From assembly GCA_016185545.1 (NCBI GenBank), contig JACPNJ010000004.1:1-41979 (forward strand): a stretch of 41,979 nucleotides of DNA, given 5' to 3'. Within the stretch, counting starts at the first letter, position 1, and each line of letters begins with the position of its first letter. Source of the stretch: Candidatus Yanofskyibacteriota bacterium (lineage in GTDB: Bacteria; Patescibacteriota; Minisyncoccia; 2-02-FULL-40-12; IGHO2-01-FULL-4-A). The notes beneath the pieces are model-generated. The model saw only the letters and a program-made list of their open reading frames with translations, made no database searches and was not told the origin of the DNA. The position numbers were made by a program, and so were the translations under genes. Below are positions 1-41,979 of the stretch, in pieces.

Positions 1-294
1 ATAAATTCAAAGAGCGAGAATTTCCCGCCAAAGCCAGTGAATTTTTCAATAATTTTAAATTGAAAAATTCACTGAATTGAGTTATACTTAACTCAATTAA
101 AAACTTGAAATTGTTAATGCTCTCAGCTTCGCTTTCATGGCGTCTATCCCGTAGCTCGCCGGAGGCGATGGTTCGGGACCCGCCCGCTCCATTCCGAGTC
201 CCGCGAAGTGGGACGAGGAGCGAATTCCGTTCGAGCTATTTCAAGAATACACCGCCAGTTATTCCAAATACCGCAATTTTGTGGTATTTTTATT

Positions 295-384
295 GCGGAA
301 GGGTGCTCCGAATGGCTAAGGAACCGGTCTTGAAAACCGGCGGGCCGCAAGGCCCTTGTGGGTTCGAGTCCCACCCCTTCCGCC
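295..384 (+). tRNA. tRNA-Ser, anticodon TGA
   Basis: Acceptor stem GCGGAAG/CTTCCGC, anticodon arm CCGGT-CTTGAAA-ACCGG, long variable arm (GGGCCGCAAGGCCC), T arm GGGTTCGAGTCCC. No encoded CCA. Confidence 0.93.
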
Positions 385-485
385 TTCGCCTCGCCGAAGA
401 TTTATCGAAGGCGGGTTTCGTTAAATCTTCGTCGGGCTACGGCGAGACATAGTCCGCCTTTGCTAGGCAAGTACCACCAACAAAA

Positions 486-1061
486 TTGGCCCACATAATT
501 GATCTTAAAAATAGGCAGACAGAATTAAAACCGGACAATAGTCTGGATTTAAATTTGAAATCGGATCACTCTCAACTAGAAACTAGAAACCAGAAACTAG
601 AAACTAGAATTATTTCTTGGTCCGGTCAATTACATTATTATTCAAATGTAAGAGTCACAGTTTTGGCGGCAACAGTACTTTTTGCCATTGCCGCGTTAGT
701 ACAGATTTTCCAAAAAAATATTATAACCACCATTTTTTTCGCTATGCTGGGAACGGTTTTACTGCTTAACGCCAAAAATAAACAGGAGTTAGGCGAGTTT
801 GAAATAAATCCAGCAGGTATAAAGACAAACAATAATCTGCTACGTTACAAAGAGCTGAAATCATTTTGGATAGAATATGACCCGGTTCTGGACATAAAAG
901 AGTTAAGTTTGCAAACTAAGAAATGGTATCTGCCTTATGTCAAAATTCCAATAACCGGACAAAATCCTGTACAAATTCGTCTTGCCTTGCTAGAGTTTTT
1001 ACCGGAAATTGAACATAAGGATACACTGGTTGAAATATTGGCAAGAAAATTAGGGATATAG
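486..1061 (+). CDS. hypothetical protein with two predicted transmembrane segments (TTG start)
   Basis: 191 aa ORF with hydrophobic stretches VTVLAATVLFAIAALV and IITTIFFAMLGTVLLL. Contains an in-frame heptamer array. Confidence 0.7.
   Translation: MAHIIDLKNRQTELKPDNSLDLNLKSDHSQLETRNQKLETRIISWSGQLHYYSNVRVTVLAATVLFAIAALVQIFQKNIITTIFFAMLGTVLLLNAKNKQELGEFEINPAGIKTNNNLLRYKELKSFWIEYDPVLDIKELSLQTKKWYLPYVKIPITGQNPVQIRLALLEFLPEIEHKDTLVEILARKLGI
574..608 (+). repeat. heptamer tandem array (AACTAGA/AACCAGA) x5, in-frame in ORF 486-1061
   Basis: AACTAGA AACTAGA AACCAGA AACTAGA AACTAGA read directly. Confidence 0.9.
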
Positions 1062-1222
1062 AATCTGGCGGCAACGCCTTCTATCACCACTTGCTCACCC
1101 AGCGAGTTCGCCGCATTCCGTCAAAAGCGTGGATTTTGCTTGCAGTGTTTTACTATTATACTGCTCGCAAACCGTGCAATCCACTCTTTTGACGGTGCTA
1201 TAAGGCATTGCCGCCAGATTCT
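1060..1222 (-). repeat. family A structured palindromic repeat, copy A1
   Basis: Ends AGAATCTGGCGGCAACGCCTT / AAGGCATTGCCGCCAGATTCT. The core, on the reverse complement, is near-identical to copies at 9109-9295 and 23227-23416. Confidence 0.9.
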
Positions 1223-1246
1223 AAAAATTGTAAATTACACTGAAAA

Positions 1247-1318
1247 GCTCCCATAGTTCAATGGATAGAACGTGGCCTTGCGGAGGCTAAAATCGGGGTT
1301 CGAATCCTCGTGGGAGCA
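1247..1318 (+). tRNA. tRNA-Arg, anticodon GCG
   Basis: Acceptor GCTCCCA/TGGGAGC, D arm GTTC/GAAC, anticodon arm TGGCC-TTGCGGA-GGCTA, T arm CGGGG-TTCGAAT-CCTCG. No encoded CCA. Confidence 0.9.
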
Positions 1319-1467
1319 CTGAATGAAATGAAGTGATCACACAGCAACTCGTCTGCGCGAGTTGCGTGAGGATGAGAACGGCGAAGTGATGTTTGGCGAG
1401 CACTCGACAAGCCAAACCACGAGCAGGTGGCTAGCCCGAACCGATGGAAGTCGGCGAGAGGCAAAGC

Positions 1468-1486
1468 CGAATCCTCGTGGGAGCAC
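1468..1486 (+). repeat. direct repeat of tRNA-Arg 3' end (CGAATCCTCGTGGGAGCAC; first copy 1301-1319)
   Basis: 19-nt identical match. Confidence 0.9.
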
Positions 1487-1492
1487 CACTAA

Positions 1493-1538
1493 GAAAAGCC
1501 CCGCCCCAGTTTTACTAAAACTGGGGCGGGGCTTTTCA
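1493..1538 (+). terminator. strong hairpin, Rho-independent-like
   Basis: GAAAAGCCCCGCCCCAGTTTTACTAAAACTGGGGCGGGGCTTTTC. Confidence 0.85.
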
Positions 1539-1551
1539 ATTAAGACGGGCG

Positions 1552-3852
1552 GTGTTAATAATTATGTTAATGATTAATCTAACTACCCCAATTGAAAAAC
1601 TTGCCCGTGTCGGACCAAGATTTTCAACGCGGTTGAAAAAACTGGGGATTAAAACCGTTCGCGATTTGCTTTGGCATTTTCCCGCGCGTTACGAAGATTA
1701 CAGCAAGCTATCGTTAATATCTGATGTTAATAGCGTGGGTCAAATGGTGAGTATTGCCGGTAAAATAGCAGATATAGAGTTAACCCGATCGTGGCGGCGG
1801 CACATGACAATAATCAACGCAACAATTAAAGACAAAAGCGGCTTAATTCACGCAGTTTGGTTTAATCAACCCTACATAACCGACGCCCTCAAAGTTGGAA
1901 CATTTGTCAGCTTATCCGGCAAAACTTCGCTAGACAAAAATGGGCTATACCTATCTTCACCTTCTTATGAAAAAATTGACTCATCAACCCATAACCTAAA
2001 ACCTATAACCTATAACCTAGTTCATACTGGCCGTCTAGTGCCTATCTATCCCGAAACCGAAGGCCTCACTTCTAAATATATGCGTTTCCTAATTAAGCCC
2101 CTGCTTGCTCAAATTTCCGCCCAAGGCGGATCCGCTTCTGGCGGAAAATCCATATCTGATCCTCTGCCGCTAGAATTGCTCACAAAATATAATTTTCCCG
2201 CGCTTGCTTACGCGCTTCAGGCAATACACTTCCCTGAAAATCTTAAACAAGCCGCTGCGGCAAAACAAAGATTCGCTTTTGAGGAAATCTTGCTTTTCCA
2301 ATTGCGGGTTTTACGCGACCACAGGCAATTGCAGTCGCTGAAAGCCCCGCAAATCAAATTCAATAAGGAACTCGTCGCAAGTTTTGTTAAAAAATTGCCT
2401 TTTGAATTGACTAACGACCAGCGAATCGCGGCTTATGAGATTCTACAGGATTTAGAAAGACCTTTTCCAATGAACCGCCTGCTTAACGGTGACGTCGGCT
2501 CCGGTAAAACAGTTGTAGCGCTCATTGCCGCGTATCAAACAATAAACGCCGGCTTGCAGGCGGTATTTATGGCGCCGACGGAAATATTGGCTCGCCAGCA
2601 TTTCCAAACCATAACGGAAATGCTGGCGAGCCAATCACCAATTAAAATCGGCCTGCTCATCGGGGGTGAAGCAAAACAATGGCCTAATGATGAAACTGAG
2701 ACCGAAAAAATACCAAAAAAATTAATGTATAAAAAAATTGCCGCCGGCGAAATAAATTTACTGATTGGCACGCACGCGGTTATACAGAAAGATGTAATAT
2801 TTAAAAATCTTGGATTAGTCGTTATTGATGAACAACATAGATTTGGCGTGGAACAGCGAATGAAACTGGTTAAAAATTCAAACCTATCACCTATCACCTA
2901 TCACCTATCACCTCACCTCTTGAGCATGACAGCCACCCCCATACCACGCACCCTTGCTCTTACGATTTATGGTGACTTAGATATCTCTTTGATAAAAGAA
3001 AAACCAAAGGGCAGGCAACAAATTATTACAAAAATCATACCGCGCAATAAAAGAGATGGCGCTCATAAATTTATAGAACAGCAAATCAAAAACGGACGCC
3101 AAGTTTTCGTTATATGTCCACGAATTGAAATGTCTAAGACGGATGGATTTGCACGAGCCAAACCAATCTCACAGGCAAAGTTAGTTTGGGCTGAAGTCAA
3201 AGCCGTTACCGAAGAATACGAAAAACTGTCAAAAAATGTTTTTCCGCAATATCGTGTAGCTATGCTTCATGGCCGACTTAAATCCAAAGTAAAAGATGAG
3301 ATTATGAAAAAATTCAAAGATGGACACTATGACATCTTAGTCTCCACTTCTGTCGTGGAAGTTGGCGTGGATATACACAATGCCACAATTATGATGATCG
3401 AATCGGCCGAGAGATTCGGCTTGGCCCAGTTGCATCAGTTTCGCGGACGAGTAGGCAGAGGGCCGCATCAATCGTATTGCTTTTTATTTACAAGTCCCGT
3501 TAGAAACCACCCTGCCGAAGGCACGGCTACGACCGCCTCGGGACGCCCTACTTCTAACGGAACAAGCTCATCTGACACACCGGTGGGCCGCCATTTGCGC
3601 GCGCTTGAACTAACTGACGACGGTTTCCAACTCGCTGAAATGGATTTAAAAATACGCGGTCCCGGAGAATTCACTGGCACTCAGCAATCAGGCATTCCCG
3701 ATATTGCCATGGCCTCCCTTTCTGATCTGGATCTAATAAAAAAAGCCAGGTTGGAAGCCCGGCTGTTGCTGAAAGATGATCCTGCACTAAAACACTATCC
3801 TTTGCTTGCCATCCGGCTGGCTGAAATACAAAGATTAGTACATTTTGAGTAA
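1552..3852 (+). CDS. recG: ATP-dependent DNA helicase RecG
   Basis: Motifs LLNGDVGSGKTVVALIAA, VVIDEQHRFGVEQR, SMTATPIPRTLAL, STSVVEVGVDI, FRGRVGRG, LKIRGPGEFTGTQQSG. Confidence 0.96.
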   Translation: MLIIMLMINLTTPIEKLARVGPRFSTRLKKLGIKTVRDLLWHFPARYEDYSKLSLISDVNSVGQMVSIAGKIADIELTRSWRRHMTIINATIKDKSGLIHAVWFNQPYITDALKVGTFVSLSGKTSLDKNGLYLSSPSYEKIDSSTHNLKPITYNLVHTGRLVPIYPETEGLTSKYMRFLIKPLLAQISAQGGSASGGKSISDPLPLELLTKYNFPALAYALQAIHFPENLKQAAAAKQRFAFEEILLFQLRVLRDHRQLQSLKAPQIKFNKELVASFVKKLPFELTNDQRIAAYEILQDLERPFPMNRLLNGDVGSGKTVVALIAAYQTINAGLQAVFMAPTEILARQHFQTITEMLASQSPIKIGLLIGGEAKQWPNDETETEKIPKKLMYKKIAAGEINLLIGTHAVIQKDVIFKNLGLVVIDEQHRFGVEQRMKLVKNSNLSPITYHLSPHLLSMTATPIPRTLALTIYGDLDISLIKEKPKGRQQIITKIIPRNKRDGAHKFIEQQIKNGRQVFVICPRIEMSKTDGFARAKPISQAKLVWAEVKAVTEEYEKLSKNVFPQYRVAMLHGRLKSKVKDEIMKKFKDGHYDILVSTSVVEVGVDIHNATIMMIESAERFGLAQLHQFRGRVGRGPHQSYCFLFTSPVRNHPAEGTATTASGRPTSNGTSSSDTPVGRHLRALELTDDGFQLAEMDLKIRGPGEFTGTQQSGIPDIAMASLSDLDLIKKARLEARLLLKDDPALKHYPLLAIRLAEIQRLVHFE
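1990..2017 (+). repeat. heptamer array (CATAACC TAAAACC TATAACC TATAACC), in-frame in recG
   Basis: Read directly; protein segment HNLKPITYNLV. Confidence 0.88.
2112..2148 (+). repeat. palindrome in-frame in recG
   Basis: ATTTCCGCC caag GCGGATCCGC ttct GGCGGAAAAT; protein segment SAQGGSASGGKS. Confidence 0.8.
2884..2911 (+). repeat. heptamer array (CTATCAC)x4, in-frame in recG
   Basis: Four perfect CTATCAC units next to the SMTATPIPRT motif; protein segment LSPITYHLSPH. Confidence 0.93.
3497..3560 (+). repeat. palindromic insertion in-frame in recG
   Basis: CCGTTAGAA ... TTCTAACGG perfect arms; protein segment RNHPAEGTATTASGRPTSNG, not expected in RecG. Confidence 0.75.
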
Positions 3853-4113
3853 TTCTTCTGCTTTTTCTCCGCTACCCTTACATGCCAGGCATGTTTTTGA
3901 TCCGCCATCCGGATCGCCGGATGTACTAACATTTCCATCACCATCACATGAACAACATAGGTAGTGTTTTAATCCTTTTTTTATTTTCCCCCACATCCGA
4001 ATTTCGCTTTGGTCTTCTTTTACCCTTCTCTCCAACTCCGCGATTCTTTGCTCGGCAAAATCATTTATTTGTTTTACCGAACCGGAACCCAAATGATTGA
4101 AAGCCTCTGCCAT
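3835..4113 (-). CDS. small protein with a single DnaJ-like CxxCxGxG zinc-finger pair
   Basis: CSCDGDG ... CLACKGSG. ATG at 4113 preceded by GGAGGAGAGAA. Confidence 0.75.
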   Translation of the reverse strand: MAEAFNHLGSGSVKQINDFAEQRIAELERRVKEDQSEIRMWGKIKKGLKHYLCCSCDGDGNVSTSGDPDGGSKTCLACKGSGEKAEELLKMY

Positions 4114-4161
4114 TTCTCTCCTCCTTGTCAAGTTACTGCTCGTTATCCATATCCATGATTA

Positions 4162-5766
4162 TCATAATTCTTTATTGAATTCAAGCAAGCGAGTTTTCGG
4201 AGTTACCCAAAATCCCATATATTTTCCGAGCATCAATCTGGTTTGGGCTTCAAGGCCGGGCAGAGAACCAAGAAAAATAGTGGTCGCTGGAAATAAAATC
4301 CATTGGAGTATCATCCAAACATGCTTGAACTTGCCGTATCGCAGAGGTCGGGGCGGCAAGATAAAAATCGTAAGAATCGCCGATGTTATAAGACCCAGCA
4401 TTGCGAAGGTCATAATCAGCCGAGTTAAAAACGGCAAATTAAATGAAAGGACTGTTTTATTAAATTCGTTGCCGCCCACTATGACAGGCAACCAGCCAAG
4501 TAAAAATATCATAATCGCGTTGGTGGCCCAGGACCAGAATCGTTCAAGCATCGTGAATGTCAGATAAATTTTTTTGCCAAAACCGATTGCTTTGTTTTTG
4601 TAAAATCCGAAAAGAAAATACGGCACATTTTCCGCCCCATAACCCCAACGGCGTTGTTGTTTATAAACATTGACCATCGTTTGCCAGAATGTCGGAGCAA
4701 CATTGGCATCCATGGAAACAGGATAATAAAGCGGCACAACCTGATAACGGCCGTCATAGCGCAAAAAGCACTGCCAAAAAATCCGCGAATCCTCGCTAAC
4801 CATATTGTTTTGCCAAAAATCAACATCAATCAAAGCCGTCAACGGCATAGAATGGCTGGAAAAAGTCGTGTCGCTTTCCATGCGCTCCTGTTTTATCGTA
4901 TGCCAAAATGTTGAAGAAAATGCCACCACCCGCGCGAACGATGGCGCTTCCCAAATGTTATTAGTATAAAACGGTACCGGCTGATATGACGAATGCAACG
5001 GATCGTATGAAATAAGAAAAGTATAAGTCAAGCGACCGAAATATTCGGGAAAAACAACTGTATCAATGTCCAGAGCCGAAACCAAAACACGGTCATAACT
5101 AATGCCCAGGGCATCTATAATTTCACGTTTTGCGAATCTGCCCGCCCAAGCAATGTTCGAACCCTTGCCAGCCAGCTCTCCCGGTATTGACACCGGGTGC
5201 TCAACAATCATCAATTTTAAAAATTGATTTTGATATTTTGAAATTATTTCTTCCGCCATGCGCAAGTTAAAATCTTTGCCCGCCCGTTCTTCCTGCGATA
5301 TAACAACAATTATCCTATTTTTAGGATAATTCGCATTTAACAGACCGTCTAAACTCGCACCGACCACTTCCGCCCCTTCTTTATAGGTCGGCAGAATTAT
5401 CAAATGGTAAATATCCTGCCAGGATTTAGTAGCTGGTAGCTGGTAGCTGGTGGCTGGTAGCTGGTGCAAAGCCTCTAGCCAGTTAATTTTCATATTCAGA
5501 CGCATTTGTTTGAAAGCAACCCTCAAATGGAGCGCCAAATAAACCGTTTTGACAAGCCAATAAACATCAAAAATTATAATAAAAACCGCTATGGCAACCG
5601 GCTGAATAAACGATAAAATAACGACGGTTATCAAAGTGGACCAAGCGAGAAATCCGGGTAAAATCTCAAAAAACCGGTATATTAACCGGTCTTTTTTGTC
5701 AGCCAAATCAACGGCTTTACCTAATTTCAGGTAACTGTTACCCACTCCGTTAGAGTAGCAAATCAA
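4162..5766 (-). CDS. membrane glycosyltransferase, family 2-like
   Basis: HLIILPTYKEGAEVVGASLDGLLNANYPKNRIIVVIS, ALDIDTVVFPEYF, QQRRWGYGAENVPYFL, multiple TM segments. Confidence 0.85.
   Translation of the reverse strand: MICYSNGVGNSYLKLGKAVDLADKKDRLIYRFFEILPGFLAWSTLITVVILSFIQPVAIAVFIIIFDVYWLVKTVYLALHLRVAFKQMRLNMKINWLEALHQLPATSYQLPATKSWQDIYHLIILPTYKEGAEVVGASLDGLLNANYPKNRIIVVISQEERAGKDFNLRMAEEIISKYQNQFLKLMIVEHPVSIPGELAGKGSNIAWAGRFAKREIIDALGISYDRVLVSALDIDTVVFPEYFGRLTYTFLISYDPLHSSYQPVPFYTNNIWEAPSFARVVAFSSTFWHTIKQERMESDTTFSSHSMPLTALIDVDFWQNNMVSEDSRIFWQCFLRYDGRYQVVPLYYPVSMDANVAPTFWQTMVNVYKQQRRWGYGAENVPYFLFGFYKNKAIGFGKKIYLTFTMLERFWSWATNAIMIFLLGWLPVIVGGNEFNKTVLSFNLPFLTRLIMTFAMLGLITSAILTIFILPPRPLRYGKFKHVWMILQWILFPATTIFLGSLPGLEAQTRLMLGKYMGFWVTPKTRLLEFNKEL
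5430..5464 (-). repeat. heptamer array (TAGCTGG/TGGCTGG)x5, in-frame in glycosyltransferase
   Basis: TAGCTGG TAGCTGG TAGCTGG TGGCTGG TAGCTGG; protein segment QLPATSYQLPAT. Confidence 0.93.
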
Positions 5767-5789
5767 AGAGATGATTTCAAAATCAATTT

Positions 5790-6803
5790 CTATAAAGAAA
5801 ACACAAAACGATAAAGACCATTTTCCATGTCTATCAAGCCAGACTTCGCTTCAATGTCGATTTGAGCCAGTGAGGCAAATAGCCGCCGAAGCTCATCAAG
5901 GTCATACTTTCGGCATTGCTCATAAGTTTTTTTAACGATAAAAGGATTGAGTCCGGTTTTTTTCACGATCCCAATATAAGGCACGGCATTTTTTATAAGA
6001 CTTTTTATCCGTAGCAAATTACGGAATTGGTAAGTAACCATAGAAAAAATATAATAGGGGTCTTCTCCCGCCATAAGATTACCATGAAGTAAAATCGCAG
6101 CTTTTAACTGGTTTCTGCCGGCTACGGCGTCAACAACATGGAAAATATTTAAATCCTCTTTTGGATTGACCAGCAAATCAACATCGTCTGCCATTATTTT
6201 ATCCGGCATTTGTTTGGGTCTTTCCAAACTGGTGCTGGACGAGCCACATTCTCCGCCGTTACGAGGAGCGCCCCTGTAGTTTGCTAACTTGATAATTTCT
6301 TGGCTTAACCGCCATGTATCCGAACCGGTAAAAGAAATAAGTTTTTTTATTGCTGCAGGATCGGCTTCGACACCCATTAATTTGAATTCTTTTACCGTCC
6401 AATTCTCAAGCTGTTTTCCCTCCAGTAATTCCAAACATCTGCTTACATTTGGTTGGGCCATAAGCAAAGCGAGGAGCTCTTTGTTTTGATTTGCTAGTTG
6501 TATGTCATCAGTATTTTCCGCAAAAACCAATATCCTTTGCTTATCATTTATCAAATCCCATGTTTTTATGAGTCCTGAAACTTTATCAGCTTCACTGAAA
6601 GAATTTTTCAGCACAATCAGCCGTTTTTCATCGAAAAAAGATACGGTCTTAACGGCATTCTCAAGTTTAGCGAATTCACCAGCTTCGCTCAGATTCAATA
6701 TTGAGAAAGCTAATCCCGAGTATTTTTTTTTATACTCCTCAACAATCTTTTCCAAATTTTGTTTCAGCCGATAACTGTCCCGGCCGTATAAAAAGACAAT
6801 CAC
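5790..6803 (-). CDS. holA: DNA polymerase III subunit delta (GTG start)
   Basis: MIVFLYGRDSYRLKQNLEKI, domain organisation, VDAVAGRNQLKAAILLHGNLMAGEDPYYIFSMVTYQFRNLLRIK. Confidence 0.88.
   Translation of the reverse strand: MIVFLYGRDSYRLKQNLEKIVEEYKKKYSGLAFSILNLSEAGEFAKLENAVKTVSFFDEKRLIVLKNSFSEADKVSGLIKTWDLINDKQRILVFAENTDDIQLANQNKELLALLMAQPNVSRCLELLEGKQLENWTVKEFKLMGVEADPAAIKKLISFTGSDTWRLSQEIIKLANYRGAPRNGGECGSSSTSLERPKQMPDKIMADDVDLLVNPKEDLNIFHVVDAVAGRNQLKAAILLHGNLMAGEDPYYIFSMVTYQFRNLLRIKSLIKNAVPYIGIVKKTGLNPFIVKKTYEQCRKYDLDELRRLFASLAQIDIEAKSGLIDMENGLYRFVFSL
6200..6283 (-). repeat. in-frame palindromic/repeat insertion in holA
   Basis: Protein segment YRGAPRNGGECGSSSTSLERPKQMPDK interrupts holA; DNA contains the 9-mer ACGAGGAGC shared with other palindromes here. 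Confidence 0.6.
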
Positions 6804-6804
6804 G

Positions 6805-6876
6805 CAGGTGTCAGGTGTCAGGTGTCAGGTGTCAGGTTTAATTTTCTGTAACCTAAAACCTGTAACCTGAAACCTA
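6805..6876. repeat. two converging heptamer arrays between DUF3048 gene stop and holA start
   Basis: CAGGTGT x4 + CAGGTTT, spacer, then CTGTAAC CTAAAAC CTGTAAC CTGAAAC CTAATTA. Confidence 0.93.
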
Positions 6877-7869
6877 ATTAGTTACGATTTCCACCCACAC
6901 ACTCCCTGCTACGAATGGTATTTCCTTGTGGTTTTGATCGTAGAAAAACAGTTTTGCACGGTCATTTTTTTTCTCCCAAGTTCCCGTAATCACTGCGCCA
7001 TTTTTATAAACTAACAGTCCGCCGCTTCCCACCGTTTTAACTCTTATATAATCCTTGTTTATCGGCGACCAGGTTGTTTTCATTATGACAATATTCTTGG
7101 CTTCAACTTGTTTGCCGGTATTTTTATCAATTTCTGGTTTGCTGGCTCGCGAGCGAAAATATGAGTTAGTTTCTTTTTTATATTCCCAGACAACCCTAAA
7201 TTCTTTGTTGAAAATCGGCCCCGGTTCAATCTCGCCCTTACTGCCATCTTCCTCATGCATATAAGAAACTTCGGAACTACTCAATTTATAACCCAATTTT
7301 GAAGAGATTTCACCGAGCAGATTAAAATTAGTAAAAGCATTGTGGGGCATCGGTATGGATTTCTCACGGTAATAAATCGTGCCGTCGTATTTAAGGCCGT
7401 CAATATTATCAATGATACCGGCATTAAGTTCATCTAAAACCTCTTTTTCGCCTCCGAAATGAGCGTAAATCGCATTGAACCCCAGGGCCAGCGGAACAAA
7501 ATCAAGCCGCGATGAACGCACTGAACCAAGTTTTTTTGGCCGGTTACACTGATAAACCGCCATCATTCGCGTGAAGCCGTTAGCAACCACTGGCATTTCA
7601 AAAACCATATCCGCCTCCCCCACTCCCGACAACGGCCTCGCCTCTTTATCCGATGAGAGCATCACCGCAAACGGCCGCGCGTTATAATTCTCACATTCAA
7701 TTCCGGCAACCGTACTTGGGTTTAATTTTTTATCGGATATTGAAGTACTATTAAGTATGTCAATTTTCTTGTTATCAATCTTCGCCAACCCAAAACCCAG
7801 CAAAACTATTGCCACCACTGCCCCAATCCATATATAAAGTTTTTTTCGTGATATCGCCTCAAGCGTCAT
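6874..7869 (-). CDS. DUF3048 domain (YerB-like) membrane-anchored protein
   Basis: NARPFAVMLSSDKEARPLSGVGEADMVFEMPVVANGFTRMMAVYQ, SVRSSRLDFVPLALGFNAIYAHFGG, N-terminal TM. Confidence 0.85.
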   Translation of the reverse strand: MTLEAISRKKLYIWIGAVVAIVLLGFGLAKIDNKKIDILNSTSISDKKLNPSTVAGIECENYNARPFAVMLSSDKEARPLSGVGEADMVFEMPVVANGFTRMMAVYQCNRPKKLGSVRSSRLDFVPLALGFNAIYAHFGGEKEVLDELNAGIIDNIDGLKYDGTIYYREKSIPMPHNAFTNFNLLGEISSKLGYKLSSSEVSYMHEEDGSKGEIEPGPIFNKEFRVVWEYKKETNSYFRSRASKPEIDKNTGKQVEAKNIVIMKTTWSPINKDYIRVKTVGSGGLLVYKNGAVITGTWEKKNDRAKLFFYDQNHKEIPFVAGSVWVEIVTN

Positions 7870-8438
7870 TTTAATAAGTTGGAGATTATCTTTATCATTA
7901 TGTCCTTGTCGCCCGGATCGCTTACGGCGATCAACAAGGCCAAAGCGACTAACGCATTATCGTTGATTTTCTTTTCACCCGTATTTTTATAGAGATAACT
8001 GTTCCTATCCAAAAAGTAGACAAACAAGAATGAAGCAATTCGCTTGTTGCCATCAACAAAAGGATGGTCTTTGATGATAAAATATAAAAGATGGGCCGCT
8101 TTTTCTTCTATGCTCGGATATAATGCTTTGCCGGCGAATGTCTGGCGGATAGTTCCCAACACGGCCCTGAATTTCTCTCCATACTCTTGTCCGAAAAGAT
8201 CGCCGGCTTCCTTCTTGGCCAACAATTCCTCTTTCAACTTCACGATAATTTCAAAAGCGGTTTTGTGATCTAAAATAAATTTTCCCCTGCCCCTTTTCGC
8301 TAAAACCAGTTTATTTTTATCATATTGTTCAAGCAGGGTAAGGGTCTTGGCATAGTTAGCAAGTAAATCCAAAACCTCCCGCTCTTGGCCGGTCATTTGA
8401 GGTTTTATAAATAATAATTTTCCCTTTTTTGATTTCAT
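7866..8438 (-). CDS. Fic/DOC family protein
   Basis: Fic core motif HPFVDGNKRIASFLFVYFL. Confidence 0.88.
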   Translation of the reverse strand: MKSKKGKLLFIKPQMTGQEREVLDLLANYAKTLTLLEQYDKNKLVLAKRGRGKFILDHKTAFEIIVKLKEELLAKKEAGDLFGQEYGEKFRAVLGTIRQTFAGKALYPSIEEKAAHLLYFIIKDHPFVDGNKRIASFLFVYFLDRNSYLYKNTGEKKINDNALVALALLIAVSDPGDKDIMIKIISNLLK

Positions 8439-8483
8439 TTTGAGCCACACCTTAAATCTATCAGAAATCCTCGAAGTTGATAA

Positions 8484-8516
8484 GAATTTGACAGAATTCT
8501 AATGTTTTGGTAGTAT
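8484..8516 (+). promoter_or_regulatory. sigma70-like promoter for ORF 8569
   Basis: TTGACA-17 nt-TAGTAT; SD AGGAGG upstream of the ATG. Confidence 0.55.
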
Positions 8517-8568
8517 AACAGTGTTCCGCTTTGGTTCTTTTAGAATTATTTAGAATTATTAGGAGGAA

Positions 8569-9054
8569 ATGTCTATGACCAAACTTTTTGGAACGGGGGA
8601 TTTGAGAGAACAATTTCCTTATCAATTACGAGGAATTCCGGGGTTAGTTTTGGAACCCCTGGTGCATCTTATTTTTAACAAATGGCTAATATCTTTATCT
8701 GAATCTAAATTTGACGACCCAAATACAACGGGGGATGTGACAGATTTTGAAGAAAGAGTTGAGGGATTTATATGTGTTGTGCTGGGTAAAATAGTCAGGG
8801 TGGAATACCAAAAGGATTGTTTTTTAAACCATGGCGATCATAAATATCAATCGTTTATATATCAAATTAATTTTGATGGTAAGGTTCAAGGATTAAATAT
8901 ACTTATCAAAAATTTGAAAGGCTTTATTAAGCAAACAGGGTTAGAGAATTTAAGGAAACAAGCGGGTAGACAGTTGATTACCGATTGCACTTGCGAACGC
9001 CATCAGGAAGTTTATAATTTTTATTCCGTGTCATCCAATTTACCCTGCGCATGA
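8569..9054 (+). CDS. hypothetical protein
   Basis: 161 aa ORF with promoter, AGGAGG Shine-Dalgarno and 3' terminator hairpin. Confidence 0.7.
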   Translation: MSMTKLFGTGDLREQFPYQLRGIPGLVLEPLVHLIFNKWLISLSESKFDDPNTTGDVTDFEERVEGFICVVLGKIVRVEYQKDCFLNHGDHKYQSFIYQINFDGKVQGLNILIKNLKGFIKQTGLENLRKQAGRQLITDCTCERHQEVYNFYSVSSNLPCA

Positions 9055-9071
9055 AGTCAACGACGCCGAGC

Positions 9072-9096
9072 AATCCGCTCGGTTTTTAATTTTAAT
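9072..9096 (+). terminator. terminator after ORF 8569-9054
   Basis: CCGAGCaatccGCTCGGTTTTT. Confidence 0.8.
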
Positions 9097-9108
9097 TCAG
9101 TGAGTTCT

Positions 9109-9295
9109 GTCAAAAATTATTTAAAGCGAGGCCATTATGCCTCCTAGCACCGTCAAAAGAGTGGATTGCATGGTTTGCGAGCAGTATAATAGTAAAACAC
9201 TGCGAGCAAAATCCACGCTTTTGACGGAACGTAGAATTCTCGCTGGGAATTCAAGTGGTGATAGGAGGCATAATGGCGAGCGGATAATTTTTGAC
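9109..9295 (+). repeat. family A structured palindromic repeat, copy A2
   Basis: Terminal GTCAAAAATTAT/ATAATTTTTGAC, outer stem GGCCATTATGCCTCCTA / TAGGAGGCATAATGGC, core shared with A1 and A3. Confidence 0.92.
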
Positions 9296-9303
9296 GTAGC
9301 AAG

Positions 9304-10245
9304 CTATTTCTGATGAACCGGGCAGAAATGCGCTGATCGGCTGTTTATCACGATACGTTTGATTATGCCGCCATCGTGTTTCTGGCATTTCTCGCCGGTC
9401 AACTGATAGGCCTTCTGCATATTCTGGTAATTGCCGAATTTGCCTTCAAGCGTGCGATAATCCTGTTGGCTGTCGCCTTTGGCGCCAATCGCTTTTTTCA
9501 AAACAAATTTTATGTATTTATAAATCGTGGCCAACTCTTTATCTGTCAGCTTCTCAACACGACGTAGGGGTGCGACTCCGGCGTACCAAAGTATCTCATC
9601 AGAGTAAATATTGCCGATGCCGGCAATCACAAACGGATCCATAAGAACCTTTTTGATTACTCCCCTCTTATGCCGCATTAATTCCTTAAATTTTGCTAAT
9701 GTAAATTTTGGATCAAGCGGTTCTGGCCCAAGTTTGCCGATTTCGTTTATATTTTCAATTTTATCGGTATCTCCAAGGAATATCTTGCCAAACCGCCTAA
9801 CATCAGACAGACCGAGCATATAACCATTGCTTAAGAAAATTATAAAACGAATAAACCTATTATATGGATCATCCTGCAATGGTCCCGAAATTGTGCTAAC
9901 CCATTTTTGATCTCCAGTTTCTAGTTTAGTTTTGAATTTTGAGTTATAGTTTTGAGATTTTAGATTTGAGATTTGAGATTGTTTTATCCACTTTCCATAC
10001 AATAAGTGCCCGGATATTTTCTGATGAATTATCAAGGTCTTGCCGCCAGACAAATCAATCATAATATATTTTGCCCGCCGGCGAGCGCGTAGAATTTTGC
10101 GGCCTTTTATTTCGTGCACAAAGTCGGTCAACTTGTGTGTTTTGATGGTCTTCGCCCAGTCAGTCCAGGCACCCACAATTTTAAGGCCAACCGCTTTTTT
10201 ATTGAGACCTCTGACTATAGTTTCTACTTCCGGAAGTTCTGGCAT
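9304..10245 (-). CDS. mutM: formamidopyrimidine-DNA glycosylase (Fpg/MutM)
   Basis: MPELPEVETIVRGL N-terminus; IHQKISGHLLYGKW; VIAGIGNIYSDEILWYAGV; C-terminal zinc-finger-like region. Confidence 0.95.
   Translation of the reverse strand: MPELPEVETIVRGLNKKAVGLKIVGAWTDWAKTIKTHKLTDFVHEIKGRKILRARRRAKYIMIDLSGGKTLIIHQKISGHLLYGKWIKQSQISNLKSQNYNSKFKTKLETGDQKWVSTISGPLQDDPYNRFIRFIIFLSNGYMLGLSDVRRFGKIFLGDTDKIENINEIGKLGPEPLDPKFTLAKFKELMRHKRGVIKKVLMDPFVIAGIGNIYSDEILWYAGVAPLRRVEKLTDKELATIYKYIKFVLKKAIGAKGDSQQDYRTLEGKFGNYQNMQKAYQLTGEKCQKHDGGIIKRIVINSRSAHFCPVHQK
9911..9981 (-). repeat. degenerate heptamer array, in-frame in mutM
   Basis: TCTAGTT TAGTTTT GAATTTT GAGTTAT AGTTTTG AGATTTT AGATTTG AGATTTG AGATTG, period 7. 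Confidence 0.75.
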
Positions 10246-10276
10246 GTTAGTATTTTAGGCCAAATTTAGAGGTTTG

Positions 10277-10303
10277 TCCAAAAATAAAACGGCTTTTTGA
10301 GCC
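10277..10303 (-). terminator. terminator downstream of ORF 10310-10822
   Basis: Minus strand CGGCTcaaaaAGCCGTTTTATTTTT. Confidence 0.7.
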
Positions 10304-10309
10304 GCGATT

Positions 10310-10822
10310 TTATCCATTGAGTGCTATAATTCTCGCCGAGTCGAGTGCCCCTCCTGCTTTTATCAGGCAATCTCTTATTAATTTTTTATTACCTTGCCCC
10401 AGAATGTTTATAGTAAATTCATCTACCGCTAATTCATTCGTTGTTTTTAAATTGATATGGCCCAATTCATGGGCTACAGCCACCTCAAGACATCCTGATT
10501 TTATAACTGAGGGGGAGAAAATAATAATGTGTTCGTATTTGGGTTCGCCATTTACCAAAATAGCGATAAAACTTACGGCATTTATTTCATTGAATTTTTC
10601 GGGAAACAGGTCATTGCCAAAATAGACAAAAAACCTTACATCCTTGCTTTTAACCAAAGGATGATCCAATAATTTTTTACAGGTCGCATGGGCAATTTTA
10701 TCTAAATATCGCAAATCAACAATGCGCGGACCCAATCGTGATGAAAGTAATACGACGCCCAAACCCAATAACAGAAAAATCAATAGACAAATACCAGCAT
10801 ATAGAAGATATTTTTTATTCAC
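10310..10822 (-). CDS. membrane-anchored putative zinc metalloprotease (HELGH)
   Basis: TM YLLYAGICLLIFLLLGLGVVLL followed by VAHELGHINLK. GTG at 10822 preceded by AGGAGG. Confidence 0.65.
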   Translation of the reverse strand: MNKKYLLYAGICLLIFLLLGLGVVLLSSRLGPRIVDLRYLDKIAHATCKKLLDHPLVKSKDVRFFVYFGNDLFPEKFNEINAVSFIAILVNGEPKYEHIIIFSPSVIKSGCLEVAVAHELGHINLKTTNELAVDEFTINILGQGNKKLIRDCLIKAGGALDSARIIALNG

Positions 10823-10848
10823 CTTTCCTCCTGTCTGTAAAAGAGCTT

Positions 10849-13395
10849 CTAAAAAACCAACGGCTTCATCTCCTGCCAATTCTGCCCATATTTTACATCT
10901 ACTATTAGGGGTACGTCAAGATGATGAACTGATTCCATAATTTGTTGTAATTTAGGAGCAATTCTTTTCACTAGATCGGTTTTAATTTCAAAAACCAGCT
11001 CATCGTGGACTTGAAGCAATAATCGCGCCTGATTGTCTTTTAAGTTCTCGTGGATATGTTTAAAAACACCGACCATCGCCAATTTCATCAAGTCAGCGGC
11101 GGTTCCCTGAATGGGGTGATTGATTGCCGCCCGCTCAGCCTGCGCCTGAAGCTGTGGCATGGTTGATTGAATATCCAAAAGCTGGCGGCGGCGGCCAAAT
11201 ATAGTTTCTACAAACCCGTTTTTATGCGCTCTTTCTTTTATTTCTTCCATGTATTTGGCCACACCGGAAAAATCAGCAAAATATTTGGTTATAAACTCAC
11301 GGGCACGCAAAGTGCTGACCCCGGCAGAACGTGCAAAACCTACCGGCCCCATACCATAAATAATGCCGAAATTCAGTGTTTTCGCTTGCCGGCGCATTTC
11401 TTTAGTCACACCTTCGGGTTCGACTTCAAAAATCTCCGCGGCAGTCGCAGTATGTATGTCTTCCCCACGGTGAAAAACTTCAATCATCTTTTCGTCTTTG
11501 GCAATATGGGCAACAATGCGAAGTTCAAGTTGGGAATAATCAAATGAAGCAAGCTGATATCCGTCTTCGGCTATAAATGCTTTGCGGAATTCTTGGCCAA
11601 TTTCTGTTTTAATCGGAATATTTTGTAAATTCGGATTTTCCGAAGACAAACGCCCGGTGCCGGTACCGGTTTGGTTATAAGTCGTATGCAATCGCCCGTC
11701 TTTCGGATCAATAAGACGCGGAAATGGTTCAATATAGGTCGTTTTGAGTTTTTGCAATTCGCGATATTGCAATATCAAATCAATAATCGGGTGCTCGTCT
11801 CTTATTTTTTCAAGTTCCGGTGCGGCGGTGGAAAACGCTCCCCTGCCAGTCTTGCGAACCCGGCCCTTGATGCCCAACTTTGCATAAAGTATCTCGCCGA
11901 GTTGCTGTGGAGAATTAATATTGAACTCCCCGCCGACAAGTTTATAAATTTTCGTTTCCAGTTTGACAAGCTCTTTGTTGGTAGATCTTAGTAATTCAGC
12001 AAGGGCATCAGTATTTATTTTGATGCCGTGAAGTTCCATTTCGGCCAGCACTGGTATTAACAGCATTTCAATATCTTCAAAAACTTTAAGCAGATTGGCA
12101 GATTTCATTTTATCCCAAAGTTGCTCTTTCAATTTCCGAAGATAAGCCGATTTTTGGGCCAACTCTTCGCTGGACATCTCATTAAATTCCACATAATAAA
12201 TTTCAGAAAAATCGTAATTTTTTTGGTCGGGGTTCAGCAGATAGGCGGCAATTTCGGTATCAAAAATTTTATTCTTGATATGCTCGCCGCGGCTTACGGC
12301 AAATCTAAATAATCCCTTCAAGCCATGACCAATAATTGTCGCCTGTGTATTGGCAAGTATTTTTTGGACTGTGGTTCCATTGTACGGCTCAACAATATAA
12401 ATATTATTTTTATCGGGGTCAAATTCAATTTTTGAAATCGCAGTTTTAGAGGTTGAACCTCTCACAAGAGGTTCAACCTCTTGGTAAAGATTTATTTCCG
12501 GCAATCTTTTTGATAAACTGGAAAATCCTAAATCACGAAAGGCAGTTTCAATTCGAGAAATATCGGCATTTTTGCGCCAAGATGATTTTTCCATGGTAAA
12601 ATCAATGTCTAAGTCAGTAACTATAATTGAAAGTTCCCTGGAAGAAAACGCTTTTTCTTTATTTCCAATAAGTTTTTCGGCAAGTTTTTCGCTGATACCG
12701 GCAGTTTTTAATTTGGTGGATTGCCGCTTATTTGCTTCTAGAAATTGATACAGTTGATCCAAATTGCCGAATTTCTTTATCAATTCCGCCGCCGTCTTCT
12801 CCCCCACCCCGGGCACACCGGGTATGTTATCAGAGGGATCACCCTTCAATCCCCGGTAATCATTTAGCTGTTCCGGTTTGAGGCCATAACGGGCAAATAC
12901 CGCGTCTTGGTCATAAACTACGGTATCACTGACGCCTTTGCGCAAGGTAAATACGGCCACCTTTTCACCGTCAACCAGTTGCAGTGCATCCAAATCGCCA
13001 GTGGCTATAATTATTTGGAGATCTTTTTGGCTTTTGGCTTTGGTAGCAAGGGTTCCTATTAAATCGTCTGCCTCGTAGCCCTCTTTTTCATATATCGGGA
13101 CACCAAAACCGGCTAGCACTTCTTTGACCAATGGGATTTGACTGTATAGTTCCTGCGGCGCTTTTTCACGATGAATTTTGTATTCGGCAAATTTTTCGTG
13201 GCGAAATGTCGGTCCCTTCAAATCAAAAGCAGCCGCGATATAATCCGGCTTCAGTTCCTTTATCGTTTTAATCAAAATGGAGGCAAAACCGAAAACAGCA
13301 TTGGTCACAACACCACTGGGTGAGGTCAAAGGCGGCAAGGCATGGAAGGCGCGGTGCACCAAAGCGTTACCGTCAATCAAAATTAATTTTTTCAC
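10849..13395 (-). CDS. polA: DNA polymerase I
   Basis: 5'-3' exonuclease domain and polymerase motifs FDYSQLELRIVAHIAKDEKMIEVF, RRQAKTLNFGIIYGMG, LLLQVHDELVFEI. Confidence 0.97.
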   Translation of the reverse strand: MKKLILIDGNALVHRAFHALPPLTSPSGVVTNAVFGFASILIKTIKELKPDYIAAAFDLKGPTFRHEKFAEYKIHREKAPQELYSQIPLVKEVLAGFGVPIYEKEGYEADDLIGTLATKAKSQKDLQIIIATGDLDALQLVDGEKVAVFTLRKGVSDTVVYDQDAVFARYGLKPEQLNDYRGLKGDPSDNIPGVPGVGEKTAAELIKKFGNLDQLYQFLEANKRQSTKLKTAGISEKLAEKLIGNKEKAFSSRELSIIVTDLDIDFTMEKSSWRKNADISRIETAFRDLGFSSLSKRLPEINLYQEVEPLVRGSTSKTAISKIEFDPDKNNIYIVEPYNGTTVQKILANTQATIIGHGLKGLFRFAVSRGEHIKNKIFDTEIAAYLLNPDQKNYDFSEIYYVEFNEMSSEELAQKSAYLRKLKEQLWDKMKSANLLKVFEDIEMLLIPVLAEMELHGIKINTDALAELLRSTNKELVKLETKIYKLVGGEFNINSPQQLGEILYAKLGIKGRVRKTGRGAFSTAAPELEKIRDEHPIIDLILQYRELQKLKTTYIEPFPRLIDPKDGRLHTTYNQTGTGTGRLSSENPNLQNIPIKTEIGQEFRKAFIAEDGYQLASFDYSQLELRIVAHIAKDEKMIEVFHRGEDIHTATAAEIFEVEPEGVTKEMRRQAKTLNFGIIYGMGPVGFARSAGVSTLRAREFITKYFADFSGVAKYMEEIKERAHKNGFVETIFGRRRQLLDIQSTMPQLQAQAERAAINHPIQGTAADLMKLAMVGVFKHIHENLKDNQARLLLQVHDELVFEIKTDLVKRIAPKLQQIMESVHHLDVPLIVDVKYGQNWQEMKPLVF

Positions 13396-13955
13396 TTCTT
13401 CGCTCCTCCGGAGCTTCGAAGTGCAAGCATTTCTTCTTTAGGCGAAGAAGTGCCCTTCCGAAGCTTTAGCGAAGGAGGGCCATATATATTATTAATCGTA
13501 ATTTTTCTCGTTTTTATGCCTATGTGGTCAATATGCACTTTAATATATTTACTAGGCAGTATCTTTTTCACTCGATCAGACCACTCAATTAAAACAATAT
13601 TTCTCGGGTCAGCCATAATTTCTTTTATGCCAAGCGGGATTAAGTCGTGGTAATTTTTTAATCTATACGCATCTATATGATATAAAAACCTGTAACCTGT
13701 AACCTGCTTGCCCCGTTGCGAAGCTACTCGGGGTAACCTGTAACCTTTTAACAAAACGAATGTCGGGCTGGTTATACGCGACTTGATACCAAACGCACCG
13801 GCAAAACCCTTAACAAAAGTCGTCTTGCCGGCGCCAAGTTCACCTTCAAGAGCAAAAGCTTGAGCGTGTTGTTGCAAACTATTTTTAATAACCTTTTTAG
13901 CTAGGTTACTTGCTATGTTTTTGGTTTGCCTAACTCCTTTAGATTGGAATTTCAT
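13392..13955 (-). CDS. tsaE: tRNA threonylcarbamoyladenosine biosynthesis protein TsaE
   Basis: Walker A GELGAGKTTFVKGFA, SPTFVLLKGY, YHIDAYRLK, IEWSDRV. Confidence 0.93.
   Translation of the reverse strand: MKFQSKGVRQTKNIASNLAKKVIKNSLQQHAQAFALEGELGAGKTTFVKGFAGAFGIKSRITSPTFVLLKGYRLPRVASQRGKQVTGYRFLYHIDAYRLKNYHDLIPLGIKEIMADPRNIVLIEWSDRVKKILPSKYIKVHIDHIGIKTRKITINNIYGPPSLKLRKGTSSPKEEMLALRSSGGAKK
13394..13488. repeat. palindrome cluster at tsaE 3' end overlapping the polA start
   Basis: CACTTCTTCG..CGAAGAAGTG, GCTCCtccGGAGC, CCCTTCCGaagctttagCGAAGGAGGG. Confidence 0.8.
13689..13748. repeat. heptamer array (CCTGTAA) interrupted by hairpin CCCCGTTGCGAAGCTACTCGGGG, in-frame in tsaE
   Basis: CCTGTAA CCTGTAA CCTG-cttg-[13711-13733 hairpin]-TAA CCTGTAA CC. 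Confidence 0.88.
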
Positions 13956-13992
13956 TTACTTAAAGATAGCCTCTTTTTCTTAATTTTTCAAA

Positions 13993-14913
13993 CTAAAACC
14001 CTCTGATTTCTTTGAGTATTTTTATATCCGCTTCTCTTTTGGAGTCATCAGTTTCTAAAAGCCAATCAATACTGCGAAATTCTGTGGCGTTAAGAATATT
14101 CGCCAAGCCGTTTTTGCCAATAAATCCATCGTTTATATGTTCATGGCGATCGCGTCTGCCACCCAAATCGACTTTGGAATCATTAACATGGGCCAGTTTT
14201 AGAAATTCCAATCCTATTTTTGTATTGAATTCTTCCAATACATTTTTAACTCCTTCCGCAGTTCTAAAATCATAGCCGGAAGCAAAAGCATGACAGGTAT
14301 CAAAACACACCCCGTAGTGAAAATTGGAATTGCTTGCAATCTTACCCGCACCTTCGGTGCGGGTTTTTCCAATTTCTACTACGGGGCAGGTTCCGCCTAT
14401 CAGTAACCCGAGTTGTCTTAAAATTTCCCCAATTTCATCAAAAGTATCTCCAATGATATTTCCTGTACCGGCGGCAATTTCAAGAAGAAGTTGGGTTGTA
14501 CCCTGATAGCCATCAAACGCTTGATTAATGGCGTCGGCAACCTTGGCAATGCCGTCTTCCAGTGTCTGACCCGTGTGAGAACCCAGATGAGTCATAACAT
14601 AACGCGCCCCAAGCAGACTCCCTCGTTCCAGTTCTTCTCTGACTACCTTGATGGAGCCGAGCCTAATCCGTGGCTCAAGCGAGGCAAAATTAATATAGTA
14701 AGGCGTATGTATATAAAAAGTTTCAAAATCACACTCCTTCATTTGCGATTTGAAATTAGCTATAATTGTTTGCGTAAGAATTGGCGCCGGTCCACCCTGC
14801 GGCGGCCGTGTGAAACATTGAAATGTTTCACAGCCTAAATCATTAGCACGCTTAGGTGCCATATGCACACCGCCGGATATGGAAACATGGGCTCCGATTC
14901 TTGGATTAGTCAT
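13993..14913 (-). CDS. nfo: endonuclease IV
   Basis: RIGAHVSISGGVHMAPKRANDLGCETFQCF, GVCFDTCHAFASGYDF, HVNDSKVDLGGRRDRHEHINDGFIG. Confidence 0.95.
   Translation of the reverse strand: MTNPRIGAHVSISGGVHMAPKRANDLGCETFQCFTRPPQGGPAPILTQTIIANFKSQMKECDFETFYIHTPYYINFASLEPRIRLGSIKVVREELERGSLLGARYVMTHLGSHTGQTLEDGIAKVADAINQAFDGYQGTTQLLLEIAAGTGNIIGDTFDEIGEILRQLGLLIGGTCPVVEIGKTRTEGAGKIASNSNFHYGVCFDTCHAFASGYDFRTAEGVKNVLEEFNTKIGLEFLKLAHVNDSKVDLGGRRDRHEHINDGFIGKNGLANILNATEFRSIDWLLETDDSKREADIKILKEIRGF
14310..14386. repeat. multi-hairpin palindrome (family E) in-frame in nfo
   Basis: CCCCGTAGTgaAAATTGGAA ... ACCCGCACCttcGGTGCGGGT ... TTCCAATTTctACTACGGGG. Confidence 0.9.
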
Positions 14914-14944
14914 AAGGTAAATGGTAGTATTTTGTTTACAAAAA

Positions 14945-14967
14945 TAAAACCCCGGGTGGGGTTTAAT
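14945..14967 (-). terminator. terminator downstream of VWA gene
   Basis: AAACCCCACCCGGGGTTTTATTTTTG on minus strand. Confidence 0.8.
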
Positions 14968-16018
14968 TGCTTAATATCACACGGTAACCGTTGCGATGCA
15001 AAAGTTTTGCCGGCATTCGCCGCCACCTGCCATCTTTATCTCTATCACCGATTTCAATTCTAATTTGAATCTCGTCGCCATTTTTATAATTCGGGTTTAA
15101 TTTGTAACTTAAATGGTATTGGTTTCGCAGGTCCGTCAATATTCGTCTGGCAATCTCGGGCAATTTGTCTTGTCTAGGCAAGTCAAAAAATCTGCCGCCG
15201 GTTAATCTCGAGGTTTCTTTGAGATTACGCTCAAATTCCTCACGAATCCCCGGATCAACTTTGGTCGAATCATGGCTAATCGTGCCAATCGTATAAATAG
15301 ACAAATTGGCCGCTTGAGCAAGGTAAGCCGAATTCTTTAGGCCAGAAAAGGGCATATTGTTTTGACCGTCAGAAACAACAATCAGAAAATTGGCAAAATT
15401 GCCGGGTTCATCCATAAATTTCCTGGATGCCGATTCTATACTGCCGAAAAGCGGACTGCCGCCTGCGGCTTTTTTGGTTTTTCTTATTATGGCTCTAACC
15501 AGAGCATTGATGTTGTCAGTCCAGTCCTGTTTCAGTGTGAACACACCCTTGGCTGGATTTTGATCTAGCGGTTCATAATAAAATTCGGACACAAAAAATT
15601 TGTCACCGCGATTTTTATCGCTTATTTCTCTGATTATCCATTTTACCAATTCTGACGCTACGTCAAGCTGATAAAGAAATTGTTCTGACGTTGAACCGCT
15701 GGTATCTATGGTAATACCCCCGCGCAGAGGCAGCTGCTCAGGCAGTTCCAGATTTATTTCTACCTCATGAAAGTTTTTCTCGCCGATTTTTTTTTCACTA
15801 ACTTTAAAATTTTGTTTCCCCAGACGAGGTAACGGCTCACCTTTTCTGCCCAATAACACAACTGATACATTAACTAAATTAACTTCGGTGCTGAATAAAG
15901 GCGCGCCGGGCGGAGAATTGGATATTTCCTGCGGCTCGGCAGACTGGACTAGCCCGGCGTACGGCTGCCCCAGGTAAAAAACAAGTCCAAATATTAAAAT
16001 ACCAATCAGATTTTTCAT
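14963..16018 (-). CDS. VWFA-related domain secreted protein
   Basis: ITIDTSGSTSEQFLYQLDVASELVKWII, FLIVVSDGQNNMPFSG; signal-like N-terminus (MKNLIGILIFGLVFYLGQ). Confidence 0.8.
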   Translation of the reverse strand: MKNLIGILIFGLVFYLGQPYAGLVQSAEPQEISNSPPGAPLFSTEVNLVNVSVVLLGRKGEPLPRLGKQNFKVSEKKIGEKNFHEVEINLELPEQLPLRGGITIDTSGSTSEQFLYQLDVASELVKWIIREISDKNRGDKFFVSEFYYEPLDQNPAKGVFTLKQDWTDNINALVRAIIRKTKKAAGGSPLFGSIESASRKFMDEPGNFANFLIVVSDGQNNMPFSGLKNSAYLAQAANLSIYTIGTISHDSTKVDPGIREEFERNLKETSRLTGGRFFDLPRQDKLPEIARRILTDLRNQYHLSYKLNPNYKNGDEIQIRIEIGDRDKDGRWRRMPAKLLHRNGYRVILSN

Positions 16019-16077
16019 TTTCTTCGGCCTCTTTTTTTGTAAATGTGCCTTTAGTTCTCTATCTACCATATCTGATA

Positions 16078-16112
16078 AAAAAATAAAATCCCGATATTGT
16101 CGGGATAAATTT
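16078..16112 (-). terminator. terminator between ORF 16136-16657 and VWA gene
   Basis: TCCCGACAATATCGGGATTTTATTTTTTT on minus strand. Confidence 0.8.
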
Positions 16113-16135
16113 ACAATTCCCATTCAAGGACGGTA

Positions 16136-16657
16136 TTAGTGCGTACCGTTGATGTGATTTTTTTGGGTTATTCTTATCCGTGTTCCTATTGGAAGGTGGC
16201 TGATAACCGCAATATTATTCAGACCTTCATTTTCAATGTCATAGACCAGCATTGGCGACCTTTGTGTAAAAAAATTATAAACAGCCATTGCTATAGCGCT
16301 AAAGCCCGCGGCAACAAGCCCGACTAGACCGGCATCTTTCAATCTGGATCGCTGCAAACTCTTGGGCGGATTAACCACCCCCACACTAGCACCGACACCG
16401 CCGCCCATACCTCCTATAACTGCCGCGGTTCCGACGTTATCTGTCAATTCTTTTGGGTCTAAAACCGCCAAAGTTTTGATTTCAGTCAAGCTGAACTCGA
16501 TACCCTTTGACTTTTTTATCTCAACGGTAACGCTTTTGGACGGTTCAATCGCGAGAATCCGGCCATTGATAACGATTGGCACTTCAGTTGCCCAAAGACT
16601 GCTGGCCAAAAAATTGCAAATCAAAATTGTTGCTAATCGTGAAAATAATTTTTTCAT
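16136..16657 (-). CDS. hypothetical exported protein with Gly-rich segment
   Basis: Signal-like N-terminus; GTAAVIGGMGGGVGASVGVV. Confidence 0.65.
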   Translation of the reverse strand: MKKLFSRLATILICNFLASSLWATEVPIVINGRILAIEPSKSVTVEIKKSKGIEFSLTEIKTLAVLDPKELTDNVGTAAVIGGMGGGVGASVGVVNPPKSLQRSRLKDAGLVGLVAAGFSAIAMAVYNFFTQRSPMLVYDIENEGLNNIAVISHLPIGTRIRITQKNHINGTH

Positions 16658-16672
16658 CCATCTCCTCCTTTT

Positions 16673-18370
16673 TTATTTTCCTCTCAGATTTGCCGGCAAT
16701 ACGATAAAATCCACCTCCTGAATAATTGCTTTTTCCCTAATTTCGTCGGTTATTGTTAATTTCAACTGATAATGACCCGGGGGCAATGTCTTGCGCAATG
16801 GCCAACCAAGCATAAAACTGGTCAGGCGCTGATAATCCTTGCTTACATCAATGTACTTATTGGCATTCTCTATTTTAAATTGATTATCACTCACCAACGG
16901 CGGCTGTTCGTCATTTTTACTTCTGTAGTAAAGAAATTCTAGTCTCACTAACAATTGCGGAATGTCTTTTTTAAAAAGGGTTCCCGCGCTTGATTCCTCA
17001 ACTTTGAAACCCACCCCGCGAAGAAGCAAGGCCATGACAGGGTTTTCATCATCGTAAAATACCAATTCGCTGTTATAGTCTTTCTTGAACCGCAGGAGTT
17101 CCTTTTGGACCCTGCTAAATTCTTCAGCTAATTGTTTTAACTCATCTTCAAACTTGTTAACCAGTACTTCTATCTCACCGCTTTCGTGACTCGTTTTAAT
17201 AAGTTTTAAAAAATTCTTTTTGTCGTTTTTTTTAGGCGATAAATTAACTTGCCATGACTCAATTTTAGCAAATGCTTTTTGAAGTTTTTCATTTAAAAGC
17301 AAATTATCCTTAATCTTTTCATGAATTTTATCAATGATTTCGTGTTGCGTCCTGCTTAGAGGATCAATCTTGGTGCTAAAAACCAAACTTACCAATTCCA
17401 GATCCGCCAATGCAGCGCTCCCCTTGGCATTTTCGGTCAAAGAGCCTAAGCCAAATTGGTCGGCAAATCTGAATCTGCCGGAAATTAATTGTTCTAAATA
17501 CATTTCCGGTGACCCAACCGGTGCATTTTTATAGGCAGCAAGAAACTTGAAGTTCCCGAAACCGCTTCCCTGACTTTCACACAACACAGAAAGCGCCTGG
17601 TCTCTTTGTTCCGGCGAAAGAATAGCTTGTAAAGTAAACCTTTCAATACCCGGATTTTCCTCTATTAAAACAAATTGATAAGTCCCCTCTTGTCCCTTAT
17701 TAAATTCCATTATCATTACCTTCGGCGGAAACTGAAGTGTAAAGTTATTCCCGTCAAAACATTTGTCACTAAGAAATTCGGTAGGATCAAAAATTGAAAA
17801 CCTAAAGCTAAACATCGGCCCGGTTTGGATATGAGTCGGGTCAATATGGCCTAGTTTTTCAAAAATAATATCCCGGTAATCCATAAATTCTTTGGGTTTC
17901 GGTTTGGTTTTTTCCCTGAATCTTGGGGCCTTTTTAATTTCTTCCTTTATTTTTTCAAACGAATCTTCAATGGCTTGCAGTAGGCCAAGTACCGGTTCAT
18001 AGTTCTCGGTCAGGTTGGCTTCAAGATAAAGCCGCTCCGCTTCGTTCAGCAGATTATTGGAGTTTTTCCAAATTTCATCAACTTGGCTTGTATCTACGCC
18101 CTTGGCTCTTTGGGTGGCAAGAGATTGTTCCGTCTTTTTGAGCTCGGTTCTGAAAGAGTTGATTTCTTTGAATATCTGGGCTTTTGTTTTTATTCTTTCT
18201 TTATTTTCTTTGGCAATTTCTTTTTCAGTTTTATCTGTGGGCGTTTCTGTGGTTTGGGTTGGCGGGCTGGGCGGAACAGGCGCAGGAGCGCGTGTCCTAA
18301 AAATACGGCACCCGGTCGTTCCGGAAACAATAAAAAAGCAAAGCAAAAAAGTAGTGGCCAGCTTAGTCAT
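16673..18370 (-). CDS. hypothetical lipoprotein with coiled-coil region
   Basis: LLCFFIVSGTTGC lipobox-like signal; Pro-rich and charged helical region. Confidence 0.7.
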   Translation of the reverse strand: MTKLATTFLLCFFIVSGTTGCRIFRTRAPAPVPPSPPTQTTETPTDKTEKEIAKENKERIKTKAQIFKEINSFRTELKKTEQSLATQRAKGVDTSQVDEIWKNSNNLLNEAERLYLEANLTENYEPVLGLLQAIEDSFEKIKEEIKKAPRFREKTKPKPKEFMDYRDIIFEKLGHIDPTHIQTGPMFSFRFSIFDPTEFLSDKCFDGNNFTLQFPPKVMIMEFNKGQEGTYQFVLIEENPGIERFTLQAILSPEQRDQALSVLCESQGSGFGNFKFLAAYKNAPVGSPEMYLEQLISGRFRFADQFGLGSLTENAKGSAALADLELVSLVFSTKIDPLSRTQHEIIDKIHEKIKDNLLLNEKLQKAFAKIESWQVNLSPKKNDKKNFLKLIKTSHESGEIEVLVNKFEDELKQLAEEFSRVQKELLRFKKDYNSELVFYDDENPVMALLLRGVGFKVEESSAGTLFKKDIPQLLVRLEFLYYRSKNDEQPPLVSDNQFKIENANKYIDVSKDYQRLTSFMLGWPLRKTLPPGHYQLKLTITDEIREKAIIQEVDFIVLPANLRGK

Positions 18371-18495
18371 TTTGCGCCTCTCGGTCCCCTCTTTATTGTT
18401 AAAGTTCTTTATTACAAGATTATTACTTTGCAGAAGCACCGTCAACCATCTTAATTTGGCCCTAGTGAATAATGCCCCCTATCACCAAGGTCCGT

Positions 18496-18858
18496 CTAGA
18501 TATTTTTAAAATGTTTAATTTTTGCCTTCTTATTTTCCAAATCAAATGTAACCGATACAATATCTATCTGCCATTCACGCTCCATGTCGCCGAATTCTTG
18601 TTCAAGATAAAAAGCGGCTGTCCGCTTAATTTTTGCCATCTTTTTCCAATCCACCCTTATCTCAGGATTAAAGTCTCCGCCAAACTCTTGTTTATTGGCT
18701 TTGACCTCAACAAAAACTACCGCCTCGTCCTTACGGGCGATAATATCTATTTCTCCCCACGGTTTGCGGTAATTCTTATCCAGAATCTCATATCCCCCGC
18801 TCTCCAAATACCTCGCCGCAATATTTTCCGCCAAAAACCCGAGTTCTTGTGAATCCAT
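18496..18858 (-). CDS. yraN: YraN/UPF0102 family putative endonuclease
   Basis: GFLAENIAARYLESGGYEILDKNYRKPWGEIDIIARKDEAVVFVEVKANK. Confidence 0.93.
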   Translation of the reverse strand: MDSQELGFLAENIAARYLESGGYEILDKNYRKPWGEIDIIARKDEAVVFVEVKANKQEFGGDFNPEIRVDWKKMAKIKRTAAFYLEQEFGDMEREWQIDIVSVTFDLENKKAKIKHFKNI

Positions 18859-18999
18859 CCCGTACGAGACAGGAAACGACTTTTTCTGAATAGGTCGTTT
18901 CCGTGACCAGCTATGTTTTTGCTAAATCCGACCGAGACGTTAGACCGTAAGTTTTGGTTGTTTTAAGTTAAATAATGCTGTCTCGTTCGGGATCCATTC
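18851..18999. repeat. family B structured repeat, copy B1
   Basis: GAATccATCCCGTACGAGACAG ... CTGTCTCGTTCGGGATccATTC; internal ACCGTAAGTT shared with B2. Confidence 0.82.
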
Positions 19000-19066
19000 C
19001 GCTAGTATTAAGAATTAAGAAGCAAGAATCAAGAGTGGTCACAAGCTATTGAACCATTGCGGGGGG

Positions 19067-19095
19067 TTGACATATAAATACTTGGAGTGTAATAT
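19067..19095 (+). promoter_or_regulatory. sigma70-like promoter for ORF 19141
   Basis: TTGACA-17 nt-TAATAT. Confidence 0.7.
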
Positions 19096-19140
19096 ATAAA
19101 TTGCAAGCGAGGGTTCATTAATAAAAAAAGGGGGCGATAA

Positions 19141-19656
19141 ATGCAAAACATGAGGCTCCGCAAAAAAGCGAAAGCTATGCTTACAGGCATGACGTATCGC
19201 GGGGTTGTCCCTGCAAAATACAAGAATGTTTTGACAAAAGATGATTTAGCAATTAACAGTGGGGCAAAATTCAACAAGTGTTTGCTTCAACTGTTAAAGG
19301 ATCTTGATGGTCTACTGGATGCTTGTGATTACTGGCGGGTAATTGCAGTAATGTCCAGTCAAAAAATTATGGACCTGTGTAGCCAAAAAATTTTTGAACT
19401 CAATCCGAACAATGATGAACTTTTTAAAATGCTGGGAGAAGCTAGTGGACAACCACTATATTTGAAAGTGAAAATGTTTAAGCTGTTCATTTCCAGAAAA
19501 CCAAATTTTCAGGAAATCAAAGATCATCTACGAAAATTAGGATTGGTTTACAATTCAAGAATGGCTATGGCCTGTAAGAAAATATTGAAAAAATATCTTA
19601 CAAATCAAGACTATAAAGATTTGCAAAAAGTTTTTTTGCTATCTACGTTTTTCTAA
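19141..19656 (+). CDS. hypothetical protein
   Basis: 171 aa ORF with promoter and terminator. Confidence 0.7.
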   Translation: MQNMRLRKKAKAMLTGMTYRGVVPAKYKNVLTKDDLAINSGAKFNKCLLQLLKDLDGLLDACDYWRVIAVMSSQKIMDLCSQKIFELNPNNDELFKMLGEASGQPLYLKVKMFKLFISRKPNFQEIKDHLRKLGLVYNSRMAMACKKILKKYLTNQDYKDLQKVFLLSTFF

Positions 19657-19681
19657 TTAGAAACATTTAGGATATTTTATT

Positions 19682-19706
19682 AGCCGAGTAAACTCGGCTT
19701 TTGTTT
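19682..19706 (+). terminator. terminator after ORF 19141-19656
   Basis: GCCGAGtaaaCTCGGCTTTTGTTTT. Confidence 0.8.
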
Positions 19707-19786
19707 TGGCTAAAGTTGGTCTGAAGCGAGCCACAGTGCCTTTTGGGACTTCTGGAGTCGCTGTCCGTTAAGGATCAGGCGTAGCC

Positions 19787-19976
19787 CCTGTCATTTTTCG
19801 AACATTGTACCGAACGACTGAAGGTTCGCAGCGAAATCAGAATTGATTATTAAATTTGGGGTCGAGACCCCGAGCTGAATAGCCCGCGAGGGTGAGGGGG
19901 TACCCCAAATTTAATTATCAATTCTAGATTGAGCTAGAAACTGAAGAAGCGAGGGACACAGAGAGAAAAATGACAG
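19787..19976. repeat. nested palindromic element C1
   Basis: Outer CCTGTCATTTTTC/GAGAAAAATGACAG; inner AGAATTGATTATTAAATTTGGGGT (19839-19862) / ACCCCAAATTTAATTATCAATTCT (19902-19925). Confidence 0.85.
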
Positions 19977-20118
19977 AGGCGAAGCGGATTTTTGATGGCA
20001 ACCGGTTATCCACCCAACCCCTTGACTTACCTATCCCCCACCGCTATCATTATTCTTGATTCTCGTTCGCGAGAATCGTTATTGTTTTTGGGCAAAATTG
20101 CTTGTTTTCAACTCTTTT

Positions 20119-20146
20119 TCTAGACTCTAGCTTCTAGACTCTAGTT
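20119..20146. repeat. heptamer array (TCTAGAC TCTAGCT TCTAGAC TCTAGTT)
   Basis: Read directly. Confidence 0.88.
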
Positions 20147-20186
20147 TCTTAAGATTAAGACCTTCCTCCACAACATATTTTCTAAA

Positions 20187-21224
20187 TTGTCACATAAAAG
20201 CGACCGGGTCGGCTTTTTTGGAATTATGGCCTTGGCGTTTATTTTAATAATTTTTAAGGGCTCGTCTGAAAGCCAAAGGAGCATTTTTAGCAATTTCTTA
20301 ACCACTTACATTGACGAAACAGCAGCTGCGGTAGTAACCGCGCCAACACAAAACCAGCTTGCCGACATTAATAGTCTGTCTGCCTATGCTAGCAATGGAA
20401 AGGTACCATTGCCATCAACGCTTAATACAATTCAGGACAATTCTATTGTTTCACACGGAACGATTTTGACAGATATTTTTGACGAATTTACTGACAGGGG
20501 GTCTCAAATAGCAACTTATACGGTGCAAGAGGGCGATACCCTCTCTTTTATTGCTTCAGATTATGGCGTAAGCATAAGTACCATAATTTGGGCTAACAAT
20601 CTTCGGAATGCTGATGCCATTAGGCCAGGCATGGATCTGAAAATACCGCCAGTTACGGGCGTGCTGCACAAAGTTAAAAAAGGCGATACGGTTGCTTCAA
20701 TATCCAAGAAATATGGAGTCAAAGAAGAAGAAATTGTTAGTTTTAATAGCTTACCCCTAAGCGGTGATTTGCAAATAGATGATGAAATAATTGTACCTGG
20801 TGGCAAAATAAATACGCCAAGCGTTCCATTTCAACAAAGCACGGCCACAAGATTTGCCTATCTGCCAACTTTGAGCGGTTATTTTATGCAACCGGCAACA
20901 GGATATAACTGGGGCAGGATACATGGAAGAAACGGGGTAGATGTTGCTAATTCTTGCGGTACGCCAATTTATGCTTCAGCTGATGGCACGGTGGCGATAT
21001 CAGACGCATCTGGTTATAACGGCGGGTTCGGCAAGTACATTAAACTTGTACATACAAACGGTACTGAAACTCTTTACGCTCACGCCAGCAGTCTTTTGGC
21101 ATTTGTCGGGCAAAGCGTTGGTCGCGGCCAAAAAATAGCCCTAATGGGCTCGACCGGCCGCTCTACCGGCTGCCATGTGCACTTTGAAGTCCATGGAGCC
21201 AGAAATCCATTGGCAAAGTATTAA
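20187..21224 (+). CDS. LysM-repeat M23 peptidase (murein hydrolase)
   Basis: Two LysM motifs (YTVQEGDTLSFIASDYGVSISTI, HKVKKGDTVASISKKYGV) and M23 motifs (GVDVANSCGTPIYASADGTV, STGCHVHFEVHGA). Confidence 0.94.
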   Translation: MSHKSDRVGFFGIMALAFILIIFKGSSESQRSIFSNFLTTYIDETAAAVVTAPTQNQLADINSLSAYASNGKVPLPSTLNTIQDNSIVSHGTILTDIFDEFTDRGSQIATYTVQEGDTLSFIASDYGVSISTIIWANNLRNADAIRPGMDLKIPPVTGVLHKVKKGDTVASISKKYGVKEEEIVSFNSLPLSGDLQIDDEIIVPGGKINTPSVPFQQSTATRFAYLPTLSGYFMQPATGYNWGRIHGRNGVDVANSCGTPIYASADGTVAISDASGYNGGFGKYIKLVHTNGTETLYAHASSLLAFVGQSVGRGQKIALMGSTGRSTGCHVHFEVHGARNPLAKY

Positions 21225-21282
21225 GAGATGGTTTCAAAACCCTTATTCTGCTGCAATCTCTAAAAAACGGAGGTCTTTGATA

Positions 21283-21615
21283 ATGATTGAACAAAAAAGC
21301 GGCTATCAGGAAGAATATTTAGGAAAACCGGCTATATTTTCAATACCCTCGTTAAAACTTGAAGATGTGGAATATGAGATAAACAATTTTTTGATAGAAA
21401 ATTATGGCCATGCTTGGAGTCAAACTCCAAACATAAATGGTGTTTGGATGGGAAGGCCGGACGGTGAATATACAAAAATTGAAATATCTTTTGTCGGCAA
21501 GGAAAAGATTCCGGCACTTAAGAGATTCCTGGCTCAAATTGCAGAAAAAATAGGAGAAGAATGCATTTACCTGCTCACTGGTGCCGATTCTTGGTACATA
21601 TATCCACCAAAATAA
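21283..21615 (+). CDS. hypothetical protein
   Basis: ATG at 21283 preceded by GGAGG; ends before a terminator hairpin. Confidence 0.6.
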   Translation: MIEQKSGYQEEYLGKPAIFSIPSLKLEDVEYEINNFLIENYGHAWSQTPNINGVWMGRPDGEYTKIEISFVGKEKIPALKRFLAQIAEKIGEECIYLLTGADSWYIYPPK

Positions 21616-21616
21616 C

Positions 21617-21640
21617 AACCAGCTCTACGGCTGGTTTTTG
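21617..21640 (+). terminator. terminator hairpin
   Basis: CCAGCtctacgGCTGGTTTTTG. Confidence 0.75.
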
Positions 21641-21696
21641 TTTACCCCGCCGCTTGTTTACAAGGGCGGGGTTTCCCATGAAATATCGCCCGCCCT

Positions 21697-22084
21697 GTCA
21701 AAAATTACAAACCTCGCTCCACCCCCTAATTTTTCTTCCTGTATCATGCCTTCATTACAAATTGCGGTCGCTGGCTAAATTGCTGGACACAGATTGGTTC
21801 CCCGTTTACCGCTTGAAAACTGCGTCACTTCGTTCCTTGTTTTACTGCGCGTTTTCCGACCAATCTTTGCGTTACCCAGCAATTCTTGCTCGTCGAAGGT
21901 TCCAATGTGTGGCAGGGACCCACGAAGTGGGACGCCACATAACATTGGAATCGCTGTTAACGCCAGCTCCCTTATTTGCTTTGCCCCGTAGTGAAGCCTT
22001 CGGCTTCTACTACTGGGGTATAATCGGCAGATAATGTCATAAAAATCAGGGGGTTGCGCTTGTGTTAGGTTTGTAATTTTTGAT
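21697..22084. repeat. large multi-arm palindromic element D
   Basis: Outer GTCAAAAATTACAAACCT/AGGTTTGTAATTTTTGAT and ACCCCCTAATTTTT/AAAAATCAGGGGGT, plus three internal long hairpins. Confidence 0.85.
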
Positions 22085-22127
22085 GAAGCTCGCTTTGCCT
22101 TTATTTTTCAAGGCTTTTCGTGCTATT

Positions 22128-22244
22128 GACCCCGAACGAGAAAGTAACAACAGCATATAAGTCCAACTTACGGTATCACACTAGCTTTGTTAAATACCGC
22201 TTTTAGTTCATAAACCCGTTAGGGCTTTCTCGTACGGGGTTGAC
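22128..22244. repeat. family B structured repeat, copy B2
   Basis: GACCCCGAACGAGAAAG ... CTTTCTCGTACGGGGTTGAC; internal ACCGTAAGTT on reverse complement. Confidence 0.82.
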
Positions 22245-22268
22245 AAATAAAAAGATACAACATAAAAT
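22240..22268 (+). promoter_or_regulatory. sigma70-like promoter for ORF 22333
   Basis: TTGACA-17 nt-TAAAAT; the -35 lies in the B2 end. Confidence 0.7.
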
Positions 22269-22332
22269 ACTGAATAGCCTTAGGAAGGGGTTTCTTAAGG
22301 AGCCCGTTGTTTAACAAAAGAGGAGATTTTAT

Positions 22333-23070
22333 ATGGGAATCAAGATAGGTCTTTCATCAGAAAAACTATTTACCGTAGATGAGTTTTTTAACAAAGTTAA
22401 TACTCATTACCCAGGTGTTTCTTATTGTGATATCAACTTTAGTTTATCATGTTATGATAATTCTTGCGGTTGCGGATGTGGGGTCGGTGCTCCGCATGCG
22501 GATCTTATTATTGAAAGAGGCGCAAAAATAGGTGAAAATAATATAAACGTAAATGAACTTTTAGAACGGATAAAAAATAAGCACCCGAATCTTTCTTTGA
22601 ACGATGTTTTTATAAAAGTTCAGGCTTGGGGCATTGAAGATTTTGGAAATTTTGCTCATAATTTTAAATCAGATTTTTCTGGTTATGGTAATCGTGTATA
22701 TTGGCAAATCCACATTAAAAACCGGGAAGATGTAGAAAAAAAAGAAAAAGAGGACTGTGAATATATGCATCAGAAGCGAAAAAAAGAACTTGAATTTTTA
22801 TGCCAAAATTCTCCTAATGCACTAGTATTGAGGGACCCAGAAAAATCGCTTTCAGGTTATGAATCCCAATACAAATTGACAGATAATAATAAGGCGAAAA
22901 TTTGGACTGTCATAGCAGTATTGGGATTAGCCGTTGTGTTTCCTCTTGGCCTTGCTTCAGGGATGATTCTTTTACCAACTAGCCAATATGCGGGAGAAAT
23001 GGGCTTTGTCGGCGCTGTCATTGGATTTATGGTTTTCGCATTTGGCTGTATAAAAACTAACTCTTATTAG
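22333..23070 (+). CDS. hypothetical protein with C-terminal TM segments
   Basis: 245 aa ORF, upstream promoter and AGGAG-type SD, hydrophobic C-terminus. Confidence 0.72.
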   Translation: MGIKIGLSSEKLFTVDEFFNKVNTHYPGVSYCDINFSLSCYDNSCGCGCGVGAPHADLIIERGAKIGENNINVNELLERIKNKHPNLSLNDVFIKVQAWGIEDFGNFAHNFKSDFSGYGNRVYWQIHIKNREDVEKKEKEDCEYMHQKRKKELEFLCQNSPNALVLRDPEKSLSGYESQYKLTDNNKAKIWTVIAVLGLAVVFPLGLASGMILLPTSQYAGEMGFVGAVIGFMVFAFGCIKTNSY

Positions 23071-23226
23071 TCTTATTAGTAAGATTGATTATTGTGCGAA
23101 GAGCTACGAGCAGCATCGGTCTCCTTTGACTTGGTGCTTTTTTTTGTAAAAAATAGCGAGTCCAACTATTGTTTCGTATGAAACATTGGTGGATGAATGA
23201 GCCGGTATTTATAAAGATGCCCCATT

Positions 23227-23416
23227 AAAATTATCTGCAGGCGAGGCCATTATGCCTCATAGCACCGTCAAAAGAGTGGATTGCACGGTTTGCGAGCAGT
23301 ATAATAGTAAAAGTAAATCACTGCGAGCAAAATCCACGCTTTTGACGGAACACAGCAACCTCGCTGGGGTTGCTAGTGGTGATAGGAGGCATAATGGCGA
23401 GCGGATAATTTTTGAT
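23227..23416 (+). repeat. family A structured palindromic repeat, copy A3
   Basis: Same core as A1/A2; outer stem GGCCATTATGCCTC..GAGGCATAATGGC. Confidence 0.92.
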
Positions 23417-23426
23417 GGGGCAATAA

Positions 23427-24989
23427 TTAAATACTGGCGAATGAGTCGTTTTCTGGGCGTATGCGGTAAGCGATAGCCTCGGCTACATGATTGGCCTGGA
23501 TTATTTCGCTTTCAGACAAATCGGCAATTGTACGAGCAATCTTCAGAATTTTGTGGTAACCGCGGCCGGAGAGATTATGTGACACAACCGCATTTTTCAC
23601 TAACTCCTCGGCTTCGGGCGATGTTTGGCAGAATTTTTTTATTTCTCTAGGGCCCATCTCACTATTTGTTTGCAACTTGGCTATGGCGAGTCGTCCTTGC
23701 TGTACTTTTCTTGCTTTTGCCACAATTTGACGCATTTCAGCGCTGGTTTGTCCGCTTTTCTCACTTGTCAGATTCGCATATGTTTCGCGTGGAATGTTAA
23801 TCTGAATATCAATACGGTCAAGCACCGGTCCAGACAACTTGCGCTGGTATTTATATATCTCGTTAGCCGAGCATACGCAGGCCTTGATTTCGTCGCCATA
23901 ATTGCCACAGGGACATGGATTCATAGCTGAAACAAGCATAAATCTGGCTGGAAATCTGACAGAACCGGAAGCGCGCGAGACAACGACATCACCGCCTTCC
24001 ATCGGTTGGCGTAAAGCTTCTATAACATTGCGGGGAAACTCCGGAAATTCATCAAGGAATAGCACGCCACGGTGGGCAAGCGATATCTCGCCAGGCTTAG
24101 GCCAAGCACCACCGCCAACAACCGCAACCGCAGAAGTAGTGTGGTGCGGATTACGGAACGGCCGCTGTGTCATGATAGGTTTGCCATTAATTAATCCGCA
24201 GATACTATAAATTTTTGTCACTTCAAGCGCTTCTTCACGATTCATTTCCGGTAATATTGTTGAAAGGGCTCTCGCGAGTAATGTTTTACCTGAACCCGGT
24301 GGTCCATGCATCAGCAAATTGTGACCACCGCTTGCAGCGATTAAAAGGGCACGCTTAGCGTTTTCTTGACCCTTCACGTGGGAGATGTCAAAATCGTTAT
24401 TATCATCGCCTAGCGAGCCATTTTTAGCCAAATAATCATAGTCTAGATGTTCGGCAGGGGAGATATGTAGTTTCCCATCAAGATAGCTAGTTAACTCAGC
24501 CAAACTTTCAATACCTATTACGTTAATTCCGTGAACTACCGCCGCTTCCAAAGTGTTTTCTTTGGGCAAAATTATTTCTTTGAAACCTTTGGCTTGAGCC
24601 ATAAGTACTACTGGCAAAACTCCATTTATTCTGCGTAATGAACCATCCAATGATAACTCACCAAGAAAAATTCTACCCTTGTGATTAAATTTGATTTGCT
24701 TGGTGGTAAGCAGATAACCAAGCGCGATAGGCAAATCATAAGCCGGTCCTTCTTTTTTTACATCAGCCGGCGCAAGATTAACGATAATACGCTGATTTTT
24801 CTTATTGGGCGCAATAAAACCGCTATTTTTAATAGCGGAACCGATACGGTCCTTGGATTCTTCAACCGATTTATCAGGAAGGCCGACGATATTGAGCGAA
24901 TGAAGGCCTGGCGTTGAATCAACCTCAACCTCGACAGGAAAGGCATCAAGCCCCAAAACGGCACCGGAAAAAACTTTTACAGAGGCCAC
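23427..24989 (-). CDS. comM: YifB/ComM-family Mg chelatase-like AAA ATPase (GTG start)
   Basis: GLHSLNIVGLPDKSVEESKDRI, LLMHGPPGSGKTLLARAL, FRNPHHTTSAVAVVGGG, MNPCPCGNYG. Confidence 0.95.
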   Translation of the reverse strand: MASVKVFSGAVLGLDAFPVEVEVDSTPGLHSLNIVGLPDKSVEESKDRIGSAIKNSGFIAPNKKNQRIIVNLAPADVKKEGPAYDLPIALGYLLTTKQIKFNHKGRIFLGELSLDGSLRRINGVLPVVLMAQAKGFKEIILPKENTLEAAVVHGINVIGIESLAELTSYLDGKLHISPAEHLDYDYLAKNGSLGDDNNDFDISHVKGQENAKRALLIAASGGHNLLMHGPPGSGKTLLARALSTILPEMNREEALEVTKIYSICGLINGKPIMTQRPFRNPHHTTSAVAVVGGGAWPKPGEISLAHRGVLFLDEFPEFPRNVIEALRQPMEGGDVVVSRASGSVRFPARFMLVSAMNPCPCGNYGDEIKACVCSANEIYKYQRKLSGPVLDRIDIQINIPRETYANLTSEKSGQTSAEMRQIVAKARKVQQGRLAIAKLQTNSEMGPREIKKFCQTSPEAEELVKNAVVSHNLSGRGYHKILKIARTIADLSESEIIQANHVAEAIAYRIRPENDSFASI

Positions 24990-24993
24990 AAAA

Positions 24994-25028
24994 TAGTTTC
25001 TAGTTGCTAGTTTCTAGTTGCTAGTTAA
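24994..25028. repeat. heptamer array (TAGTTTC/TAGTTGC)x4 + TAGTTAA, next to comM start
   Basis: TAGTTTC TAGTTGC TAGTTTC TAGTTGC TAGTTAA. Confidence 0.93.
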
Positions 25029-25059
25029 AACTAACAATTACAGCCAGCAGTTTGAAATA

Positions 25060-25087
25060 AAATGATGCTTTTGGCATAGCATCATTT
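25060..25087 (-). terminator. hairpin between dksA-like gene and comM
   Basis: AAATGATGCT...AGCATCATTT. Confidence 0.6.
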
Positions 25088-25117
25088 ACTTCTGCGCACA
25101 AGGGGTTTTGATTTCTT

Positions 25118-25152
25118 CTAAAACCTAAAAACTAACACCTAAAACCTAAATC
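25118..25152. repeat. heptamer array (CTAAAAC CTAAAAA CTAACAC CTAAAAC CTAAATC), overlaps stop of dksA-like gene
   Basis: Read directly; CTA at 25146-25148 is the TAG stop. Confidence 0.92.
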
Positions 25153-25520
25153 AGTATGGCTTTTTTGGCACAATCCACGCAAAATCTGGCTACTGGAATA
25201 ACTTTGAGACGCCTAATATCAATAGGGGATGAGCATTTTTCGCAAACACCATAAGTATTCTCGTCTATTTTCTTAATTGTTTCGTTGATTTCGCGCAAAC
25301 GCAACTCAAGGTTTTGCTCAACCGCTCTTTCTTGCTCCGAATCTGTTACGCTATGTGCTTTTTCGTCAGAAGTATCAGATTGATCGGCAGAATGAAAATG
25401 AGACTTGTAATCACCTTTTACAGTGGGATTTTCAGTAGTAAATTCCCCGAGCACCTTCTCAATATTCGTTTTCTCGGTTAGCAGATCTTTTTTTAATTTT
25501 TTTTGTTCATTTTTGTCCAT
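25146..25520 (-). CDS. DksA/TraR-family zinc-finger protein
   Basis: MDKNEQKKLKKDLL..., NTYGVCEKCSSPIDIRRLKVIPVARFCVDCAKK. Confidence 0.9.
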   Translation of the reverse strand: MDKNEQKKLKKDLLTEKTNIEKVLGEFTTENPTVKGDYKSHFHSADQSDTSDEKAHSVTDSEQERAVEQNLELRLREINETIKKIDENTYGVCEKCSSPIDIRRLKVIPVARFCVDCAKKAILI

Positions 25521-25599
25521 GGTATTTATATAAGACGAGACTTGAAAAAGAATTGTAGCATGATTAAAAGAAAAATTGCAAATTATCATTATCTGGTAG

Positions 25600-25772
25600 A
25601 ACCTTCGCGTTTGCCCAAGTTCGAGGCGAACACGAGGAGCAAACCGAGACGTAGTATAACTACGCCAAGGGAGCACCGGAGTGCTCAACGAAGAAACTGG
25701 GCAAACCCTTGTGGCTTTGAACCGCGTTAAGCCCATAAGATTTTGGGCTTAGCGGTGAAAAGCGCGAAGGTT
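25600..25772. repeat. branched palindromic element
   Basis: Outer AACCTTCGCG/CGCGAAGGTT; arm GTTTGCCCAAGTTC/GAAACTGGGCAAAC with sub-hairpins CGTAGTataACTACG and GAGCACcggaGTGCTC; arm ACCGCgtTAAGCCCA/TGGGCTTAgCGGT. Confidence 0.8.
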
Positions 25773-25933
25773 ATACAAAAAAACGGGCACCGAGGCCCAA
25801 AACAAAAGTTGCTTAGGGGGCTGATGCCCGTAATGCCAGACATATCGGGTCTGACGTGAAAAACTGCCAATCGTTCCATAGCAACGGAACGTTCAGCAAA
25901 AATAAGAACTAATTTCATTTTAACAGTGTCCGC

Positions 25934-26115
25934 AATGATGTCAAAGAAAAACTGTGGATAACTAGACATCATTCGTATTGTTAATAAAAAACTATATAAT
26001 GCTTGGCTTTATTAAGCTAGATGATGACAATGGTGTCGGCAATGATGACATGTTATAAACAAATGATGTCGCACTATACGCGACATCATTGCCATCATCA
26101 TTGGTGATCACCGAC
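25934..26115. repeat. iteron-like AATGATGTC/GACATCATT cluster with a DnaA-box-like TGTGGATAA
   Basis: AATGATGTC 25934, TGTGGATAA 25953-25961, GACATCATT 25965, AATGATGAC 26041, AATGATGTCGCactatacGCGACATCATT 26062-26090, GGTGTCGG/CCGACACC. Confidence 0.8.
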
Positions 26116-26118
26116 ACC

Positions 26119-27462
26119 CTATTTTATTTTGTCCACCATCTTATAAATATGTTCCCTCGAATTTACCACAATCAAATAGCTTTCACCGTTTTTTGCTTGA
26201 ATTACAGCATAATCAATAGTTGAATTCGGATCAGGAAAGTTCCTGTATCTTACGGCCACACCGTTATAAGTGTTATCCAAGAATCCGATTGATGCAGTTT
26301 TGGCTGAATCAAATTGGAAGAGATTTGCTATAGTTTGCGTCATCGCGCCTTCCCAATTTTGTGCAGCTACTATTACTTCATTGACCTTATTTGAACTTAG
26401 TAATTTTACAATAAAACCAAAGCTAAGTGTATTGTCTGATTTGTATGTTAATGTCAGCCAAAAATTACCATCGTCAATAAGCTGTTTAAGTTCATCTGGC
26501 ACCACAACAGATACGCCGCTGAAAAATTCTGCAAAACCGTAACGATTAGCTCCATCAACACTGGCAATTTTGTATATTCCCGGTTCTCTTAATGAAAAGA
26601 GGGGATCTTTTTTTACAGAGTCAATAAATCGAGTTGTAAAATCTGGACCAAATGTGATACCGACTGAATCCGAGACGGAAAATAGACTTTCAATTGAGAT
26701 TGGAGCAACTGTTGGAGTCCTAGTAAGTATTGCGCTTGGCGTCGGGCTAACTGATGCGTTTGGCAAGAAAGTAAAATAAGAAATAACATAAGCGGTAATT
26801 ATAAATCCTACAATTCCGACAATCACGTATATGGCTATTCTTTTGAATTTAGGATCACTTTTGAAACGATCAAAAATACCGCTAGCTGAAGGTATGCTAA
26901 TTGAAGGTTTAGATAAACCTAACTGTGGCGGTATTGGAGCAGCTGGTTTTTGTACTTGTCCCGTTCCTAAACCAGCCTGACGCAGGGGTGTGATTTCCGC
27001 GGTTAAAGGTTTGGCCCTCTCAAGTTTCCCGAGTTCAACATGAGAAATTGGCGGAGGAGGTGTAATTTTAGGAGAAACGGCTTGGGGTGTCATTTTGGCT
27101 TCTTTTTCCGATTCTTTTTCTATCTTAAAGCCCGCCGGAGTTTGACCTTTATTAAGAGAGGATAAATCATCCTGCATTGTCCTGATTGAGGATTTAAAAA
27201 TAGTCGATGGTTGGCCAGACGGTGAAACTGACGGTTTTGGTAGTATTCCACCGGCTGACGGGGGTGTTGCCGATGGCTTTTCTTCTCGGATCGGCAAATT
27301 GGGTGGAATCTTAATATCCGGAGTTAGTGGACTTGCTATGCCCTCCATAGCCCTTGATGGGGGAGGAGTCCCGATTGGTTTAGGCGGAGTTGTGATCGGT
27401 GGGATTTGAGAAGATGGAGAGATTGTCGACCCAGAAACCGGCGGTTTTATTTCATCAGCCAT
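26119..27462 (-). CDS. hypothetical protein: Pro-rich N-terminal half, one TM, extracytoplasmic C-terminal domain
   Basis: IYVIVGIVGFIITAYVISYF TM; Pro/Ser/Thr-rich N-terminus. Confidence 0.75.
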   Translation of the reverse strand: MADEIKPPVSGSTISPSSQIPPITTPPKPIGTPPPSRAMEGIASPLTPDIKIPPNLPIREEKPSATPPSAGGILPKPSVSPSGQPSTIFKSSIRTMQDDLSSLNKGQTPAGFKIEKESEKEAKMTPQAVSPKITPPPPISHVELGKLERAKPLTAEITPLRQAGLGTGQVQKPAAPIPPQLGLSKPSISIPSASGIFDRFKSDPKFKRIAIYVIVGIVGFIITAYVISYFTFLPNASVSPTPSAILTRTPTVAPISIESLFSVSDSVGITFGPDFTTRFIDSVKKDPLFSLREPGIYKIASVDGANRYGFAEFFSGVSVVVPDELKQLIDDGNFWLTLTYKSDNTLSFGFIVKLLSSNKVNEVIVAAQNWEGAMTQTIANLFQFDSAKTASIGFLDNTYNGVAVRYRNFPDPNSTIDYAVIQAKNGESYLIVVNSREHIYKMVDKIK

Positions 27463-27469
27463 TTGCGGA

Positions 27470-27543
27470 AGGTTTTAGGTTTTAGGTTTTAGGTTTTAAG
27501 AAAATTTATAAATCCAAAAACTAACACCTAGTAGCTAAGACCT
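27470..27543. repeat. converging heptamer arrays upstream of ORF 26119-27462
   Basis: AGGTTTT x4 (27470-27497), spacer, then CAAAAAC TAACACC TAGTAGC TAAGACC. Confidence 0.93.
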
Positions 27544-27572
27544 GATTTTTACACTAAATCAATTTTACCACA

Positions 27573-27702
27573 CCCGGTAGTGAAACTTCCAGCAATGTCT
27601 TGGGTTTTTGTGGAAAAGTAAAAATTAGAGCACGCCAGTTGTTTATGTTTATTTGGTTAATATTCGTGACATTAGGAAATAACTGGAAGTTCTACTACCG
27701 GG
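27573..27702. repeat. family E palindrome with flanking 7-bp direct repeats CACACCC
   Basis: CCCGGTAGTgaAACTTCCAG / CTGGAAGTTctACTACCGGG; CACACCC at 27569-27575 and 27703-27709. Confidence 0.85.
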
Positions 27703-27750
27703 CACACCCCAATTAAATCTTATCTACAGCCCACCGCTTTTCATAAAATT

Positions 27751-27779
27751 TGACAAATCTAGCACATTTTGTTAATCTT
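27751..27779 (+). promoter_or_regulatory. sigma70-like promoter for ORF 27831
   Basis: TTGACA-17 nt-TAATCT. Confidence 0.5.
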
Positions 27780-27830
27780 GAGTTATCCCTAAAAAATCGG
27801 GGTTAGTACTTTTACAATATTGGAGGCATC

Positions 27831-28028
27831 ATGATGGTGGTCCAAAACCTACTATTATTACCAATTTATGTTAAAATTACTCTGTTTTTAACAAGTACTT
27901 TAACTGGAATCTTACTGGATTATAAATATTCGTATACCAGGCATTGGAAAGCAGTTGGTTTTTGGGGTTCTTGGATACCAGCTATTTGTCTTCTCAATAT
28001 CTTTTATTCTCTTCGTATGACGCAATAG
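27831..28028 (+). CDS. small membrane protein
   Basis: 65 aa, hydrophobic, GGAGG SD before ATG. Confidence 0.5.
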   Translation: MMVVQNLLLLPIYVKITLFLTSTLTGILLDYKYSYTRHWKAVGFWGSWIPAICLLNIFYSLRMTQ

Positions 28029-28095
28029 CCAGTTGCACTTTTTTCTCGCTTATCTCAAAATTACAAACTGGGAACCCCACTTCTCCAAAAACTTT

Positions 28096-28125
28096 ATCCC
28101 CACACCTATGCATAGGTGTGGGGAT
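28096..28125. repeat. perfect 30-bp palindrome without spacer
   Basis: ATCCCCACACCTATG|CATAGGTGTGGGGAT. Confidence 0.95.
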
Positions 28126-28162
28126 TTATCTACAACCTGTATTATTGACATTAATAACCGAA

Positions 28163-28420
28163 ATGAGAAAAGATGCGGAAAAAGATATTACCACTATAAC
28201 AAATAACTATGCAAATGATGCCGGGGCTCACAAAGCGGCAGTCAAATATGTGGGTCAAATTTTATCGGATGATCCGGGAGCAATAGTCAGATTTTCTGTA
28301 AAAAATAATGAGGATGGGCAGAGAGCGCGTTTGTCTCGTATATCTAATGGCTATGGCTTCAGCCATGTTTCCGGTGATTTTCATTTTGAAAAAGATCCTC
28401 TTTTCAAAGACCTTCTTTAA
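28163..28420 (+). CDS. hypothetical protein
   Basis: ORF from ATG 28163, followed by a terminator hairpin. Confidence 0.5.
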   Translation: MRKDAEKDITTITNNYANDAGAHKAAVKYVGQILSDDPGAIVRFSVKNNEDGQRARLSRISNGYGFSHVSGDFHFEKDPLFKDLL

Positions 28421-28433
28421 TCTAGTGCTAGTG

Positions 28434-28459
28434 CAACCGCCATTATCGGCGGTTTTTGA
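28434..28459 (+). terminator. terminator
   Basis: ACCGCCattatcGGCGGTTTTTG. Confidence 0.75.
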
Positions 28460-28506
28460 TTTAATCTAGCGCCCCATCATGTTTTATGCTCTAATTGTAG
28501 CTGCAG

Positions 28507-29622
28507 ATGAATACAAAGAAAAACAAAATAAGGGTTGGGGTTATATTTGGAGGAAAATCGGCTGAGCACGAGGTTTCCTTGCAATCGGCTAAGAACATCA
28601 TGGAAGCGATAGATAAAGATAAATATGAAGTCGTACCGATTGGAATTGATAAGGGCGGCAGATGGCTTCTCAATAACTCCACAAAATTTCTACTGAATGC
28701 TAATGATCCCAAACTAATTAAACTTAACAATGAAGCTAATGTTGTATTGGCATTATCACCGGGAGGACAAAATGGACAGCTACTAAGTTCTTCTGATGAA
28801 ATTCGAGCAAAACAAATAGATGTCGCTTTCCCGATTCTTCATGGAACTTTCGGCGAAGATGGCACTATGCAGGGCTTACTAAAATTACTAGATGTGCCAT
28901 TTGTTGGTGCAAGCGTATTGGGCTCTGCCGTGGGAATGGATAAAGATATCCAGAAACGATTACTTTTGGCTGCTGGCATCCCCATTGCCAATTTCTTGGT
29001 ATTTGAAAAGAATTCAAAAATAAATTTTAAAAATACTGTAAAACAATTGAGTTTGCCATTTTTTATAAAACCAGCCAACTCCGGTTCTTCCGTTGGAATA
29101 TCAAGAGTAGATAACCAAAAACAATTCAAAAATGCCGTAGCCGAAGCGTTTAAATATGACGGGAAGATTTTAATCGAGGAATCTATTAAGGGCAGGGAAT
29201 TAGAGTGTTCGGTACTTGGAAATGATAAGCCAATTGCTTCAATTCCTGGCGAGATTGTATTAAACAATCACGACTTCTATTCTTATGAAGCAAAATATAT
29301 TGACGAGAAAGGCGCGACACTTGCGATTCCAGCAAAATTGCCAAAAAACATAATTAAAAAAATTCAAACTATTGCTATCAAATCTTTTAAAACGCTTTGC
29401 CTTGAAGGTATGGCTCGAGTCGATTTCTTTTTAAGAAATGGTAATGAAGTAATTGTAAATGAATTAAATACAATACCGGGATTTACCAAAATTAGTATGT
29501 ACCCTAAACTTTGGGAGGCCAGTGGAATGTTTTATCCCGAACTGATAGACAGACTAATCACATTGGCATTAGAAAGGTTTTCTAAAGAAAAGAAACTAAA
29601 AACTTCAGTCGACTTGAGCTAA
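28507..29622 (+). CDS. ddl: D-alanine--D-alanine ligase
   Basis: [86 protein letters not shown]. Confidence 0.96.
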
Positions 29623-29680
29623 AACGACACCCCCTGATTTAAAACATTTGTACCGAGCAATTGAAACTGCATAGCAGTTA

Positions 29681-29952
29681 AAGCGAGCCCCCGCCAATTT
29701 TTATCAATTGGCTTGAGCAGTAACCCCGAAGCAGAAGCGAAGCTTCGCTACGGGGCGCAGCAAATAAATGTTGATTTTTGAAGTTTTTCGCTGATAAAGA
29801 AAATTGGGACGGAGCGAAACTAAAACCCGTTTGTAATCAAACGGGTTTTAGTTGAGCGTAAGGGGTACGATTTTTTTATCTAGAAAAACGAGAAAATCAA
29901 TATATTATTTGTACTGCGAGGACACCTGATAAAAATTGGTGGGGGCGAGCTT
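29681..29952. repeat. large multi-arm palindromic element C2 abutting the pnp stop codon
   Basis: Outer AAGCGAGCCCCCGCCAATTTTTATCA / TGATAAAAATTGGTGGGGGCGAGCTT; internal CCCCGAAGCagaAGCgaaGCTtcGCTaCGGGG and ACTAAAACCCGTTTGtaatCAAACGGGTTTTAGT. Confidence 0.87.
29819..29852. terminator. perfect 15-bp hairpin, terminator-like, inside element C2
   Basis: ACTAAAACCCGTTTG taat CAAACGGGTTTTAGT. Confidence 0.6.
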
Positions 29953-32069
29953 TATCTCATTGTGAGGTTAATCCTCCCCAACTCATCTATCTGTTTCACG
30001 CGCACATGGACGGTCTGGCCGATTTTAAGAACGTCAGAAGGCCGGCGGATATGTTCGCTGGAGATTTCCGAGACATGAACCATGCCTTCCTGGCCGGGCA
30101 TAAACTCAACAAAAGCCCCAAAATCCATAAGCCGAGTAACTTTACCATCAAATTCATCACCCGGTTTAGCTTCGTAGGTTATCGTTTCAATCCACTTAAT
30201 AGCTTTTTCCATACCTTCCGGACTGTCGGAAGTTATAAATACCGAACCATCCTGTTCAATATCAATCTCAACGCCTGTTTTTTCAATAATTTCGTTAATC
30301 ATCTTGCCCTGCGGACCAATAACAGTGCGGATTTTGTCCGGATCAATTTTTATAATCTTCACTCTCGGCGCAAACTGCGATAATTCTTTACGCGGTTCTG
30401 CTATGGCCTTAGACATATGTTCTAAAATTTCAAGCCGTGCTTTTCTGGCTTGAGCCAGAGCTTTTTCAAGTATCTCTTCGTCAATGCCGTCAATTTTTAC
30501 ATCCATTTGCATTGCGGTAACACCATCTTTTGTACCGGCCACTTTTAGGTCCATATCTCCATGATGGTCTTCCGGACCCTGTATGTCTGTCAAAATTTTA
30601 TACTTTTTCACTTGGCCATCCGAAGCCTCTGGCGAAGGAGACTCAAACATCAATCCCATGGCAATACCGGCGGCGGCAGTTTTTATCGGCACTCCACCAT
30701 CCATCAAGGCCAGCGATGAACCACAAACAGAAGCCATTGAGGAAGAACCGTTGGAGGATAAGATTTCGGAAACCACGCGAATCGTGTAGGGGAATTCATC
30801 TTTGCTTGGTATCAATGGCTCAAGCGCGCGTTCGGCAAGAGCGCCATGGCCGATTTCTCGACGACCGGCTCCGCCCATGCGCCCGGTTTCACCAACGCTG
30901 AACGGCGGAAAAAGATAGTGGTGCATAAAACGTTTTTTGGTAAGCTCTATCTCCATTGTCTCAACCCATTGCTCCATACCAGGCGCGGCTAAAGTCAAAA
31001 TGGTCAGTGCTTGAGTCGTGCCCCGATTAAACAGACCGACTCCGTGAGAGTGGGGGAGTATGCCGACTTCAGCGCTAATATCCCGAATTTCGTCAATTTT
31101 GCGGCCATCTGGGCGTTTCTCACCTTCAAGAATATTTTTGTGCACGATTCTGTCAATTTCTTCTTCAAAGATCAAACCGGCCTCTTTAAGCTTTTTGTTA
31201 AGTTCCGGGTGGTCGGTATATTGAGCAGTCACATATTCAGTTAATTCGTTTTGAATTCGGCGTAAACCCTCAATGTATTCTTGCTTGTGCGGGGTGTACA
31301 AAACTTTCTCAAGTTTTGGTTCCACAAAATCCCCAACCACCTTAGCCAGGGCTCCATCTCGTTTGGAAACCGCTAATTCTTGTTTTTTAGTAGCCAAATC
31401 ACCGGCAATTTTAATTTGCAGTTTGATCAAAGTACTAAGTTCCTTGTGAGCTTTGGCGGCCGCTTCAACAATTTCCTTTTCAGGGATAATATTGGCTCCC
31501 GCTTCAATCATGTTTATTTTCTTATCCGTGCCGGCTACTACTATGTCAAAATCGCTTTGCTGACGCTCCTGATATGTCGGATTAAAAACTAATTTTCCAT
31601 TTACTCTTCCGACTCGGCATGCCGACACCGGCCCGTCAAAAGGAATATCCGATATCATCAGCGCGAGCGAAGCGCCAAAAAGCGCCGGAATATCCGGGTC
31701 ATTCACGCCGTCAAAAGATAACATGGTGGCCACAACTTGAACTTCGTTCCTGATGTTGTGATCAAACCTCGGTCTTAAAGCGCGGTCAATCAGGCGCGCA
31801 GACAAAATGGCCTCGTCCGAAGGCCGGGTTTCGCGCTTTATCCATTTTGAACCCTTAATTTTACCGGCGGCGTAGTACTTTTCTTCGTAATCAACCGTCA
31901 GCGGAAAATAGTCCGCGTCTTTAGCATGCGCCGACATTGTGGCGGTAACCAGCACGGTCGTATCGCCGTATTGGACTCGGCAGGAGCCGTTGGCCTGTCC
32001 GGCCAGCCGGCCAAGCTCAACAAATAACGGCTTACCGGCAAATTCTTCCTTATAGGTTTTTATACCCAT
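29952..32069 (-). CDS. pnp: polyribonucleotide nucleotidyltransferase
   Basis: Two RNase PH domains, KH (IKIDPDKIRTVIGPQGKMINEIIEKTGVEIDIEQDG) and S1 (GDEFDGKVTRLMDFGAFVEFMPGQEGMVHVSEIS) domains. Confidence 0.97.
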   Translation of the reverse strand: MGIKTYKEEFAGKPLFVELGRLAGQANGSCRVQYGDTTVLVTATMSAHAKDADYFPLTVDYEEKYYAAGKIKGSKWIKRETRPSDEAILSARLIDRALRPRFDHNIRNEVQVVATMLSFDGVNDPDIPALFGASLALMISDIPFDGPVSACRVGRVNGKLVFNPTYQERQQSDFDIVVAGTDKKINMIEAGANIIPEKEIVEAAAKAHKELSTLIKLQIKIAGDLATKKQELAVSKRDGALAKVVGDFVEPKLEKVLYTPHKQEYIEGLRRIQNELTEYVTAQYTDHPELNKKLKEAGLIFEEEIDRIVHKNILEGEKRPDGRKIDEIRDISAEVGILPHSHGVGLFNRGTTQALTILTLAAPGMEQWVETMEIELTKKRFMHHYLFPPFSVGETGRMGGAGRREIGHGALAERALEPLIPSKDEFPYTIRVVSEILSSNGSSSMASVCGSSLALMDGGVPIKTAAAGIAMGLMFESPSPEASDGQVKKYKILTDIQGPEDHHGDMDLKVAGTKDGVTAMQMDVKIDGIDEEILEKALAQARKARLEILEHMSKAIAEPRKELSQFAPRVKIIKIDPDKIRTVIGPQGKMINEIIEKTGVEIDIEQDGSVFITSDSPEGMEKAIKWIETITYEAKPGDEFDGKVTRLMDFGAFVEFMPGQEGMVHVSEISSEHIRRPSDVLKIGQTVHVRVKQIDELGRINLTMR

Positions 32070-32110
32070 TAACTAAAAAACAAATAAAACGAGAAGCGAG
32101 TAACGAGATT

Positions 32111-32148
32111 CAGGCCAGCCCTTTTGACAAGTCAAAAGGGCTGGCCTG
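32111..32148. promoter_or_regulatory. perfect 18-bp-arm hairpin in pnp 5' region
   Basis: CAGGCCAGCCCTTTTGAC aa GTCAAAAGGGCTGGCCTG. Confidence 0.85.
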
Positions 32149-32221
32149 CGCCCCATCTTCTTTTGGTTTCTCGCCGCAGTTATTTATTTGTTAATTTTAA
32201 TACTCAAACATTAACACGATA

Positions 32222-32372
32222 AGTTTAATAAATCAAAAACTTCTTAGGGCTAAATCAATTTGTAAAACAAATTGATCGCCCAAAAGTTTCTTATCGGTAG
32301 ATAAGAAACTTTTTAGGGTCTTCGCCGAGGTCGGTAAAAACATCAACGGCTTCTTTGAGTTTGGCTAATAGC
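32222..32372 (-). pseudogene. degenerate partial copy of the 3' end of the NYN gene (33511-34047), interrupted by a ~60-70 bp palindromic insert
   Basis: GTTTAATAAATCAAAAA..., GGGTCTTCGCCRAGRTCGGTAAA, CGGCTTCTTTGAG shared with 33508-33582. Confidence 0.8.
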
Positions 32373-32390
32373 GGCTAAATTCTTTGAAAA

Positions 32391-32990
32391 CTATTTGGTG
32401 AATTTGAAGGTGGAAAGGATGTGACCATAAACCGGATCAGTATCGTGGGCTGGCTCAATTCCGGCATGGGCGTCAATTATGTAAACATTATAATTGTACA
32501 AAATATAGGTAACCGATATTCCCCGACCCGTATAGGCAGTCTGCCCGCCGATTGATCGTTTAGTATAATTAGCAAGATCAGAACTCGTGGCGCTACCTCC
32601 GTTTTGAATCCAATTCTCTATGGAATTATTTTTTACTCCGACATAAGTTCTTACGCCAAAAGTAACCGGCTGTTGCTCACTTGCATCCTTGGTATTTGCA
32701 GCAAATTGTACTAAATCTTGATTTTTGGTTTGAGAGTCTGGATATTTAATGGTTTCATTAAGCTCAAGTGTTAAATTAGTGCTTGGATATTCAAATTGAT
32801 AGCCAGCTCTCGGATTTGTATACGTCATCCAAGACGCTGTAGAATCCGCAGTTTTGGTAGGAGTAGGTGTCGGAATCTTTGTTTGAATAGCGACAGGATT
32901 TTTCACAAATACAAAATACCCTACCGCGCCAACTAATATTACAATTACAACGACCAAAATTATATTCGCAAAACCTTTTTGGTTTTTCAT
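32391..32990 (-). CDS. hypothetical protein with N-terminal TM
   Basis: MKNQKGFANIILVVVIVILVGAVGYFVFV. Confidence 0.7.
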   Translation of the reverse strand: MKNQKGFANIILVVVIVILVGAVGYFVFVKNPVAIQTKIPTPTPTKTADSTASWMTYTNPRAGYQFEYPSTNLTLELNETIKYPDSQTKNQDLVQFAANTKDASEQQPVTFGVRTYVGVKNNSIENWIQNGGSATSSDLANYTKRSIGGQTAYTGRGISVTYILYNYNVYIIDAHAGIEPAHDTDPVYGHILSTFKFTK

Positions 32991-33020
32991 GTTTTTAGGC
33001 GTTGAATCGCTGTGATTAAT

Positions 33021-33278
33021 TTAATAAGTCGTTGATGTCCTACGTTCTATCTTAAAAATGTGGACTATTTTTAACGACAAGTTTATTTCGTAAAAAATTC
33101 TGTATGCGCCGACTCTTTTTCGCCAAATATTGGTTTGGCCAGTTATATTTCGGATATCACCCGTGTATGGATTTAGATTCATTTCATCAATGGCCCCTTT
33201 TATGTAATAGCGGTCGGTTCGATTAATTTTCTTTAATCCTTTCGCTACGGACGGATCAATTATTACTTTCCAAGCCAT
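33021..33278 (-). CDS. RelE/ParE-family toxin
   Basis: WKVIIDPSVAKGLKKINRTDRYYIKGAIDEMNLNPYTGDIRNITGQTNIWRKRVGAYRIFYEI. Confidence 0.9.
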   Translation of the reverse strand: MAWKVIIDPSVAKGLKKINRTDRYYIKGAIDEMNLNPYTGDIRNITGQTNIWRKRVGAYRIFYEINLSLKIVHIFKIERRTSTTY

Positions 33279-33486
33279 GTTTTACTTCCTCCCAAGTTAA
33301 ATACTTTCCTTTTGCGAAATTACTTCTTGCTCTAGCCAGAGCTTGCTTTTGTGATTTGGTTAGTTTGAGAGTTTTAGCCATTTTTGTCTGTTTGTGCCAC
33401 TCTAAAAACTCCTCGTAAATATCGCGGGGCACGGCTACTAATTCTTTGGTTTTGCCTATGTTTTGGGGAATAATAACTGTGGTCAT
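33256..33486 (-). CDS. putative antitoxin, overlaps toxin start
   Basis: Gene order and overlap with RelE-like ORF; short basic protein. Confidence 0.75.
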   Translation of the reverse strand: MTTVIIPQNIGKTKELVAVPRDIYEEFLEWHKQTKMAKTLKLTKSQKQALARARSNFAKGKYLTWEEVKHGLESNN

Positions 33487-33510
33487 AGCATTAACTGTAA
33501 CAGGGTAGGT

Positions 33511-34047
33511 TTAATAAATCAAAAATTTTTTGGGGTCTTCGCCAAGATCGGTAAATCTATCCGCGGCTTCTTTGAGCTTAGCCGAAGTACTGCGACCAAA
33601 AGAAATGACCTCAACCTTGAGACCTTGTGAAATACGCAAATATTCAACTAACGGCACGAAATCGCCATCACCAGTAACTAGGACTGCCACGTCAATCTTA
33701 TCCGACAATATCACAGCGTCCATTGCCATACCGACATCCCAATCGGCCTTTTTCATTCCACCGGGAAAAATCTGCAAATCTTTATCCTTAATTTCATAAC
33801 CACCCTTTTCAAGCGCCTCAACAAACGCCTTTTCTTCACCACTTTCGGTCCGGATTACATAAATAAAGGCGCGTATAAGGCGCCGATTGCCCACAGCCAT
33901 TTCAAGAACTTTTTTAAAATTAAGCTTGGCTTTGTAAAGATTCCTCGCCGAGTGGTACATATTCTGCGCGTCAACAAAAACACCAACCCTTTGGTGTTCC
34001 GAAGTTACATCGCGCGCCCTGGTTAATTTATGTTTGCGTTCAGTCAC
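33511..34047 (-). CDS. NYN domain (LabA/DUF88) protein
   Basis: RVGVFVDAQNMYHSARNLYKAKLNFKKVLE, KKADWDVGMAMDAVILSDKIDVAVLVTGDGDFVPLVEYLR. Confidence 0.92.
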   Translation of the reverse strand: MTERKHKLTRARDVTSEHQRVGVFVDAQNMYHSARNLYKAKLNFKKVLEMAVGNRRLIRAFIYVIRTESGEEKAFVEALEKGGYEIKDKDLQIFPGGMKKADWDVGMAMDAVILSDKIDVAVLVTGDGDFVPLVEYLRISQGLKVEVISFGRSTSAKLKEAADRFTDLGEDPKKFLIY

Positions 34048-34054
34048 CTATTGG

Positions 34055-34161
34055 CAAATTCAAATTTTAAATTTTAAATGAAATCTAAAATTCAAAAATC
34101 AAAACTGTTTTAAAATTTGGATTTTGAATTTCAATTAAAATTTATAATTTGAGTTTTGAGT
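34055..34161. repeat. degenerate converging heptamer arrays between rpsO and NYN gene
   Basis: CAAATTC AAATTTT AAATTTT AAATGAA ATCTAAA ATTCAAA AATCAAA ... TATAATT TGAGTTT TGAGTTT, period 7. Confidence 0.65.
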
Positions 34162-34446
34162 TTATTTTTTAAGTCCTAGTTCTTTTATAATCTTCGCGTG
34201 CCTTGTGGGGCTTTCTTTTTTGAGATAATCCAAAAGACGTTTGCGTTTAGCAACCATTTTTAGAAGGCCGGTGCGAGAACTATTATCCTTCTGGTGTTTC
34301 TTGAGATGCTTGCTCAAAACCTCAATTTCTTCAGTAAATAAAGCAATTTGCACCTCGGCAGAACCGGTATCGCCTTCGTGTTTGGCATGCTGTCCGACTA
34401 TTTTCTGTTTTGTTTTAGTATTTAACACTTTTTCAGTATAACACAT
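34162..34446 (-). CDS. rpsO: 30S ribosomal protein S15
   Basis: HEGDTGSAEVQIALFTEEIEVLSKHLKKHQKDNSSRTGLLKMVAKRKRLLDYLKK. Confidence 0.96.
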   Translation of the reverse strand: MCYTEKVLNTKTKQKIVGQHAKHEGDTGSAEVQIALFTEEIEVLSKHLKKHQKDNSSRTGLLKMVAKRKRLLDYLKKESPTRHAKIIKELGLKK

Positions 34447-34456
34447 CTTTGAAAAA

Positions 34457-34480
34457 CAAAAAAGCCCTATCCGGGCTTGG
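34457..34480 (-). terminator. terminator overlapping the 3' end of ORF 34467-34685
   Basis: Minus strand AAGCCCGGATAGGGCTTTTTTG. Confidence 0.7.
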
Positions 34481-34685
34481 GAATAAATTGATATTTAATG
34501 CCGCAATTATGGCAATGAAAACCCTTGCTCACGTTTTTGTATTGATTTTTTGAGCCAGGACCGTATATCAACGACCCAGTCGTCGAATCAAATTCTCTTT
34601 CTATCAATTCGGCGATGACTCCTCCGCAAACTACGCATTTACCATCTGTCAGCTTTTCCATATTTTCCCCCACACAAAAATACAA
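34467..34685 (-). CDS. small zinc-ribbon-like protein
   Basis: CVVCGG ... CHNCG. Confidence 0.6.
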   Translation of the reverse strand: MYFCVGENMEKLTDGKCVVCGGVIAELIEREFDSTTGSLIYGPGSKNQYKNVSKGFHCHNCGIKYQFIPKPG

Positions 34686-34742
34686 AGAACTACTGGCAAA
34701 CTAGCACAAATCCCACACCTTTACAAATATATTCCTGTTATG

Positions 34743-35958
34743 TCATTTTTCATTAACTAAATAATCAACTTTCTCAAGAAACATAATTGTCTCGTTTGTT
34801 TTACTTAATTTGCGTAGGGCTTGCCGCCAATCTTTGCCAGGTTTTTTAAGCGCCTGTATAACCCTGCCAATGCCGCAGTTATGGGCGGCGTACAAATAGA
34901 AATTCAGGTTTTCGTCGTCCAAAATACCAATCCCGAGTGTTCTTATCAGCTCGTTAAGATTATAATCATAGAGTAAAATTGCCGCTTTGATTGATTCTAT
35001 GTGATTGGCCGCGCCAACCTTGAATTCCGGCAATTGAGCGGCGGGGTATGTTTTTTTAACTATATCCCAGGTTCCGATTCCGCGTCCTCTTTTGGGTTTA
35101 TTATTAGTAAACTGCGTCAACCCGACCGCTCCGGCATAATTGTAAGATGGGAAAGCTTCTTCACCATTGCCGGTAAGGATAACTTTAACCCTATCAAACG
35201 GATTATATTGAAGAATGCCGGATTTATAAGCGTAAAATTCGCGGGTCTGTAAGTTCAACGAGAACAAGGTTGTATGGAAAACTGAAAGGTGGAATTTCAC
35301 TTATTTTTCTGTCTAATATGACAAAAGATTCAACACCCAAAGTATTCAGCTGTTTGAATGCCTCCAAAACGTCATTTAAAAGATGCCAGCCGCCCAGTTG
35401 TACCAATTCATCTCGGTGCAAACTGGTTGAATAAGGAACGTATATTGATTCAATCGGTTTCTTATTTATCAAATCTACCCATTTATTGCCAATAACCACC
35501 CAATACGGTTTGCTGACAACGTGGAAAGCAGAGTTTCTGCCATTCCAGGTTAAGCCGTTAATCCTGGGCTCAATTTCAATTAAGAATTCTTTTTCCTGAT
35601 TCCAAAGCCTTTGGCCTTCTTTTTTAATCTTTATAATTTTAATTTCCCCGGTTTCCGTATTCATTAACGCAAGGCCGGTTTCTTTCCAGGCATAATCCGT
35701 GCGTTTAATGACAAGGGTTTTTGTTTTATTTTTGGACTCTTGGGACGGTAATTTCCTTATTTCTTTATAACTTATTATCTTGGCGCTGTGCCTCAACTCA
35801 ACATCGCGGAGCACCTGTTTTGCCTCATTGATTTTGTCTAGCCAATCATATTTCGATTCAGCAGCTTTAACATTCCCTGAACAATAATGGATAAAAAGCG
35901 AAAAAATCACCAAAGACGTGAATAGCAAAATCTGCGCGCGTAGTTTATTCATAACCAC
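34743..35958 (-). pseudogene. transglycosylase-SLT-like protein split across two frames (35224-35958 and 34743-35300): apparent frameshift
   Basis: Upstream ORF ends ...VELTDPRILRL*; downstream frame reads ...REFYAYKSGILQYNPFDRV...YAGAVGLTQFT...YAAHNCGIGRV; overlap at about 35224-35300. Confidence 0.6.
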
Positions 35959-36046
35959 AATCCTTAAGTTTTTAAAAAACTACTGGGAAAAATAATAACA
36001 ATTTGCATGATTTATATCAAACTTTATAATGTGCGACGCGGACGTG

Positions 36047-36055
36047 GTATAATAA
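36047..36055 (+). promoter_or_regulatory. extended -10 promoter for Xer recombinase
   Basis: TGGTATAAT 36 nt upstream of the ATG. Confidence 0.5.
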
Positions 36056-36090
36056 ATTTGTGATCCCAAACGAGATAGCAAGGACTTAAG

Positions 36091-37008
36091 ATGACAATTA
36101 AAGACCTCAAAACTCAATTTCTTGAATATCTGGAAATAGAAAAAAACCGCTCGGCGAAGACGGTGGAAAATTACAACCACTACCTAGTGAGATTTATTAA
36201 TTTTGCCAAAATAGACAAGCCGGGGGATATAAGCGAAGAGCTGATACGCAAATATCGCCTGTATTTAAACCGGCTTAATGACGCAAATAGTAGGCCCCTT
36301 AAAAAAGTTACCCAAAATTATCACGTCATTGCCCTGCGTGCTTTTTTAAAATATCTGGCCAAGCGGGACATCAAGACTGTTTCAGCCGAAAAATTGGAGC
36401 TTGGCAAGCAGGAAGAGCGACAAGTTACATTTTTGGAGCCGCATGAATTGGAAAGGTTTCTGCGGGCACCAAACGGAACGGCTTTGTCTGATCTGCGCGA
36501 CCGGGCGATACTGGAAACGCTTTTTTCCACTGGCCTGCGCGTATCGGAACTCTGTTCACTCAATCGGAATGACATAGACATCAAAAGGGGAGAGTTCTCT
36601 GTGCGGGGTAAAGGAAGCAAAATTCGGGTTGTTTTTTTATCTGATGGCGCCAAGGTTTCGCTTGCAACTTATCTGGATAAACGTCCCGATGCTGATGAGT
36701 CATTGTTTATCAGGGTTCCACAAAACGAAAAACTGGAGAAATATGAAAAATTGCGACTCACGCCGCGCAGTATCCAGCGGATTATTAAAAAATATGCTGT
36801 CACCGCCGGTATTGTCGGTAAGTCGGTCAGCCCGCATTCGCTACGCCACTCTTTTGCCACCGACCTTCTGCGCAATGGCGCCGATATACGCTCTGTCCAA
36901 GCCATGCTTGGCCACTCCTCCGTCACCACCACTCAAATTTATACCCACGTAACCGATAAACAGTTACGCGAGGTGCATGAAAAATTTCATGATAAGGTTA
37001 GAAAGTAG
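36091..37008 (+). CDS. tyrosine recombinase XerC/XerD-like
   Basis: LFSTGLRVSELCSLNRNDID, HSLRHSFATDLLRNGADIRSVQAMLGHSSVTTTQIYTHV. Confidence 0.94.
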   Translation: MTIKDLKTQFLEYLEIEKNRSAKTVENYNHYLVRFINFAKIDKPGDISEELIRKYRLYLNRLNDANSRPLKKVTQNYHVIALRAFLKYLAKRDIKTVSAEKLELGKQEERQVTFLEPHELERFLRAPNGTALSDLRDRAILETLFSTGLRVSELCSLNRNDIDIKRGEFSVRGKGSKIRVVFLSDGAKVSLATYLDKRPDADESLFIRVPQNEKLEKYEKLRLTPRSIQRIIKKYAVTAGIVGKSVSPHSLRHSFATDLLRNGADIRSVQAMLGHSSVTTTQIYTHVTDKQLREVHEKFHDKVRK

Positions 37009-37011
37009 ATT

Positions 37012-37040
37012 CGCCGATAATTGTCGGCTGTTTTTTTAAA
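37012..37040 (+). terminator. terminator after xer
   Basis: GCCGAtaatTGTCGGCTGTTTTTTT. Confidence 0.75.
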
Positions 37041-38286
37041 AAAGATTTATAGGATTAACAGTTGGTTTTTCCAATGGTTTATACGCATCAAAGTCAAACG
37101 GCGGACCAACATTTATTCCTTGGCCACCGCCATCTGGTGTGGTCCAAAATATAACCTGCCTCGGCATGCCTCTCAACTTAAACTCATTGGCAAAGGCCTG
37201 CCCCAGGACTCGCCGCTTCTCTTCGTCTAAGAGGTAAAAAGTTTCAGAAACGCCAACTTGCTGATGTGCGCCATAAACGATTTGTATGTCGTCAAAAACC
37301 CTCTTGATTAGGTCGGCATAACTTCTGTTTGTCGGCGTGGGATAAAACGAAAAATCCAAGCGACCCGGAATGGGCAGGTTGTTTGCTCTCATAAACTCGG
37401 TTGACCTGAACATCCAGAAAAGAGACCTGTGGCCGTTTATGGCAGGATACTGCTTGTCCGCGAAGGAATCATCAAAGATTTCTCCCTCGGAAGAAGCGAT
37501 TATAAAATACACCGAGAGAGTAACATCGGCAGAGTTAGCTTGTGACACTAAATAGGGATAAATGTCCAATAAAAATCTTTCCTGATTCGGATTGGCTCCG
37601 ATCATTATTTCACCTTCAAGGTAAATGACTTTTACAACTTTTTTTCCGTCGGGTCTCCGGATGAAACCGGCTCTGTAAATGAGATTGGATACAGATTCTT
37701 TAGCACGGCTAGCAAACTCTTCCCAAGACATGTTGCACAAACCGTATGTTCCATTAGGATTATCCCTTTTATAATCAGCACACCCCAACCATCCAAAAGA
37801 AAATTCTAAATCTAAATAGTGGCCATCAGCGGCTTTAACACTCGCGACATCTGTTGCATACCTGATTACGTTATCCAATTCCTGGCCGGAGAGAGGAAAC
37901 GCGAGCCACCAAGCTTCCTCTTTTTCTACCGTATCTAGCATAGGATTCACAGGATCATCAACGGGAAATATAAACGTTTTAACAGTATTCGCTCCGGAAT
38001 CCGCCATTTCTTGCAGTTGTTCCAAAACTTTCATGCGCGTTTCTGTTTCGTGATAATAACGGATAAAATATCCCGGTTTGGTAACAAAATTAGAGGTAGT
38101 TGAATGATAGTTGGCACCCAATCCGTAAACCAACTCGGCGGCCGGTGGCATATCGAACGGTCTTTTATTGTTTAAAATTACTCCGAAAAGCGTTGGCATA
38201 GGGTTACGATAAAGTTGGGCAGATGCGGGAGTTGGATTAATCGCGGCAAAAAAAATAAACAAAGCTACTAACCGCTTTTTGTTCAT
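37036..38286 (-). CDS. secreted protein, possible glycoside-hydrolase-like TIM barrel
   Basis: Signal peptide MNKKRLVALFIFFAAINPTPASA; ADSGANTVKTFIFPVDDP, VIYLEGEIMIG. Confidence 0.6.
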   Translation of the reverse strand: MNKKRLVALFIFFAAINPTPASAQLYRNPMPTLFGVILNNKRPFDMPPAAELVYGLGANYHSTTSNFVTKPGYFIRYYHETETRMKVLEQLQEMADSGANTVKTFIFPVDDPVNPMLDTVEKEEAWWLAFPLSGQELDNVIRYATDVASVKAADGHYLDLEFSFGWLGCADYKRDNPNGTYGLCNMSWEEFASRAKESVSNLIYRAGFIRRPDGKKVVKVIYLEGEIMIGANPNQERFLLDIYPYLVSQANSADVTLSVYFIIASSEGEIFDDSFADKQYPAINGHRSLFWMFRSTEFMRANNLPIPGRLDFSFYPTPTNRSYADLIKRVFDDIQIVYGAHQQVGVSETFYLLDEEKRRVLGQAFANEFKLRGMPRQVIFWTTPDGGGQGINVGPPFDFDAYKPLEKPTVNPINLF

Positions 38287-38441
38287 GGCACGCCTCCTAA
38301 GTTTGTAAAGGTTCCAAAAAAGCTGTTTTTTAAACAGCTCCTTCTTTAAATAGTAACGTTAAAATTACATTGTGTCAAATCACAAGAGTCCTGCTTCGCC
38401 AAGGTTTCGACGCGAGTTTTGCTACTTATTAAAAAATAAAA

Positions 38442-38465
38442 AAGCCGACATTTGTCGGCAAATTC
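38442..38465 (-). terminator. terminator downstream of ORF 38465-39001
   Basis: Minus strand TTGCCGACAAATGTCGGCTTTTTTATTTTTT. Confidence 0.8.
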
Positions 38466-39001
38466 TAGGCACTGGTATTAACATTGAGTGCATCTTTCCA
38501 ATAATTTAGAGTTTCTTGTCCAATTATTTTAGAGTTATCTTTATAAACCTCTTCTAGGGCAACGAGAAGTATTCTTGAATGTTTTTCGCTACCCAGCAAG
38601 ACAAGGGATTTTAGTATTCGAGTAATTCTCAGGAAGTTATGATTATTTCTCGTAAGCCAGTTACGAGATTTTTGTTGGAAGTCTTTCGACTTAACTATCT
38701 GATACGTGCCACTTTCCCACGTGGCCATGAAGCCATAGAAGTCTATTAATTTTGCTAACGAAAGAAGTAACTTTTGATTTACTTTCGTATTGTTTCTAAA
38801 TGTAGCAATATCAGCCTCACTTAACACAGGAGCAGAAGAGTTAAAGGCGCTCGTTTCTTTCAGCGGGAAAAGCCATTGTATGTAATCATGTACGTTTTCT
38901 ATTTGCTCGTCTTTCCAGGCCAAAATTTCATCAATCATTCGACCTCGATTATCCGGGCCTTGCCCCAGATAAAATTGCACTAGTTGTGAATTTGATTGCA
39001 T
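38465..39001 (-). CDS. hypothetical protein
   Basis: ATG at 39001 preceded by GGAGGAAAACTCT. Confidence 0.65.
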   Translation of the reverse strand: MQSNSQLVQFYLGQGPDNRGRMIDEILAWKDEQIENVHDYIQWLFPLKETSAFNSSAPVLSEADIATFRNNTKVNQKLLLSLAKLIDFYGFMATWESGTYQIVKSKDFQQKSRNWLTRNNHNFLRITRILKSLVLLGSEKHSRILLVALEEVYKDNSKIIGQETLNYWKDALNVNTSA

Positions 39002-39190
39002 AGAGTTTTCCTCCAACTTCTTATTGTTAAAGATAAAAGCAAAATAGCATTTATTGTTGCTATTGTCAAATTTAGAATCGGCATAACCGGAAAACCCACA
39101 AAAACCATATTTAACAAGAATATTTAAATAATTATTGTTTTTTAGCCATTTTTTAGGAAAACCACCAGTTAATAACCTCTGCATATCAAA

Positions 39191-39216
39191 AACAACCAAG
39201 TCAGACTTGGTTGTTT
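39191..39216. terminator. bidirectional terminator-like hairpin
   Basis: AACAACCAAGTCAGACTTGGTTGTTTTT. Confidence 0.7.
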
Positions 39217-39296
39217 TTGGATCTTAAATATAGTTAAGTGTCGAGTCTGACTCGACTACCTCGCTAAACTCGGCGAACCGAGTTTGACTCAGTAGC

Positions 39297-39326
39297 GTTG
39301 ATAGAGAACAATGGAAAACTATTTTG
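39297..39326 (+). repeat. 30-bp direct repeat, copy 1
   Basis: GTTGATAGAGAACAATGGAAAACTATTTTG identical at 41297-41326. Confidence 0.95.
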
Positions 39327-39366
39327 ATTCAGATGTACAGATACTTATTGCAAAATCAATGTTTGA

Positions 39367-41157
39367 TCAATTAGATAAAAGTGCGCGTAGGGTTCGGCGG
39401 GTTATTTCGCCAAAGTAACCGGATACCGGTTTAACGCCATATTTCGCCTGAAGTCTTTTAACCGCATCGCGGGTAATACGGCCAAAATATCCGGTAATCA
39501 AATCTGCCGAATAGCTGACCTCATTTACTAAAAGAGCCTGTAGTAGTTTTACGTCATTTCCGGTTGAACCGATGGCTAAATTTCTAGAAAAATTTGATTG
39601 AATTTTTGGTACCGTATTTAGGTTGCTAATCTGACTTGATCCCGGCTGGACTATTCCACCACTCCCGGTTTGCCATACTCCGTTAGTATAATACTGCCCC
39701 CCGTAAGCAGAATTAAATGGGGTCTGAATATATGTGGAATTTTCCGGGTATCCGTTTGAATAATAACGACCATTAAGAAGTTGGTTTGATGGCCAAGTGC
39801 GCCATTCACCATTCCGTCCGCAAACATCTACGCTGCAAACCGCTCCGCTTATAACTTTTCCTGTTGCGTTATCAACTTCATTCCATGAGGTTCCACTAAG
39901 ATTTTCTGGCATTAAACAAATTGGAAGTCCTGGCACTCGGTCATCACCGCCTACACAAGTAGATGTGGGTGAAATAGGAACAGGTGTAGGGGTTGGGGTA
40001 GGTGTTGCTCCAAAAGTAGTGGCATTCGCAGAAGCGCTCAATTCAGAATTCCAATAAGCCGCAACAGCAGTTACATTATAAATATAGTTAGTATTTGCTG
40101 TAAGATTTGTATCAGAATATGAATACATACTTGAATATGGGGATGCGCTTACATTAGCAATATAAGACCTGCCAACTTGTCCGCCATCAGGACGATAGTA
40201 TAGCCTGAATACATCGTATCTTTGTACTCCGGTTTCAATAGCATTACTAGAAGCAGACCAGCTAAGATCTATACGAGAAGAGGACTTGGCTGTGGCAGAA
40301 AGATTAGTAGGCGGATTAGGCCTTGAACCGGGTATTGGCGTGGGAGTCGGGGTAGGAGTAGCTGATGAAGAAGCAGTAACACTGGGAGTTGGCGAAGCAG
40401 TTAATGTCTGGGTCGGGGTTGGCGAGGCAGTTAGTGTCGGAGTTGGGGTTGGAGTGGAGGTAGAACTGGCCGGTTGAGCTGGGGTTGCCGGAGTCGCTGG
40501 TTGAGCTGATTGAGTAACAGAAGCTGGTGTTGGCGTTGGTGTGAACGACACGGAAGCCGGAGTCGGAGTGGCTGTCGGAGAAACCAAAGGTTGAGAGGGT
40601 GAGGCGGGAATAGCCGGTGTGGCTGGTATGGCAGGAATAGCTGGGGTGGCTCGATGATATTGTGACACTTCTTTGACTGACTTTAGTTCTTCACCTCTTT
40701 TGTACCATTTAAACTCTTTGCTGTTGATACAGAAAACTTTTTTAAAGAAGTCGGGGTCGTCGTTGATTGCTTCTTCTCCGGAAGTATTGACCCAGCGAAT
40801 CTTTCCTTCATCTTCATCTTCCGATTCAAAACCATAGACTTTGGGGTCGTTTTGTTCGCAGTTTCTAAAGAGTCCGACTGTTGGAAAAGAGTCCCTAATT
40901 TCAGGAGTAATCAGTTTAACATTGGTAAATCCGCCTAGATGGGCATAGAACTTAAATATCTCGGGATTAAGAAATAATCTCTTGAAGCCATGTTCATTGA
41001 TGATGTAAACATCTGGATCGTCAGAAAAGATAGCGCTAATAAGATCGCCTTCTTTGAGACCAAAGTCGGAGGGTTTAGAGGCATTGGTTACGGATATTCT
41101 AAAATGAAATATCGCAAGAGTAACTAAGATAGCAAACAAAAAATAGACCTTTTTCAT
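39367..41157 (-). CDS. secreted protein: FN3 domain, Thr/Pro-rich linker, C-terminal peptidoglycan-binding domain
   Basis: PPTNLSATAKSSSRIDLSWSASSNA (FN3); (TP)n linker; GNDVKLLQALLVNEVSYSADLITGYFGRITRDAVKRLQAKYGV (PG-binding). Confidence 0.85.
   Translation of the reverse strand: MKKVYFLFAILVTLAIFHFRISVTNASKPSDFGLKEGDLISAIFSDDPDVYIINEHGFKRLFLNPEIFKFYAHLGGFTNVKLITPEIRDSFPTVGLFRNCEQNDPKVYGFESEDEDEGKIRWVNTSGEEAINDDPDFFKKVFCINSKEFKWYKRGEELKSVKEVSQYHRATPAIPAIPATPAIPASPSQPLVSPTATPTPASVSFTPTPTPASVTQSAQPATPATPAQPASSTSTPTPTPTLTASPTPTQTLTASPTPSVTASSSATPTPTPTPIPGSRPNPPTNLSATAKSSSRIDLSWSASSNAIETGVQRYDVFRLYYRPDGGQVGRSYIANVSASPYSSMYSYSDTNLTANTNYIYNVTAVAAYWNSELSASANATTFGATPTPTPTPVPISPTSTCVGGDDRVPGLPICLMPENLSGTSWNEVDNATGKVISGAVCSVDVCGRNGEWRTWPSNQLLNGRYYSNGYPENSTYIQTPFNSAYGGQYYTNGVWQTGSGGIVQPGSSQISNLNTVPKIQSNFSRNLAIGSTGNDVKLLQALLVNEVSYSADLITGYFGRITRDAVKRLQAKYGVKPVSGYFGEITRRTLRALLSN
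40335..40590 (-). repeat. low-complexity Thr/Pro/Ala linker-coding repeat
   Basis: TPTPTPTLTASPTPTQTLTASPTPSVTASSSATPTPTPTPIPG. Confidence 0.85.
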
Positions 41158-41250
41158 ATGTATTATAATTATACCACACGGGGCTCAATGTTGTGGTGGA
41201 AAACTTTTTGTGGGATGGGATGGGAAAAAGCTAAGCATAGTATGGAAAAA

Positions 41251-41284
41251 GCCCTTCAACTTGGTCGCTGAAAGGGCTTTTTCT
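41251..41284. terminator. hairpin terminator
   Basis: AAAAAGCCCTTcaacttggtcgctgAAAGGGCTTTTT. Confidence 0.75.
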
Positions 41285-41296
41285 AACGGTGATGGA

Positions 41297-41326
41297 GTTG
41301 ATAGAGAACAATGGAAAACTATTTTG
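41297..41326 (+). repeat. 30-bp direct repeat, copy 2
   Basis: Identical to 39297-39326. Confidence 0.95.
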
Positions 41327-41526
41327 GGATATATCTATGAATACTTTTTGAAAAACAACCTATTCCAGCCGCTGGATTACCTGTGCATGATAAGTCATTG
41401 ACTCCTTATACACGATTTGCTATATTTAAAGTCTAAATGGCTTCGGCCCGACCTCGCTGCAAAGCGAGGGTAAAAAAGACATGATCAAGGCAACAAAGTC
41501 TTGATTTTCTGTTTTAACTGGCCAAA

Positions 41527-41856
41527 TTAAACCTTTCCAACCTCCCCAATTTTATGGGACAATCTGCGGGTATCAATTAATCTAATTTGAGATAAAATAG
41601 CGACACTTTCTTTATTATGTAATTTAAAATGGAAATAGTAGGGTGACTTTTTATTAGTTCTGGTAAGCGGAATGGCCCAGAAAATTTCATTATTAAATTT
41701 GCGAATAATCAAGATCGGTCTTAGAAAATCTTCTCCTTTTCCATCCTGTTCAAAGCCGACATTTAATCCCAAGTGGCAAAACCATATTTCTCGTTCATGG
41801 AAGAACGGTCTTTTTGCTAGCTCGTCAACCACGGATTTTTGGGTATTCCTAGTCAA
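41527..41856 (-). CDS. PemK/MazF-like toxin
   Basis: REIWFCHLGLNVGFEQDGKGEDFLRPILIIRKFNNEIFWAIPLTRTNKK; TTG start overlapping the upstream stop. Confidence 0.8.
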   Translation of the reverse strand: MTRNTQKSVVDELAKRPFFHEREIWFCHLGLNVGFEQDGKGEDFLRPILIIRKFNNEIFWAIPLTRTNKKSPYYFHFKLHNKESVAILSQIRLIDTRRLSHKIGEVGKV

Positions 41857-41979
41857 TTGGCGCAGTGATTAATGTTTTTGCTAAGTAATTATTGGGGTTT
41901 TGAAACATTTCCGGCGAGGAAAATCTAAGGCAGAATTCTCTCACATATTCCGGCATCTTCTCCGCGGTAACATGATGAT
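41849..41979 (-). CDS. partial CDS (3' end), possible partner gene of the PemK-like toxin, truncated by window end
   Basis: Open frame ...HHVTAEKMPEYVREFCLRFSSPEMFQNPNNYLAKTLITAPID* whose stop overlaps the toxin start (TTGACTAG). Confidence 0.5.
   Translation of the reverse strand, partial: HHVTAEKMPEYVREFCLRFSSPEMFQNPNNYLAKTLITAPID

What the first reader, a model, noticed from the sequence alone, without database searches (positions are those of the whole stretch)
9109..9295. Family A: three dispersed ~160-190 bp elements with a covarying three-way-junction fold
A1 (1060-1222, inverted), A2 (9109-9295) and A3 (23227-23416) share a near-invariant long arm: CACCGTCAAAAGaGTGGATTGCA.GGTTTGCGAGCAGTATAATAGTAAAA..CACTGCRAGCAAAATCCACgCTTTTGACGGAA. 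They also share a short arm with invariant loop TCGCTGG but changed stems: A2 GAATTC/GAATTC, A3 AGCAACC/GGTTGCT, A1 degenerate. The closing outer stem is rewritten too: A1 GGCGGCAATGCCTT/AAGGCGTTGCCGCC versus A2/A3 GGCCATTATGCCTC/GAGGCATAATGGC. Conserved loops with compensatory stem changes suggest selection on a folded RNA or ssDNA. All three lie directly 3' of genes; A1 begins within a stop codon and A2/A3 sit between convergent genes. I do not recognise the element.
Basis: partly seen in the sequence, partly recalled or inferred. Interest (0 to 1): 0.88.

Follow-up and report, generated by a model that had tools for sequence, protein, structure and literature searches.

The report
Mobile folded palindromes in tiny-genome bacteria
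The window holds three copies of a previously unlisted, roughly 165-bp repeat that folds into a three-armed hairpin; it has spread to many places in the genomes of related Paceibacteria (tiny-genome bacteria), mostly right behind genes, and its stems keep changing while the fold and two loop motifs stay fixed, which suggests something recognises it as a folded single strand.

Summary
The three copies belong to a dispersed family: 18 copies in this genome, with matches in 21 of 45 genomes of its order and 25 of 387 of its class. The fold is a three-way junction with extraordinary covariation: in 26 aligned copies 97.6% of paired cells are standard pairs and 31 of 43 pairs show changes on both sides. 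The bulge GCAYGG and loop TCGCTGG hardly change. Outer arms of about 15 bp differ between copies but match their own partner. Orthologous sites without the element lack any palindrome, so the arms came with the insertion. Copies mostly abut gene 3' ends, with the conserved strand antisense to that gene (47 against 18). One insertion is carried in frame inside a glycosyltransferase gene. Rfam, phage and plasmid collections have no match. Neither Y1/RAYT transposases nor reverse transcriptases track its distribution. Best reading: a new family of palindromic miniature mobile elements, recognised as a folded single strand and moved in trans by an unidentified enzyme. It behaves like REPs and Rickettsia palindromic elements, but is not a REP by test, and RPE membership was not tested by sequence.

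The parts
1059..1223 (-). A1: whole element, core 1074-1208 plus outer arms (TAGAATCTGGCGGCAA...TTGCCGCCAGATTCTA); left edge overlaps the stop codon of ORF 486-1061
9109..9295 (+). A2: whole element with type-2 outer arms and terminal inverted repeat GTCAAAAATTAT/ATAATTTTTGAC
9137..9271 (+). A2 model core (135 nt three-way junction)
9150..9227 (+). A2 long arm (P2) with one-sided bulge containing GCAYGG and tip loop containing TATAAT
   Evidence: bulge conserved in far relatives
9234..9252 (+). A2 short arm (P3), stem GAATTC/GAATTC around invariant loop TCGCTGG
23219..23421 (+). A3: core 23252-23392 with type-2 arms and outer inverted repeat GCCCCATTAAAATTAT/ATAATTTTTGATGGGGC

Best explanation
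The three loci are copies of a non-autonomous palindromic mobile element of about 165 bp (135-nt core plus arms of about 15 bp). When the DNA is single-stranded, one strand folds into a three-way junction. A trans-acting enzyme, not identified here, recognises that folded strand through the GCAYGG bulge, the TCGCTGG loop and the junction, and moves or copies it to new sites. Survivors are mainly in short gaps behind genes, or rarely in frame inside a gene. Shown: dispersal, presence/absence at orthologous sites, covariation, conserved loops, strand asymmetry, no palindrome at empty sites. Inferred: that recognition is of ssDNA rather than RNA, that loop conservation reflects the mobilising enzyme, and that the enzyme acts in trans.
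For: Dispersal: 18 copies in the own genome, with matches in many relatives. Presence/absence at orthologous sites: L011 site occupied in G000 and G002 but empty in G003; L007 site occupied in G000 and G003 but empty in G002 and G006; L033 site occupied in G002 but empty in G000; L053 site occupied in G006 but empty in G005; no hairpin in the empty sites. Arms are loosely homologous between loci (GAGCTTGGTGAATAATGCC-like, by eye) and match their own partner: proximal score 20 or more in 42% of copies against 0.35% when arms are taken from other copies. Fold selected: 97.6% paired, 31/43 pairs changed on both sides; 1118 double-change cells against 265 in shuffles. Strand: G.T 104 against A.C 39 in stems, leaving out the loop-closing T.G. 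That strand is antisense to the nearest gene 3' end in 47 of 65 copies, p = 0.0004, and its sense exit has no T enrichment, so a role in the neighbour's mRNA is unlikely. Insertion carried in frame inside a GT4 glycosyltransferase, L186 and L204, with a degraded remnant in G010.
Against: No mobilising enzyme was identified. Y1 transposases are about as common without the element (11/24 genomes) as with it (13/21), p = 0.37, and RAYTs here are flanked by unrelated palindromes. Reverse transcriptases do not separate the groups either. No consistent target-site duplication or target motif was seen, and species are too far apart (about 80% identical) to fix the insertion point to the base. Movement itself was not observed. 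The G.T/A.C count is taken on an alignment fitted to a model that favours G.U, and the counts of orientation and covariation treat related copies as independent.
Confidence: 0.6

Rival explanations
1. A functional structured RNA: the core is transcribed, often antisense to the neighbouring gene, and acts as a small RNA or protein-binding RNA; dispersal is incidental.
For: Covariation and invariant loops are typical of structured RNAs; a TATAAT-like motif sits in the tip loop of many copies; G.T exceeds A.C on one strand.
Against: Many copies per genome at non-orthologous sites, gain/loss between congeners, insertion inside a coding gene, TATAAT missing in distant members such as L134, no Rfam relative. 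No expression data available.
Confidence: 0.2
2. A bidirectional transcription terminator or mRNA 3'-end stabiliser placed behind genes.
For: 65 of 103 copies have a gene 3' end within 60 bp of the core; very stable hairpins.
Against: T content 3' of the sense exit equals background (2.53 against 2.55 per 9 nt); at the antisense exit 3.07, only 18 of 100 copies with 5 or more T. Conserved loops and a three-way junction are not needed for termination; the conserved strand is usually not the one in the neighbour's mRNA.
Confidence: 0.08
3. A REP-type element moved by one of the resident REP-associated tyrosine (Y1) transposases.
For: Four such genes in the own genome (NCBIfam REP_Tyr_transpos below cut-off); strand-specific recognition of folded ssDNA by loops and bulges is the published mode of TnpA-REP (PMC8266576).
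Against: The resident genes are flanked by their own short palindromes, not by this element; element-rich genomes G004, G016 and G022 have no Y1 match, and Y1 genes are common without the element.
Confidence: 0.1

Closest known systems
REP / REPIN elements with RAYT (TnpA-REP) transposases
   Same: Dispersed, mostly intergenic palindromes near gene ends; strand-specific; unpaired bases recognised in folded single strand (PMC8266576).
   Different: REPs are 20-50 nt single hairpins preceded by GTAG; this is a three-way junction of 135 nt plus arms, without conserved GTAG, and not found beside the RAYT genes read here.
Rickettsia palindromic elements (RPE)
   Same: About 150 bp palindromic repeats, many copies, can sit in frame inside genes (PMC10969869).
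   Different: Different lineage; mainly behind genes rather than inside them; fixed bulge and loop motifs with covarying stems. Sequence was not compared with RPE families.
MITEs derived from insertion sequences
   Same: Short, non-autonomous, inverted terminal arms, dispersed.
   Different: No parent IS seen, arm sequences differ between copies, no consistent target duplication.
Integron attC sites
   Same: Imperfect palindromes recognised as folded ssDNA (own knowledge).
   Different: No GTTRRRY core site in A2, no cassette array; copies are mostly singletons behind unrelated genes.

Membership tests
REP (RAYT-mobilised) | 20-50 nt palindrome preceded by conserved GTAG-type tetranucleotide | tested here: not met
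   135-nt three-way junction; the four bases before P3 vary (GTAG in A2, mostly GCAG or others)
REP (RAYT-mobilised) | Copies flank the cognate Y1 transposase gene | tested here: not met
   None of 19 Y1 loci read had the element in the flanks printed (about 200 bp each side); they carry their own short palindromes
REP (RAYT-mobilised) | Occurs with a RAYT gene | tested here: not met
   13/21 element genomes against 11/24 without, p = 0.37; three element-rich genomes have none
Rickettsia palindromic element | In-frame insertion in protein-coding genes | tested here: met
   Two intact copies and one remnant in a GT4 gene, but rare: most copies are intergenic
Rickettsia palindromic element | Sequence similarity to an RPE family | not tested
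   No RPE collection searched
IS-derived MITE | Terminal inverted repeats shared with an autonomous IS, target-site duplication | tested here: inconclusive
   No autonomous copy among matches; no constant direct repeat by eye; gene content of whole genomes could not be scanned
Intrinsic terminator | T-run directly 3' of the hairpin | tested here: not met
   Sense exit at background; antisense exit only slightly higher
Any Rfam family | Score above gathering threshold | tested here: not met
   Only tRNAs in the window; nothing near a gathering score at E up to 10 in six divergent copies
Integron attC | RYYYAAC / GTTRRRY core sites | tested here: not met
   A2 read directly: no GTTRRRY on either strand

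The most novel reading that the evidence does not exclude
A new class of structure-recognised mobile element: a folded single strand (ssDNA or RNA) with a conserved three-way junction is itself the transposition substrate of an undescribed Paceibacteria enzyme, and the self-complementary arms are rewritten at each site while staying matched.
Probability: 0.25. Interest if true: 0.85.

Novelty: new variant of a known kind. Interest (0 to 1): 0.6.

Why it matters
Bacteria with genomes under 1 Mb are generally thought to carry few selfish elements (own knowledge). Here one order carries a dispersed, structurally conserved element that changes gene ends and, once, a protein. The very strong covariation makes the recognised structure readable, so the recognising enzyme can be sought by direct binding, and it would add a case to the small set of elements recognised as folded single strands.

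Tried and rejected
Insertion into pre-existing terminator hairpins: rejected because orthologous empty sites have no palindrome. Inverted duplication of host sequence at insertion: rejected because arms at different loci resemble each other and are absent from the empty sites. RAYT as partner: no co-occurrence and no flanking copies. Reverse transcriptase as partner: RVT_1 genes are in 35/45 genomes regardless of the element; one adjacent case in G006 looks like another gene 3' end. Tip-loop TATAAT as a promoter: missing in distant members and the spacing to TTGCAY is about 13 nt. Phage or plasmid origin: no match; the single viral-contig pattern hit L058 does not continue as an element. In-frame element in Fpg: no inverted repeat. 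Literature searches returned no description of this repeat (open-access library only).

Full report
OBSERVATION. A1, A2 and A3 are present as described, with cores at 1074-1208 (-), 9137-9271 (+) and 23252-23392 (+). A1 starts in the stop codon of the ORF ending at 1061; A2 and A3 lie between convergent ORFs. The gene after A2 is Fpg and the gene after A3 is a ComM-like Mg-chelatase; the other neighbours have no Pfam match.

EXTENT. BLAST with A2 found 15 strong places in the 853-kb genome, itself included. A covariance model built from 26 copies (R1) raised this to 18 distinct copies; the remaining hits on that list are echoes on the opposite strand of the same palindromes, so raw match counts per genome overstate copy number. 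At the genome level 21 of 45 genomes of the order, 25 of 387 of the class and one further genome outside the class in a sample of 384 carry it. One carrier is Candidatus Yanofskybacteria CG10_46_23, which places the order within Paceibacteria/Parcubacteria (lineage from general knowledge).

ANATOMY. The core is a three-way junction: outer stem P1, a long arm P2 with a one-sided bulge containing GCAYGG and a variable tip, and a short arm P3 with loop TCGCTGG. In distant members the stems are wholly different in sequence but the bulge and loop remain, with few changes. On 26 sequences 97.6% of cells are standard pairs, 31 of 43 pairs have changes on both sides and the covariation score is 0.549 against 0.171 in shuffles and at most 0.119 in slid controls. 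On 118 rows (114 distinct, including 13 opposite-strand echoes) the figures are 96.9%, 41 of 43 and 0.633; that alignment was fitted to the model and leans towards it. Beyond the core, arms of median 15 bp continue P1. Arms pair with their own partner far better than with those of other copies (median local score 21 against 11), yet share a loose consensus, so they are read as part of the element. Many copies, including A2 and A3, have a second arm type (AGCGAGGCCATT/AATGGCGAGCG), several of them inside a longer inverted repeat ending ATAATTTTTGATGGGGC.

WHICH STRAND. Leaving out the loop-closing T.G position, stems contain 104 G.T and 39 A.C combinations on the strand as written, which points to that strand as the one kept foldable. 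The model treats G.U as a pair, so some bias is expected. Of 65 copies with a gene 3' end within 60 bp, the written strand is antisense to that gene in 47 and sense in 18 (p = 0.0004; copies are not fully independent, a few are counted from overlapping loci, and genes were taken as long ORFs). T content after the hairpin is at background on the sense side. A role in the neighbour's mRNA is therefore unlikely to be what maintains the fold.

MOBILITY. Flanks of 18 copies were sought in eight genomes. Four sites are occupied in one species and empty in another, and the empty sites carry no hairpin. At L011 the empty genome has overlapping genes (ATGA) where the occupied ones have the element, and the upstream gene takes its last codons and stop from the arm. 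Orthologous occupied copies are no more alike than unrelated ones (80%, 85% and 93% identity against best matches elsewhere of 93-98%), which fits turnover or exchange between copies. One insertion lies in frame between the two domains of a GT4 glycosyltransferase in G013 and G022, with a degraded remnant holding P3 in G010; other orthologues have a much shorter linker.

WHAT MOVES IT. Not established. Y1 transposases (NCBIfam REP_Tyr_transpos below cut-off) occur in 24 of 45 genomes of the order without relation to the element (13/21 against 11/24, p = 0.37), and the 19 Y1 loci inspected show their own short palindromes instead. RVT_1 genes are in 35 of 45 genomes; they look like DGR-type enzymes from the LPLGNLTSQ motif (own knowledge, not tested; NCBIfam's best match is a group II intron model below cut-off), and do not separate carriers from non-carriers. 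No autonomous, gene-bearing copy was seen.

COMPARISON. It works most like REPs, which are recognised as folded single strands through bulges and loops (PMC8266576), and like Rickettsia palindromic elements, which insert in frame (PMC10969869). It is not filed under REP because three defining features were tested and not met. Membership of RPE was not tested by sequence. Rfam has no match and the phage and plasmid collections have none. The literature searches covered open-access papers only.

VERDICT. A real, well-supported new family of folded palindromic repeats that behaves as a miniature mobile element. The fold and its selection are shown; mobility is strongly indicated by gain/loss; the ssDNA substrate and the trans-acting enzyme are inferences.

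Noticed in passing
L085-L088 (G000:C1:260000-264000, C4:44500-48500, C5:47500-51500, C5:93200-97200): The own genome has four REP-associated-tyrosine-transposase-like genes flanked by their own short palindromes (for example CTTAGAGGTTGAGCCTCTAAG); this looks like several separate REP/RAYT pairs in one small genome.
   Followed up: partly
L148, L055, L183, L045: Other palindromes have inserted into the TCGCTGG loop or stems of some copies (for example CCTGCCTGCCGGCAGGCAGG in L183), giving nested hairpins.
   Followed up: partly
L238:2677-2808: An element copy starts 39 bp after the end of a reverse transcriptase gene in G006; RVT_1 genes, mostly of about 330-400 aa, are in 35 of 45 genomes of the order.
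   Followed up: partly
window 22018-22081: Part of another dispersed repeat, 91% identical to a stretch upstream of copy L009 and also found at G000:C1:127171 and C7:16662.
   Followed up: no
L051 and L012/L144 flanks: Some copies sit inside a longer palindrome with motif GCCATAGTGCCTTTTGGGACTTC, possibly an older member of the same or a related family.
   Followed up: no
window 9304-10245 (-): Fpg carries an insert of roughly 40 residues (QISNLKSQN...) in its N-terminal domain; no inverted repeat found there.
   Followed up: partly
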